64,000 bases of DNA from Alphaproteobacteria bacterium (GTDB taxonomy: Bacteria; Pseudomonadota; Alphaproteobacteria; Caulobacterales; Hyphomonadaceae), in contig JAAEZZ010000003.1 in the NCBI GenBank assembly GCA_018222605.1, positions 1 through 64,000 on the forward strand, given 5' to 3'. Below, in pieces: positions 1 to 64,000 of the stretch; the first letter of the stretch is position 1; the number at the start of each line of letters is the position of its first letter. Made by a program: the position numbers and the translations under genes. The notes beneath the pieces were generated by a model, which worked only from the letters and a program-made list of their open reading frames with translations, was not told the origin of the DNA and searched no databases.

Positions 1-217
1 CCCACATGCTAAACGAGAATTTTCCCAAATCGAATGGTCCAGTTTCTCGGAAGCAGGTCACTTTCAGATTGTTCCACCATTTTGCACTGCCGAAGAGACC
101 GTAGACGCCCTTCAAACCCATATGCGGCCGGTTTTTATCCTGTGTCAGAGCCTGCGCATCAGCCACCTGCTCTGGGTCCTGGGCCAGTGTGATGGCAAGG
201 TCATAGATTGTTTTCAT
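1..217 (-). CDS. hypothetical protein, 3' end outside the window (MKTIYDLAITLAQDPEQVADAQALTQDKNRPHMGLKG...)
   Basis: Open minus-strand frame from ATG (cat at 215-217) to the window edge; absent from the ORF track because it has no stop in the window. Confidence 0.55.
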   Translation of the reverse strand, partial: MKTIYDLAITLAQDPEQVADAQALTQDKNRPHMGLKGVYGLFGSAKWWNNLKVTCFRETGPFDLGKFSFSMW

Positions 218-263
218 GCTGGTTCTCCACACTGATGATTGCGAGACTACGGGTGACTCGATT

Positions 264-536
264 TCAGTCACCGGCAAAGATAACAGACCGCCCCGTTCGA
301 TCGCATTCTTCCAAGATGCCAAGCAAGGATGTTGATGTCTGGAGTTCCGTCAGGACCGCGATGAATGCCGGAAGCGCTGTGTCCACGACGACGTCACTAT
401 AGGGGTCGATGAAGAGACCTGTGCGTTGGTGGAACAGTTCGAATGCCGGATAAAGATCGCCATAGGTTTTGTCATCGATCTGGAACAAGAGCTGTCCTAT
501 TCTCCGGTTTTCATATAAGTGAACATCAAGGGCCAT
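264..536 (-). CDS. small hypothetical protein
   Basis: ORF 264..563; internal start MALDVHLYENRRIG looks more natural; protein-like composition. Confidence 0.45.
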   Translation of the reverse strand: MALDVHLYENRRIGQLLFQIDDKTYGDLYPAFELFHQRTGLFIDPYSDVVVDTALPAFIAVLTELQTSTSLLGILEECDRTGRSVIFAGD

Positions 537-672
537 ATCTTTACCTCTACTCCCCAGCACCACTCAATCTCGGCGCTCGAAACATGCCCGATCGGATGTT
601 TGGTCAATCACATTCCAGCCAAGTTGATCCAGTGCATTCGCTCAGCCTGAGCATAATCTTCAGTCCACAAAC

Positions 673-915
673 CTAAAGACGCCGCAGTGAAGAGCCAACA
701 GAGTTGGTGTCATGGTGCCCCTCAATCATGTCCATAAGGGTGAGGAACGAATTTCCATCTGAAACCGGCGACGCATTGAATGGGTTCGGGTTGCCAGGCA
801 CGGAATGGTTTTGCCACACCGATTGCACCGAAAGCATGTGGTGATCGGAATTAGTAATCCACACCCATGCACTGCGGATCTCATCCAACAGATTTCCAGC
901 ATAAGGCTGGGTCAA
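673..915 (-). CDS. small hypothetical protein
   Basis: 80-aa ORF on the same strand as its neighbours; no recognised family. Confidence 0.3.
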   Translation of the reverse strand: MTQPYAGNLLDEIRSAWVWITNSDHHMLSVQSVWQNHSVPGNPNPFNASPVSDGNSFLTLMDMIEGHHDTNSVGSSLRRL

Positions 916-968
916 AGATCAGCAGAATTCTGGTGTGCCGAGGCATGATCAATTCTCCTTCAAGCTTC

Positions 969-1214
969 TCATTCATATCCGCGGATCAGGATGCCTACTC
1001 TGTCCTCCGTAATCGGCCATTCTGCATACTGGGCAAGGTATTCCAAAAGTGCTGAATTATCCGCGTTATTATTGGATACGCCAACGCATTCGATGTACGA
1101 GAACGGCACCGAGTTTATGCCTCCGCATTCTCCTAAATTATTTTCATACTCGAAATCGGGATAAGGCGTCAGAACACTGAGAACCGTATAGACAATAAAC
1201 TTCAACCCGATCAT
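969..1214 (-). CDS. small hypothetical protein (MIGLKFIVYTVLSVLTPYPDFEYENN...)
   Basis: ORF 969..1241; its 5' part overlaps an IS3 remnant, so the internal ATG is preferred. Confidence 0.35.
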   Translation of the reverse strand: MIGLKFIVYTVLSVLTPYPDFEYENNLGECGGINSVPFSYIECVGVSNNNADNSALLEYLAQYAEWPITEDRVGILIRGYE

Positions 1215-1504
1215 CGAACAACAAGAAACTCCTTCGACCATGTGCAGTAAATGCCTAGGGAGATTCCCTCACGTCCGCACAGTTCGGCAATCGAATACTC
1301 TTCGCGAAGGCCTTCCAGCACGATGCGGATCTTCCCTTCCGCGGAGAATTTACGCCGGGTCTTGCGACGGATTTCTTTTACATGTCGCTCTGCCGATCCG
1401 TCCGGACCGGGTTTCTGTCTCATGGTCGCTAACGGGGAACATCCCTGGTGAGTATTTGCAAACTCGCCCATGAACGAACTATATGAACGAAGCTGTTCGC
1501 GCAT
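1211..1504 (-). pseudogene. IS3-family transposase OrfA remnant
   Basis: RKTRRKFSAEGKIRIVLEGLREEYSIAELCGREGISLGIYCTWSKEFL is the IS3 OrfA HTH; truncated with no OrfB. Confidence 0.75.
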
Positions 1505-1583
1505 GTTGGCAACTGAACAGCTTCAGCACCCCTTTTTCATGATGAACCGCGCGCAATATGTGAATGAATAAACTCATGGGTCT

Positions 1584-3803
1584 TCACATCGACACCTTGA
1601 ACTCCAGGCCAACCAGCCTTGGCCTCTGCCGCGCATATGTCTGGTTGCCCAGCAGATTACCGTACGCGAAGGTCTTGTTATCTTCGTCCAGCAGGTTCTG
1701 GGCGAACAAAGCGAGCGACCACCCCTTCGGCTTGTTCTCAATCGACAGCCGCAACCCCATATCACTTACTTTTTCCGAACGGGAAAGCGGATCGGCAAGA
1801 AACTGCGTCATTTCGCTGGTGTACGTGTAACTCAGCTGGAAAACGCCATCATAGGAGTCCCCCAATGAGTAATAATATCTCGAAACGGCGTTGAGGGAGA
1901 ATTCGGGTGACTGCGTGAGGCGGTCTCCTTTCAGCACGGGTGCGGCAACGGGAATACCGCGCACATCCGATGGCGGCTTTGTGACTTCCGCATCGAGATA
2001 GGCGGCACCGAATGAGACATCCCAACTGTCGGAGACCTGAGCCGCGATTTCCAACTCCGCACCCGTTGCTTCGGATTCCGGAAGTGTCGCGAGCGTTGAG
2101 ACTGGCCCGAATGCAGTCGGGATGAAGATGGCTGACTGTTTGTCTTCATATTGATAATGGAACACAGCAGCACTGGCCTGCACCCGGTCCTTGAGGCGTG
2201 TTTTGAAACCCGTCTCATATGAAGTGAGCTGTTCCGGCGGAACATATCCCCAACCGAGCGGATCCGGCACTGCACCCGAATAAAACACTCCGGATTTGAA
2301 GCCGGTAGCGACCGAAGCATAGAGCAAGGTATTTTCCGTTGCCTGATAGTCCACTCCGGCGCGCCATGAAAAATCTGACTCACTTTCCTCGGAATCGACC
2401 TCAACAATGACACCCCCAAAGCCGCCGACAACATACCCAGAATTGTCAGTTACATTTCCACGGAACCGGCGCTCGTCATCAGTGTACCGGCCCGCAAGCG
2501 TAAGTGTCAGCGCATCGCTGAGATACCATTCGGAGTGAGCATAGATTCCCAATGATTTTGTAATTTGACGCGTGGTCGCGGTCTGAGTCACCTCGATACC
2601 AAAATCGGATGGGCGCAACCCGTCCGGAGACAGAAGGTTGAGAGTATCGGTGGCTAGGATGTCGTCCGTTACGTCGATGAAGTCCCGGCCATATACCAGG
2701 CCCATAATCAAGCTTCCCCGATTGCCGAATTCCGAAGACAAGCGGATCTCCTGACTGATTTGCTCCACATCCGTACGGAAGTGGAAATCCGCAAGCGTCG
2801 CAGGAGACCCGTCATTGTTATCATAGGCATCGCGGTCGATTGTCTGCCAGCCCGTAATTGCTTCAAGCTCTCCAACTGGCGTGTCTGCGGAGATTCGGAA
2901 GTTTGCTCCCCACAGGTTCGTGTCGTTCTTGGGCGAGCGGACTCCATCCACACCCGTGAAGAATGACCCCAAATCAGTCCTGTCGGCCTGATCAGGAGAA
3001 GAAAACTGAATCCCGAGAAAGCCGTCATACCCAACACGATCATCACTGTGCCAAGATGGATTAACGCCCTGATCGCGTTCAGCATGCAGTGTGAAAAGCG
3101 TATCGATCCCATCCACGGGTGTGTATGCAAGATGAACCCGCCCTGACAGCCGATCAGATTTTGCTGCATCGGCACTACCGTTCACACCGTCCTGCCAGCC
3201 ATCAAAACTCTTTTCATAGTTAAAAGCTGCACGTGCACCAAAGCGCTCTGACAACGGACCAGATACCACTCCGGTCAAGTTGCTTTCATTGAGTGTATTC
3301 ACACGCCCCAGCAGATAAGCTTCCGCATTTTTACCAGGCTTGGCGGTAATGATATTTACCGCTCCACCGGTAGAATTGCGGCCATACAATGTACCCTGCG
3401 GCCCCTTCAGAACTTCAACCCGCTCAAGATCAAACAGCCGGAAGCCCTGCATCACCGCAGAGACAGGGTATATCTCATCGACATATATGGCGGTACCACT
3501 GGCATTATTTCCAATAAAATCCTCGAGGCCAACCCCGCGTATACTGAATGATGGGGCACCAACTGAATTCATAACTGTCGACAACCCTGGCGTTTGACCA
3601 GCCAGATCCAACGGGTCTCCAATGGAAAGCTCCGTGAGATCTTCGCCGTCAAATGCTGAAATGGCGACTGGTACGTTCGAAACATCCTCAGCCTTCTTCT
3701 GGGCTGTTACCGTGACCGTATCCAGAACTCTGTCCTGAGCATGGGTGATCTGCCCTACCCCAATTGCCCCGATTGCGATTGCCGCAAAGCGAATAACTTC
3801 CAT
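1584..3803 (-). CDS. TonB-dependent receptor
   Basis: VTVTAQKKAEDVSNVPVAISAF TonB box/plug, RVEVLKGPQGTLYGRNSTGGAVNI, C-terminal beta-barrel ending in ...GLEFKVSM; start MEVIRFAAIA at 3803. Confidence 0.95.
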   Translation of the reverse strand: MEVIRFAAIAIGAIGVGQITHAQDRVLDTVTVTAQKKAEDVSNVPVAISAFDGEDLTELSIGDPLDLAGQTPGLSTVMNSVGAPSFSIRGVGLEDFIGNNASGTAIYVDEIYPVSAVMQGFRLFDLERVEVLKGPQGTLYGRNSTGGAVNIITAKPGKNAEAYLLGRVNTLNESNLTGVVSGPLSERFGARAAFNYEKSFDGWQDGVNGSADAAKSDRLSGRVHLAYTPVDGIDTLFTLHAERDQGVNPSWHSDDRVGYDGFLGIQFSSPDQADRTDLGSFFTGVDGVRSPKNDTNLWGANFRISADTPVGELEAITGWQTIDRDAYDNNDGSPATLADFHFRTDVEQISQEIRLSSEFGNRGSLIMGLVYGRDFIDVTDDILATDTLNLLSPDGLRPSDFGIEVTQTATTRQITKSLGIYAHSEWYLSDALTLTLAGRYTDDERRFRGNVTDNSGYVVGGFGGVIVEVDSEESESDFSWRAGVDYQATENTLLYASVATGFKSGVFYSGAVPDPLGWGYVPPEQLTSYETGFKTRLKDRVQASAAVFHYQYEDKQSAIFIPTAFGPVSTLATLPESEATGAELEIAAQVSDSWDVSFGAAYLDAEVTKPPSDVRGIPVAAPVLKGDRLTQSPEFSLNAVSRYYYSLGDSYDGVFQLSYTYTSEMTQFLADPLSRSEKVSDMGLRLSIENKPKGWSLALFAQNLLDEDNKTFAYGNLLGNQTYARQRPRLVGLEFKVSM

Positions 3804-3838
3804 GACCCTCTCCCGCGTGATGCCGACATATATTATTA

Positions 3839-3850
3839 GTATGATCGTAC
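3839..3850. promoter_or_regulatory. candidate TetR operator upstream of the TonB receptor (GTATGATCGTAC)
   Basis: Near-palindrome; its minus-strand reading AATGGTACGATCATAC matches AATGGTACGATTGTAC at 4949-4964 in 14/16 positions. Confidence 0.55.
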
Positions 3851-4167
3851 CATTATTAAGGACCACAAGCCTGTCAAATGATTTTTTGGGGCCGGAGCAC
3901 ATTCTTACCGTCTACGGAATGTGGACAACCTGCCCTGCACACACTTCGTGCAGGGCGTATACTCAGATGTAAAAGAGCAGCAGAACGATCTAGGGCGTTT
4001 GCCGCCAAGACTGGAACTCGAAGCGGATAAACATTCGCGGACTACGAACGCAGCTGAGACCAACGACCACTTCGTCAGCAGATCCCGTCCAGCAGGCGGG
4101 TGAGTTACAATGCTACATTCTGCCGGAAAGCATCAGGCCTGCGGGCGCTGCCCTGCGAGCGCTCGTT

Positions 4168-4932
4168 TTAATCATCGGCGTCGTCGACAATTCTAAGAAT
4201 AAGCCTTTTCAAGTCCTTCTCCGCATTCCGGACTGCCGGGATACGCGGCTTTTGATATCCTCGAAACAGGGATGCACCTTCGATCAGGGAAATGATCAGA
4301 AACGCGCATCGGTTGGCCTTGGCCGCCGTAAGGCCAGGACGGGCACGGCGCACCAGAACTGCCAATGTTTCCAAATAGGTCTGATAATAAGAGTTCATAA
4401 TGTTCGCTGCAGTCACATCGTGCGCGGCCAGCGCCCACAGCTCCCAGAAAATTATGCAACTATTCTGGCTGGTTTGGTCTTTGAGAAGGTAATCAATCGT
4501 GTTGAGCAGCGTGGTTTCGCCATTCGCACCCGATTCAGGATCACCAACCTGATCAAGCTCCGCATCATAGCGGCCCATCTCCCGCTTCAGCATTGCTTCA
4601 ATCAGGTCTGCTCTCGTTGGAAAGTAGAACTGGAGGTTGCCAACTGTGATACCTGCAGTTTCTGCAACCTTCCGGTAAGACAAACCCGCATAGCCGGTTT
4701 CAACAAGAATCTGAACCGCGCAGTCCAGGACTTCTTCCCGCTTTTTCTCACCTTTTCTCATTCCGTCCACGACTCCCGATACAGCATTCAATTCCCTTAT
4801 ACGATATTGCTGCATAACGAAATCCTGTTCACTGAACAGTGCTGCCGACTTACCTGTACTCTCAGCTAAATCAAGATAACTCCTCCTCTGATTTTTGTCA
4901 GGTCGGACGAAAGTCGACAACAGCATTGACAA
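4168..4932 (-). CDS. TetR/AcrR-family transcriptional regulator
   Basis: N-terminal HTH EEVLDCAVQILVETGYAGLSYRKVAETAGITVGNLQFYFPTRADLIEAML; true start may be internal (e.g. 4815). Confidence 0.9.
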   Translation of the reverse strand: MSMLLSTFVRPDKNQRRSYLDLAESTGKSAALFSEQDFVMQQYRIRELNAVSGVVDGMRKGEKKREEVLDCAVQILVETGYAGLSYRKVAETAGITVGNLQFYFPTRADLIEAMLKREMGRYDAELDQVGDPESGANGETTLLNTIDYLLKDQTSQNSCIIFWELWALAAHDVTAANIMNSYYQTYLETLAVLVRRARPGLTAAKANRCAFLIISLIEGASLFRGYQKPRIPAVRNAEKDLKRLILRIVDDADD

Positions 4933-4952
4933 TCGGCCACATCCTATAAATG

Positions 4953-4964
4953 GTACGATTGTAC
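4953..4964. promoter_or_regulatory. candidate TetR operator in the tetR/Tat-subunit divergent promoter (GTACGATTGTAC)
   Basis: Lies between the divergent genes; matches the site at 3839-3850. Confidence 0.55.
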
Positions 4965-4989
4965 TTTTTTGTGTTTATGGGTGACCTAG

Positions 4990-5592
4990 ATGAGAGCAGG
5001 ACAGGGCAGTATACTTTCGCGACGAGGCTTCTTGGTAGCAGGCGTAGCTGGAGGCGTTCTGGCAGCAGCGGGCGGGACGATTGCGTTGCGCATGTCGCGT
5101 TCGGAGGCGGATTATCGCGCAATTGCGGGTGATGGATCGCCACCTTTGGTTCTGAACTGGAAAGGCCTGGCGGTGATGTCTCTGGTAGCCAACCGCATCA
5201 TCGCCCCAACTGCTGACATGCCTTCCGTGCAGGAAACGATGACAGCTCGCCGAATCGATCTCGAACTTTCATACGGCAGTGCAAAGCTCCAGTCGGATAT
5301 GAAAGCTTCCCTGGGATACCTTGAAATTCTTCCGGCCTTGTCCGGCGACGTACGTCCTTTCTCCACACTGCCTGCAGATGAACAAACCGACACGCTGCGG
5401 TCGATGAGCGCAAGCGCTGGAGCTGACCGGGCGATCTACATGGCGCTGAAATTCTTCTCAGGCCTGTTCTACTACACCGACGACCGCAGCTGGCCCTCAA
5501 TCGACTATGTCGGGCCATCGGTTCCGGAAAAAGTGTTTGAAGGCGGAAACCGCATTGCAAATCTTGCTCTCAATCAGGAGGTGGTGCAATGA
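4990..5592 (+). CDS. Tat-signal small subunit of a GMC oxidoreductase (gluconate 2-dehydrogenase subunit 3-like)
   Basis: SRRGFLVAGVAGGVLAAAGG twin-arginine signal; ORF overlaps the start of the downstream GMC gene. Confidence 0.7.
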   Translation: MRAGQGSILSRRGFLVAGVAGGVLAAAGGTIALRMSRSEADYRAIAGDGSPPLVLNWKGLAVMSLVANRIIAPTADMPSVQETMTARRIDLELSYGSAKLQSDMKASLGYLEILPALSGDVRPFSTLPADEQTDTLRSMSASAGADRAIYMALKFFSGLFYYTDDRSWPSIDYVGPSVPEKVFEGGNRIANLALNQEVVQ

Positions 5593-7151
5593 TTCAGGAA
5601 GGCAAGGACATAAAGGCTGATATCGAAAAAACCGCAGACGTAGTGGTCATCGGCTCCGGTTGCGGCGGTGCAACTGCCGCAAAGGAACTCGCCCGGGCAG
5701 GGTTTGACGTCGTCATGGTGGAGCGGGGCGGATACTACACGACAGGGCGCGGCGATTTCGATCAGCGTGCCGATAACATGCTGGCTCGCATTGATGGCGG
5801 CCGCGGGCTCGAAACATCCTCCAATTCTGAAATCGCGCTGATGTATGGAAATTGCGTTGGCGGCGCCAGCGTACACTACTGGGGTGACAGCTGGCGCCTG
5901 CCGGAAGACAGGGCCAAGCAGTGGAGCGAACAGGGTATTTCGGGCCATGATCACGACACGCTGGCACCAATCTTCGATCAAATCGAGAAAGATCTGAATA
6001 TCCACGTTCATGGGCCCGAATACTACAACCGCCTCAACCAGCTTTTCGATATCGGCGCCGAACGCCTCGGCTGGGGGATCGAAGCGGTACCTCAGGCCAG
6101 ACGTGGCTGTGCCGCGAGCGGACATTGCTACCAGGGATGCGCTTTTGATGCCAAGCAAAGCATGGCCGTCACCTACGTCCCGGAATTTCTGAAGGCTGGT
6201 GGACACCTGTATGCCGACGTCCAGGTCGACCGGATCACACGCGATGCCGCGGGTCATGCGGACGGTGTCGATTGCTCCGTGATCGACAGAGCCACTGGCC
6301 GTCCAACCGGACAGTCTGTCCGCATTAATGCGCGAGCGGTCGTTCTGGCAGCCGGAGGGTTCAGTTCGGCGGTCATCTGGCTCAAATCGCAGCTTCCTAA
6401 CCGTAGTGGCATGGTCGGCCGGAATTTTCTCTGCAACCCGAACCCTGTCGTCTACGCCGTGTTCGACGAAGATATTAATATGTGGATGAACGTACCGGCT
6501 GCGACTGGGACGAAAGACTTTCGTCTTCCAACATATGACGTAAACGGGAATTACGTTGAGGGCGGTTACTTGCTGCACCCCAACCAGCTTCAGCCGGAAA
6601 TTCTGGCTGCGTTGCTGCCGGGAGTCGGCGCAGAGTATCAGGAGCTCATGCGTGAGCTTCCTCGGATCGGCTCTGCGGTCGCGTGGATTGACGACGAGAT
6701 TGGTGGCCGTATTACGCTCGGCGGTGACGGCGAGCCTGTCTACGACTACAAGCTCATTGGCGACGACCTGTTGAAGATGCGCGACGCGATGAAAAAAGAG
6801 GCGCAGCTGCTGTTCGCCAGCGGCGCGCGCTATTGCTTTGTTCCAGACGCTGGCGGAACCCGCATCCTTTCTGCTGATGAGATTTCCCTGCTCGATACCA
6901 TCGATATCGAGAACGGCGCCGTGCTTCATGGCGCGCCACACCCGGCCGGGACCCTGAAAATGGGAGATGACCCTGCCCGGTCAGTGGTGGCATCCACCCA
7001 TGAAGCGCACGAAGTGCCTGGCCTTTTCGTTGCAGACCCAAGCGTGTTTCCGAGCGGACCAAGCGTGGATCCGTCCGAGACGATCATGGCGTTCTCAGTC
7101 ATCGCGGCACGACATGTTTCGCGAAAACTGACGCAAGGATCAGCACAATGA
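5589..7151 (+). CDS. GMC-family FAD-dependent oxidoreductase
   Basis: VVVIGSGCGGATAAKELARAGFDVVMVERGG Rossmann motif; C-terminal PHPAGTLKMG and GLFVADPSVFPSGPSVDPSETIMAFS. Confidence 0.93.
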   Translation: MIQEGKDIKADIEKTADVVVIGSGCGGATAAKELARAGFDVVMVERGGYYTTGRGDFDQRADNMLARIDGGRGLETSSNSEIALMYGNCVGGASVHYWGDSWRLPEDRAKQWSEQGISGHDHDTLAPIFDQIEKDLNIHVHGPEYYNRLNQLFDIGAERLGWGIEAVPQARRGCAASGHCYQGCAFDAKQSMAVTYVPEFLKAGGHLYADVQVDRITRDAAGHADGVDCSVIDRATGRPTGQSVRINARAVVLAAGGFSSAVIWLKSQLPNRSGMVGRNFLCNPNPVVYAVFDEDINMWMNVPAATGTKDFRLPTYDVNGNYVEGGYLLHPNQLQPEILAALLPGVGAEYQELMRELPRIGSAVAWIDDEIGGRITLGGDGEPVYDYKLIGDDLLKMRDAMKKEAQLLFASGARYCFVPDAGGTRILSADEISLLDTIDIENGAVLHGAPHPAGTLKMGDDPARSVVASTHEAHEVPGLFVADPSVFPSGPSVDPSETIMAFSVIAARHVSRKLTQGSAQ

Positions 7152-7537
7152 AAACCTTCTTTTCCATATTCTGGAGATTTCTCTTTCTGATCTCCATACT
7201 GAATTATTCTGACACGACCTCCATCATTGCGAATGGCGGGTTCAACCATGTCGCCCTTCCACCGGAGATGATCTCGCAGGAGATGGTCGGGAATGCATTC
7301 CAGTCTATCGGCTGGAGTATCGTGTTTATCCTGTCACTGCGCCGCAACCCTCTATTTGCTCCGGAGCTCTGCTACTTTCTTGGCGGAATGCTCTTCTTCG
7401 ATGTCCAGACAACCTGGACACTCGACATGCCTCTGCCGCCCGGTTTCCTGATCTGGGGAACAATTGTCGCTGGTTTGCATGTTCTGGCCGGAGTCTATCT
7501 TGCAACCCGTCGCGCCGCCGCGCACCAAGTCGCTTAG
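7148..7537 (+). CDS. small integral membrane protein (paralog A)
   Basis: 129 aa, several hydrophobic segments; ATGA overlap with the GMC gene. Confidence 0.75.
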   Translation: MKTFFSIFWRFLFLISILNYSDTTSIIANGGFNHVALPPEMISQEMVGNAFQSIGWSIVFILSLRRNPLFAPELCYFLGGMLFFDVQTTWTLDMPLPPGFLIWGTIVAGLHVLAGVYLATRRAAAHQVA

Positions 7538-7547
7538 GAGACCGCCC

Positions 7548-7919
7548 GTGTTTTGGAAACTTCTTCCCGTTGTTCCTATACTTACTTTTTCTCATTCCAC
7601 GATCGGCTTCCTGAGCAGCGACTTCGGCTCCGCAGGACTTCCCGATGCTGTCCTGCCGCTACATGCTTGGGTCAACGCATTTGAATCGGCGGGCTGGCTA
7701 TCCGTCCTTGCTCTTTCCTTCACCGGACGGTCATGGGTCGCCTCCCGACTGGCGGTGTTTCTTGCCGGAATGTGGTTTTGGGACATGGTTACAACGCTCA
7801 ACCTAGAAATGCCGGTGCCGCCTCTTCAGATCATCTGGGGCCCGGTCAGCGTTTTTGCGATGCTGTTGCTGGCCTACCAGCTCCACCTCGACAGCAAGAA
7901 TATTTTGAAAGATCTCTGA
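7548..7919 (+). CDS. small integral membrane protein (paralog B)
   Basis: GTG start after a GGAG RBS; same architecture as paralog A (FLAGMWFWDMVTTLNLEMPVPPLQIIWG vs FLGGMLFFDVQTTWTLDMPLPPGFLIWG). Confidence 0.72.
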   Translation: MFWKLLPVVPILTFSHSTIGFLSSDFGSAGLPDAVLPLHAWVNAFESAGWLSVLALSFTGRSWVASRLAVFLAGMWFWDMVTTLNLEMPVPPLQIIWGPVSVFAMLLLAYQLHLDSKNILKDL

Positions 7920-7921
7920 TC

Positions 7922-9004
7922 ATGAATAACCCGGTTCTAATTGTCGGCGGCTATGGCGTCGTCGGCCTGCAGCTCGCACACATCATCCGTGACACCCATC
8001 CTGATCTTCCCCTTATCCTGGCTGGACGAACACTGAGGGATGCGGAAGATGCAGCAGCCACACTCGGAAACGCGACAGGATTCAGGCTGGATGTGAACGA
8101 AACCGGTCCGCTTGCAAACCAGACATACCCACTTTCGGCCGTGGTAGCCGTCACGAATGATCCGGACGACAATCTGATGCGCGCCGCGATTGGAAGAGGA
8201 ATCCCGTACTTAGACATCACTCGCTGGACTGAGCGGCTCCATGAAGCAACGCTGCTGGCAGGCATTCTAGATCTCAAGGCGCCGGTCGTCCTGTCCTCGT
8301 CATGGATGGCGGGCGTCAGTGCCATCGTCGCCAAAGCCGCCGCCCGCCGGCTGGCAAAGGTCGAGGAAATCGACACGGCCATACTTTACAGATTGAAGGA
8401 TAAGGCGGGTCCGAATTCCGTCGAGTATGCCGACCGCCTCGGCATACCCTTCCGCGTACGCGAAGACGGCCGATGGAAAACGGTCAAACCCATGAGCGAC
8501 CCGGCCAGGGTTACTTTCCCAGGGGGCTATTCAGGCAAAGCTTACCGGTTCGACGAACCGAGCCAGGAAACGCTTGCGTTATACACTGGCGCCCAATCTG
8601 CGTCGTCCCGCATCACCTATGACGATGCAGGCACAACGGGCACGATGGCCTTTCTTGTCGGTTCGGGAATCTGGGGTCTTCTCAGTGGACCCGCATTCAC
8701 CAAGACACGTCGTTCAATTATCTATCACCCCGGCGAAGGCGCCTCACACGAGATCGTCATCTCAATCTCCGGAACAGATTCCGATGGCCAGCCCCGAAAA
8801 GTACGGGCAACCGTTCTGGACCCAGCAGGCCAAACACATCTCACGGCAGTCGGCGCATATATACAGCTGGCGGAAACTCTTGGTCTCAATTCTGGAACAG
8901 CACGCCCGGCCGGAACCTACTATCCCGAAAACACTGAAAATCTGGACGAAGTCCTCCGCTGTCTTCAGAGCCACGCAGTGCAAATTGAGTTTACAGATAT
9001 GTAA
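7922..9004 (+). CDS. saccharopine dehydrogenase-like NAD(P)-binding protein
   Basis: MNNPVLIVGGYGVVGLQLAHIIRDTHPDLPLILAGRTL N-terminal Rossmann motif and overall layout. Confidence 0.75.
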   Translation: MNNPVLIVGGYGVVGLQLAHIIRDTHPDLPLILAGRTLRDAEDAAATLGNATGFRLDVNETGPLANQTYPLSAVVAVTNDPDDNLMRAAIGRGIPYLDITRWTERLHEATLLAGILDLKAPVVLSSSWMAGVSAIVAKAAARRLAKVEEIDTAILYRLKDKAGPNSVEYADRLGIPFRVREDGRWKTVKPMSDPARVTFPGGYSGKAYRFDEPSQETLALYTGAQSASSRITYDDAGTTGTMAFLVGSGIWGLLSGPAFTKTRRSIIYHPGEGASHEIVISISGTDSDGQPRKVRATVLDPAGQTHLTAVGAYIQLAETLGLNSGTARPAGTYYPENTENLDEVLRCLQSHAVQIEFTDM

Positions 9005-9580
9005 TTACGCCCATGGCCAGGCGGAACTCAGGCGGTGATCGACGGGCGTTGTCAGACGAATGAACTGAAGCGAATTTCTGCAGACTTCCCACGCGCCAGA
9101 AACGCGGCATCGCTCTCTCGCGCCTTCGGAAGGGTAGGTATGAATTCTTGGCGCGGTTATTGAGATGCCGCCCAGCCCCTGGGCGCTTCCATGTTCCAAT
9201 CACTTTGATGACAGCAGCCTTATATCACTTCTTCGTCATGTACGATTGCAATACTTCCTCTTCGTGATCCACAGCGCGCCACAGATAAGAGCGTTCTCCT
9301 CGAATATTGACGAAGACTTCGTCCAGGTGCCACTGCCATTGCGGACTCTGCCGTATCGTATCAAATCTCCGCTTCCCAATCTTATGAGCGAAGTAAGTTC
9401 CGAAGCGATCAACTCAATGCGTCACTGTTTCGTAACAAATGTCGATACCATGTTCATAAAGCAGGTCTTCTACATTGCGCAGCGACAGAGGAAACCTGAC
9501 GGACATCATCACCGCGAGTTGAATGATTTCGGAGGGTGTCTTGATATAGCGGAACGGGGTCAGGCTCACTTCCGGAGGCT
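9000..9580 (-). pseudogene. degenerate IS6-family transposase
   Basis: Minus-strand translation in several frames gives FRYIKTPSEIIQLAVMMSVRFPLSLRNVEDLLYEHGIDICYETVTH, QWHLDEVFVNIRGERSYLWRAVDHEEEVLQSYMTKK and RRRERAMPRFWRVGSLQKFASVHS. Confidence 0.85.
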
Positions 9581-9671
9581 AAACTCCAGAAAGCGCCGTC
9601 TCAAGGTCAGTTAATCTGACAATCCCTGACAATGTCCTACAGAAAGAACTCCACCCCTCCTCAGCGCCTCT

Positions 9672-10610
9672 TTAATAATACAAGTGATCCCTCATCTCTC
9701 CAGAAGCCATCAACTCCTTACAAACATCAATGAATGCATCGCTTTTATTCCGCACACCAATCGTTCGAGACTTCACCTTCGCCGCAACCAGATAAGGGTT
9801 GAAAAATTCGTCCGCAATTCGCTTATACGTCAGCTGATCCCCTAGTGGAGAAACCATACTGCACGAACGTACCACCCGTAACGACACTGCATCGCTCTGC
9901 CCAACCAGAGCCTGAGCACCGGAGGCAATATTGCTGGAAAAAAGAACTTCCGGCGCATACCCAAGCGCCCGATAGGCATTGTAAGCAAGATCGAAAGCAT
10001 TCGGCTCGTTGTTCATAACCTGCTTGTAGCGAGCAAGATCTTTCAGACTGACCTTCTCATCACAGGTATCCAACGGATGTCCCTTGCGCATCAGAACACA
10101 GACTTCTGGACGGCATAGAGTTGTCACGTCAACATTCGCTGGCGCAATGTCATCATAGCGGAAGGTGATCAGAACATCGATCTCCCCCTCTTCAAGTTCC
10201 TCATAGTTTGTAGCAAGCGAGGTGGTCTTCATGGACACACGCAGTTCCGGCTGGCGCTCCGCGAGCTTGCTGATCGCCCGCGCGAGTAAAGACCAAATCA
10301 ACCCCTCCTGACTGCCGATAATCAATTCACCCCGGAACTGATCTGCCGCACCGACAAACTGATCCTGTAACGCTTCAAGGTCTGACAGAACCTGCCGGCA
10401 TTGCTGGTAAAGCTTTTGTCCATCGGCCGTCAGCGTCAGACCACGCGAAGGCTTTCGTACAAAAAGAGCTGTTCCCAGCTGTTCTTCCAGCATGTTGACC
10501 GCATGCCCGACCGAGGTGGGCGAGATATGCATCTTCAGGCCGGCTGCTGTGAAACTTCCATGCGTCGCCGCAGCCAAGAAATAGCGAAGGTGGTCAAGCT
10601 TCATGTTCAT
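9672..10610 (-). CDS. LysR-family transcriptional regulator
   Basis: MKLDHLRYFLAAATHGSFTAAGLKMHISPTSVGHAVNMLEEQLGTALFVRKPSRGLTLT. Confidence 0.93.
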   Translation of the reverse strand: MNMKLDHLRYFLAAATHGSFTAAGLKMHISPTSVGHAVNMLEEQLGTALFVRKPSRGLTLTADGQKLYQQCRQVLSDLEALQDQFVGAADQFRGELIIGSQEGLIWSLLARAISKLAERQPELRVSMKTTSLATNYEELEEGEIDVLITFRYDDIAPANVDVTTLCRPEVCVLMRKGHPLDTCDEKVSLKDLARYKQVMNNEPNAFDLAYNAYRALGYAPEVLFSSNIASGAQALVGQSDAVSLRVVRSCSMVSPLGDQLTYKRIADEFFNPYLVAAKVKSRTIGVRNKSDAFIDVCKELMASGEMRDHLYY

Positions 10611-10859
10611 TCCTCTAATTTTTGATGCATTTAGATCAATTCATTGTATTTTATGCTGAGTCAATTCGATGTCATTCTTCCTTGGCTGACACGGTTCACT
10701 GCCACCAGAGCGGTTCAGAAGGCCGGCAGCACCGGGAGGAAAACCCAAGGCTTATTAGGCGCGGCACGTCGCGCCCCAGGCTGACCGTCGATCTTTCCGG
10801 GAACCAAACACTGCAGGCCCCCGTGCCTCATGATAAGGATTCGAGAGAGGCCCTAATCG

Positions 10860-11390
10860 ATGCGCCCACCTGACAAGACAACCACAATTCATCGCAGATT
10901 TTCGGCCGCTCATCACATCTCAATCGCGATGGCGCCTGCGCTATCTGGCATTGCTTCGGTCTGCAGCTTCGAGTCCACTCCCAGAGGCGCCTCGGAATAC
11001 ACTCACAATGCCGTGAATTCGCCCAAGCAGTATGATGCCCTGCTGGCAAGGCCCGCAGACAGGTACGTCGACCCGCACAATGAAGGTATTCCTGCTGCCG
11101 ACAATCAGGCCGCTACTCCTCCGAGGATATTCAATCTTTATACAGATACATTCATGCCGCCAGATGAAGCTGACGACAACGGGATTGATGATGACTTCGA
11201 TAGACGGATCTATAACGATCCGGACTCGTCCTATAAATTAAATCATGTTGTTTCTAACCTCCTTCCCATCCCCACAGACATCTACACATATTTCTACCAA
11301 ACGACCTTTGGCGACGGGGGCGACGACGCGCCGTACTGGACGTGGGACAAGAACTGCACGGGCTGGCTCCTCTCAAGGAAAGACCAATGA
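10860..11390 (+). CDS. hypothetical acidic protein coupled to the downstream esterase
   Basis: Stop TGA (11388-11390) overlaps the ATG of the hydrolase (ATGA); no family recognised. Confidence 0.4.
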   Translation: MRPPDKTTTIHRRFSAAHHISIAMAPALSGIASVCSFESTPRGASEYTHNAVNSPKQYDALLARPADRYVDPHNEGIPAADNQAATPPRIFNLYTDTFMPPDEADDNGIDDDFDRRIYNDPDSSYKLNHVVSNLLPIPTDIYTYFYQTTFGDGGDDAPYWTWDKNCTGWLLSRKDQ

Positions 11391-12364
11391 ATTTCCCATC
11401 GTCCCCACGCTACTTCCCGGCACCGACATCCATCAGCCCTGAAGCTCGCGCATTTCTCGAGCAGAAAGTAGATCCGACCCTGTTCCTTAAGCGGCCCTCC
11501 GGTCGGGAAGACTGGCTCAGGTTCAGAGAGGCCGCGAACGCTGTCCGAGAAACCGAGGCGAAAACACTAGTGCAGACGCTTCCTGTTCGAGTAGAGGAAC
11601 TCAACATGTCCGGCGTGGTTGTCAGGCGCATCATACCCCATGACCAGCCAGCCCAGAAGGCCGGCCAAATTATCCTGGAAATGCATGGCGGAGCTTATGT
11701 CTTGCTCGATGGACTGTCTGGCCTCACGCGCGCCCTGAAGTTTTCAGCCCAATCCGGTTATAGCGTTCTCTCGTTGGATTATCGCATGCCGCCCGATGAT
11801 CCTTATCCGGCGGCGTTCAATGACGCGCTGGCTGTTTACAAAACGTTATTGGAGACCTGTTCACCGGAGCAGATCGGACTGTTCGGCACGTCTGCCGGAG
11901 GCAATCTGGCGGCCTGCCTGTGCCTCGCCCTTGAAAAGAAGAACCTGCCGCAACCGGCAGCGCTGGTCCTCAATTCTCCCTGCACTGACATGAGCGCATC
12001 TGGCGATACATTTACAACGCTGGAAACGATAGATCCTGGCCTGTACACCTACCATGGCGTCATCGAAGAAGCACTCAAGCTGTATGCGGATGGTTGTAGT
12101 CTTTCAGATCCCTGCCTGTCTCCACTAAACAGCCAGCTTCCTAAAATCTTTCCTGACACATTACTCGTTACCGGAACACGGGACCTGCTGATGAGCGATA
12201 CGGTCCGCTTTCATATGAAGCTTCGCGCTGCAAACCGGATCTCTGAGCTGCTGGTTTTCGAAGGCATGTGGCACGCCTTCTCTGGCACCCCGGAGGAAGA
12301 AGATCTCTATCATCATATGTCCCGCTTCTTTGAAAACCGCCTCGCCACTCACTTAACAGACTGA
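11387..12364 (+). CDS. alpha/beta hydrolase, HSL-type esterase
   Basis: LEMHGGAYVLLDG oxyanion motif, GLFGTSAGGNLAAC nucleophile elbow, MWHAFSG catalytic His. Confidence 0.9.
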   Translation: MNFPSSPRYFPAPTSISPEARAFLEQKVDPTLFLKRPSGREDWLRFREAANAVRETEAKTLVQTLPVRVEELNMSGVVVRRIIPHDQPAQKAGQIILEMHGGAYVLLDGLSGLTRALKFSAQSGYSVLSLDYRMPPDDPYPAAFNDALAVYKTLLETCSPEQIGLFGTSAGGNLAACLCLALEKKNLPQPAALVLNSPCTDMSASGDTFTTLETIDPGLYTYHGVIEEALKLYADGCSLSDPCLSPLNSQLPKIFPDTLLVTGTRDLLMSDTVRFHMKLRAANRISELLVFEGMWHAFSGTPEEEDLYHHMSRFFENRLATHLTD

Positions 12365-12424
12365 CCCACTCAGCCAACTCAAATCAAACAAAAAAGTCTA
12401 CCATTTCCAAAAGGGGGAAATACC

Positions 12425-14857
12425 ATGCACCGCCAGATGATCTCGGGGATATCAATGATCGCCCTCAGTGCCGTCATCGCTCTTCCGGGGGCCACCCAGG
12501 AAGAAGACGCACCGGATAAAACAGCCAGGCTCAATACTGTCACAGTTACGGCCCAGGCTCGTGAACAGGATCTCAGCGATGTCCCGATCTCAGTGGGTGT
12601 CGTTGATAGCAAGATCATCGCAGAGCAAAATCTCCAGCGTCTAGAAGATATCCAGTACAGCATCCCGAATTTCACACTGACAGAGACTGGTATCTCCACC
12701 AATATCTTCATTCGCGGGATCGGGTCGGGTATCAATCAGGGCTTTGAACAATCTGTCGGCATGTATGTGGACGGCGTCCATTATGGCCGAGCCCAGCAAA
12801 CCCGTACCCCTTTCCTCGACATTGAGCGAATCGAAGTGCTCCGGGGGCCCCAATCTATCCTTTTCGGCAAAAACAGTATTGCTGGTGCACTTTCCATTAC
12901 AACAGCTAAGCCCACGGATACGTTCGAAGGGTCAATCATGGCCAGCTATGAGTTCGACGCAAACGAAGTCGTTTCAGAGGGCTACATCTCAGGCCCGCTA
13001 AGCGAGCGGATACGCGGGCGTCTTGCTCTGCGATACCGGGACTCCGAGGGCTATGAAACGAATTTGCGCACCGGAAACGATAATCCGCAACGGGAGGATA
13101 CTTCCGTTCGCGGAACACTCGAAGCGGACATCACCGAAACGCTTCTGGCGCGCTTCAAAGCAGAGGTCTCCGACTTTGACGTCAAAGGCCGGAATGGCGA
13201 AGTCTACGTATCGGACCCGATCGCAGCAGGGCCATTCGCAGGCCTCACCTATGGCCAAGTTCTGGTAAACGTCTTCGGCCAGGACAGCTCTGTACTGAAC
13301 GAAGTTCGGGATGGCAAACGCTCCGCCTCCGGTGAATTCTCCAACAACAAGCTGGAGACTTATGTCTTTGACCTGGAATGGTCGCCAGGAGAATTCACAC
13401 TCCAAACTAAAACGGCCTACTCGACATTCAAATATGACGAGTTTTGCGATTGCGACGGAACAGGTGCCGACATATTTGGAGCTGGCATCCAAGAGAACTA
13501 CGAACAGTTCAGCCAAGAAGTTCGTCTGATCTCTCCAATATATGATCGCTTCGACTACCTCCTCGGCGCCTACTACCAGAACTCCAGCCATGATTATTCC
13601 GATCAGATCATTGTACCGGCCAATTCAGTTCTGGTGCCCGCCGTGAACGCGCGTGCGCCCGGAGCCGGCAGCCTTATTGCTGGGACGGAAGCCGCACGAT
13701 CAGCAACTGTTGATGCTGACGTGTTGTCAGCGTTTGGCCAGCTCAACTGGCGCTTCGCAGACAATTTTTCTCTCCAGCTGGGTGGCCGGCTGACTAAGGA
13801 AACGAAGGATGGCGAACGAACCATGCTGGTCTTCACCGATGACGGCGAAGTACTACCTACCGCTCAGATTGCAGCTCCCGTAGTGTATGCAAACCTGTTC
13901 GGAATCACATCCGAGAACCTCGCCGCGCTTGGCCCGACAGGCGCCTTCTTCATCGGATCGCTCGGCGAAGCGGCTGTTTCAGGCAGCCGGGACGAGACGC
14001 AGTTTTCTCCGGACGCAAAACTGATCTGGGATCTCGGTGGCGATGACTTGCTCTACGCATCCTGGTCGAAAGGTTTCAAATCCGGCGGTTTCGACTTCCG
14101 CGCCAATAATCGCTCGGTCTATTCAAGCATGGCAGATTCCTTCGAATTTGATGACGAGCAAGCCGTGAACTGGGAACTCGGTGGTAAATTCAGATTTGGA
14201 GGAAGGGCTGAACTCAACGCCGCCGCATTCTTCACCCAATATGAAGACCTTCAGGTATCGATCTTCGACGGCATACTCGGCTTTAACGTTGGCAACGCTG
14301 GCGAGGCCGAAGTCAAAGGTCTGGAACTTGACGGCCGTTGGGCGGCAACCAACCATCTGACGCTCTCCGGATCGCTTGCGCTGACGGACTTCGAGTTCAC
14401 TGACTACCGGAATGGTCAATGCTATTTTGGCCAACAATCAGATGTCGACTATGACGGAGACACAATCCCGGAGCTCTGCGACTATACCGGCAAGTCGAAC
14501 CAACTCGTTTCTGACGTGCAGGGTACGCTGACGGCTGACTATTCCCGTACCGTCATGAAAGACTATGAGCTTCAGGCCAGTGCAAACCTGTTCTTTACCT
14601 CAGACTATGACGCATCTCAGACCTATGATCCGGACGGCCGGGTCGGTGGATACGAACTGGTCAACCTGCGGCTTGCCCTGTCTCCCCTATCTCGTCGCTG
14701 GCAACTTGCGCTGGTCGGGAAAAACGTGTTCGACGAGACACCTCTTCAGTATATGACTGCGGTTCCCCTGTCTGGCAGCACATTCGGAGCAAACGCGGAT
14801 GCAGGACGCTTCCTTCAGGGTCGCCAGATTGCGATACAGGCTAGGGTCAACTTCTAA
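12425..14857 (+). CDS. TonB-dependent receptor
   Basis: LNTVTVTAQAREQDLSDVPISV, RIEVLRGPQSILFGKNSIAGALSI, C-terminal ...QIAIQARVNF. Confidence 0.95.
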   Translation: MHRQMISGISMIALSAVIALPGATQEEDAPDKTARLNTVTVTAQAREQDLSDVPISVGVVDSKIIAEQNLQRLEDIQYSIPNFTLTETGISTNIFIRGIGSGINQGFEQSVGMYVDGVHYGRAQQTRTPFLDIERIEVLRGPQSILFGKNSIAGALSITTAKPTDTFEGSIMASYEFDANEVVSEGYISGPLSERIRGRLALRYRDSEGYETNLRTGNDNPQREDTSVRGTLEADITETLLARFKAEVSDFDVKGRNGEVYVSDPIAAGPFAGLTYGQVLVNVFGQDSSVLNEVRDGKRSASGEFSNNKLETYVFDLEWSPGEFTLQTKTAYSTFKYDEFCDCDGTGADIFGAGIQENYEQFSQEVRLISPIYDRFDYLLGAYYQNSSHDYSDQIIVPANSVLVPAVNARAPGAGSLIAGTEAARSATVDADVLSAFGQLNWRFADNFSLQLGGRLTKETKDGERTMLVFTDDGEVLPTAQIAAPVVYANLFGITSENLAALGPTGAFFIGSLGEAAVSGSRDETQFSPDAKLIWDLGGDDLLYASWSKGFKSGGFDFRANNRSVYSSMADSFEFDDEQAVNWELGGKFRFGGRAELNAAAFFTQYEDLQVSIFDGILGFNVGNAGEAEVKGLELDGRWAATNHLTLSGSLALTDFEFTDYRNGQCYFGQQSDVDYDGDTIPELCDYTGKSNQLVSDVQGTLTADYSRTVMKDYELQASANLFFTSDYDASQTYDPDGRVGGYELVNLRLALSPLSRRWQLALVGKNVFDETPLQYMTAVPLSGSTFGANADAGRFLQGRQIAIQARVNF

Positions 14858-14890
14858 TAAGTGCTTATTCGCGGGCTCTTGATCCAGTTT

Positions 14891-14932
14891 CAGGAGGCTT
14901 ACCTTCACTAAATAGGTGTTGGTAGCCTCCTG
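14891..14932. terminator. stem-loop downstream of the TonB receptor
   Basis: CAGGAGGCTTACC ... GGTAGCCTCCTG inverted repeat with one bulge; no clear T-tract. Confidence 0.4.
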
Positions 14933-15143
14933 ATCTCTCAGCCTGTCCTGACCAAATCAGCCGGGATTTTCTCGGATAAAGGTGGTACAGGGACCAGATA
15001 AAGTTCAGAAATCTCCAGGCTAACAATACCGTCTGACCGCTGATAAGTGGCAAGACACTCGGACAGTGACCTCCGGTTCGAACCAATGTACGAAAGCTAA
15101 TATAATGCTTTACCCGGTCAAAATTTTCTGCTGACTCATCAAC

Positions 15144-15626
15144 ATGAAAACCATCATCGACAGCATAAGCAAGCGCCTGCTTCAGGTCCTTCAACAGGAT
15201 GCCCGCATATCGAACCAAGACCTGGCCAACAGGATCGGCATATCACCGAGCCCCTGCCTTCAACGCCGCAAACGCCTAGAGGATCTCGGCGTCATAACAG
15301 GCTATGAAACGCGTATCGACCTTTCCAAGCTCACCAGCCATGTCGAAGTCATCGCGGAAATCACCCTCAATACCAACAAGACGCCTGAAGAAAGGCGCTT
15401 CCACGAGTACATCGCAGATGTACCCGAAATCGTGACCTGCCATGCAGTCGCAGGCAAAATCGATTATTTTGCGATGTTTATAGCCCCCAGCGTTCAACAC
15501 TATCTCGCCGTTGTCGATCAGATGATCGAAGAGCTTGGAATCGTCGAGACGATAACCAGCCACATCGTATACGGACGGACAAAGTCCTTTAGTGGACTTC
15601 CCCTGGATCTTCTTTTACAGGACTAG
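15144..15626 (+). CDS. Lrp/AsnC-family transcriptional regulator
   Basis: LLQVLQQDARISNQDLANRIGISPSPCLQRRKRLEDLGVITGYETRID. Confidence 0.93.
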   Translation: MKTIIDSISKRLLQVLQQDARISNQDLANRIGISPSPCLQRRKRLEDLGVITGYETRIDLSKLTSHVEVIAEITLNTNKTPEERRFHEYIADVPEIVTCHAVAGKIDYFAMFIAPSVQHYLAVVDQMIEELGIVETITSHIVYGRTKSFSGLPLDLLLQD

Positions 15627-15637
15627 GGTTTCCTGAG

Positions 15638-17263
15638 CTACTGTGCACTCAAGTCTTGGCGGCTCAGGAAACGGCCAGGATAGCGCCCGGTCACCGCTCC
15701 ATCTGCCCACACGCGCTCCCCGTTCACCCACACACCATCGATACCTACTGACGGAGCCATCGGGTCCGTAATGTCGGCACGGTCCGATATCTCTTCGGCA
15801 TCAAACAGAACCAGATCAGCCTGTGACCCGGGACGCAGAACACCCCGACCGCCAAGCCCGACATTTCTGGCGCTAAGGCTCGTGCACTTGCGGATCATCT
15901 CCTCAAGAGAGATCGCCTGTTCATCTCGCACCAGCCAGCGGATCGACCTCGTAAAGGCACCATACCCGCGCGGGTGGCCTCCAGAGGCCGTCCCGTCCGA
16001 GGAAATGTTCGTATAAGTCCAGAGCATCAGGGTCCGGATATCGGTGCTGTCCATACTGCGCCCCAAAACCAGTTCCTGCGCGACGCCAGAAGCGATGACA
16101 TCCTCAAGATCCTGCCCTGCATAGGCCTCCTGGATGAGATCAAGATAGGCCCGCGCCGGCTCGATATCGCGTTCCTCGGCGATTTCCTGAACGGTCTTCC
16201 CGATCAGGGCAGGATTGGCATCGAACTTGACGATGGTGAGCCCGTCAGCAGGAGCTGAGTGCTCAAGTGCCGCCCGCGCCGCTTCGAGATCGCCGAGATC
16301 CCGGTCCGGAAGAAGAACCGTCAGTGTGGATTGCCAGTAATCATAAGGATAGGCATCGGCGGTAATATCGACCCCGCGCGCCCGGGCATCATTCAGCCTG
16401 TTTAGAAATTCCGGCGCCTGACCCCAGAAGTCCATGTAGGCAATTTTGAAATGCGATATCTGCACCGGAATTCCAGCTTCGCTACCAATCCGGATAATCT
16501 CTTCCAGCGCGTTATCCAGATTTTTATCCTCGCTACGCAAATGGCTTATATAGCGCCCGCCCTTTTCAGCAAGAACATCGGCAAGAGCCAGGATTTCCTG
16601 TGAGTTCGAATAGATACCAGGATCGTACTCAAGACCTGTGGAGAGACCAAGCGAGCCATTGGCAATGTCCTCACTGAGCTGCTTCTCCATCATCGCCACT
16701 TCGTCCGACGTCGCCTCACGTTGATAGTGAGTACCCGTTGCATTGAGACGCAAGGTTCCGTGACCGGTGTAGCTTGCAACATTGACTGCAACTGGCATCC
16801 TTTCGAGCCGACGGGCAAGATCGGTAATCGGAAACACAGAGCGCCCGTCTTGCCCCACCACGATCGTAGTCACCCCTTGCGACACGGCGGCCTCGAGAGA
16901 CCGCGCCCTGTCGCTATTGGCCATTCCGACATCATGATGGCTATGAGTGTCGATGAACCCGGGGGCAATGATCAGACCAGCCGCGTCGAGCACTGCTTCG
17001 TCCTCTGCCGGGCAGAGCATGCCGATCTCCTCGACAGTTCCTTCCCGTACGCGGATATCCGCCTTCCGGCGAGGCGCACCTGTACCGTCGATAAGCACCG
17101 CGTTGCGTATCAGGAAGTCCGGCCCTTCCGCATCGGAATATATGCCCGAAAACTCGCATGCCCGGTTTGGCTCCCCACCCGCATTGGGTGATGTCTGAAT
17201 ACAGGCGGTAACGCCCAGCACCATAACCCCAGAAATGGCGGCTTGCTTTAAAAAAATCGTCAT
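15638..17263 (-). CDS. N-acyl-D-amino-acid deacylase (D-aminoacylase), probable lipoprotein
   Basis: VLIDGTGAPRRKADIRV, GFIDTHSHHD, TGHGTLR, SLGLSTGLEYDPGIYS; signal ending in ...LGVTACIQ lipobox-like Cys. Confidence 0.9.
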   Translation of the reverse strand: MTIFLKQAAISGVMVLGVTACIQTSPNAGGEPNRACEFSGIYSDAEGPDFLIRNAVLIDGTGAPRRKADIRVREGTVEEIGMLCPAEDEAVLDAAGLIIAPGFIDTHSHHDVGMANSDRARSLEAAVSQGVTTIVVGQDGRSVFPITDLARRLERMPVAVNVASYTGHGTLRLNATGTHYQREATSDEVAMMEKQLSEDIANGSLGLSTGLEYDPGIYSNSQEILALADVLAEKGGRYISHLRSEDKNLDNALEEIIRIGSEAGIPVQISHFKIAYMDFWGQAPEFLNRLNDARARGVDITADAYPYDYWQSTLTVLLPDRDLGDLEAARAALEHSAPADGLTIVKFDANPALIGKTVQEIAEERDIEPARAYLDLIQEAYAGQDLEDVIASGVAQELVLGRSMDSTDIRTLMLWTYTNISSDGTASGGHPRGYGAFTRSIRWLVRDEQAISLEEMIRKCTSLSARNVGLGGRGVLRPGSQADLVLFDAEEISDRADITDPMAPSVGIDGVWVNGERVWADGAVTGRYPGRFLSRQDLSAQ

Positions 17264-18324
17264 GCGCGTGTTCCCATCTTTGTCTCGTTTTCGGGATCTG
17301 CCACCGTTTGGCAGTCTGTCGACGCCAGATGCAGGTCACCCCATAGGGGGCCTTCCGGTGGGCACACCCATCCATCCTGGAAGCGGAGCGGATTGGGCCA
17401 GTCGTTTGTCTGCAGTAACGGCCCATCCAGATCCGCAAAGTCTGTCCACTGGGCGATGAGATAGGCTGGCGCCATAGCGAGCGAACCGCCGCACATGTTG
17501 CCGACCATGGTCTTCAAACCCAACCGGGCTGCCTCATTGTACAGCCGCATCGCTTCGGTAAGCCCGCCCGTCTTATCGAGCTTGATATTGATCGCATCAT
17601 AGCGGCGGGCGGCAGCAGGCAGATCCGAGCAATCCTGACAAGACTCGTCGGCCATCAGCAGGACCGGACACGAGTATCCCTCCAGGCCTTCATCCTCTGT
17701 CTCCGGCAGCGGCTGCTCTATGACAGAGACCTCAAGCTGCTTCAGCTCAGGCGCCAGCGACTTCAGGAGTTCAAGGCTCCATGACTGGTTGGCGTCCACG
17801 ATCAGCTTCGCATCCGGTCGCACCGCACGAATCGCCGCAACAGCGTCGATATGATGATCGGCGTCCGCCTTGATCTTGATCCGGTGAAATCCCGACTGCC
17901 TGGCCGCTTCGGCCGCAGCATCTGCGGCGCTCTTAAGTCCGACTGTGTAAACGGTCTCAACCGGCGCCAGAGTCTCTAATCCGAGCAAACTATGCACCGG
18001 CCTCTTCTGTCGGGCCGAAGCGAGTTCCCAAAGCGCGACATCCAGCGCATTACGGGCACCGCCGGCGGGCAGGATGTATTGCAGTTCCTGCATGGACAGC
18101 CCATTCTCAACCTGCTCACGCACCGATTCTATCTGTTGACTGATCGTTTCAAAGGTCTCCCCCCTATAGGAAACACCTTGCGTCTCAGACCGGCCGACAC
18201 AGCCGTTTCTGTCGGTCAGTTCGACGACCAACGAATCTATCCGTGACCAAGCCTCACCCGCGATGATAAAAGGGGGGGCCAGCGTCCATGGCTGGCGGCG
18301 TATATGAAGCGACAGCCGGGTCAT
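17260..18324 (-). CDS. dgcA: enolase-superfamily dipeptide epimerase / N-acetyl-D-Glu racemase DgcA-like
   Basis: RIKIKADADHHIDAVAAIRAVRPDAKLIVDANQSW, MADESC, INIKLDKTGGLTEAMRL; overlaps a DUF1611 gene. Confidence 0.8.
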   Translation of the reverse strand: MTRLSLHIRRQPWTLAPPFIIAGEAWSRIDSLVVELTDRNGCVGRSETQGVSYRGETFETISQQIESVREQVENGLSMQELQYILPAGGARNALDVALWELASARQKRPVHSLLGLETLAPVETVYTVGLKSAADAAAEAARQSGFHRIKIKADADHHIDAVAAIRAVRPDAKLIVDANQSWSLELLKSLAPELKQLEVSVIEQPLPETEDEGLEGYSCPVLLMADESCQDCSDLPAAARRYDAINIKLDKTGGLTEAMRLYNEAARLGLKTMVGNMCGGSLAMAPAYLIAQWTDFADLDGPLLQTNDWPNPLRFQDGWVCPPEGPLWGDLHLASTDCQTVADPENETKMGTRA

Positions 18325-19385
18325 AGCAGAAAGTCCAATAGCGGGTCGAGACAGCTCACCATTGGATCGAAGCAGGGGACGCCATGCTGGTCGGCTGTCC
18401 GTTCCAGCAGGTCGGCACGTTCGTCAGGCGTCAAGCCTGCGGTATTGAGACTGATGCCGGCGCAGCGAATATGCGGATTTGTAAGCTGTCCCATTGCAAG
18501 ATTGATCTCGATTGCATTCTTCAGTGAGGGGACCGGAAAATCCGGGAACCCATCCAGCGTCGCCCGGCCTGGCTGATGGCAGAGTATGATATAGTCGGGC
18601 TGGGAGCCATGCAGCAGCCCGAGACTGACCGCGGCATAGGCGGGGTGACCCAGCGCGCCCTGCCCTTCAATAATATCCCAGTGCCCCTGCGCGTTCGCCG
18701 GTGATAGTGCCTCTGCCGCTCCACTAATGAAATCCGAAATAACCGAGTCGATTGGGACACCGCTGCCCGCAAGCATGATGCCGGTCTGACCTGTCGCTCG
18801 AAATGTCGCAGCTTGGCCTCGCTCCGCCATTGCCCGGGTGATCGCAAGGGCCGTATACTTCTTGCCGATGGCGCAATCAGTCCCGACTGTGAGAAGCCGC
18901 TTGCCACTCCGCTTGCTGCCAGTGCCGACTGTCAAGGGTGGCTGCCAGTGCCGGATATCTATCAGATGACAGCCATTTTCTTCTGCAAGCGCAGCCAACC
19001 CTGGCACCGTTGTTAGCGACTGGTGCATGCCGCTTATGATGCCGAGTCCCATCCTAACCGCTGCACGCAGGTCCGGCCACCAACTTTCAGACAACCGACC
19101 ACCATCCGTGGCGATACCAATCAGCAGACTTTTCGCCCCGTTCTTGCGCGCCGCTTCGAATGTCAAGTCTGGAAGACCTATGCCAGGCACGTCAGGATGC
19201 ATGCGATATTGCCCAAGGCAAGAATCAGGGGCCCACTCACGCAGACCCATGGCGGTCTTCAAGTCTGCGCGGGACCGCGCATTGCCCAAAAAGACCAGAT
19301 AAGGTGCGGGCAGTAAAAGCTGACGCTGGGGACCCTCCGTCACACTTTTAGCCGTTTTCAGCGCCGATATGCTCTGTGATGCCAT
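18321..19385 (-). CDS. dgcN: DUF1611 / DgcN-like N-acetyltransferase
   Basis: Internal GTDCAIGKKYTALAITRAMAERGQAATFRATGQTGIMLAGSGVPIDSV (P-loop-like, typical of DUF1611) and HQPGR..; adjacent to dgcA. Confidence 0.75.
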   Translation of the reverse strand: MASQSISALKTAKSVTEGPQRQLLLPAPYLVFLGNARSRADLKTAMGLREWAPDSCLGQYRMHPDVPGIGLPDLTFEAARKNGAKSLLIGIATDGGRLSESWWPDLRAAVRMGLGIISGMHQSLTTVPGLAALAEENGCHLIDIRHWQPPLTVGTGSKRSGKRLLTVGTDCAIGKKYTALAITRAMAERGQAATFRATGQTGIMLAGSGVPIDSVISDFISGAAEALSPANAQGHWDIIEGQGALGHPAYAAVSLGLLHGSQPDYIILCHQPGRATLDGFPDFPVPSLKNAIEINLAMGQLTNPHIRCAGISLNTAGLTPDERADLLERTADQHGVPCFDPMVSCLDPLLDFLL

Positions 19386-19469
19386 GCCTGTCTCTCAAGC
19401 CCGTAATGGTTTTAATACATACATTCTTAGCACGCCCCCGCGCGCTCCGGTCGGCAGGATATTTCGAAT

Positions 19470-20960
19470 TCAAGGGCATTTGATCTCAGGTATTCCGCTC
19501 GAAGACGCTGTTTCCGTAGCAGGTTCTTTTGCGTCTTCCGGCGCTGTTTCAGGAAGCCGCCTGATTGCAATTCCAGCAAGGATGAGCACACAGGCCACCA
19601 ATGGACTTGCGATGTTGAAAAAACAGAAAGGCGCGTAGGCCCAGGTCGCCACGCCTAACGTCGGAGCCATGAAAGCACCACACGTATTCCAAGGAACAAG
19701 CGGCGACGTGACAGTCCCAAAATCCTCCGCGGTTCGTGAGAGCATTTCAGAGCGAAAGCCGCGCGCCTTTACCTCACCAGCATACATCCGCGTCGACAGG
19801 ACAATGGAGAGATACTGGTCTGCTGCCACCACGTTTGACATAAGAGCGGTGGCACCCGCGCCGAGGAAGACAGACCTGTCACGCCGCATCAGACGAAGGA
19901 CCGCGCGTAGAATCTGATCAAGGCAACCGGAGCGTTCCATCATGCCGCTGAAGAACATCGCCGAGACGATTAACCAGATGGTCGTCAGCATACTGGACAT
20001 TCCACCACGGGAAAGCAGTTCACGCGCTGCAGGAAGGTCACCGTCGTAAACATACCCTGTCGCGACGAAGCTCCAATAGCTTAGGAGTCTGCCACCTAAA
20101 TCCGCTCCATTCGCCTCAGTTTGGGCCACCAAGCCGATGAGAATGCCTGCAAGAATGGACACCACAAGCACGACGAGCGGCGGCACGCGCAACATCGCGA
20201 GCACGACCAACAAACCCATCGGTGCAAACACGAGCCAGTCCATGTTGAAATTGCGCCGGAACTCTTCCACCAGCGCAGCCAGTTGCGTAGTATCGAGTTG
20301 CGCCGAACTGTTCAGACTGAACACAAGAAACAGAAAGAAGGCCACCAGATAGGCAGACACAGTCGTCCACAGCAGATAACGGACATGGACGAAGAGATCG
20401 GCACCTACCATGCTGGCCGAAAGGTTTGTCGTATCCGATAACGGTGACAGTTTGTCTCCGAAATATGCGCCTGAAATAATGGCCCCCGCCGTCATGGGGA
20501 GAGAATGTCCGGACGCTTCTGCGATCGCGATAATTGCAACCCCGATCGTTCCGGTAGTCGTCCATGCACTACCTGTTGCCAGCGCTACAACTGAGCAGAG
20601 CACCATTGCACCAGGATAGAATATTGCGGGGTGTAGTAGACCTGCCCCGAAGGCGATCAGAGCCGGAATAACCCCAGCGGCAATCCATACTGCAATCAGA
20701 CCACCAATGCTGAGCAGTAGAAGGACCGGCGTCACGACCATGCGGAAATGCTCGGCGACCGAGTCTTCAAGCGCTTTCCACGACACCCCGCTCAGCACGC
20801 CGACGGCGCCCGCCGCCATACCCGCACCCATCAGTGCCACCTGTACCGGGCCACCGGTCGCTTCGTCTCCAAAAGTGAAAACGGCAAGTCCTAGCAAAAA
20901 CAGGAGAATAAACAGGGGCGCGAGAGCCAACCAGAATGAAGGGCGATCTGTTGCTGTCAT
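19470..20960 (-). CDS. NhaC-family Na+/H+ antiporter-like transporter
   Basis: Multiple TM segments, SAWTTTGTIGVAIIAIAEASGHSLPMTAGAIISGAYFGDKLSPLSDTTNLSA, PLVPWNTCGAFMAPTLGVATWAYAPFCFFN; start MTATDRPSFW preferred. Confidence 0.9.
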   Translation of the reverse strand: MTATDRPSFWLALAPLFILLFLLGLAVFTFGDEATGGPVQVALMGAGMAAGAVGVLSGVSWKALEDSVAEHFRMVVTPVLLLLSIGGLIAVWIAAGVIPALIAFGAGLLHPAIFYPGAMVLCSVVALATGSAWTTTGTIGVAIIAIAEASGHSLPMTAGAIISGAYFGDKLSPLSDTTNLSASMVGADLFVHVRYLLWTTVSAYLVAFFLFLVFSLNSSAQLDTTQLAALVEEFRRNFNMDWLVFAPMGLLVVLAMLRVPPLVVLVVSILAGILIGLVAQTEANGADLGGRLLSYWSFVATGYVYDGDLPAARELLSRGGMSSMLTTIWLIVSAMFFSGMMERSGCLDQILRAVLRLMRRDRSVFLGAGATALMSNVVAADQYLSIVLSTRMYAGEVKARGFRSEMLSRTAEDFGTVTSPLVPWNTCGAFMAPTLGVATWAYAPFCFFNIASPLVACVLILAGIAIRRLPETAPEDAKEPATETASSSGIPEIKCP

Positions 20961-21061
20961 GATGCTCCGCGCGCCATGAACCGCACCGATCCGTGATGTC
21001 TTGCCAGGCTTTCCTGGGGCGGCGTCCGGCGGGAAACCCCGGACGCCGCTTGAAACCACAT

Positions 21062-23350
21062 CTAGAATTCCTTCCTCAAAGTGACGCCAACTGTCCGGGG
21101 CGTCAGGAAGGACTGTGCAGGCGCTCCGCCGTAGGAGAAGGTGTCGGAGAAGGTCACCGAATCCTTGTTGAGGAGGTTCTTCGCGAAGATTGAGATATCC
21201 CAGCCCTCTGACCGTATACCCAGGCTCGCATTGAGGACGACATAGTCGCCCACCTCCTTGTCCTCGGTGATGCCGAAACGAGAATCGAGATTGTTCGCCG
21301 CGACATTGTCCTGAAACTCCTCGATCAATGTCGAGCGGAACGGACCGATATAGTTCAGGTTGCCGTTCGCATAGACATCCAGGCCATTCGTCAGCTGTCT
21401 GTCATAGGACAGCGCGAGGTTCATCATGCTTTCCGGAGCCGCCGGCAACTTTTGACTCTGATACTGAGCGTTGCCATCGAGTTGCGTATCCACATAGGAC
21501 CCGCTTAGCAACAGGGTGAGATTCCGTGTCACGAGGGCAGAAAATTCAGCTTCGATACCCTGACTGGTGGCGCTGCCGAGATTAACCAGTGGCGTGTATG
21601 CACCTCCCGCGAGCGTTAGAAAGACAGGTATCTCCGTCCAATCGGCGAAGAAGACTGCACCGCTGAGGTTTGCTCGACCGTCTGCCAGCGAGAGTTTGGT
21701 TCCGGCTTCATAGTTCCACAGGGAGTCCGAATTGTAAGCGTAGTATTGCTCCTCATTGGGAATATCGATGCCGGGCAGGTTCGGCGGAGCCCCGTTGAAA
21801 CCGCCAAGACGGAACCCTTTTGATACCTGGAAGTAGTAGAGCTGGCCTTCGCGAGGCTCGTAGCGAACGTTGATCCGCGGGGTCCAGACACTCTCGGCCT
21901 GCTTGCCGGATTCCGCATCGACCGCAATGTCCTGTTCATAATCGGAATAGCGAACGCCCAGATCGATCCCCCAGCCCCTCGGAAGATCAATATTGGCTTC
22001 GGCAAAACCCGACCATTGGGTCGAGTCGCTGATACGCCCGATTTGCAGGATCGGTCCGAACAGGGCGTCTTCCACAAAGACCGAGTTCCGGACTGAATCC
22101 TCATTTCGATAAAAGGCGCCCACAATCCACTGGACTGGGGAATCCGTTTGCGAGGTCAGACGCACTTCCTGCGAAAAGACGTCACTGTCGACCCGGTCAT
22201 CACTATAGAGATCATAGGATTCCAGCCCCCAGAAAGAAGGAGGGCCCGCCAACGCAACGACGTTGCCGTCATAGAGTGAAGAGTCGCGGCGGCCGAAATA
22301 CTGAGACTCGTAATAAGCAGTCACAGAGTCGAGCCTGACATCGCCAAAGTCGTAACCGACATTCAGGTTATACAGCGAGAAGTCCGTATCATCACGCTCA
22401 TCGCCGCGGCGCCGTTGCGCATTCCCGGCACCTTCAAACGGCTCGCGCACTCGCCGTCCATCGACTTCCGTCGACTGGTCGATGAACTGAAGCAGAATGT
22501 CGAGTTTGTCGGTCGGCTGGACGAGAAAGGCAAGCCTGCCACCGGAAATCGTGCCGCCACCGACATTATCGCCGGTCTGAAGGTTCTTCACATAGGCCGC
22601 CTCGTCGCGCTGGTAGAGCGATCCGCGCAGTGCAACCTTTCCGCCGGGCAGCGGCATGTTCACAGTCGCTGTCAGGTTGCTGCTGGCATCATCGCTGCCA
22701 TCGACAGTACTTGTGCTCGCCGAGAGCTCGGCATGGAAGCCATCAAGATCCGGCCGCTTCGGCAACACGCGCAGTGTACCGCCTAGCGACCCAGCCCCGT
22801 AATACGTGCCCTGCGGCCCGCGCAGAACTTCAATCCGCTCGATATCGACCGGTTCGACTTCGAGCGCCCGAAGACCACCATTCAGCGCGACTTCATCAAA
22901 GTAGGTGACGACTGTGCCGCCAAGATTGCTGCCGCCCGGGGTCGTCGTGAGCCCCCGGATGATCACATTGCTGACGCCGATCCCACTATCAATCAGCGCA
23001 ACACTCGGCACTGTGGTCAGGTAATCTCGGTATTCGTCGGCGCCAAGTTTCTGCAGGTCATCGCTGGTGACGGCAGAAATCGAATAGGCAGCGTTGAGAA
23101 TATCTTCTTCCCTCTTGCTGGCTGTAACAGTCACGCTCTTCAGAACATAGGTTTCATCGACAGGCGCCGTTTCCTCCGCAAAGGCAAAGCCGACTGGGCC
23201 ACCCATTATCAACGCCGGCAGAAGGGCAGCCGTTGCTAAAAGTCTGCGACGTGAACTCCAGGATTTAATCACTGCCAATCCTCCCTGTTTTGACATTTGT
23301 CCCGCAGGTTGAGCATCACCGGAGCGACCGCTGAAGGCCTCATTGGGCAA
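21062..23350 (-). CDS. TonB-dependent receptor
   Basis: VTVTASKREEDILNAAYSISAVT, RIEVLRGPQGTYYGAGSLGGTLRV, C-terminal ...VGVTLRKEF; start may be internal. Confidence 0.95.
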   Translation of the reverse strand: MPNEAFSGRSGDAQPAGQMSKQGGLAVIKSWSSRRRLLATAALLPALIMGGPVGFAFAEETAPVDETYVLKSVTVTASKREEDILNAAYSISAVTSDDLQKLGADEYRDYLTTVPSVALIDSGIGVSNVIIRGLTTTPGGSNLGGTVVTYFDEVALNGGLRALEVEPVDIERIEVLRGPQGTYYGAGSLGGTLRVLPKRPDLDGFHAELSASTSTVDGSDDASSNLTATVNMPLPGGKVALRGSLYQRDEAAYVKNLQTGDNVGGGTISGGRLAFLVQPTDKLDILLQFIDQSTEVDGRRVREPFEGAGNAQRRRGDERDDTDFSLYNLNVGYDFGDVRLDSVTAYYESQYFGRRDSSLYDGNVVALAGPPSFWGLESYDLYSDDRVDSDVFSQEVRLTSQTDSPVQWIVGAFYRNEDSVRNSVFVEDALFGPILQIGRISDSTQWSGFAEANIDLPRGWGIDLGVRYSDYEQDIAVDAESGKQAESVWTPRINVRYEPREGQLYYFQVSKGFRLGGFNGAPPNLPGIDIPNEEQYYAYNSDSLWNYEAGTKLSLADGRANLSGAVFFADWTEIPVFLTLAGGAYTPLVNLGSATSQGIEAEFSALVTRNLTLLLSGSYVDTQLDGNAQYQSQKLPAAPESMMNLALSYDRQLTNGLDVYANGNLNYIGPFRSTLIEEFQDNVAANNLDSRFGITEDKEVGDYVVLNASLGIRSEGWDISIFAKNLLNKDSVTFSDTFSYGGAPAQSFLTPRTVGVTLRKEF

Positions 23351-23520
23351 ATACGGAGGATCTCTACGAAACAGTCCCCGTCGCCGTAGAATCTGCTATC
23401 GACGCCCCGCCATTCTGAGCAAATTTGCGCCTGGTCATGGTGCGCTCATCTCCAAAGAACTGTAATTCGTGCTGTCAGACTAACTCGAACCAGTTTCCGC
23501 TTTTCCTGGACGAGCAGGTA

Positions 23521-23740
23521 TCAGGCAGCGAGAAGGTCGCGCCATTCGAGAAGAGCGGCGTCGCGTAGCGATTTGAAGCCGGTCCTGCTCTCAATATTCC
23601 TTTGATGATTGAAGTGATTGTGCACAGACGAATGGATTGAAACGAACTTCTGGAGACTTCGCATACGCCGGAAGCGCAACATCGCTCGTTCTCGTCGGCG
23701 GAAAGGAAGATGGGAATTTTCGTTCGGCACGATTGTTCCT
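23521..23740 (-). pseudogene. IS6-family transposase C-terminal remnant
   Basis: HLPFRRRERAMLRFRRMRSLQKFVSIHSSVHNHFNHQRN...FKSLRDAALLEWRDLLAA; homologous to the C-terminus of the 9.0-9.6 kb copy. Confidence 0.8.
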
Positions 23741-23759
23741 ATGTCGGCCGCACACTGGC

Positions 23760-24110
23760 TCAGACAATCAGGCGTTCGACCACGAAATGCGAGACTCAGA
23801 TCACGCAGCTTCTGGACCGCATCATGAATGCCTCAAGCGATAGCGTCGTATCGGCCTATGAGGCCCGAATTACGAAGCTGGAAAAAGAGAAACTGGCGCT
23901 CACCGACAAGCTCTCTCAAACGGGCAAGCCTAAGCGCCCATTTGGTGAAATGTTCGAACTCACCATTTCCTTCCTCTCAAACCCTTGTAATCTTTGGAAA
24001 AGTGAGCGCTATGAGGACAAACAAACCGTGCTGAAACTGGTGTTTTCCTCGCCTCTCAAATACAAGAAGAATGAGGGGTTTCGAACCCCGGATTTCTCCA
24101 GTATTTTCAG
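23760..24110 (+). pseudogene. serine recombinase C-terminal remnant
   Basis: ETQITQLLDRIMNASSDSVVSAYEARITKLEKEKLALTDKLSQTGKPKRPFGEMFELTISFLSNPCNLWKS...NEGFRTPDFS; catalytic N-terminus missing. Confidence 0.75.
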
Positions 24111-24145
24111 CCTGTTACAGGAAATCTCAGGGCTAAAAGAAGGGA

Positions 24146-24235
24146 TGGCGGAGAGAGAGGGATTCGAACCCTCGGAACCCTTGCGAGCTCACTAGTTTTC
24201 GAGACTAGCCTATTCAACCACTCTAGCACCTCTCC
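24146..24235 (-). tRNA. tRNA-Ser (anticodon CGA)
   Basis: Minus strand GGAGAGGTGCTAGAGTGGTTGAATAGGCTAGTCTCGAAAACTAG...GGGTTCGAATCCCTCTCTCTCCGCCA; long variable arm, encoded CCA. Confidence 0.95.
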
Positions 24236-24420
24236 GCAGGGCCCGTGGACGGCTGCTTGCACTATATAATATAAGGCCCATGTGCAAGCACCTGAAAACG
24301 CCTGAAGATCATATTTGACAGCGCGGCTTGTTTGGTGTTTACCCCCCGCTTCGAGCGCGGAACCGGCGACGGCTTCGCGCGCAATTCATTTCGATTAGCA
24401 TTCCGGAAGGACGAGACCCC

Positions 24421-25050
24421 ATGTTCGCGGTCATCAAAACAGGCGGTAAGCAGTATAAGGTCGCGGAAGGCGATACGATCACCGTCGAAAAACTGGATGC
24501 CGAAGCTGGTAAGGATGTCACCTTTGACTCCGTGCTCATGGTGGGCAGTGGCGACGACGTAACCGTTGGCGCCCCACTAGTGTCCGGCGCAGCCGTTTTC
24601 GGCGAAGTATCTGAGCAGACGCGCGGTGATAAAGTCATCATCCGCAAGAAGCGTCAGCGCCAAACCTATCGCCGCACGAAAGGCCACCGTCAGCACCTGA
24701 CGGTCGTCACCATCACCGGCATCAGCACCGACGGCAAAAAGCCCGCCAAAAAAGCCGCTCCTAAAAAGGAAGAGGCTCCGAAAGCTGAGGCTGCTCCGGC
24801 CAAGGAAGCGCCTGCAAAGGCTGAAGCGGCTCCGGCTGCTGCCAGCGGTGCAGACGATCTGAAAAAGCTGACCGGCGTTGGCCCGGCCATGGAGAAAAAG
24901 CTGAACGGCGCTGGCATCACGACTTTCGCACAAGTCGCTGCCCTCACCGAGGCTGACATTGCCAAGCTCGAAGAAGAGCTGAGCATCGCAGGTAAGTTCG
25001 AGAAGGGTGACTGGGTCGCCCAGGCTCAGGAATTGGCTAAGGACGCATAA
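24421..25050 (+). CDS. rplU: 50S ribosomal protein L21 with Ala/Lys-rich linker and C-terminal helix-hairpin-helix-like extension
   Basis: [30 protein letters not shown]...[15 protein letters not shown]; tail [43 protein letters not shown]. Confidence 0.97.
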
Positions 25051-25089
25051 GGCTGTATACAAGCCGCGCTAAAGGATCAGGAGCAACTC

Positions 25090-25359
25090 ATGGCTCATAA
25101 GAAATCAGGTGGTTCGTCCCGTAACGGCCGCGACTCAAACCCGAAGTTTCTCGGCGTCAAAAAATTTGGCGGTGAGCATGTGATTCCGGGCAACGTGATC
25201 GTACGTCAGCGCGGCACTCAAAAGTGGCCGGGCAAAGGCGTTGGCATGGGCCGCGATCACACCCTCTTTGCGCTTTCCGAAGGCAAGGTTGAGTTTACGC
25301 GCAAGGCCGGTGGCCGTCTCTACGTAAACATTGTACCGGTCGCGGACGCAGCAGAATAG
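25090..25359 (+). CDS. rpmA: 50S ribosomal protein L27
   Basis: [43 protein letters not shown]. Confidence 0.98.
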
Positions 25360-25415
25360 CGGCTGACAGCGCGGCCGCGGGAACGTGGCCGGATCGCTTC
25401 AGACGATCAGTTTCC

Positions 25416-25450
25416 AAGGGGAGGCAGGCCACTGTCTCCCCTTTATTTTT
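25416..25450 (+). terminator. rho-independent terminator after rpmA
   Basis: AAGGGGAG-N12-CTCCCCTT perfect 8-bp stem followed by TATTTTT. Confidence 0.7.
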
Positions 25451-25490
25451 GCCTCCCCTGCCCGCTTCGGCTTCAAGGAGGAGTCATGGC

Positions 25491-27299
<1,809 letters not shown>

Positions 27300-27406
27300 G
27301 GCGAAAAACCTCTCTGTTTCCATCCTCGTGACGGGCAATGGCCTGCCTTGTCAACGGCTTCATTTTCTCTTCCGGCATCTGCCGCACCAGTGTATCGCTG
27401 CGCCTC

Positions 27407-28525
27407 ATGACTGACACGCCTTTTGCCTCTGCCAAGCGTATTGTGGTGAAAACCGGTTCTGCCCTCGTGGCGGAGAAGGGCACCCCTCGCCATGCCTGGC
27501 TGGAGAAGCTGGCTGCAGACATTGTGACCCTGCGTCGGCGCGGTCTGGAAGTGATCCTCGTTTCCTCCGGCGCCGTTGCGCTGGGACGAGCCAGCCTCGG
27601 CAGTGCCGGCACAAGCCGTCTGGACCAGAAACAGGCCGCCGCTGCGATTGGCCAATTGCGGCTGATGTCTGCAATCGGCGGCGCGTTTGAACCGCATGGC
27701 GTCATCATCGGCCAAGCGCTGCTGACTCTGGGCGACACAGAGAATCGCCGCCGTTGGCTGAATGCCCGCGCCACGCTTGAGACACTGCTTGAGGCGGGCA
27801 CGGTTCCGGTCATCAATGAGAATGACACCGTGGCAACAGACGAGATCCGCTATGGCGACAATGATCGTCTTGCTGCCCGTGTTGCGCAGATGATGGGGGC
27901 GGACGTGCTGGTCCTGCTGTCGGATATTGACGGCCTCTACACCGCTGACCCGCGCAGCCATCCGGATGCGACGCATATCCCCCACCTCACCGAACTGACG
28001 GGCGAGCATGATGCCATGGCCACAGGCGCGAATGCCGAGGCTGGCGTTGGCTCTGGCGGTATGACAACGAAGCTCGCCGCTGCCCGTATCGCCCACGCAG
28101 CAGGCTGCTCCACACTGATCACAATCGGCAACCGCGAGCATCCCCTCCTCTCTATTGAGAATGGCGCGCGCTGCACGCTGATTTCCGCCGCCACCACCCC
28201 CGCCAATGCCCGCGCCGCCTGGCTGGCTGGCCATCTGACGCCCGAAGGTTCAATCACCCTGGACGAGGGCGCAGCCAAGGCGCTGCGCGGCGGGGCGAGC
28301 CTGCTGGCCGTCGGCATCACAGGCGTGACCGGCAGCTTTGAGCGCGGCGCAGCTGTCGCTCTCAATGCCCCCTCAGGCCAGACGATTGGGAAGGGCGTCA
28401 CCGCCTACAGTTCATTCGAAATCCAGCGCGTCATCGGGCGCCACAGCGAAGAGGTGGAAGCCATTCTCGGCTATCGCGGCCGCCCGGCAATCATCCACCG
28501 CGACGATATGGTTCTGGTTAGGTAA
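27407..28525 (+). CDS. proB: glutamate 5-kinase
   Basis: RIVVKTGSALVAEKG, EVILVSSGAVALGRASLG, VPVINENDTVATDEIRYGDNDRLAARVAQMMGADVLVLLSDIDGLYTADP; C-terminal PUA-like region. Confidence 0.96.
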   Translation: MTDTPFASAKRIVVKTGSALVAEKGTPRHAWLEKLAADIVTLRRRGLEVILVSSGAVALGRASLGSAGTSRLDQKQAAAAIGQLRLMSAIGGAFEPHGVIIGQALLTLGDTENRRRWLNARATLETLLEAGTVPVINENDTVATDEIRYGDNDRLAARVAQMMGADVLVLLSDIDGLYTADPRSHPDATHIPHLTELTGEHDAMATGANAEAGVGSGGMTTKLAAARIAHAAGCSTLITIGNREHPLLSIENGARCTLISAATTPANARAAWLAGHLTPEGSITLDEGAAKALRGGASLLAVGITGVTGSFERGAAVALNAPSGQTIGKGVTAYSSFEIQRVIGRHSEEVEAILGYRGRPAIIHRDDMVLVR

Positions 28526-28534
28526 CCTGCCGCC

Positions 28535-28999
28535 ATGGCCCGTTTTCGCCTTGCGACACCAGAAGATATCAGGGCCCTTACCGCGCTGGAAAGCAGCTTT
28601 CCACCGGAGGACCGTTTCTCCGCCCGAACCTGGCGACGTCTGCTGAAAGGCAATTCCGCGGTGCTGGTCAGCGACTCAGGCGAAACCCTGACCAGCGCAG
28701 CGGTTCTCCTGTTCCGCAAAGGCGCCCAGATTGCCCGTCTCTACTCGATAACCGTTGCAGAGGCGGTACGCGGCACCGGGCTCTCTTCTGCACTGCTGTC
28801 AGAATGCGAAGACATTTCAAGGCAGAGAGGCTGCAGCCATATGCGCCTTGAAGTGCGCGCAACCAATTCCCGTGCAATACGTCTTTACGAGAGGCACGGA
28901 TATCGCGTAATGGCGCGCGCCGCAGCGTATTATCCGGATGGGGAAGACGCACTTAGAATGGAGAAGCCGCTGACCGGCCTCTCAAGAGAGGAAACATGA
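28535..28999 (+). CDS. GNAT-family N-acetyltransferase
   Basis: ARLYSITVAEAVRGTGLSSALLSECEDISRQRGCSHMRLEVRATNSRAIRLYERHGYRVMARAAAYY. Confidence 0.9.
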   Translation: MARFRLATPEDIRALTALESSFPPEDRFSARTWRRLLKGNSAVLVSDSGETLTSAAVLLFRKGAQIARLYSITVAEAVRGTGLSSALLSECEDISRQRGCSHMRLEVRATNSRAIRLYERHGYRVMARAAAYYPDGEDALRMEKPLTGLSREET

Positions 29000-30465
29000 C
29001 CGATTGGGTCGTACTCGTAGAATCCGCCAATGACATCAGCCAGGCGGAAACTCCCCACAAGGTGCTGAAAGTCTCTGACTACATCACCAAGCCTGCCCTG
29101 TTCTCAGGCCGGCGTCCCTATATTCTGAACCTCTGCCGGTCCTATGGCTATCAGTCGGAAGGCTATTATGCCTCTCTTCTGGCAGAGGCGCGCGGCCACC
29201 GCGTCAGTCCCAGCGTGCAGACCATGGTCGAGCTATCCGCCAAGGGCCTCTACAAGCATGCCCTGCCCGACCTTGGCGAACGCCTGAGTGAAGCCCGCGC
29301 AAAAGGTGCCGAAGAGATCGAGAGCCTGTTCGTTGCTTTTTCGAAACCGGAAACGGCGGGCTATGAAAAGCTTGCCCGCGAAGTGTCCGACTGGTTCCGC
29401 GTGCCTGCCCTGGAGGTGGAATTTGACGCCACTGCGCCGCATGGCATTGGACGTGTCCGGATGGTTCCGCCGCAGAAGCTGAAAGGCGCACGCCGGGATT
29501 TCTTCCTGGAATCGATGGCCAGCTACACCAGCGGCCGCATCAGCGAGCCCAAGACAAAGGCCCCGGCCAAATGGGCCCTCGCCGTGCTAGTTGACCCACA
29601 GGAAAAGACGGCGCCCTCCAAGCCTGCCTCCATCAAACGCCTCGCTGATGTTGCCGCCAAGATGGGCGTAGAAGTCGAGACGATCGAACCATCAGACCTG
29701 ACCAGCCTTGCCGAGTTCGACGCGCTCTTCATTCGCGCCACGACACAGATCGACAATTACACTTACAAATTCGCCCGCCGCGCCGAGCAGGAAGGCATGC
29801 CCGTCATTGATGACACGCATTCCATGATCCGCTGCACAAATAAGGTGTACCTGAAAGAGATCCTGGAAAAGGCGGGCCTGCCCATTCCGCGCACGGAAAT
29901 CCTCGACGAGAAAAGTGACCTCGCCGCCGTGTTCGAAAAGCTCGGCACACCCGTCGTATTGAAGACACCGGACGGTTCCTTCGGCACGAACATGGTGAAG
30001 GCCAGAACATTTGAGGAATTGCGCGACGGCGCGAAAAAGATGTTCAAAGACACAGCCCTGATCATCGCGCAGGAATTCGTGCCGACCAAATATGACTGGC
30101 GCATCGGCGTACTCAATGGCGAACCGCTCTATGCTTGCCAATATCGTATGGCACGCGGCCATTGGCAGATCGTGAAGCATGGCCCTGATGGCAAGACAAC
30201 AGAAGGCGGCTTCGCCACCTTTGCGGTAGAAGACGTGCCCCCCGCCGTGGTGGACGCTGCCGTACGTGGTGCACGTCTGATCGGCGACGGCCTGTATGGT
30301 GTCGATCTGAAAGAGACGGACAAGGGCGTCGTGATCATCGAGATCAATGATAATCCGTCAATTGATCATGATGTCGAAGGCGCCTTGCTGAAAGACGAGT
30401 TGTGGCGTCGCATCATTTCCTGGTTTTCGACCCGGCTGGAACAACGCATGGGCCGCGTGTCCTGA
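28996..30465 (+). CDS. RimK-family ATP-grasp protein with N-terminal RLAN-like domain
   Basis: KALFSGRRPYILNLCRSYGYQSEGYYASLLAEARGHRV-type N-terminal domain; VVLKTPDGSFGTNMVKA and VVIIEINDNPSIDHDVEG ATP-grasp motifs. Confidence 0.88.
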   Translation: MTDWVVLVESANDISQAETPHKVLKVSDYITKPALFSGRRPYILNLCRSYGYQSEGYYASLLAEARGHRVSPSVQTMVELSAKGLYKHALPDLGERLSEARAKGAEEIESLFVAFSKPETAGYEKLAREVSDWFRVPALEVEFDATAPHGIGRVRMVPPQKLKGARRDFFLESMASYTSGRISEPKTKAPAKWALAVLVDPQEKTAPSKPASIKRLADVAAKMGVEVETIEPSDLTSLAEFDALFIRATTQIDNYTYKFARRAEQEGMPVIDDTHSMIRCTNKVYLKEILEKAGLPIPRTEILDEKSDLAAVFEKLGTPVVLKTPDGSFGTNMVKARTFEELRDGAKKMFKDTALIIAQEFVPTKYDWRIGVLNGEPLYACQYRMARGHWQIVKHGPDGKTTEGGFATFAVEDVPPAVVDAAVRGARLIGDGLYGVDLKETDKGVVIIEINDNPSIDHDVEGALLKDELWRRIISWFSTRLEQRMGRVS

Positions 30466-30468
30466 CAC

Positions 30469-32292
30469 CTAGAAACGGAATGCCCCGGAGATGAGGGATT
30501 CATAGCGGTCCTGCGTGAACGGAACATATTGGCGCTTGTCCGGATGGTACATCCAGATCGGGTCATCCACCTTGTCAGGATCGTACCCCTCTTTGACCAG
30601 CTCCACTTTCCGGAACTTGAATGTCCCGGTTGTCTTCGCCTCTCGCTGGATACGCAGGAAGATAGGGATCGCATAGGCCGGCAAATTCTGTGACAGCTCG
30701 TAATACAGGCTTTCAAAGTCCAGGTCGCCATCCAGCGTGATGGCAGCCATGCCGGCTTTTCCATCCGCCCCCGGAATGGGAACGCCGTACGCATTTGCCG
30801 TCGCAATTCCCTTCACATGAGACAGCGCATCGCTGACTTCATTTGTGGAGACATTCTCGCCTTTCCAGCGATACGTGTCACCAATGCGGTCAATGAAATA
30901 GATATATCCGTTCTCGTCCTTGCGCATGATGTCGCCAGTTCGGAACCAGGAATCTCCCTTCTCGAAGACATCGTGCAGAATTTTCTTCTCGGTCGCGTTC
31001 TTGTCGTGATACCCTTCGAACCGGTTATCCTTGGTGCCAATCCGGCCCAGAACTTCCCCCGGCTCGCCCGGTTCGGCGCGGACAATAAAACCGTCATCCC
31101 CGCGTACGGGCTGTTCGGACTCCACATCAAACTGGACAAAGGCGACATGGTCGAACTTCCAGTCCAGCCATTTCGGAATGCGCCCGACAGCACCGACCGT
31201 GCCGTCAAAGCTCAGCATGTTCACATTCCCCTCTGTCGCGCTGTAGAACTCGCACAACTGAGGGATATTGAACCGCTCACGGAATTCATTCCAGATTTCT
31301 GCCCGCAAGCCATTGCCAAAGCCTGTGCGGATGCGGTGTGCACGTTCCTTTGGGTGTGGCGGCTGATTCAGCAGATACCGGCACAACTCGCCGATATAGA
31401 CAATCGTGGTGGCCCCATAATCGTGGACATCATCCCAGAACGCCGTCGCAGAGAACTTTCGGCGCAGGATAACGCTCGCGCCTGTCATCATGGCGACGCC
31501 GATGCCGCATATACCGCCCGTCCCGTGATACAACGGAAGCGTGAGATACACCCGATCGCGAGCAGATGTCTGGCATGGCGCAATGAAGGTGCGCAGCATG
31601 GTCTGCAGACGTGAATTTGTGACCCGCGCCGCTTTGGGCAAACCCGTTGTGCCGGACGTGTAGAGATACAGGCAGAGATCCTTGCCACGCAGGTCGGCGC
31701 GATGCTCGCGGCCGGGCCGTGTCGCCGGCATGTCTGCCAGAACGGTTTCAAAATTCTCGCCATAGGCACCGCCCAGAGACCAGATCTCCGGCGCGCCCTC
31801 AAGATTGGGATGGACCGCCTCAATCGAGGTATCCTGCTCGGCGCCCGTAATGATGTGTTTGGCTTCAACAATATTGATGCAGTGGCTAAGCCCCTCACCT
31901 TCAAGATGATGGTTCACCAGCGCCGTCACGACGCCGATCTTGGCCAGCCCCACCCAGATGGAAACATATTCCGGCCGGTTCTCCATGAACAAGGCGACGC
32001 AGTCTCCGGGCTTCAAACCCTGCTTCAGCCCCCAATGCGCAACACGGTTCGCCAATGCGTCAAACTCGGCATAGGTAGACAGCCGGTCTTCGAAGCGGAA
32101 TGCAACCTTATCGGAATGCTTGTCGACGCTGTCTTCGAAATCGTCCGCGACCAATTGCTGCGAGTCCGGGCTGATCGAACCGGTCAGCTTGATCATCCTG
32201 TAGACGCACAAAAGGAAGTCGAGATCCTTCCGCATGGCGGAAAAGGAGTCGTATTTGGGCAGATATTTCTGAAGAGAAGCAGCATTAACCAT
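30469..32292 (-). CDS. long-chain/very-long-chain acyl-CoA synthetase (FATP-like)
   Basis: LYLYTSGTTGLPKAARVTNSRLQTML AMP-binding motif; EFYSATEGNVNMLS; FRTGDIMRKDENGYIYFIDRIGDTYRWKGENVST. Confidence 0.92.
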   Translation of the reverse strand: MVNAASLQKYLPKYDSFSAMRKDLDFLLCVYRMIKLTGSISPDSQQLVADDFEDSVDKHSDKVAFRFEDRLSTYAEFDALANRVAHWGLKQGLKPGDCVALFMENRPEYVSIWVGLAKIGVVTALVNHHLEGEGLSHCINIVEAKHIITGAEQDTSIEAVHPNLEGAPEIWSLGGAYGENFETVLADMPATRPGREHRADLRGKDLCLYLYTSGTTGLPKAARVTNSRLQTMLRTFIAPCQTSARDRVYLTLPLYHGTGGICGIGVAMMTGASVILRRKFSATAFWDDVHDYGATTIVYIGELCRYLLNQPPHPKERAHRIRTGFGNGLRAEIWNEFRERFNIPQLCEFYSATEGNVNMLSFDGTVGAVGRIPKWLDWKFDHVAFVQFDVESEQPVRGDDGFIVRAEPGEPGEVLGRIGTKDNRFEGYHDKNATEKKILHDVFEKGDSWFRTGDIMRKDENGYIYFIDRIGDTYRWKGENVSTNEVSDALSHVKGIATANAYGVPIPGADGKAGMAAITLDGDLDFESLYYELSQNLPAYAIPIFLRIQREAKTTGTFKFRKVELVKEGYDPDKVDDPIWMYHPDKRQYVPFTQDRYESLISGAFRF

Positions 32293-32427
32293 GATGCCGG
32301 TATAGCTTCAGGTAGTGAATATGTCGTGACCACGCCGCGGAAAACTGAAGGTTTTCTGATAAATGCGTGGTTTGCATCCACCCTGTCGCCTGCTAATCGC
32401 TGCGAAGCATATTCGGAGACCATAATA

Positions 32428-33303
32428 ATGACAGACCCCGTCGGCGACTTGCTGAACCTGCTCGATATCGAACGCTTGGAACTGGACCTCTTCCGGGGCC
32501 AAAGCCCGGATGAGCGCGCCAGCCAACGCGTCTTCGGTGGCCAGGTTATCGCCCAGTCGCTGGTCGCGGCCTATCGCACGGTGCCCGAGGACAGGCTCTG
32601 CCACTCCCTGCACGCCTATTTCATCCGTCCGGGCGACCCGAAAGTGCCGATTATTTATCAGGTGGACCATGCACGCGACGGCGGCAGCTTCACTACGCGC
32701 CGGGTCGTCGCCATCCAGCATGGCAAACAAATATTCAACATGGCCGCCAGCTTCCAGACCAATGAAGACAGCTGGGAGCACCAGCATGACATGCCGGACG
32801 TGCCAGGCCCGGAAGGCCTGAAAAGCCTGCGCGAACGCCGCGTGGAGATCGTCGATGCGCTGCCTGAAGCCATGCGGGAAGAATTCACGCGGGAGCGCGA
32901 CATCGAGATCCGCGAGGTTGAGCCGCTGGACTTGTTGCGCCCGGAACCGTCCAGCGACCGTCACCATGTCTGGTTTCGCGTTTCCCGGCCGGTGGATGTC
33001 TCTCCGGCCCTGCATCACTGCCTGCTGGCCTACGCATCCGACATGAACCTTCTCAGCTCTTGCTACCGGCCGCACGGGATCACCTGGCTGCACCACAGAA
33101 AGCTCATGTCGGCGAGCCTGGATCACGCCATGTGGCTGCACGGGCCCATCCAGTTTGACGAATGGCACCTCTATTCCATGGATAGCCCCTTTGCCGGCAA
33201 GGGCCGCGGCTTAAATCGCGGCCAGATCTTTAACCAGTCCGGCCAGCTTGTTGCGAGTGTTGCACAAGAGGGTCTCGTACGTCGTCTTCAGCCAAAACCC
33301 TGA
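32428..33303 (+). CDS. acyl-CoA thioesterase II (TesB-like)
   Basis: LDIERLELDLFRGQSPDERASQRVFGGQVIAQSLVAAYRTV...SLHAYFIRPGDPKVPIIYQVD. Confidence 0.92.
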   Translation: MTDPVGDLLNLLDIERLELDLFRGQSPDERASQRVFGGQVIAQSLVAAYRTVPEDRLCHSLHAYFIRPGDPKVPIIYQVDHARDGGSFTTRRVVAIQHGKQIFNMAASFQTNEDSWEHQHDMPDVPGPEGLKSLRERRVEIVDALPEAMREEFTRERDIEIREVEPLDLLRPEPSSDRHHVWFRVSRPVDVSPALHHCLLAYASDMNLLSSCYRPHGITWLHHRKLMSASLDHAMWLHGPIQFDEWHLYSMDSPFAGKGRGLNRGQIFNQSGQLVASVAQEGLVRRLQPKP

Positions 33304-33357
33304 TATTACCGCTGAAAGGGGCTTGCGCCCTCGCGCGACCCCATTATTACGGGAGTC

Positions 33358-33434
<77 letters not shown>

Positions 33435-33638
33435 TTTTCTCAGCGGGCAATACGCCCGTACTTGTTGGGATTATCCTTTAAATACCAGCCTCTCCACGCG
33501 AAACCCCCACCCTGTCGCTTTGCGGCCAAATCGGACAAAGCCGGACAAATTCCGACTTCCCGAGGTGGCTCAGGGGTGGCTTGGGTGGCACAAGGCTTGA
33601 AAGCCACCGTCTTCAGACTCGAAAGAGAGCAAGAAGAC

Positions 33639-35060
33639 ATGGCCAATAACAGACTCAAACTCACCCAAACCAATGTTCAGCGCCTTATCAGGGAGCATGA
33701 CGGGACGAAAAAGGTGCGCCACTGGGACACTGAGGTCCCAAAGCTGTTTTTGGCCATCACGCCGAATGGCTGTGCAGCCTACAAGCTCCAGATCGTGAAA
33801 CCCGACGGCAGCAAGACAGACGCGAAACTGATCGCAGCAAACGAAGGCTCTCCGGAACTCGCTCGCGTTATGGCCATGAAAGAATTAGGCCGGATGGCGC
33901 TGGGAGAAGCAGACCTGGTCACCCGCAAGCGGATAACCAAGGAAGAGGCCGAGAAAGAAAAGGCTTCTACATTCGCCGCCCTCTCCTCCCGCTTCATGAC
34001 AACGCCAGAGAAATCCCCACCCCGGATCAAACAGCGCACCTATGATGAACGCGAACGGCTCCTTCGGGTTCACATCTTGCCGATACTGGGGGAGCAACCA
34101 TTCCGGCAAATCTGCAGACCCCGGGTGCGCGAACTTGTGCGTGCGATCCAGGCCGAGGCAGCCAAACATCCCCGCGCGAGGGAAGGAACCAATCCTGGCG
34201 CAAAACTCGCCAATGAATGCCAGGGCGTTATCCGTGCGGTATTCAACTGGGCCATTGAAGAAGAACTGACAGATGTGAACCCAGCCACCTTCCGGAAACT
34301 GTTCAAGGACACACCCGACAAGCGCTCCCAGATGCCTGATGGGGCGCTGAAACTTATGTGGAACGCACTCAGGGCAGAAATGCAGACAGACGATGAACGA
34401 CACGGCTGGGGGTCCGCACTGACTATCATGCTGCATGCCCTCACCTTGCAAAGGCCAGCCGAGATCGTTGCTGCCAGGCGAGACCAGTTCGACTGGACAC
34501 CCGGAAAAGAGATGTGGTGCATCCCCGCCGGGCAGACAAAAACGAACGAGGTCTACGACGTACCCCTGTCACCTCAGGCCGCCTCTCTATTCCGCGAGGC
34601 TCTTTCGAAGCACAATTCGCCATGGGTGTTTCCGAACAAGGCTGGCGATGACCACATTCGTCACGATGGCCCGAAGCAGCGCTGGATGAGGGTACGAAAT
34701 AAATTCGTCACGGAGGCCCGTAAAATTGACGAGACCTGCCCGCTCGACGGCGTTCAACTCTACGACTGCCGACGCCTCGGCCGGACACTTTTGGTGCGAG
34801 AGCTCGGCGTGTCACCCGCGATCGCCGAAGCGTGTATCAACCACGCGCCCGACCGATCAATGCGCACGCGTTATGATGTGGGAGAGAGTATAGAAGATGT
34901 CCGCCAGGCGATGGAACTTTGGGGTGATGAAGTAGAACGGCTTGTGGGTAATCTTTCGTCGAAAGGCGGTATTGGTCTGCCCCACCGGAGTGGTCCACCA
35001 GATTTATTAGCCCGGCGGTTTCCACGTAGCGGCGTTCATGCCGCTACCTCCCCACAGTAA
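33639..35060 (+). CDS. tyrosine-type phage/island integrase, C-terminus fused into an IS3 end
   Basis: Adjacent to tRNA-Pro; LTQTNVQRLIREHDGTKKVRHWDTEVPKLFLAITPNG Arm-binding region; ALTLQRPAEIVAARRDQFDWTPGKEMWCIPAGQTKTNEVYDVPLS, YDCRRLGRTLL, INHAPDRSMRTRYD; last residues read into IS DNA. Confidence 0.85.
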   Translation: MANNRLKLTQTNVQRLIREHDGTKKVRHWDTEVPKLFLAITPNGCAAYKLQIVKPDGSKTDAKLIAANEGSPELARVMAMKELGRMALGEADLVTRKRITKEEAEKEKASTFAALSSRFMTTPEKSPPRIKQRTYDERERLLRVHILPILGEQPFRQICRPRVRELVRAIQAEAAKHPRAREGTNPGAKLANECQGVIRAVFNWAIEEELTDVNPATFRKLFKDTPDKRSQMPDGALKLMWNALRAEMQTDDERHGWGSALTIMLHALTLQRPAEIVAARRDQFDWTPGKEMWCIPAGQTKTNEVYDVPLSPQAASLFREALSKHNSPWVFPNKAGDDHIRHDGPKQRWMRVRNKFVTEARKIDETCPLDGVQLYDCRRLGRTLLVRELGVSPAIAEACINHAPDRSMRTRYDVGESIEDVRQAMELWGDEVERLVGNLSSKGGIGLPHRSGPPDLLARRFPRSGVHAATSPQ

Positions 35061-35866
35061 GGCGGTATGAACGCCGCGGGCAAGATGGCTTGTGGCGCGG
35101 GCGGTCGGTAGCCCAGAGAAGAGTGCGGACGCGCGGTGTTGTAATGCCACCGCCAGGTCTCGATCAGGACTTTCGCCTCCCTGAGATCATAGAAGATTTC
35201 CCTCGCCAACAACTCGTCTCTGAGCTTGGAGTTGAAGCTCTCGCAGTATCCATTCTCCCAAGGCGAACCGGGTTCGATATAGAGCGTCTTCACGCCGATC
35301 CGGCCAAGCCACTCGCGCAGGGCCGTGGCGATGAACTCGGGGCCATTGTCGGAACGGATATGCTCCGGCGGGCCATGATGCACGAACAGTTCGCCCAGCG
35401 TGTCTAGGACATCGCGGGAGTTGAGCTTGCGTTCGACACGAATGGCGAGGCATTCGCGAGTGAACTCATCAATCACACACAGCATGCGGAACACCTTGCC
35501 GTCATGCGTGCGGTCCTGAACGAAGTCATAGGACCAGACATGGCCCTTGTGCATCGGCCTCAGCCGGATGCAGGAGCCGTCATTCAGCCAGAGACGGCCT
35601 CTCTTTGGTTGTTTCATTGGCACTTTCAGCCCTTCACGCCGCCAGATGCGATACACCCGCTTCTCGTTCACATGCCAGCCATCCCGTCTCAGCAGGGCCG
35701 TGATCCGGCGGTAGCCATACCGGCCGAACCGTTCAGCCAGGGCGATGATGGCCGCTGTCAGCACATCCTCGTCCTGGCGTGGCACACGCGGCTTGCGCTG
35801 GGTGGAACGGTGCTGGCCGATCACGCGGCAGGCCCGGCGCTCGGTTGCGCCGAGTGTCTCCACCAC
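35036..35866 (-). CDS. IS3-family transposase OrfB (DDE integrase core)
   Basis: KRVYRIWRREGLKVPMKQPKRGRLWLNDGSCIRLRPMHKGHVWSYDFVQDRTHDGKVFRML...HIRSDNGPEFIATALREW...SPWENGYCESFNSKLRDELL. Confidence 0.96.
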   Translation of the reverse strand: MVETLGATERRACRVIGQHRSTQRKPRVPRQDEDVLTAAIIALAERFGRYGYRRITALLRRDGWHVNEKRVYRIWRREGLKVPMKQPKRGRLWLNDGSCIRLRPMHKGHVWSYDFVQDRTHDGKVFRMLCVIDEFTRECLAIRVERKLNSRDVLDTLGELFVHHGPPEHIRSDNGPEFIATALREWLGRIGVKTLYIEPGSPWENGYCESFNSKLRDELLAREIFYDLREAKVLIETWRWHYNTARPHSSLGYRPPAPQAILPAAFIPPYCGEVAA

Positions 35867-35898
35867 ATGATCGACCGCCTCGCGCTTGCGTGAAGGGC

Positions 35899-36174
35899 TC
35901 AGAACTTTCCCTTGATGACTTCCTGCAGGATCTGGTTGTCGAGGGTCAGATCAGAAATGGCGCGACGCAGCCGCGCATTCTCCTTCTCGATCTCCTTCAG
36001 CCGTTTGGCCTGGCCAACCTGCAGCCCGCCATACTCCTTGCGCCACCGATAGTATGTCTGTTCCGTCACCCCGATCGAACGCACGGCCTGACCCGTCGTC
36101 TCACCCCGCGCGAGGCGGACCTCCACCTCCCGCAGCTTCGCTATGATCTCTTCAGGCGTTGATCTCTTGCCCAT
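35899..36174 (-). CDS. IS3-family transposase OrfA
   Basis: MGKRSTPEEIIAKLREVEVRLARGETTGQAVRSIGVTEQTYYRWRKEYGGL...KENARLRRAISDLTLDNQILQEV. Confidence 0.96.
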   Translation of the reverse strand: MGKRSTPEEIIAKLREVEVRLARGETTGQAVRSIGVTEQTYYRWRKEYGGLQVGQAKRLKEIEKENARLRRAISDLTLDNQILQEVIKGKF

Positions 36175-36388
36175 GTCTCAGCTCCATATCTGAAGCCGGA
36201 ACTAACTCAAATAATGGACCACTTTCGTGGGGGCAGACCACCCCGCTAAATCCGCGACCGAAGCTTTCGATCGCTGTATTGCCGCTCGGATGGCGTGCGT
36301 GGTCGTGGCGCATTCATGTAAAATTTGTCCCATGGCGTTTTCCTCCATGACGGATCACTGCATAACGTGATTCCACCACTCTGCGGGA

Positions 36389-37260
36389 CTAAACAGCCTT
36401 TCTCAAGAGGGCCTTCAGCTTGGCGAAGGCCTTTTCGATCGGGTTGAAGTCGGGGCTGTAGGGCGGCAGAAACACGAGTTCGGCCCCTACAGCCTTGATC
36501 AGTTCACGTGCTTTCGTCCCCTTATGGCTTGAGAGATTGTCCAGAATCACTGTGTCGCCGAGCTTGAGGGCCGGCGCGAGGAACTGCTCGACCCACGCGG
36601 TGAAGGCCTCGCCATTGATGGGCCCGTCGAAAACGCAGGGCGCGACCATCCCGCTGGTGCGAAGGCCTGCCACCAGCGTCGAGGTCTTCCAGTGCCCGAA
36701 TGGCACGCTCATGCGCAGCCGCTCGCCACGCCGGCAGCGGCCATGGGTGCGTGCCATGTTCGTTGAGGCCCAGGTTTCATCGACGAACACCAGGCGGTCC
36801 GGATCAAGAACGGGCTGGGCTTCGAACCACGCCTCGCGCCGGATCAGGACGTCCGGGCGGTCCTGTTCGCTCGCATGGCCGGTCTTTTTTTACGCGTGAC
36901 GGCGTGGCGATCGAAGAACCGCCAGATTGTCGAGATCGCCGTATGAAAGCCGCGCGCCGACAGGGCGGTGCGTATCTCTTCAAGTGTGATGTCGCCACGC
37001 TCCTCCAACAGCGCGAAGATGAAATCGGCATGCTTTTCGATCCTGTGTGACGTGCGGTCGCCGCCCTGGGATTTGGGGCCTGGATCGCCGCGCTCGCGCC
37101 GGGCTTGGTCCCAGCGGATGACGCTCGATGCGCTCACGCCAAAGCGTTCTGCCGCAGCCCGGCGGCTCAATCCGGCATCGACCGCAGCCAACGCCCGAAC
37201 TCTCAGATCAATCGAAAGCGGCTTCCCCATGACAGGCTGACCTCCTTCACCAGCCCCCAT
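36389..37260 (-). mobile_element. IS630-family transposase, two frames (36844..37260 and 36389..36790) joined by a putative -1 frameshift
   Basis: HTH frame KPLSIDLRVRALAAVDAGLSRRAAAERFGVSASSVIRW and DDE frame LVFVDETWASTNMARTHGR...DNLSSHKG...LPPYSPDFNPIEKAFAKLK; A7G at the junction. Confidence 0.9.
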
Positions 37261-37580
37261 GGTGAATCAGAATCCGCCTGCCTTGGGAATCCCTAATGAT
37301 TCAGGTCGCTCGGAAAACGCCCTAGCGGACTTCATCAGGGCCAGCGGTCGCATACGCCGCGCCAAAAGGCTGGACACATGACCGCATCCCGTCAGATCAA
37401 CGTCCCTCAAGCTTTGCGCTCGCAGAACCCGGGCCGTCTACACATGACAGTACCGATCCGACCGACCTTAAACCCATCCAAGACGCTTACCATTGCGCCA
37501 CCAATGCGGACGCTATTGCCTGGATCCGTGCGCAACGGCCTAAACCGAGCAAACTGACATCGACAAAGCAATTTTGATTA

Positions 37581-40500
37581 TCAGGAATGAGCAATAGCTA
37601 CATTCTGCGCAGCGTCGTCGCCACGTTTCGATCGCCTGAATGGCCAAAGGATTAGACGCTTAAGCACTCGGTAAAAGTTTACAACATCACCGGGGATCAT
37701 AAAAACCGCAGGCACTACGACTAGCGTCAGGATCGTTGAAGAGGTCAACCCACCAATAAGGAGTGCGCCGAGGGCGTTCCGCCATTCCGCTCCATCAGAC
37801 GTCGCCAATGCGACGGGCACCATGCCAAAAATTGCCGACAAGGCTGTCATGAGGACGGGGCGCAGACGTTCAGGGCACGCCTGAAGGATCGCGTCTCTTT
37901 CTGTCATGCCTTCCGCTATCAACTGGTTTGCCCGGTCGACGAGCAGAATGCCATTCTTCATGACGATCCCCATCAATCCAATGAGACCAATTTGTGCGAA
38001 CAGGGAGGACTCCAGTCCAAAGTAATAGAGCCCTGCGAATGCCCCCGAAAAACTGAGGGGTGCCGTCACCATGATCACAAGCGGCTGAACGAAGGAATTG
38101 AACTGGCTGGCTAGTACCATGTAGAGCGCAATCAAGGCGAGCAACAATGCGAACCCGATCGCGCCAGCAGTTTCTTGCATACGTTCCGCCATGCCGCCCA
38201 TCGAGTAGGCAACCTCTACGGGCGGCGGGTTGGCTTCAAGTAGCTCCAGCAGCGTGTCTGTCGCCTCCCCCAGTGAAACACCTGTTGCAGAACTCGCCAG
38301 CACTGAAATCTTCCGGGCTCGGTCTGATCGATCGATTTGCGAAGGACCGGAAGCGAACTGAACGCGTGATACGGCACCGATATCAACAAGGCGCCCATCA
38401 GCGCCGCGCACTTGTATTCGGCTAAAGTCCTGCACGCTTTCCCGCTGATCCTCCTCCAGCCGCAACCGCACGTCATAACGCTTTCCGTCCGCTTCAAAAG
38501 TGCCTGCATCAAGTCCGCCAAGGGCAATTCGGGCTGTCTCTGCCAGCGCACGAGCGGAGATACCCTGATCCCCGGCTCTCCGTCGATCAAACAGGATTTG
38601 TGCTTCCGGCCGACCGCTCTCAAAGCTTGTTCTTACATCGGCAAAATTGGGGTTGGCGCGCATCTCGCGCACAAGACTATCGGCATATTGCGCAAGGGAG
38701 TTGAGATCGGATCCTCTCAACAACAAGTCGATATCCGAACTGCCGGACGTCGTCCCGCCGACCCACGGGACTTCAAGAACGGATATTTTGACCGCCTCGG
38801 GCGATGCTATTCGGATGGCCTTGCGGGCTTTATCCATGATTTCGAACTGACCGGTTTGGCGGGCCTGTTTCGGGGTCAAAGATGCGTATAACTCAAGGAC
38901 ATGAATGTCGGCTTGCGCGCCGGATCCGACAGATATGAACACATCTTCAATATCTTCGATCTTGCGGAGTTCAGCATCGCTCTTTTGTGCTGCGTCGAGC
39001 GCGGCAACCATTCCAGTGCCAAGTGGCAGCTCAATTGAACCCTGAAACTCACTTCTGTCTGCGCGCGACGTGAAGCCTGAAGGTACGCGAGCGGCGTACC
39101 AGGCACCGGCAACAACTGAGGCGACCGCGATAAAAATGACAATAATGCGCAATCGGACCGCGAGCTTGACGAGCCCCGCATACGCCCGGTCAACGCTGTC
39201 CCAAAAGGCTTCCAGAGGTCGAAATAATGGCGAAACGCGACCCGATGCGAGGATGCGCGATGCAAGCATCGGCGTAAGTGTCAACGCAACAAGCAAAGAG
39301 ACCGACACCGAAAGTACGATTGCCAGTCCATATTGGTAGAAGAAACGTCCGACGATGCCATCCATGAAAGCAATCGGAACAAAAACAGCAAGCGTGGCGG
39401 CAGTGCCTGCAAATACAGCAAGTCCCACTTTGCGTGTGCCGTCCAGCGCAGCTTGATGAGGCGACTTTCCCTTTTCAAGTTCTTTCATGATCGCTTCGAC
39501 AACAACGATGGCGTCATCAACGAGCAACCCAATCGCAACCGTGAGCGCCAGAAGGGTCAGGACATTGATTGTGAAGCCGAGGAGGTAAAAACCAAAAAAG
39601 GTCGCCACGAGGGATGTCGGGATCGCCATGGCAACAATGATGGTCGCTCTGACTTTAAGGAGGAAAATAAAAGTCACTGCAACAACGAGCCCAATCGCGA
39701 TCACCACGTCATGGGCCACATCCTCGATTGAACTCTCAATGAACTTCGACACGTCTCGTGTCGCGATAATGGTCACACCGGCGGGCGCAAGCTCACGCAA
39801 TTCTTCTGTGGCGGCCTTCACATTGTGCGCGACCTCCACAGTATTTCGACCTGACTGCTTCCTGATATCAAGTGAGATACCTCGTCTGCCATTGAGCATC
39901 GCTGCAGAGCGCTCATCCTCAAGCCCATCCTCAACGCGTGCCACGTCGGAAATTCGGATTGTGACGCCGTTTTCGCGGTACGCGACAGGCAAATCCATGA
40001 AGCCGGTTGCATGGGTAACTTCGGCGACGGTTTTGACACCAAATTCTCGCGTGCCAGCAGCGGTTTCCAGCCGCCCACCGGGAAGCTCAGCGTGCTCGCT
40101 TTGTATTGCTTGACTCACATCGTCGGCAGTGACACCAAAGGCGCGCAGGCGTTCATTGTCGAGCCAGATGCGCACGGCGCGTTCACGACCTCCCACCAAA
40201 TTCACAGCGCCCACACCATCGAGGCGTTGAAGACGTTCCTTGGCGACATCGTCTGCAAAGGCCGTCAGCTCAGCAATCGGTATATCGCCTGCAATCATAA
40301 CGGAAATGATCGGTGCCGCATCCGGGTCGACCTTGTCCACGATTGGCGGGTCCATATCCGGTGGCAACTCTGCCAGGGCAAGCTGCACCTTGTCTCGCAC
40401 ATCCTGAACTTTTTCGCGGGCGTCCGAACTTAAATCGAACTCGATTAGAATTTGCGTGCGCCCTTCACTCGAAAAGGATTGCAGCGTCTCTATTCCATCG

Positions 40501-40724
40501 ATTGTATTGATATACTCTTCCAGAATGTCGGTGACTTCCGACTCCATGGTTTCCGGAGATGCGCCGTCCAACACGGCCGTCACATTCACATAAGGAAATT
40601 CTACATCGGGGAACAAGTCAACGCCCAGGCGCCCTATCGACATATAGCCAAGACCAACTAATGATGCGATGATCATTACGGCGAATACGGCGCGACGGAT
40701 CGATAGATCAACCAGCCACATCAT
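37581..40724 (-). CDS. RND-family efflux transporter permease (AcrB/HAE1-type)
   Basis: 1047 aa; MMWLVDLSIRRAVFAVMIIASLVGLGYMSIGRLGVDLFPDVEFPYVNVT; LLVDDAIVVVEAIMKELEKG; GIVMKNGILLVDRANQL. Confidence 0.96.
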   Translation of the reverse strand: MMWLVDLSIRRAVFAVMIIASLVGLGYMSIGRLGVDLFPDVEFPYVNVTAVLDGASPETMESEVTDILEEYINTIDGIETLQSFSSEGRTQILIEFDLSSDAREKVQDVRDKVQLALAELPPDMDPPIVDKVDPDAAPIISVMIAGDIPIAELTAFADDVAKERLQRLDGVGAVNLVGGRERAVRIWLDNERLRAFGVTADDVSQAIQSEHAELPGGRLETAAGTREFGVKTVAEVTHATGFMDLPVAYRENGVTIRISDVARVEDGLEDERSAAMLNGRRGISLDIRKQSGRNTVEVAHNVKAATEELRELAPAGVTIIATRDVSKFIESSIEDVAHDVVIAIGLVVAVTFIFLLKVRATIIVAMAIPTSLVATFFGFYLLGFTINVLTLLALTVAIGLLVDDAIVVVEAIMKELEKGKSPHQAALDGTRKVGLAVFAGTAATLAVFVPIAFMDGIVGRFFYQYGLAIVLSVSVSLLVALTLTPMLASRILASGRVSPLFRPLEAFWDSVDRAYAGLVKLAVRLRIIVIFIAVASVVAGAWYAARVPSGFTSRADRSEFQGSIELPLGTGMVAALDAAQKSDAELRKIEDIEDVFISVGSGAQADIHVLELYASLTPKQARQTGQFEIMDKARKAIRIASPEAVKISVLEVPWVGGTTSGSSDIDLLLRGSDLNSLAQYADSLVREMRANPNFADVRTSFESGRPEAQILFDRRRAGDQGISARALAETARIALGGLDAGTFEADGKRYDVRLRLEEDQRESVQDFSRIQVRGADGRLVDIGAVSRVQFASGPSQIDRSDRARKISVLASSATGVSLGEATDTLLELLEANPPPVEVAYSMGGMAERMQETAGAIGFALLLALIALYMVLASQFNSFVQPLVIMVTAPLSFSGAFAGLYYFGLESSLFAQIGLIGLMGIVMKNGILLVDRANQLIAEGMTERDAILQACPERLRPVLMTALSAIFGMVPVALATSDGAEWRNALGALLIGGLTSSTILTLVVVPAVFMIPGDVVNFYRVLKRLILWPFRRSKRGDDAAQNVAIAHS

Positions 40725-41839
40725 GAGGATGAAGGCTCAATCTTCGCACCATCGTAAAGTGGCCCGGACGCGGTCACGATCACCTTGTCTTCGTCCGTCA
40801 GTCCACCCATAATTTCAACACGATCCGCGTCGATATCGGATACTTTGACAGGGCGTCGGTGCACCTGAGTGTCTGCGGCGATGTATACGTAGCGCGCATC
40901 GCCTGTGCCATGGACTGCTGACCGTGGCAGGACTGTGGCTGATCGCGGATCGACATCCACTTCTGCGCGCACCGATTGCCCGGCCTTGACACCGCAATCA
41001 GGGTTCACGAACGCCATGCGAAATTCAATCATGCGCGACGTTGGGTCCACGCGGTCGTTCAGAATAACAATCTCTGACTCTATCGGATCACTCCGGCCAT
41101 CGACAAAAAGACGACCCGTCAAGCCGAGCCGCAAACGCGTGAGTTCAGCCTCAGGCGCAAACAATATCCCTGCCGCGATCCTGCATTCTTGCACTTGAAC
41201 CACGGCAGAATTTCCCATTCCGGAAAATCTGTTCGCCATGAAGACGCCTTCATCAATATACCGCGCTGTTATGGAGCCATCAAACGGCGCCCGCACGATC
41301 GTATCTGTGAGCATTTGGTTTGCGGTTTCCACTTCCGTCTGCCTGAGACGCAAATTGGCTTTCGCCACTAATAGTCCGGTTTTGGCGTCATCAAAGACCA
41401 CCTCGGCAACCACACCTTCGGGAGCGAGCGGCGCGTACCGGTTCACGAGCGTTTGGGCGCGGTCAACTTCAGCCGCAGCAACATCTTGCATAGCTTCAGC
41501 CTCGACAAGCCTCCGTTCAAAATCAACTTGACGCGTGCGAAAAAGCAGATCGCCCTTACTGACGCGGTCTCCGACACGCACGAAGATTCGGTCGACGACC
41601 CCTTCTGCCAACGCGCCAATATCGCTGGTCTGTTTGGCAGCAATCGTCCCAGAAGCTATCAGAGGTTCGACCAACATGGTCGTTTCTGCGGATACAGTTT
41701 CAACCAAAACGAGCGCCGTCTCGGCTTCAGACATCAAATCGTCTGCCGGCGCGGCAACCTGGACTTCAGGCTCCGTCTCTCGGCAACCCAGGAGCAGAAC
41801 AGGCATAAAGCAGAGCGCAATCACCGGACGGATCATCAT
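40721..41839 (-). CDS. RND periplasmic adaptor (HlyD/MFP), lipoprotein
   Basis: Lipobox VLLLGCRE; ASGTIAAKQTSDIGALAEGVVDRIFVRVGDRVSKGDLLF; overlaps the RND gene. Confidence 0.93.
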   Translation of the reverse strand: MMIRPVIALCFMPVLLLGCRETEPEVQVAAPADDLMSEAETALVLVETVSAETTMLVEPLIASGTIAAKQTSDIGALAEGVVDRIFVRVGDRVSKGDLLFRTRQVDFERRLVEAEAMQDVAAAEVDRAQTLVNRYAPLAPEGVVAEVVFDDAKTGLLVAKANLRLRQTEVETANQMLTDTIVRAPFDGSITARYIDEGVFMANRFSGMGNSAVVQVQECRIAAGILFAPEAELTRLRLGLTGRLFVDGRSDPIESEIVILNDRVDPTSRMIEFRMAFVNPDCGVKAGQSVRAEVDVDPRSATVLPRSAVHGTGDARYVYIAADTQVHRRPVKVSDIDADRVEIMGGLTDEDKVIVTASGPLYDGAKIEPSSS

Positions 41840-42255
41840 GAACGCCTTGGCATCTGATAAGCACCGCGTCCGCTCGAAAGCAGGGCTCCGTCTGCGTTCA
41901 TAACCGAGGCTTCGGCGACTGAGAGTGTCGAGCCCAGACGGACAATCTTTCCCGTCGCAATAAGTGTTCCAGGTGTTGCAGGCTTGTGAAAATCAACCCT
42001 CAAGTCTGCGGTCGCGATTGGCATATTTCCTGCGGCCAGCAAGGCATAAAAGCCCGTCAGATCGATGAGCGCAGCGAGAACACCGCCGTGCGCAGATTGT
42101 GTGCGTGGATTGGAGACAACTTCGTCCCGCCAAGGCATTTCCAGCATGATCGTTCCGGTGTCCAGACTTACGGCGTTGAGTCCAAGCCAACGGTGAAACG
42201 GAGCCGCATCAAGCGCAGTCTGCACCTGGTCGAGAGTAAGCGATGAGGCATTCAT
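41836..42255 (-). CDS. PaaI-type hotdog thioesterase
   Basis: NPRTQSAHGGVLAALIDLTGFYALLAAG...ATADLRVDFHKPATPGTLIATGKIVRLG. Confidence 0.9.
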   Translation of the reverse strand: MNASSLTLDQVQTALDAAPFHRWLGLNAVSLDTGTIMLEMPWRDEVVSNPRTQSAHGGVLAALIDLTGFYALLAAGNMPIATADLRVDFHKPATPGTLIATGKIVRLGSTLSVAEASVMNADGALLSSGRGAYQMPRRS

Positions 42256-43121
42256 GCAGGGGTTTCCTCTCGTATCTGACGCAGGAAGGACGCAACAGCT
42301 TCGGTAAACACATCATTCCGGTCTCCCGCCACCATGTGTCGCGCTCCGGCAACGTCGGTGAAGTGAGCTTGCGGAGCCAGTGATCGAAATGCCGTGACCG
42401 AGTCTTCCGAAACCAACTCGCTCATGCGGCCACGAATGAGATGAAGCGGTACGCGAATGTCTCGTACCGCTTGCTCCAAATCACCTGTGCGGGCAATAGC
42501 AGAGCGCCGCATTACGCCGGTGATGAAGGCGGGGTCCCAGTGCCATCGCCAGCGACCGTCATTATCTTGCCGCAAATTCTTGCGCAGCCCTTCCATATCT
42601 TTCGGCCGGGGACGATGCGGTAAATAGGTGGCAATCACATCGGCGGCCTGCTCCAGCGAGTCAAAGCCTTCTTCAATGTGAGCGCCCATAAACTCGACAA
42701 CCTTGGCCACACCGGCGGCGTCCATATTCGGCGCAATGTCGACGAGTGTAACAGACGCAAATGCATTTCTTGACAGCACGCCCGCAGCAACGATGGCGGC
42801 AAGTCCTCCAAGCGAAGCACCGACGATGTGCGGCCGCCCGCCCCCACCTGCCACGCGTTCACCAACTTCAATAAGGTCTCTCGCTATGGCTTCGAGCGAA
42901 TAATCTCCGTCAGCGGCCCAATCGCTTTCACCATGTCCGCGAAGATCCAACGCAATTGAGCGATACCCTTCAAATGCGAGCGCTTTGGCTGCGCCCCTCC
43001 AGGCGTGGCGGGTTTGCCCTCCACCATGCGCAAAAATTATCGGGGGTGCGGCAGGATCACCGAACGAACTCTGCGCCAGTTTCAGTCTATGTGCGTGAAG
43101 ATACCCATCACTGTTGCTCAA
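42252..43121 (-). CDS. alpha/beta hydrolase
   Basis: PIIFAHGGGQTRHAWRGAAKALAFEGYRSIALDLRGHGES; VGASLGGLAAIV; ARHMVAGD. Confidence 0.92.
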   Translation of the reverse strand: MSNSDGYLHAHRLKLAQSSFGDPAAPPIIFAHGGGQTRHAWRGAAKALAFEGYRSIALDLRGHGESDWAADGDYSLEAIARDLIEVGERVAGGGGRPHIVGASLGGLAAIVAAGVLSRNAFASVTLVDIAPNMDAAGVAKVVEFMGAHIEEGFDSLEQAADVIATYLPHRPRPKDMEGLRKNLRQDNDGRWRWHWDPAFITGVMRRSAIARTGDLEQAVRDIRVPLHLIRGRMSELVSEDSVTAFRSLAPQAHFTDVAGARHMVAGDRNDVFTEAVASFLRQIREETPA

Positions 43122-43197
43122 TATGTGTCTCCACTTTAGATATTTGTAAGTTTCCTATTGTTAAGTTACCTTACTGTTTTTGTAAACGGAGAATTCG

Positions 43198-43695
43198 ATG
43201 GCGGTTTCCACACGATCGCACAGGACAGATATCAAAGAGGATCCAAGGATTGATTTCAGTTTCCTTCTTGGCGAGGTCACCCGCCTTTTGCGCGGAGCGT
43301 TCGATCATGAAATGGAAGCCATTGGTCTGACACGATCGCAATGGCATGTACTTGTTTATGTTCTGAAAATGGATGGTCCGACGCAGACTGCACTTGCAGA
43401 AGCGCTCGATATTGCGCGCCCATCAGTTGGAGCACTCATAGACCAGCTCGAGAACTCGGGCTATGTCTCGCGTGAGCGTGATGCCCATGACCGGCGCGTC
43501 TGGCGGATCATGCCAACCCAGTTGGCCAGCCAGCGCGCGGAAGCCTTTGCGCAGTCTGCCGAACGCGTTGCGACGCAAGTCTTTGCTTCCATAGAAGACC
43601 GAGATCTATCGGCGGCCATGGCTTTGCTCTCAACCCTCCGCGAGAACCTGATCTCTCCAACTCCCGACCGACTGGAAAAAGACGGGAATTGCTAG
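43198..43695 (+). CDS. MarR-family transcriptional regulator
   Basis: LTRSQWHVLVYVLKMDGPTQTALAEALDIARPSVGALIDQLENSGYVSRERDAHDRRVW. Confidence 0.93.
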   Translation: MAVSTRSHRTDIKEDPRIDFSFLLGEVTRLLRGAFDHEMEAIGLTRSQWHVLVYVLKMDGPTQTALAEALDIARPSVGALIDQLENSGYVSRERDAHDRRVWRIMPTQLASQRAEAFAQSAERVATQVFASIEDRDLSAAMALLSTLRENLISPTPDRLEKDGNC

Positions 43696-43783
43696 CGCGG
43701 ATCGTGAGCCAAGTATCAAGTCTGGGTATCCGCGCTTTTCAAGTAACCCCAAAACGGGCTGCGAAAACTTCTTTTTCCACTCA

Positions 43784-43920
43784 GATTGTGCTGAAAAGTC
43801 AAAAATCGCAGTTCACACCGTATACGGATAGCTATAAGTCACTGTATCGGCTCAACAAAATTCTTCGAGAAATGTTCAAAATTAGTGATTTTCGATTTTG
43901 GGGACTTTTTCAACACAATC
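43784..43920. mobile_element. MITE-like non-autonomous element
   Basis: TIRs GATTGTGCTGAAAAGTC..AAAAATCG / rc GATTGTGTTGAAAAAGTCCCCAAAATCG; ACTCA direct repeats at 43779-43783 and 43921-43925; no transposase. Confidence 0.7.
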
Positions 43921-44043
43921 ACTCACAAAGAGAATGTTGGTTCGCCTTTAGACGCCACCCCACAAGTTGACCTGGCGCATTGTCTCAATCTGCGATTACG
44001 GATATTATTCACAGAATTATCCCAGCACCAATAAGCCCGGAAC

Positions 44044-44082
44044 TGTCTGCATTCATAGTGGTATTCGCCATGAATGCAGACA
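44044..44082. repeat. perfect inverted repeat, 13-bp arms
   Basis: TGTCTGCATTCAT-N13-ATGAATGCAGACA. Confidence 0.75.
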
Positions 44083-44149
44083 AGGCCCTGAACACCAGCG
44101 AACAATTCCGGCATTCGGCGGCAGAACGACGACCTGAATCGTCTTAAGC

Positions 44150-44187
44150 AAAGTCAGCGAAGCACCTAACGGTATTTCGCTGACTTT
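44150..44187 (-). terminator. perfect 12-bp inverted repeat, probable terminator of the TonB receptor
   Basis: AAAGTCAGCGAA-N14-TTCGCTGACTTT just 3' of the minus-strand gene ending at 44244. Confidence 0.55.
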
Positions 44188-44243
44188 CAAATGTTAAACG
44201 AATCTACCTAGCCGCCTCAAGGTCAGTTACGCTTACATCAACG

Positions 44244-46703
44244 TCAGAAACGAAGACGGGCGGTTGCTCCGAAGGTCAGAGGTGGCGACAGGAACGCTCC
44301 AACAGCGGTTCCAGGCGCTGTTTGCGTGGCAGCATTGCCCTGGAGGGGCGTATCGAAAGCCAGCTCGTAATAGTCCTCGTCAAACAGGTTCTGCGCCCAA
44401 ACCTCCAGCTCAAACGGTGAATTGTCGCTATAGAATGCCATCCTCGCATTGACCACGACCAAATCGTCAACTTCCTTGAGCGGATCGAGGTTCGACCCTG
44501 TATTATACCGTGAAGTGAATCGGCTCGACACATTGAATCTCGCATCCCAGTCGCTGATAAACGGGGTCTCATAAGTTGCGGCCAACGTTCCGGACCAGCG
44601 GGGCGCGAACGAAATCGTGCTTCCCGGCAGACGCGGGGGGGCAAAAAAGTCTACCGCTTCGAAATCGTCATACTGGGTTTCCGCATAGACGAGGCCGCCC
44701 TGAAGCGTCAGTCCTTCAAGCTGTTCAGGCAGGTATCGGATATCGAACTCAGCGCCCTTGGAAATCACACCGGGAACGGATGTCACGATGAAACTCGTAC
44801 CGGTGAACGTGTTGAGCTGAAAGTCGCTATATTCCTGATAGAATATCGCACCATTGAAGAACAAGCTATTTGCCGCATTGTTGGTCTTGAAGCCGACCTC
44901 ATACGCATCCACAGTTTCGGGATCGAAACCGGTGTCCAGATTCGGTTGAAACGGCGTGGGATCTGAGGGACCAAACTGGCTGCGGTCAAGGTTGAAACCA
45001 CCGGCCTTGTAACCGCGCGAATAGGACGCGTAGGACATCAGATTTTCATTGACCCGATATGCCCCCTTCACTGTACCTGACAAATCGTCGTCAGAGCGAT
45101 CCTGCGTGGATCTCACACCGACGAAGTTGTCGTTCGTCCAAGGCAAGCAAAGCGTTGGGGTCAACCCACCTGCAGCCCCAAATACAGTCAAGGCTGTGGC
45201 ACAGCTACCTGCATTGCCATCAAAATTGGATTCCAGCGTCTTCTCATCGATCGTATAACGAAGGCCGACGGTCAGGTCGAACTGATCGGTCAAGCTGAAC
45301 GTATTGTTCGTAAAGATCGCGTATGTGTCCGAAGATTGTTCATAAACGTCCGCAGTTGCATTGGCCTCACCCGTGTAAATGTTACCGGGCAGCGCAGCGA
45401 GATTGAACGCACCACCGCTCGCACCGAGCAGCAATTGCTGAAAGTAGAAAAAGTAATCATTGCCGTAACGGATGAAATCTGAACGGTCGAGAGTCTCATT
45501 TGCGTAGAAGGCACCCACCTGCCAGTCAATGTTGTCGGTGGCACCTGCGAACCGCAACTCCTGGCTGAAAGTCGCAAAAGCATCCACGGAAGTTTCATCA
45601 TCACGATACCAAAGATCAGCCGCGCTGAAATCGGTATCTTGACCCGAGCCATTTTCCCAGTCGCGATACGATGTGATGGATGTCAGTTCACCGAATCCGG
45701 TCTGCCACTTGATATTGGCTGACACGCCCCAGTCTTCGGTCGTCTGCGTGGCGTCGCGGTTCGCAAAGGCGACGCGATCGAACGGATCGATCGGGAAAGC
45801 AGAGGCACCATCGCCGCCGGCCAACAGCGTAACCAGCGGGCCTCTGGCCGGGTCCACCGAGACATAGTCACCCATGCAACAATCTTCTTCCCGGTCAGTA
45901 TAGTCAGCCGAGAGAAGGATTTCGAGGTCGCCCGAAGGCTCAAAAAGAAGCTGGCCTCGGAAGGAGTAGAAGTCATACTGACTCGTTTCGTCTTCGGTAC
46001 GCGGACCATTGCCCGTCTTTACGTCGAGAAGACCGCCGCGCTCCTCATAGACCCCAAAAAGGCGACCGCTCACTGTTTCAGAAAGCGGTCCGGTAACTTC
46101 TGCAGAGGTGCGAAGGAAGCCTTCGTTGCCGATCCCGACCTCGAAGATAGACTCAAGCTCGTCAGACGGTTTCTTGGTAATGATATTTATAACGCCCGCA
46201 GAAGTCGACTTGCCAAACAAGGTGCCTTGCGGCCCTTTTAGCACTTCGATTCGCTCGATTTCGCCGAGATCTCCAAAGGAAACGCCATTCCTGGCGCGCG
46301 GAACCCCATCGATAACGACGCCGACGGAACTTTCGAGGCCAGGATTGTCTCCTACCGTGCCAATGCCGCGAATACGCGCCGTCGTATTTGCTTGCTTTGA
46401 CGACGAAGTCACAAGCAGGCCGGGCGTAACGACCGTCAGATCTTTAATATCCTTAACGCCCGCATCACTGAGAAGTTCACCGGACAAAGCCGTCACAACG
46501 ATCGGCACATCTTGCAGACTTTGCTCGCGCTTTTGCGCCGTAACTGTAATTGCGCCCAGACGACGTGTGGTCTCTGCGTTTTCGGTTGTCGATGTAGTAC
46601 CCTGCTCGTCCACTTCAACTTGTGCATGAGCACCTGCGGCGAGCAGCAATGCCGCCAAAGATACCGAAGCAGTTGTCTTAGACAGCGTGTTAAAATAATG
46701 CAC
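44244..46703 (-). CDS. TonB-dependent receptor
   Basis: LGAITVTAQKREQSLQDVPIVVTALSG, RIEVLKGPQGTLFGKSTSAGVINI, C-terminal ...TFGATARLRF. Confidence 0.96.
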   Translation of the reverse strand: MHYFNTLSKTTASVSLAALLLAAGAHAQVEVDEQGTTSTTENAETTRRLGAITVTAQKREQSLQDVPIVVTALSGELLSDAGVKDIKDLTVVTPGLLVTSSSKQANTTARIRGIGTVGDNPGLESSVGVVIDGVPRARNGVSFGDLGEIERIEVLKGPQGTLFGKSTSAGVINIITKKPSDELESIFEVGIGNEGFLRTSAEVTGPLSETVSGRLFGVYEERGGLLDVKTGNGPRTEDETSQYDFYSFRGQLLFEPSGDLEILLSADYTDREEDCCMGDYVSVDPARGPLVTLLAGGDGASAFPIDPFDRVAFANRDATQTTEDWGVSANIKWQTGFGELTSITSYRDWENGSGQDTDFSAADLWYRDDETSVDAFATFSQELRFAGATDNIDWQVGAFYANETLDRSDFIRYGNDYFFYFQQLLLGASGGAFNLAALPGNIYTGEANATADVYEQSSDTYAIFTNNTFSLTDQFDLTVGLRYTIDEKTLESNFDGNAGSCATALTVFGAAGGLTPTLCLPWTNDNFVGVRSTQDRSDDDLSGTVKGAYRVNENLMSYASYSRGYKAGGFNLDRSQFGPSDPTPFQPNLDTGFDPETVDAYEVGFKTNNAANSLFFNGAIFYQEYSDFQLNTFTGTSFIVTSVPGVISKGAEFDIRYLPEQLEGLTLQGGLVYAETQYDDFEAVDFFAPPRLPGSTISFAPRWSGTLAATYETPFISDWDARFNVSSRFTSRYNTGSNLDPLKEVDDLVVVNARMAFYSDNSPFELEVWAQNLFDEDYYELAFDTPLQGNAATQTAPGTAVGAFLSPPLTFGATARLRF

Positions 46704-46722
46704 CTGGTTTCCTCCTTATGTT

Positions 46723-46743
46723 TATAGCGTACTGTATGCTATA
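46723..46743. promoter_or_regulatory. 21-bp near-perfect palindrome in the TonB receptor promoter
   Basis: TATAGCGTAC-T-GTATGCTATA, arms match in 9/10 positions. Confidence 0.7.
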
Positions 46744-46939
46744 TTACTTTTCTGTGATGTGAATATTCATTTTGCCCACTGCCAGAAATCGTCGCAATGT
46801 GATGCAAATTTGCAATAGATGTAAGCGCTAGACCGAACGCGCGACAGTCGGCTCAATTCAAGGCAATCTCATTGACCCATATTTGTGAAGGCTCGGACGT
46901 CGGCAAGCATCTTGTCTTTTTGCATTGTCGCGGGAAGGG

Positions 46940-47230
46940 TGCGTGTTTACCAGCGAAACGGCCAAGGCGCGACGATTTGACGTCTCATCAGGAAGCGCGT
47001 TGCCAGCTGTCGCGACCGAACGAGGCATGGAGCACAGGTTTCGTCCACGTCCCACTCTACGACGGTTGCAAGATCAGCACCCTGAACATCATCGATGCCT
47101 TCACCAGACTTGTTCCAGCCATTGACTTTCGAGGGACGTACGCCGGTGCCGATATCGCTGAAACACTCGAACGGGTCTGCTCAAAACTTGAGCTATCCGG
47201 GTCGATCAGGGGCCGGACTTCACCTGGAAA
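46940..47230 (+). pseudogene. transposase (rve-type) fragment
   Basis: RPNEAWSTGFVHVPLYDGCKISTLNIIDAFTRLVPAIDFRGTYAGADIAETLERV resembles an IS3-type DDE N-terminus; no complete catalytic frame. Confidence 0.55.
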
Positions 47231-47300
47231 GGTAGTCATCCCTGAAAATAAGCGACTTGAAAACTGGACTTCTCCGGCGTTGATTATCGACGGAGACGAG

Positions 47301-47900
47301 AATGAAGAAATCGCGATTCACAGACGCGCATATCCTTGCGAACTGGAGCTGAATTTGTAGATCAAGCCGAGGAAACGCCTGGTTCGGGAAGTTCCGGGCC
47401 CCTGGCGGTTCTGGAGCGGCCGAACGAAATGTGGTCGATGGACTTCATGGCCGACCAACTCGGCGATGGCTGGTCCTTCCGGACGCTAAATGTCCTCGAG
47501 GACTTTTACCGCGAAGGCCTTGGTATCGAAGTAGACTTCTCCCTGCCTGCAGCCCGTGTCGTTCGCATGCTTGAGCAAATCATTGAAGGGCTCGGAAAGC
47601 CGATGGGCATGCGCGTGGACAACGGGGCCGAAAAATATCAGTGGCAAGCTGCAGACCTGGGCAGCAAAGCGCGGCATTGGCATCTTCTGCATCCAGCCTG
47701 GCAAGCCGCAGCAGTATGCCTATGTCGAGCGCTACAATCGGACCGTTCGGCAGGAATGGCCAGGACGGTTCATCTTCAATACGATCGAGAAGGTCAAGGA
47801 ACACGCTACGCGGTGGCTCTGGATTTACAACAATCAGCGCCCGGACATGGGCATCGGCGGGATTACCCCGCCATGGAACTGAAACTTTCTGCGTAAAGTT
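47301..47900 (+). pseudogene. frameshifted IS3-family transposase remnant
   Basis: [16 protein letters not shown] OrfA start, then [60 protein letters not shown] and, in another frame, [64 protein letters not shown]. Confidence 0.88.
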
Positions 47901-47946
47901 CAGGAACCTGGCAGCTTAAAAATAGGATGATTACCGTTCACCACGC

Positions 47947-48486
47947 TCATTCCGCGCTTGGGATTAGCTTTTCAAGACATCGACGGAAATCTCTAAGATC
48001 TTTCTCGTCGAAATCCGCAAATAACTCAGCGGCCGCACGTCTTCCGGCCCGATCAATTTTGGACTGCCGGGAGACTGCCAATCTAGAAGGCACAACCCTC
48101 CACACACGACGATCATCGCTGTCCGCGACCCGGGATACATATCCACTTCGCTCCAACTGGTCTATCAGAGACCCGACAGAAGCTCGCCCCAGCTCCAATA
48201 TCTCGGCTAACTCGGTTTGCGTAGGGTTAGAAAGCCGAAAAACATACAGCATCGCTCTCCATTGAGCCCGCGTGAGTTCCAAGGATGCCATATCCATATC
48301 AAATCGACGCCGAAGCACGCGCGTAACACGGCTTATCAGAAAAGCCAGCTCAACTCGCTCATCGCTCCAGAAATCATTGTCAGCGAATCTCAGAATTTTC
48401 TCTTGGGGCATTCCAACCAAACCTAGCCATGGTGTCAAAAGTTCACTCTGGCTTTGTGCAGCTCGAAATTCAACCGCTATATTCAA
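47947..48486 (-). CDS. MarR-family transcriptional regulator
   Basis: LTRAQWRAMLYVFRLSNPTQTELAEILELGRASVGSLIDQLERSGYVSRVADSDDRRVW; close paralog of 43198..43695. Confidence 0.92.
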   Translation of the reverse strand: MNIAVEFRAAQSQSELLTPWLGLVGMPQEKILRFADNDFWSDERVELAFLISRVTRVLRRRFDMDMASLELTRAQWRAMLYVFRLSNPTQTELAEILELGRASVGSLIDQLERSGYVSRVADSDDRRVWRVVPSRLAVSRQSKIDRAGRRAAAELFADFDEKDLRDFRRCLEKLIPSAE

Positions 48487-48503
48487 AGCAGGAAAAAAGT
48501 GCC

Positions 48504-48521
48504 GGCTAGATTAATCTAGCC
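48504..48521. promoter_or_regulatory. 18-bp perfect palindrome upstream of MarR
   Basis: GGCTAGATTAATCTAGCC, 18 bp before the annotated ATG. Confidence 0.65.
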
Positions 48522-48696
48522 AGCAAGTCTACCGAAACTGCGGAATGTAGGAGGAGGCCTTCCTGACGATGTGATACTTTCCTCACTTCGTCAGGGCGAC
48601 TGGTTTGACATTCCACCGCTCAGACAAGCCGCAGGCACTCGTGCTACCGGCTGTTGCCAACCCTAATACACGAAATTTCCGCACGGGTCCATACTG

Positions 48697-48760
48697 TATG
48701 CAAGCAAACGGACTTTTGCCGACCCCTCATCGGCCTCCCGACGGCCCATTTGCTTGCATA
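48697..48760. repeat. inverted repeat, 12-bp perfect arms, each next to a palindromic GCATAC-N-GTATGC-like site
   Basis: TATGCAAGCAAA (48697-48708) and TTTGCTTGCATA (48749-48760); palindromes CATACTGTATG and GCATATGGTATGC. Confidence 0.7.
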
Positions 48761-48841
48761 TGGTATGCATTCATACAATGTGACCTGATATCCATTTGGT
48801 CCCGCATTTGAATGGAGAGTCTGTCGCAACGGAGACAGACA

Positions 48842-48980
48842 ATGCGCAAAAGCAAATTCACTAAGGAACAGATCATCGCGATCCTGGCTGAACAGGAACG
48901 AGGCGTGGCAACCGCAGACGTGTGCCGGCGTCATGGTGTCAGCTCGGCCAACTTCTATATCTATGGACGGCTCTCCCGGT
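48842..48980 (+). pseudogene. IS3-family OrfA N-terminal remnant
   Basis: MRKSKFTKEQIIAILAEQERGVATADVCRRHGVSSANFYIYG then lost. Confidence 0.82.
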
Positions 48981-49377
48981 GCAAGCGATTTGAGTCCTGA
49001 TCGAACCGGTATTGGATGCCAACATCTACTGGCAACGACCCGCAACGTGACGGCATCGCCTGGTGCCCAGACGCACATGCCCTTGCGCTTCTCCACCATC
49101 CGGACATGCTTGCGCCGGGCGGCATGGCGAAGGGCCTGGACGATCTTGAAGACGACCGAATTGCGCAGCGTGGCATCCGTCGCGTCAAGCCGGCGCTCGA
49201 TCATCACCCGCTCGGCGAGATCCCGGGTTGTGAGTTCGCCATCGACCTCAAGATGGCGCACACAGATGTCGGTGAACAGCCGGATCGACGCATTTATATG
49301 AGCCAGGTCGTGCTTCGCCTGCGCGATCTGAGCCTGGTACGCCGTGATCCGCCCGTGGATCTCGGCGCGCTTGTCCT

Positions 49378-50370
49378 TCACACACACCTTGGGTGTGCCT
49401 GCTCCTCCCAAAGGGAGAGAATGCTTCTGAGTGCAGTTAAAAAAGCTAATGGCTGATCGAGCATCAAATGGTGGCGCGCCTCAGGTACGGCGATTATCGG
49501 AATGTCACCGCCCCCCAGCTCGCGGATGTATTCAGCCGAGTCCCTGGTAAAGAGCTGACTCTTTCCGCCATGAACGATGATCTTGCGGCCCGGCGCATTC
49601 ACGAGTCGATGGCCGATTGTGAGCCATTCGTCGGACTTATTGCTTCGTCGGAATACCTCAGGTGAGAACTTCCATGTCCAACCGTCACCGTCGCGCCGCA
49701 TTGAATGATACGCCATGTAATCTAGGAGGAACGGCTCGCCGACCGGCTGGGGCGGGGAAAGGACGTATCTTTTGCGCGCCTCTTCATAGCTCGCATAGGG
49801 CCGGTTGGGCTTGTCAGGATCACCTGATCCCGGGCTGGAGCGGCGATGGTTCCAGTATTGCTCCAGGAGCTCGGCTCGCATGACCATGAGATCGCAAATC
49901 ACGACGCCGGAGAATGCATCGGGCGACAGGGTCACGGCTGTCAGCGCTGCGCCCGCGCCGAAACTGTGCGCGATGATGGTGGGTTTGTGGCCATCTGTAA
50001 ACAGATCGAGTGCCTCGGCAATCTCATCAAACTCGCGCCCCCTTGCCGCGGGATCGGCTTGCCCGCGCATCTCCGTGTCGCCCATGCCGGCGAGATCGAA
50101 CGCCACCACGTCGTAATCTTCCGCGAGAAACGGAGCGATGAAGGCAAAGCAACGGGCGTGGGAGAGAAAGCCATGTGTCATAAGCACTTTCGGCTTTTTC
50201 CGGTCGCCCCAGCGAAAGTAATGCGTCCTGGCACCGTCGATCTCAACATAACCTTCTTCGCGCGGCACCTTGAGGGCCGACACAAACCATTCCGGCAGAT
50301 GCGAACCATCGCCGGCCCAGACAGGGTCGATGTCGTCGGGAAAATCTCCAATCTTGGACAATACGTTCAT
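49378..50370 (-). CDS. alpha/beta hydrolase
   Basis: VLMTHGFLSHARCFAFIAPFLAEDYDVVAFDLAGMGDTEMRG; IIAHSFGAGAALTAVTL; PEARHHLMLDQP; extreme C-terminus abuts IS debris. Confidence 0.88.
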   Translation of the reverse strand: MNVLSKIGDFPDDIDPVWAGDGSHLPEWFVSALKVPREEGYVEIDGARTHYFRWGDRKKPKVLMTHGFLSHARCFAFIAPFLAEDYDVVAFDLAGMGDTEMRGQADPAARGREFDEIAEALDLFTDGHKPTIIAHSFGAGAALTAVTLSPDAFSGVVICDLMVMRAELLEQYWNHRRSSPGSGDPDKPNRPYASYEEARKRYVLSPPQPVGEPFLLDYMAYHSMRRDGDGWTWKFSPEVFRRSNKSDEWLTIGHRLVNAPGRKIIVHGGKSQLFTRDSAEYIRELGGGDIPIIAVPEARHHLMLDQPLAFLTALRSILSLWEEQAHPRCV

Positions 50371-52004
50371 TTCGTTAAGTGTTCCTTGCTAGTGGGTTTG
50401 TCGATCACGAAGCCGCGATACTCCTCGTTCGCTACATCTTCGCAGAGTGCGACATAGCCAGACACGCTTGGAAAATTGATCAGTTGACGCTTCTTGCCCG
50501 GGATGTTTGCGCCCATGTACCAAGAATCCGCTTCGGGAAAGAGTGTCATCGCGCCTGCTTGGGCAACCATTTCGGTCCAGCCCGTTTCAGCTGCCGGATC
50601 GGCTTCGAAAAGATCGACACCATTTTCCCGCATCCAGACCAGAAAGTCGCAGATCCAGTCACCCTGTATCTCTGCGCTGGTCGGGCCGTTTGAGAAACCC
50701 GACGGGCTGAGTGGCCCGTATGCGAACAGCATATTGGGAAAGCCCGCTACTGCCATGCCCAGATAGGCGCGTACTCTGTCTTCCCACGCATGGGAAAGTG
50801 ATAGGCTGTTCGTCCCCGTGATGTTCATATCGATCAGCCCGCCGCGCCCAGCATCGAAGCCGGTGGCGAAAACGATGAGGTCGCATTCCATCTCGCCGTC
50901 ATCGGTCTCGATCGCGTGCGGCTTGACCCGGATGATCGGAGTTGCCTTGAGATCGACCAGCGCGACATTCTCCTGCGCGAAAATCTCGTAGTATCCCTGC
51001 TCGAGCGAAGGTCTCTTCGTGCCGAATGGATGCGGCGGTTCGGAAGGCGCGAGCAGCTCAACAAGGTTGGGGTTGACAATCCTTGCGCGAACCTTGTCGC
51101 GCCAGAAATCATAGGCGTGGCGGTTAGCTTCGCGATTGATAAGCAGGTCGGCGAAATTGTGATACCAGAACCTGAGGCCACCCTGTTGCCACAGATCTTC
51201 AAAGTGCGCGGTGCGCGCTTTCTCGTCAACTTCGAGCGCCGATACGTCTAGCGATTGGCATTCGAACCCTCCGCTCGTCTGCTTGCGCGTTTCGAAGATA
51301 GCAGCATAGCCCTTCTTGTCCCGTTCCTGGTCTTCTTCCGAAAGCTTCTTCTGCTGCATAGGCAGCGCCAGGATTGGTGTTCTTTGATAGAGGGTCAGCT
51401 TCGATGCGGACTTGGCCGCTTCTTGCGCGACTTGCACACCGCTTGCACCGGTGCCGATCAAGGCAACCTTACGTCCGCTGAGATCGACACCCTGCTGCGG
51501 CCAGCGCGCCGTGTGAAACCATTGGCCTTCGAAATCCTCAAGGCCGGGAAAATTGGGGACATACGGCTTTGATGCGAAACCAAGAGCGGGCAACAGGAAC
51601 CGTGTCGAAACAGTTTTGTCGCTGTCGAGTTGCAGACGCCATTGCTTCGTCTCCTTCTCATAGTGCGCGCCTCTGACCCCTGACCCCATGCGCATCATGG
51701 GCCACAGGTCGAGCGTATCGCAAACATGCCGGAAATACGCCCTGAGCTCTTCCCAACCGGGAAATCGCTCGCTCCAGGCCCATGATTTCCACACTTCAGG
51801 TATCGAGAACTCGTAAAGCGGAACCTGTGAATCCACTCGTGCGCCTGGATAGCAATTCCAGTACCAGATGCCGCCGGGCTGGGCCGCAGCATCCACCAGC
51901 AACACGTTGAACCCAGCGTCACGCAACTTGTGGAGCAGGTAGATCCCGCTGAAGCCGGCACCGACGATTACAGCGTCGTAATCGGGAGAAACCCGATTGC
52001 TCAC
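50367..52004 (-). CDS. flavin-containing monooxygenase, Baeyer-Villiger type
   Basis: DAVIVGAGFSGIYLLHKLRDAGFNVLLVDAAAQPGGIWYWNCYPGARVD; FPGLEDFEGQWFHTARWP-type motif; GTG start overlapping the upstream stop. Confidence 0.93.
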   Translation of the reverse strand: MSNRVSPDYDAVIVGAGFSGIYLLHKLRDAGFNVLLVDAAAQPGGIWYWNCYPGARVDSQVPLYEFSIPEVWKSWAWSERFPGWEELRAYFRHVCDTLDLWPMMRMGSGVRGAHYEKETKQWRLQLDSDKTVSTRFLLPALGFASKPYVPNFPGLEDFEGQWFHTARWPQQGVDLSGRKVALIGTGASGVQVAQEAAKSASKLTLYQRTPILALPMQQKKLSEEDQERDKKGYAAIFETRKQTSGGFECQSLDVSALEVDEKARTAHFEDLWQQGGLRFWYHNFADLLINREANRHAYDFWRDKVRARIVNPNLVELLAPSEPPHPFGTKRPSLEQGYYEIFAQENVALVDLKATPIIRVKPHAIETDDGEMECDLIVFATGFDAGRGGLIDMNITGTNSLSLSHAWEDRVRAYLGMAVAGFPNMLFAYGPLSPSGFSNGPTSAEIQGDWICDFLVWMRENGVDLFEADPAAETGWTEMVAQAGAMTLFPEADSWYMGANIPGKKRQLINFPSVSGYVALCEDVANEEYRGFVIDKPTSKEHLTK

Positions 52005-53614
52005 GATGCGACCGTCAAACGTTCGGCGATTGCTTTCGCCGTTGCATAGTCGGCCTTGCCGTTGGATGCACGCAGGGGTTTTTCCGTCGGATGTATGGCC
52101 TTGGGCGTTTTGTATCCTGCCAGCTGATCGCGCACATGGTCCTTGACGGCTTGCTCGTCGAACGGGACGTCGTGGTTGAGGTGGACGACGGCGGTGACGG
52201 CCTGGCCCCATTTTTCGTCCGTTACACCTACGACCAGCGCTTCACCGATGGCGGGATGGGTCTTGAGCACTTCCTCGACTTCTTCTGGGTATACCTTCTC
52301 GCCAGCAGTGTTGATGCATACGCTGCCGCGGCCTAGCAGGGTAAGGCTTCCATCGGCCTCTACCCGGCACCAGTCACCCGGAATCGAATAACGCACGCCA
52401 TCGATTGTGCGGAATGTCTTGGCGGATTTTTCGGGATCTTTGTAATATCCCATGGGGATGGCCCCCTTGCGGGCGATAAAGCCAGGCACGCCGCTTCCTG
52501 GTTCGACTTTCTGGTCGTTTTCGTCGAAGACATCGCAGAATTCGCCAATCCCGAATTTCGCGGTGTTCGTACCGCCCTGTGCAGTCGTGACGGAGAGGCC
52601 GAAGCCGAGCCCTTCGGAGGCGCCGAAACTATCCATCAGCACGACCTGGGGAATGTGCTTGCATAGACCGGCCTTAATCTCCTTGCTCCACATCACGCCG
52701 GACGAGATGATGGAGACGAGGCTCCTGGTATCCCAGCGCCCCGCGTTTTCTTCGAGCGCGCGAAGCATTGGCTTAGCAAAGGCGTCGCCCACAATTGCGA
52801 TGCTTTCCACCTGGTGCTTTTCGACCGTTTCCCACAATTCTGAAGCTTCGAAGGAAGGGGCCGTCAGCGTGACGATCGCGCCGCCCGACATGAGCGCACC
52901 TATCGCGGTGATGAAGCCCGTCCCGTGCATGAGCGGGCAGGAGGAGAGAGTGCGCCTGCCGGGCCCCTCTTTCTCGATCAGCGCAACATTTTCTTCCAGC
53001 GTCTGCGGAACCGGGCCAAGTAACTTCTGCGCGTCCAACTGGGCCTTGCGCATGTCGTCGTGCCGCCACATCACGCCTTTCGGCATCCCGGTCGTGCCGC
53101 CGGTATAGATGAAGAGCAAATCGTCGGGTGAGCGTTCGATGCCGAGCGCCGATCCGTCCCCTTTTCCCGCCAGCGTCTCATAGGGACTCGCAAAAGACGC
53201 GATTTCGGAAGGGTCGCCAATTTCGACGAAAGTGTGAACCTTCTCGAGCCTATCCTTGAGTTCGACGATACATTCGCGAAACTCCGAACTGTAAACAATC
53301 ACTTCGCTGTCAGAATCTTGGAAAATGTAGAAAACTTCTTCGGCGCGGTAGCGGTAATTGATGTTCACATGGGTCAAGCGCCCCTTAAAACAAGCCGCCA
53401 TCAGCTCGCCATATTCGGGGCGGTTGCGCATGTAGAAGGCCACCTTGGCACCATCGCACGCTCCGCGTTGACGCAACGCGCGCGCGATATTATTCGAGCG
53501 CGCGGACATTTCGGGCCAAGTGACGATCCGGTCGCCGTGTATCAGCGCCGGAGCGTCCTGAGGCATGGCGGGCTCGACTGCGTCGAGAATGTCACCGAGG
53601 TTCCAGTCGATCAT
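52001..53614 (-). CDS. AMP-dependent acyl-CoA synthetase
   Basis: LLFIYTGGTTGMPKGVMWRHDDMRK; LLGRGSVCINTAGEKVYPEEVEEVLKTHPAIGEALVVGVTDEKWGQAV. Confidence 0.93.
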   Translation of the reverse strand: MIDWNLGDILDAVEPAMPQDAPALIHGDRIVTWPEMSARSNNIARALRQRGACDGAKVAFYMRNRPEYGELMAACFKGRLTHVNINYRYRAEEVFYIFQDSDSEVIVYSSEFRECIVELKDRLEKVHTFVEIGDPSEIASFASPYETLAGKGDGSALGIERSPDDLLFIYTGGTTGMPKGVMWRHDDMRKAQLDAQKLLGPVPQTLEENVALIEKEGPGRRTLSSCPLMHGTGFITAIGALMSGGAIVTLTAPSFEASELWETVEKHQVESIAIVGDAFAKPMLRALEENAGRWDTRSLVSIISSGVMWSKEIKAGLCKHIPQVVLMDSFGASEGLGFGLSVTTAQGGTNTAKFGIGEFCDVFDENDQKVEPGSGVPGFIARKGAIPMGYYKDPEKSAKTFRTIDGVRYSIPGDWCRVEADGSLTLLGRGSVCINTAGEKVYPEEVEEVLKTHPAIGEALVVGVTDEKWGQAVTAVVHLNHDVPFDEQAVKDHVRDQLAGYKTPKAIHPTEKPLRASNGKADYATAKAIAERLTVAS

Positions 53615-53671
53615 GTTCCTTCTCCCTTCCGGACGGGACAGCCAGTCTCGCAGGCCCCCGCAATGAGTGTA

Positions 53672-54763
53672 TTACGCGGCCTTGATCCAGCCTTGCAGTG
53701 CTGCCGCCTCGGCCCGCACCGTTTCGGGTCCTCCAAGCACCTGCCGGTCGAATCCAATGCGTTTGAACCAGTAATGCAGACCGATCAGGTCCGTGAATCC
53801 CATCCCGCCATGCACTTCGGTGGAAGTGCGGGCGACAAAGCGATGGACTTCGCCGGTGTGTGATTTCGCGTGGCAGGCGACGAGCGATACATCCTCCGGC
53901 ATCGCGCCAAAGGCGTGAGCTGCATACCAGACAAGCGAGCGGCATGGTTCATGACGTGCGGCCATCTCTGCGCACATGTGCTTCACTGCTTGGAAACTGC
54001 CGATAAGACGACCGAACTGTTCGCGCTGTCCAGAATAATCGACAGCTTTTTCGATCATGGCCTGGCCTGCGCCAAGGCTGTCAGCGGCCAAGATCACACG
54101 GCCCGCATCGCGCAAACGGGCCGTGGTCGTTCCGTTGTCGTCGGCAAGCAGTTCTGCCTCGGTCCCTCCGAAACGCAATTCTCCGACGCTGCGGGTACGA
54201 TCAATGGTAGTCAGCGGGATTGTCTCCAGCCTGAATGCATCGGCTGCAGCGAGGTGCAGCCTGCCACCTGCGTCTGCTACAATGTAAGCGTCGGCACCCT
54301 CGAAATCCAGGCAGAACAGGGCGGTGCCGTTGAGCCTCCCATCGGCAGAGGAAACGACCGCACCGTCGCGCGCCTCGATCGTCTCGGAAATCGCGACAGC
54401 TATACGCGCTTCGCCACTCGCGATCTTCGGCAGCCATTGGGCCTTTTGCTCCTCGCTGCCTGCCTCGCTCAGCGCGATAGGCGCCAGAACATGACTGGCG
54501 AGAAAAGGTACTGGCGCGACCGCATAGGCGAGCTGTTCCGCAACTATGGCAGCGTCGAGAAGGGTCATGCCGAGGCCGCCATGCTCTTCCGGTACCAGCA
54601 TCCCGGGAATTCCCAGGTCCTGCACGGCGCGGAGCACTTTGTCGCTAAGCGGATTGTCACGCTCGGCACATTCGCGGACATGATCGAGCGGGCAGGTATC
54701 CGCAAGACACCGCGCAACCGCATCGCGCAACATCTGCTGGTCCTGAGAAAGTCCGAAATCCAT
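53672..54763 (-). CDS. acyl-CoA dehydrogenase
   Basis: MDFGLSQDQQMLRDAVARCLAD; VPEEHGGLGMTLLDAAIVAEQL; EVHGGMGFTDLIGLHYWFKR. Confidence 0.92.
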   Translation of the reverse strand: MDFGLSQDQQMLRDAVARCLADTCPLDHVRECAERDNPLSDKVLRAVQDLGIPGMLVPEEHGGLGMTLLDAAIVAEQLAYAVAPVPFLASHVLAPIALSEAGSEEQKAQWLPKIASGEARIAVAISETIEARDGAVVSSADGRLNGTALFCLDFEGADAYIVADAGGRLHLAAADAFRLETIPLTTIDRTRSVGELRFGGTEAELLADDNGTTTARLRDAGRVILAADSLGAGQAMIEKAVDYSGQREQFGRLIGSFQAVKHMCAEMAARHEPCRSLVWYAAHAFGAMPEDVSLVACHAKSHTGEVHRFVARTSTEVHGGMGFTDLIGLHYWFKRIGFDRQVLGGPETVRAEAAALQGWIKAA

Positions 54764-56013
54764 TAGGCTGATCCCTGTTTGTGACGCGGCATGTCTGCGG
54801 TTGCTTTCGCCGCATCCGAAATCTTCGCCAGCTTCGGTTCGCGCGGCATTTCGAGGCCACGTTCAGCGATGATGTTCTTCTGGATCTGCGCGGTGCCGCC
54901 GCCTATTATGAGACCGAGCTGGAACATGTAGTTCCATTGCCACGCGCCTCCGTCTCGCTCGCGCGGGCTGCGATGATAGAGAGTGCCCATCTCGCCCATA
55001 GCGTCGATCGCCAGTGCGGAAATCTGGTGGGCAATCTCACAGCTTTGCAGCTTGACGATCAGCTTCGCCATGCCGCCTGGCTCACCCTTGAGGTTGTTCG
55101 AAAGGTTACGCATCCCATTGCATTTCATCGCTGACACCTCGGCTTGGAGCGCCACCAGCCGGTCTCGCAGAACCGGATTGTCGATTGCGCGATCCTGTCC
55201 GATGCGCTCGTCCTGCATCAGTGCGATCAGCGCCTGCAGCCGGTTTTCGAGCGCGTCGGGATCACCCAGCATTCCGCGCTCATGGCCGAGGGTTGCATTC
55301 GCCACGAGCCAGCCCTGGCCCCGCCGGCCTACGATCTGGTCCAGCGGAACGCGGACATCGGTAAAGAACGTTTCGTTGAATTCGGCGTCGCCCGTCATTG
55401 TCTTAAGGGGGCGAACCTCGATCCCCGGTGTGTCCATCGAGAAGATCAGGTAGGAAATACCGTCGTGCTTTGATGCGTCGGGTTCGGTTCTGACGAGGCA
55501 AAAAATCATGTCGGCCTGCTTCGCCGTGCTGGTCCAGATTTTCTGGCCATTGATAACGAACTCGCCATTTTCGACCCGCGCGCTGGTCTTGACGCTGGCC
55601 AGGTCCGATCCGGCACCGGGTTCAGAATAGCCTTGGCACCAGACGACCTCGCCCTTCAGCGTGGGTTCGATCCAGCGATGCTTCTGCTCCTCAGTGCCGA
55701 GTTCGAGCAAAGTCGGGACGAGCATCGAGATACCTTGGTTCGCGAGCCCGCCCGGCACCCCGGCCCGTGAAAACTCTTCGGAGATAATGCGCGATTTGAG
55801 GATGTCCGGTTCGGCTCCGTAACCGCCGTACTCCGCCGGGATCGTGCGGGCTGTGTACCCTTGCTCGATCAGCAGTTTTTGCCATTGGACAGCTTTGGAT
55901 GAGGGGCGGGCCGCCCGAGCCGCATACGGTGGCGCAAGATGGCCATGCGCTTCGATGAAATCGCGCACCTGTTTGCGGAACGCGTCGTATTCGGGTCCGT
56001 AATCGAGATCCAT
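54763..56013 (-). CDS. acyl-CoA dehydrogenase
   Basis: VWCQGYSEPGAGSDLASVKTSARVENGEFVINGQKIWTS; GGGTAQIQKNIIAERGLEMPREPK. Confidence 0.94.
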   Translation of the reverse strand: MDLDYGPEYDAFRKQVRDFIEAHGHLAPPYAARAARPSSKAVQWQKLLIEQGYTARTIPAEYGGYGAEPDILKSRIISEEFSRAGVPGGLANQGISMLVPTLLELGTEEQKHRWIEPTLKGEVVWCQGYSEPGAGSDLASVKTSARVENGEFVINGQKIWTSTAKQADMIFCLVRTEPDASKHDGISYLIFSMDTPGIEVRPLKTMTGDAEFNETFFTDVRVPLDQIVGRRGQGWLVANATLGHERGMLGDPDALENRLQALIALMQDERIGQDRAIDNPVLRDRLVALQAEVSAMKCNGMRNLSNNLKGEPGGMAKLIVKLQSCEIAHQISALAIDAMGEMGTLYHRSPRERDGGAWQWNYMFQLGLIIGGGTAQIQKNIIAERGLEMPREPKLAKISDAAKATADMPRHKQGSA

Positions 56014-56020
56014 GTCGCTT

Positions 56021-56482
56021 CTATTCTTTGCGGGGACGGAAAACTGGCAGGCGGAAGTCGTCCCCGATCGGTTCGAATTTCAATTCCAGGGGAAGGTCGA
56101 GCTTGAGGCTGTCGCGGTCACATTCGATCAGGCGAGTGGCCATGCGTACGCCCTCTTCCAGTTCAACCACCGCAGCCACGAAGGGGATGTCGGCGGCAAA
56201 CGCCGGGTGCAGGGCCTGGTGGGTGACGGTCCAGGAAAAAAGCGTACCCTTCCCGCTGCTGCGCTCCCACGAAAATTCCGGTGAGCCACACTTTGCGCAC
56301 ATATAGCGCGGCAGGTGGCGGAAGGTGCCGCAATCGCCGCAACACTGGAAATAGAGATGGCCGTCCTGACACCGATTCCAGAATTCCTGCTCGATCGGGT
56401 CCTGCGGGCGCGGTTTCGGCTTGGGCGGCGCCTTCTGCGCAGAGAGGCGCATTTTCGGTGGCAGTTCGTTCTCGTCGCTCAC
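56021..56482 (-). CDS. zinc-ribbon/OB-fold (DUF35) acyl-CoA-associated protein
   Basis: [57 protein letters not shown] start coupled to the following thiolase stop/start. Confidence 0.88.
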
Positions 56483-57669
56483 GCAAACCTCCTGAGGATA
56501 GCGATGCTCCCGTCGCCTAGGTCGCCCCAGCCGGTTACGAGGCCGGTCTGGGCACCCACGACCTGGCGCTCGCCGCAATCGTGGCGCAGCTGGCGCACGG
56601 CCTCCACAACATGGTTGAGGCCCCAGACGTGCGCTTCGCTGAGCAAGCCGCCATGGGTGTTGATCGGAAAGCGTCCACCCAGCTCGATCTGGCCACTGGC
56701 GACGAACTCGGTCTGACCGCCGGGCTCGCAGTAGCCGAGTGCCTCAAGTTGCAGCAGCACGATATAAGTGAAGCAGTCGTAGATCTGTAGAAAATCCATA
56801 TCCTCGCGGGTGACACCTGCCATCTCGAATGCGCGCGGGGCTGCATAGCTGAGGCCGATCTTGAAGGGGTCGGGACGCGAAGGGATGTCGTCGGCGGGAT
56901 AGGGGTGACCTTCAGCAGCGCCGGCGATGCTCACCGGCACATGCGGCATGTCCTTGGCTCGCTCCATGCGCGAGACGACGACCGCACAGGCGCCATCGGT
57001 TTCCAGGCAGCAATCGTAGAGCCGGAAAGGCTCGGATATCCAGCGCGCCGAGTGATATGTCTCGACGTCGAGTTTACGTCCATAGTTGAAGGCTCTCGGA
57101 TTCAACTGCGCGTGACGGTTACAGGCGAGTGCGACAGCGGCCATCGCGTCCGGTCCGACACCGTGGAGCTTGGAATGACGCATGGCGAGCCAAGCATACA
57201 TCTGCACCGGCAGGAACACGCCATAGGGCATATAATAGCCCCGGATTGTGTTGGTCAGCGTATTCATGTTCATGGGTCGGGTCGTCGGCGCGCCCGGCTT
57301 CGCCCGCAGGGCAGAATATCCGTTCCAACCAAGCGTTACCAGAACATGGTCGCATAGCCCGCTGGCAATCGCCATGGCCGCGTTCTGCAGAGCCGTTATA
57401 GGGCTCGCACCGCCCATGTGCACCGTCGCCGCAAAACGCAGCACGTCGATGCCAAGATTGGCGGCCATTTCCTCCGACGTCGTGTAGATCGGCGGAGGCA
57501 CCATGCCGTCTATGTCGGACGGTTTTAGCCCGGCATCTGCAATCGCCCGGCGCGAGGCATCGAGCATCATGTCGACCGCCGTCCGTTCGGTCCCCTTGAC
57601 GAACTCTGTCTCGCCGACGCCGGTGATCGCGGACCTGTCACTGAAATTGAAGGTGGATGAGGCACTCAT
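56479..57669 (-). CDS. thiolase / lipid-transfer-protein-like acetyl-CoA acetyltransferase
   Basis: [70 protein letters not shown]. Confidence 0.92.
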
Positions 57670-58445
57670 GCGTGAAGCTTGCTCCGCCGGCTGGCCTGGA
57701 AATCTCGCTCAAACGAGCGGGACAGGTCCTGAGCCCCAAGATAGCAAACGGGTGGTTTCAGGTTCAAACGCCAGCGTACCTCCTCAAGTGGCGTATCGAT
57801 ATGCGCCTCCCAATAGAAGGTTGTCAGGTCGGCGGCATTCCTACCCCGTCGCCACGCTTCGAACGCGGCACGCGAGACCGGCAAACGGGCGCATTCGGCC
57901 AGCATCTTCGGAATTCCGATCGCAACGATGAAGGCGATTCCGTGATTGAAGAATTGTGCGTTGCAGAACGAGAGCACGCACAATTCGCCCAGCGCATCTC
58001 GTCCATATCCGGTCACGACATGGAACAGGTCGTGCGAATCGCGCAGGCGCTTCCGGTAGCGTGCGACTTCCGGATCGTTGAAGTCGGTTATCCCTCCCGC
58101 TTCGCTGGCATCCACCAACCCCTCGGCGGTCAACCCCTCTCCATAAACGAAATCAAGATAGGCCCGGCCCAGCGTTCCCGATTCGCATCTTTTCAAGCGA
58201 TCACGATCACACAAGGTGCCGAGTAAGTCCGCGCGTTCCAGGAGGATACGCTTCCCGGCGGAAGAGGCAGCGAACCGTCGAAAATTGCGATAATAGGAAT
58301 TGCCCGACAGCGCCTTGACGATACGGAAGACCTGCGCAGTGTCTTCCTTGTCCCGGGTAAGTCGGCGCATGGCCGCAATAGCTTCGCCCGGGCGAATAGG
58401 TAGGCGTAGTTCATGCCCCTTCGGTTGGTTCAGCGCGTTGCTCAT
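57666..58445 (-). CDS. COQ4-like protein
   Basis: [39 protein letters not shown] matches the COQ4 HDxxHxxxG signature; [11 protein letters not shown]. Confidence 0.82.
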
Positions 58446-58468
58446 GTCATGTCCACCTTTACCACAAT

Positions 58469-59611
58469 TCAGCAGTAAGACTTCGCGCGGGCGAGTGCGA
58501 ATTCCGCATCTTCGACAATTTCGCGCATCACGTCGGCTGCGGGCCGGATCGAATGGATAAGGCCGATCCCCTGGCCCGCGAAACCCGGGATCACGTCCTT
58601 GCGCTCCGCCTTGACGCCCGACGCCATGACGGGCCCCGAGATCATCGACTGATAGGGCATAGGCAATGGATCCTTGCCTGCCTCGATCCATGCATCGGCC
58701 CATTTGTTGCGGATCATTCGCGCAGGTTTACCGGTGATCGAGCGGCTGACGACCGTATCGGCGTCGCCGCTTTCGATGATCGCTTCTTTCTGGAATCGTT
58801 CGATGCCCGCCTCCTCGGTCGCGAGGAACGCCGTCCCGATCCACGCGCCCTCGGCACCCAACATCAGCGCGGCGGCAACACCCCGGCCGTCGGAAATGCC
58901 GCCGGCACCAATCACTGGAACGCGGTCGCCCACCGCGTCAACCACTTGGGGAATCAGCGAAATCGTGCCGACTGGCGAGTTGTGGCCGCCCCCGTCGTGC
59001 CCCTGCGCCACGATCATGTCGACGCCGGTTTCGACCACCTGCCGGGCGTGCTTGACCTTGCCGATGACAGCCATGACTTTGGTGCCGTTGGCATGCAGGC
59101 GGTCCATCCAAGGACCGGGATTGCCGAGGCCGGCAGCATAGACGGGTACCTTTTCCTCGATCACGACTTCCATCTGCGCTTCGAAGAACTCCTTCGTGAA
59201 AAGCTGCGGACTTGCCTTGCCCATCTTCGGCACGCCCGCCGCTCGCATGGCCGATTCGACATCCACTTCGGGCAGATGTTCGCGCCGTATGAAGTCGCGG
59301 GTGAATTCCTGGTATTCGCCAAGTAGTGCCGTGGGATTTTCGGACGAACCCCCGACCTGCGGGGCCGAGCCGCGTCTGACGGATGCGGGAAGAAGGGTAT
59401 CGACGCCAAATGGTTTGTCGGTCATCTCGCGTGTCTGGCGGATCCAGCTGCGCAATTGGTCTGGCGAGCATGCCGCAGCCCCCAGAACGCCAAGCCCTCC
59501 GGCATTCGACACCGCAGCAGCAAGCGCGGGAACGCTCGCCCCGCCCATTCCGGCCAGTAGGATGGGGTGTTCGATCCCGAGAATTTCACAAATGCGGCTT
59601 TTGAGCGCCAT
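58469..59611 (-). CDS. nitronate monooxygenase / FMN-dependent enoyl-reductase-like protein
   Basis: MALKSRICEILGIEHPILLAGMGGASVPALAAAVSNAGGLGVLGAA; VDMIVAQGHDGGGHNSPVGTISLIPQVVDAVGDRVPVIGAGGISDGRGVAAALMLGAEGAWIGTAF. Confidence 0.9.
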   Translation of the reverse strand: MALKSRICEILGIEHPILLAGMGGASVPALAAAVSNAGGLGVLGAAACSPDQLRSWIRQTREMTDKPFGVDTLLPASVRRGSAPQVGGSSENPTALLGEYQEFTRDFIRREHLPEVDVESAMRAAGVPKMGKASPQLFTKEFFEAQMEVVIEEKVPVYAAGLGNPGPWMDRLHANGTKVMAVIGKVKHARQVVETGVDMIVAQGHDGGGHNSPVGTISLIPQVVDAVGDRVPVIGAGGISDGRGVAAALMLGAEGAWIGTAFLATEEAGIERFQKEAIIESGDADTVVSRSITGKPARMIRNKWADAWIEAGKDPLPMPYQSMISGPVMASGVKAERKDVIPGFAGQGIGLIHSIRPAADVMREIVEDAEFALARAKSYC

Positions 59612-59655
59612 CGCCTTACATCCTCCATTCCGCGACCTTGACGGACGCAAGTTTT

Positions 59656-60396
59656 CTAAATCTGTCCCCACTTGACCTTCTGGGAAACAAGCTCGGGACT
59701 TCGTCCAGCCAGATAAGACGCGGAACCCGACACAAGCTTGGCCATGGCCTGCCGCGCCGCTTGAGCATCCCCTGTGCGCACGGCCTCCAGAACACGGCGC
59801 AGGAATCGCAACTGGACCGCCCGCTCTTGCGCCGAATACCCGAGCGAGCGCGAGAATTCGCGGGTCAGCAAATGCATAGAGGAAGTCAGAAGGCCGAAGA
59901 GCGGATTGCCGCTGGCCCAACCGAGTAGGTCGTGAAAACGGCGGTTCAGTTCCTCGAACTGGCTTCCTGCCTCATTGCGCTCAAGCTCTTTGAGGCAATC
60001 GGCGAGTGCGCTGAGGTCGCCCGTGGTCGCGCGCTGGGCAGCATAGGCTGCGACATCCGGCGCTATGGCTTCGCGCAGTTCGAGCAGGCCCCTGAGGTCT
60101 GCTTCCATGAAATGCAAGATGAGAGAAAGACTATTCGCAAAATCGCCGGTCTGGGGGCGTGCGACCACCGGGCCGCCACTACGGCCCAGTTGAAGATGGA
60201 TTACGCCCTGAAGCTCAAGGAAGCGGAGCGCTTCACGCAAGGTTGCTCTGGCGACTTCGTATCGCGCAAGCATTTCTTCTTCGCGCGGTAACCTGTCCCC
60301 CGCAACGCGTGCCCCCGCCTCGATATCGCGAACGATGTCCTGCGCGAGCGAGAGCGCACGCTTGGCTTTCTTCACGTTATCGACCGTCGGCTGCAT
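59656..60396 (-). CDS. GntR-family regulator (FadR/FCD-like)
   Basis: VRDIEAGARVAGDRLPREEEMLARYEVARATLREALRFLELQGVIHLQLGRSGGPVVARP. Confidence 0.92.
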   Translation of the reverse strand: MQPTVDNVKKAKRALSLAQDIVRDIEAGARVAGDRLPREEEMLARYEVARATLREALRFLELQGVIHLQLGRSGGPVVARPQTGDFANSLSLILHFMEADLRGLLELREAIAPDVAAYAAQRATTGDLSALADCLKELERNEAGSQFEELNRRFHDLLGWASGNPLFGLLTSSMHLLTREFSRSLGYSAQERAVQLRFLRRVLEAVRTGDAQAARQAMAKLVSGSASYLAGRSPELVSQKVKWGQI

Positions 60397-60423
60397 TTCG
60401 TAGGACTCGCTCCTGTGATATTT

Positions 60424-60435
60424 ATCTTATAAGAT
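60424..60435. promoter_or_regulatory. 12-bp perfect palindrome in the gntR/P450 divergent promoter
   Basis: ATCTTATAAGAT. Confidence 0.45.
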
Positions 60436-60490
60436 TTAATCTATTTATTTGCCTATAACCTACCCAATACGTCCATGATTGCAACTCCTC

Positions 60491-60519
60491 GTCAAGAAAT
60501 CATTATAAGCTTTCTTGAC
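60491..60519. promoter_or_regulatory. perfect 9-bp inverted repeat upstream of the P450 gene
   Basis: GTCAAGAAA-N11-TTTCTTGAC; right arm contains TTGAC usable as a -35. Confidence 0.6.
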
Positions 60520-60585
60520 TGCACCTCGCGGAAGATTTACCTTTTCAGCAACTAGCGGCTTATTGATGGGATCGAAGGGCAGGAC

Positions 60586-61848
60586 ATGAGTATCGAAACG
60601 ATGGAAATGGATACGGTCGAAAAAATCGCAGCCATTCCGATCGAGCAAATCGATGTTTCGCGGCCGAGCCTTTTTCAGAAGGACACGATTGGCCTGTTCT
60701 TCGACCGGTTACGCAAGGAGGAGCCGGTCCATTACTGCCGTGAAAGTAAAGTCGGGCCATACTGGTCGGTTACCAGGTTCGACGACATCATGGCCGTCGA
60801 TACCAACCACAAAGTCTTTTCGTCGGAGGCGAAGCTCGGCGGAATTGCCATTCAGGACATGCATTCGGCGGAAGGTGCACTTGAACTTGAAATGTTCATC
60901 GCCATGGACCCGCCCAAGCACGATCAGCAACGAAAGGCCGTTACCTCTGCAGTCGCGCCGTCAAACTTGCAGTTACTTGAGCCGACAATCCGTGAACGTG
61001 CGTGCCATATCCTCGATGATCTGCCGGTAGGCGAGGATATCGACTGGGTTGACAAGGTCTCGATCGAATTGACCACAATGACCCTTGCGACCCTGTTCGA
61101 TTTCCCGTGGGAGGAGCGGCGCAAGCTCACGCGCTGGTCCGATATCACAACGGCCGCGCCTGAAACCGGCATCGTCGAATCCTATGAGGCAAGGCGCGAA
61201 GAGCTCATCGAATGCGCGATGTATTTCAAAGGGCTGTGGGAGCAGCGCATCAATCAGGAGCCAAAGAACGACCTCATCTCCATGATGGCGCATTCTCCAG
61301 CGACACGGGACATGCCCTTTCTGGAATTTCTTGGCAACCTCCTGCTACTTATTGTGGGCGGCAACGACACCACGCGCAACTCGATCAGCGGCGGCGTGCT
61401 CGCCCTCAATCAGAACCCCGACGAGTATCGCAAACTCAATGACGATCCTTCGTTAATCACCAGCATGGTGCCGGAGATCATCCGCTGGCAGACGCCGCTT
61501 ACCCATATGCGCCGCACTGCGCTCCAGGACTGGGAGATCGGCGGCAAGCAGATCAGGAAAGGTGACAAGGTTGTGATGTGGTACCTGTCAGGCAACCGGG
61601 ATGATACCGTCATCGACAGAGCTGACCAGTTCATCATCGACCGTAAGAACCCGCGTCATCACCTGTCCTTCGGCTATGGCATCCATCGCTGCATGGGCAA
61701 CAGGCTTGCAGAACTGCAGCTGCGGATCATCTGGGAAGAGATCCACAAGCGTTTCGCGAAGGTCGAAGTGACCGGCGAGCCCGAGCGTCTGTTTTCGAAC
61801 CTTGTGCGAGGGATCACGAAACTGCCGGTGCGGCTGCACGCTCGCTGA
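60586..61848 (+). CDS. cytochrome P450, CYP153-like
   Basis: LLLLIVGGNDTTRNSISGGVLALNQNP; VPEIIRWQTPLTHMRRTALQDWEIGGKQIRKGDKVVMWYLSGNRDD; HLSFGYGIHRCMGNRLAELQL heme motif. Confidence 0.93.
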   Translation: MSIETMEMDTVEKIAAIPIEQIDVSRPSLFQKDTIGLFFDRLRKEEPVHYCRESKVGPYWSVTRFDDIMAVDTNHKVFSSEAKLGGIAIQDMHSAEGALELEMFIAMDPPKHDQQRKAVTSAVAPSNLQLLEPTIRERACHILDDLPVGEDIDWVDKVSIELTTMTLATLFDFPWEERRKLTRWSDITTAAPETGIVESYEARREELIECAMYFKGLWEQRINQEPKNDLISMMAHSPATRDMPFLEFLGNLLLLIVGGNDTTRNSISGGVLALNQNPDEYRKLNDDPSLITSMVPEIIRWQTPLTHMRRTALQDWEIGGKQIRKGDKVVMWYLSGNRDDTVIDRADQFIIDRKNPRHHLSFGYGIHRCMGNRLAELQLRIIWEEIHKRFAKVEVTGEPERLFSNLVRGITKLPVRLHAR

Positions 61849-61873
61849 TGGGCTGGACTAAAATACGGAGTTT

Positions 61874-62203
61874 ATGATGGTCAAAGTGACGTTCGTTTCC
61901 AGTAATGGAACGCGGAGGGAGGTCGAGGTAGCCGAAGGCGAAACAGCGCGCGAAGCGGCGCTCTTCAACGGCGTGCCGGGCATTGACGGCGATTGCGGCG
62001 GCGTCTGCGCCTGTGCGACCTGCCACGTTCATATCGATCCGGCATGGATCGACATTGTGGGCCGCCTCATGGAAGGCGCTGCGGAGGCCGAGCTCCTGCA
62101 ATTCGCAGAGGGAGCGAACCAATATAGCCGCCTCGCTTGCCAGATCCCCATCGTGACCACGTTGGAGGGTTTGGTTTTGCACGTTCCCGCGCAGCAATAC
62201 TGA
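61874..62203 (+). CDS. 2Fe-2S ferredoxin
   Basis: GVPGIDGDCGGVCACATCHVHIDPAW ... EGANQYSRLACQIPI. Confidence 0.94.
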   Translation: MMVKVTFVSSNGTRREVEVAEGETAREAALFNGVPGIDGDCGGVCACATCHVHIDPAWIDIVGRLMEGAAEAELLQFAEGANQYSRLACQIPIVTTLEGLVLHVPAQQY

Positions 62204-62270
62204 CGAGTCGGAGTGATGCATCGTCGTCCGCTCGGGGCGACGCCAATTCGATTTTTGAACGGAGGTCTCC

Positions 62271-63482
62271 ATGCCAACTCAGCTTCAATCCGGTGCCCAT
62301 GCGAACGACGATCCATTTCGCACCGAAGTGCGACAATTCCTCGCCGCAAATTTCCCCGAAGAACTCAAGGGCAAGGGCAATCTGCTTGCCGGACTCGAAG
62401 GGCCGACCAACGAGACCGATGAGCAGAAGAAATGGCGAGAGGCCGTGGCCGAGTGCGGTTGGGGTACACCGACCTGGCCCACGGAATATGGCGGTGGCGG
62501 GCTGACCAAGGCCCAGGCCAAAATCGTCACTCAGGAATTCGCCAAGTCGGGGGCCTACAATCCCATCGGCGGGATGGGCGTAATGATGTTCGGCCCAACC
62601 CTGCTTGAATTCGGGAGCGAGGAGCAAAAGTGCGAGCACATTCCGGCGATCTGCCGTGGCGAAATCCGCTGGTGCCAGGGTTATAGCGAACCCAATGCCG
62701 GCTCCGATCTCGCTAATCTGCAAACCTTCGCCGAGGACAAAGGCGACCATTACCTGATCAACGGCCAGAAGACCTGGACCAGCGGCGGGCAATGGGCCGA
62801 CAAGTGCTTCGCAATCGTTCGCACCGACAGGCGCGACAAGCACAAGGGCATCAGCTTCATGCTGATTGACATGAATGCGCCCGGCGTCGAAGTCCGCCCG
62901 ATCACCATGATTTCGGGCACCAGCCCTTTCTGCGAGACTTTCTTAACCGATGTAAGGGTACCGAAGAAAAATCTCGTTGGAAAAGAGGGTCAGGGTTGGG
63001 CCATTGGCAAACGCCTGCTCCAGCACGAGCGAACCAACATCTCTGGTGGCGGCAATCTGGCTCTGATGATGGCGCAGAGCCTCGGCGACATCGCGAAGAA
63101 ATATTGCGAAACCGCCGCGGATGGTCGGCTGACCGACAATGTGCTGCGCGACAAGATCGCCGATTTCGAAATCCGCTGGAGCAGCTTCTTGTTTACAGCG
63201 CGCCGCGCGATCGAGGAAAGCAAGGCGCCCGGCGGAGTCTCTGAGATCAGTTCAGTTCTCAAAAAGACGGGCACCAAGCTGGCACAGGAACGCTCGGAAC
63301 TACTGATCGAAATCCGTGGGTTGCAGGGCCTTGGCTGGGAAGGCGACGGTTTTTCCGAGGGGGAACTCGAGGACGTGCGCACCTGGCTCTTCGGCAAGGC
63401 AGCAACGATCTATGGTGGTTCGACCGAAATCCAGAACAATATCATCGCCAAGCGCGTGCTCGGCATGCTCGATCACGCGTAA
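62271..63482 (+). CDS. acyl-CoA dehydrogenase
   Basis: IRWCQGYSEPNAGSDLANLQTFAEDKGDHYLINGQKTWTSGGQWADKCF; YGGSTEIQNNIIAKRVLGM. Confidence 0.95.
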   Translation: MPTQLQSGAHANDDPFRTEVRQFLAANFPEELKGKGNLLAGLEGPTNETDEQKKWREAVAECGWGTPTWPTEYGGGGLTKAQAKIVTQEFAKSGAYNPIGGMGVMMFGPTLLEFGSEEQKCEHIPAICRGEIRWCQGYSEPNAGSDLANLQTFAEDKGDHYLINGQKTWTSGGQWADKCFAIVRTDRRDKHKGISFMLIDMNAPGVEVRPITMISGTSPFCETFLTDVRVPKKNLVGKEGQGWAIGKRLLQHERTNISGGGNLALMMAQSLGDIAKKYCETAADGRLTDNVLRDKIADFEIRWSSFLFTARRAIEESKAPGGVSEISSVLKKTGTKLAQERSELLIEIRGLQGLGWEGDGFSEGELEDVRTWLFGKAATIYGGSTEIQNNIIAKRVLGMLDHA

Positions 63483-63500
63483 GGAGGGGAGTACTGACAA

Positions 63501-64000
63501 TGGCAGTTCTCGACGAACAACAGGAAATGCTACGCGACATGGCTCGCAGCTGGGCCGTCAACGAAAGCCCTTTGACAGAATTTCGTAAGGTCCGCGCCAG
63601 CGGCTCCGAGGAGGCGTTTGATCGCGCTGCCTACGCCAAGATGGTGGAAATGGGTTGGGCCGGGGTCATCATTCCTGAAGAGTATGGTGGGTCAGACTTT
63701 GGCTGGCTCTCGGCGGGTCTCGTGATTGAACAGCTCGGAAAGACGCTGACCGCAAGCCCGCTCGTCCTCAACACCGCGGCGGCATCGGCGATCATCCTGG
63801 GCGGCAGCGACGAGCAGAAAGCATTGTGGCTTCCGAAGCTCGCGAGCGGTGAAGCCATCGCGACGCTAGCGGTCGATGAAGGGCCCTCTCATGATCCGGC
63901 CAGGATCGAGACAAGTGTTTCCGGCGGCAAACTGACCGGCAGGAAAGCCTTCGTTCACGAGGCACACGGCGCAGACCTCTTCGTGGTTGCGGCCAAGGAT
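63501..64000 (+). CDS. acyl-CoA dehydrogenase, truncated by the window end
   Basis: Open frame MAVLDEQQEMLRDMARSWAVNESPLTEFRKVR...; VIIPEEYGGSDFGWLSAGLVIEQLGKTL; not in the ORF track because it has no stop in the window. Confidence 0.9.

Follow-up and report, generated by a model that had tools for sequence, protein, structure and literature searches.

Candidate TetR operators shared by a TonB-dependent receptor gene and a GMC-oxidoreductase operon in an alphaproteobacterium

Described systems and the genes of the locus

RutR of E. coli and similar TetR regulators recognize TGGTCA/TGACCA half sites, which in the case of RutR are ordered as TTGACCA-N2-TGGTCAA. The TetR fold and similar half sites are common to RutR, the regulator considered here and its relatives, but the order of the half sites is opposite in RutR, and the sequence relation between our regulator and RutR is weak.

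In the estrogen-degradation (edc) cluster of Novosphingobium tardaugens, a putative TetR gene is divergent from the catabolic operons, and the TonB-dependent receptor EdcT belongs to these operons and is induced with the pathway (PMC7793797). It resembles our locus in that a putative TetR gene neighbors catabolic operons and a TonB receptor gene; the enzymes are different, however, the edc receptor is encoded within an operon, and the operator of the edc regulator is not described in that study (PMC7793797).

A further group of counterparts, namely TetR-SDH cassettes on Streptomyces plasmids and in an alphaproteobacterial family (f11), was found in this analysis; the literature search returned no report describing such a cassette. 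As in our locus, a related TetR is linked to a gene for a saccharopine-dehydrogenase-like protein (SDH), and a palindromic site lies at the shared promoter, with several nearby sites in f11. Unlike our locus, most of these cassettes have neither a TonB receptor gene nor a GMC gene, and in Streptomyces tetR is inside the operon rather than divergent from it. The core of their palindrome is GGTC-N4-GACC, compared with GTACGATYRTAC here.

Our locus lies in the window, i.e., the whole stretch of 64,000 nucleotides that was analyzed. A TonB-dependent receptor gene on the minus strand (1584..3803) matches Pfam TonB_dep_Rec_b-barrel (9e-37) and Plug (8.6e-15), and its product is 48% identical to the receptor of L030, a locus from a third lineage of relatives. 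Its start is most likely ATG 3803, which is followed by a signal peptide. Downstream of the receptor gene, at 1200-1423 (minus strand), there is a short remnant that resembles, by eye, the first ORF of an IS3-type transposase.

The tetR gene (4168..4815, minus strand) matches Pfam TetR_N (2.2e-8) and TetR_C_6 (6.1e-8), and its scores for PF00440 (34.2 bits, cut-off 24) and PF13977 (33.3, cut-off 27) place the product, which is 41% identical to the TetR of L030, in the TetR family. A reading made from the sequence alone had extended this gene to a TTG start (4168..4932). The start is probably ATG 4815 instead, because AGGA precedes it and the resulting N-terminus is equal in length to that of the L030 protein.

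On the plus strand follow, in the order tat-GMC-M1-M2-SDH, genes that overlap or nearly touch their neighbors. The tat gene (4990..5592) encodes a twin-arginine signal (RRGFL in the translation) and weakly resembles subunit 3 of gluconate 2-dehydrogenase (Pfam Gluconate_2-dh3, E 0.0037, below cut-off). The GMC oxidoreductase gene (5589..7151) matches GMC_oxred_N (3.8e-32) and GMC_oxred_C (4.7e-16). M1 (7148..7537) and M2 (7548..7919, with a GTG start) are small hydrophobic proteins that resemble each other and are conserved in L034, L073 and L030; M1 has no assigned family. The SDH gene (7922..9004) matches Sacchrp_dh_NADP with an E of 0.0024, below cut-off; its relative in L030 scores above cut-off, and the Streptomyces annotation is alike. 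That is, the subunit-3-like and saccharopine-dehydrogenase-like names are based on sub-cut-off Pfam matches together with relatives. The tetR and SDH genes are linked: they lie on the two sides of one divergent promoter, within a distance of 5 kb.

The locus was probably acquired horizontally, because it is absent from the sampled relatives in the genus, family and order, in which neither the TetR nor the GMC protein has an orthologue; elsewhere in the sampled phylum there is none for GMC either. A search of genome contigs with TetR gave no match, and with GMC it gave a match in L034 only, on a contig that ends before the promoter; TetR was not found in the L034 genome. In a MAG named Woeseia, a GMC gene 79% identical to ours occurs together with M1, M2 and SDH.

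Two similar sites in two promoters

Site 1, AATGGTACGATCATAC, is at 3854-3839 on the minus strand, and site 2, AATGGTACGATTGTAC, is at 4949-4964. They are identical at 14/16 positions, or 15/17 with the next base added, and the differences are confined to positions 12 and 13 (CA versus TG). Inside both 16-mers is GTACGATYRTAC, which is one mismatched pair short of a perfect 12-bp palindrome. The coordinates, strands, identity and near-palindromes given in the sequence-only reading were thereby verified. We refer below to two slightly longer elements that contain these 16-mers, i.e., putative operator 1 (3835..3854, AATGGTACGATCATACTAAT on the minus strand) and putative operator 2 (4949..4968, plus strand, AATGGTACGATTGTACTTTT).

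Both sites have the same orientation relative to their respective downstream gene. With the receptor start most likely at ATG 3803, site 1 falls 36-51 bp before the receptor gene. The corresponding distance of site 2 to tat (4990), which it precedes, is 26-41 bp, and tetR is about 134 bp away from it; site 2 adjoins tat, not tetR. A possible -35 element, TTGACA, is found 17 bases upstream of operator 1 (3872..3877, minus strand) and, with the same spacing, upstream of operator 2 (4926..4931, plus strand). Operator 1 overlaps a -10-like AATAAT in the TonB promoter, and operator 2 closely follows TATAAA, which comes 13 bases after TTGACA in the tat promoter. Between tetR and the receptor promoter, at 3932-3956, the window also contains a perfect 9-bp stem, GCCCTGCAC/GTGCAGGGC, without a T run.

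A scan of the 3.7-Mb genome for the 16-mer, with up to 3 mismatches allowed, returned just two exact copies rather than many unrelated ones, none with one mismatch, and 3 others with two. The site is therefore present in each of the two promoters and absent elsewhere at this level of identity, as expected of a local regulon. When the 12-mer core alone was considered, with 2 mismatches permitted, there was no enrichment within the window (15 found versus 13.2 expected).

Related cassettes and their predicted operators

In the Streptomyces plasmids the related tetR and SDH genes overlap by 4 bp, and the cassette promoter carries TTTAGGTCGAGTGACCTATA or a close variant. In f11 the SDH gene is present in 16/40 genomes, and 14 of the 16 SDH-bearing loci have a TetR homologue encoded divergently from SDH or tat. 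Their shared promoters carry palindromes such as AATTGGTCATATGACCAATA, often immediately 3' of TTGACA, and several loci have additional site copies about 1.3 kb away. One of these loci, L078, has two more predicted TetR-type operators (L078:3477-3548), which are located at a distance of 1.3 kb from the SDH-tetR promoter and are flanked by genes for a GNAT acetyltransferase and a PAS-domain protein; L080-L086 have similar extra sites. Upstream of tetR in L032 and L033 is ATTAGGTCGTACGACCTAAT or a variant of it. More distant plasmid TetRs have no palindrome in common.

The gene order tetR, tat, GMC, M1, M2, SDH recurs in L073, one of the f11 loci, with two predicted operators before tat. In L074 (9860-10300), tetR, both predicted operators and SDH are kept, but the start of tat runs into the apparent end of M2, which resembles a precise deletion of tat-GMC-M1-M2. 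In L030, the genes for TetR, a TonB receptor, a fused M1M2 and SDH are found together. The TonB and M1M2 promoters of this locus have AAACAATAYRWWTGACCTAWTAA in common (p 0.01 with a mild mismatch penalty, 0.23 with a strict one), and one half of this site is the family half TGACCTA. Instead of GMC genes, the L030 operon (2681-5649) has methylamine-dehydrogenase-type genes after SDH, namely for the heavy chain, MauE, a MauD-like redoxin and the light chain, which gives the impression that one oxidation module can be swapped for another under a constant regulator. L034 has an acyl-CoA dehydrogenase, and the oxidation partner thus varies among relatives.

This phylogenetic footprinting supports the proposed operators in that the layout is similar and palindromes occur at the relatives' promoters, but the window sites match the GGTC-N4-GACC consensus poorly, and no dyad of this form is present in the window. 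We aligned all of the relatives' sites on the canonical half to construct a matrix, for which operators 1 and 2 are the best positions of the TonB promoter and of the tetR-tat region, respectively, in the exact register. Both scores were reached in 2.6% of trials with shuffled regions (joint p 0.026), and both sites were picked by 1.5% of column-permuted control matrices. The match to the window is weak, however, when L030 is left out of the matrix. On balance, we rate the evidence from position as good and the link to the family operator by sequence as moderate. As far as such an alignment can indicate, the window sites are in register with those of the relatives, with a core that is diverged from the GGTC/GACC consensus.

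With a strict dyad matrix, operator 1 is the top-scoring position of its region (p 0.135), but in the tetR-tat region TTTTTGTCAGGTCGGACGAAAG is preferred to operator 2. Could TetR bind other sites near its own gene, so that the 16-mers are not its operators? A perfect 15-bp palindrome, CTGTTCACTGAACAG (4825-4839), is located a short distance before the probable start of tetR, GTGACCTA before tat is a family half site, and GGTC-type half sites occur at about 4901-4922 and 4982-4988. Nonetheless, we consider this explanation unlikely. None of these elements is found in the TonB promoter, and their scores are within those of shuffled sequences (p 0.08). The palindrome occurs in no relative, and its other exact or one-mismatch copies are in TrbE-like coding sequence; with its other exact genome copy inside such a sequence, it was rejected as a regulon site.

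The recognition helix reads RLSHVQYYF in most f11 proteins, RLGHVQYYF in Streptomyces L046 and L050, RKGNLQYYF in L032 and L033, TIGNLQYYF in L030 and TVGNLQFYF in the window TetR. Among the compared TetRs, only those of L030 and the window have Thr for Arg, and these two loci have the most diverged operators, a suggestion that the Arg-to-Thr change accompanies operator divergence. The His-to-Asn change was rejected as the cause, since L032 and L033 have Asn yet retain GGTC/GACC palindromes. It is possible, albeit doubtful, that an apparently undescribed TetR-SDH cassette extends across Actinomycetota and Proteobacteria, joined to a TonB receptor and to interchangeable oxidation modules (the GMC complex, or the methylamine-dehydrogenase-type enzyme in L030), and that helix (Arg to Thr) and operator have changed together in the window and L030, which would insulate the circuit from its relatives.

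Proposed control of uptake and oxidation

The resemblance between sites 1 and 2 is very unlikely to be fortuitous. For whole intergenic regions, shuffles matched the observed similarity in 7/400 trials (p about 0.018). When the comparison was limited to the 100 bp preceding each start codon, in the same orientation, p was 0.0017 or 0.006 with a strict mismatch penalty, and with a mild penalty 0/1000 shuffles were as good. That is, a 14/16 match between two 100-bp promoters is improbable by chance (p about 0.002-0.006). The significance varies with the region tested, p being about 0.002-0.02; 3/990 pairs of upstream regions of window ORFs score equally high by the strict measure, and the window scanned in the sequence-only reading was long. 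However, the two sites are alike in orientation and TTGACA spacing and unique in the genome, and L030 has a comparable site common to the same promoter pair. It is also highly improbable that the 16-mers are sites of another regulator, or a core-promoter element without a repressor: they overlap promoter-like hexamers, with TTGACA 17 bases before each, but a general promoter element would recur in the genome, whereas the two copies next to one TetR gene are the only ones in 3.7 Mb, and in the relatives the matching place is taken by predicted TetR operators.

The best-supported reading, judging from the sequences compared here, is that one local TetR regulator acts on both promoters, because the sites are unique and similarly placed and the layout of the relatives is similar. 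The regulatory reading of the site pair is probable, and the one-regulator, two-promoter local regulon originally proposed stands in these respects; its weak point is the poor fit of the sites to GGTC-N4-GACC. Also counting against operators at these positions are the imperfect palindromes and the other weak candidate sites in the tetR-tat region. In the mechanism that we consider likely, a dimer of the adjacent TetR would bind in the promoter of the TonB receptor gene, at operator 1, and in that of tat-GMC-M1-M2-SDH, at operator 2, covering each core promoter and keeping both units off. TetR would be released by a small-molecule ligand, probably the substrate or one of its products, and uptake through the receptor and the oxidation complex would therefore be induced together. 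We infer all four elements of this mechanism: binding, repression, release by a ligand and one common substrate.

The site pair is a fresh example of a familiar bacterial control arrangement, and the general understanding of TetR control is unchanged by it. It predicts which promoters are under one uncharacterized regulator, and it ties an uptake receptor to an uncharacterized GMC oxidation complex, so that induction could be used to seek the substrate of the complex. With their various operators and recognition helices, the relatives form a natural series in which shifts in TetR specificity could be tested.
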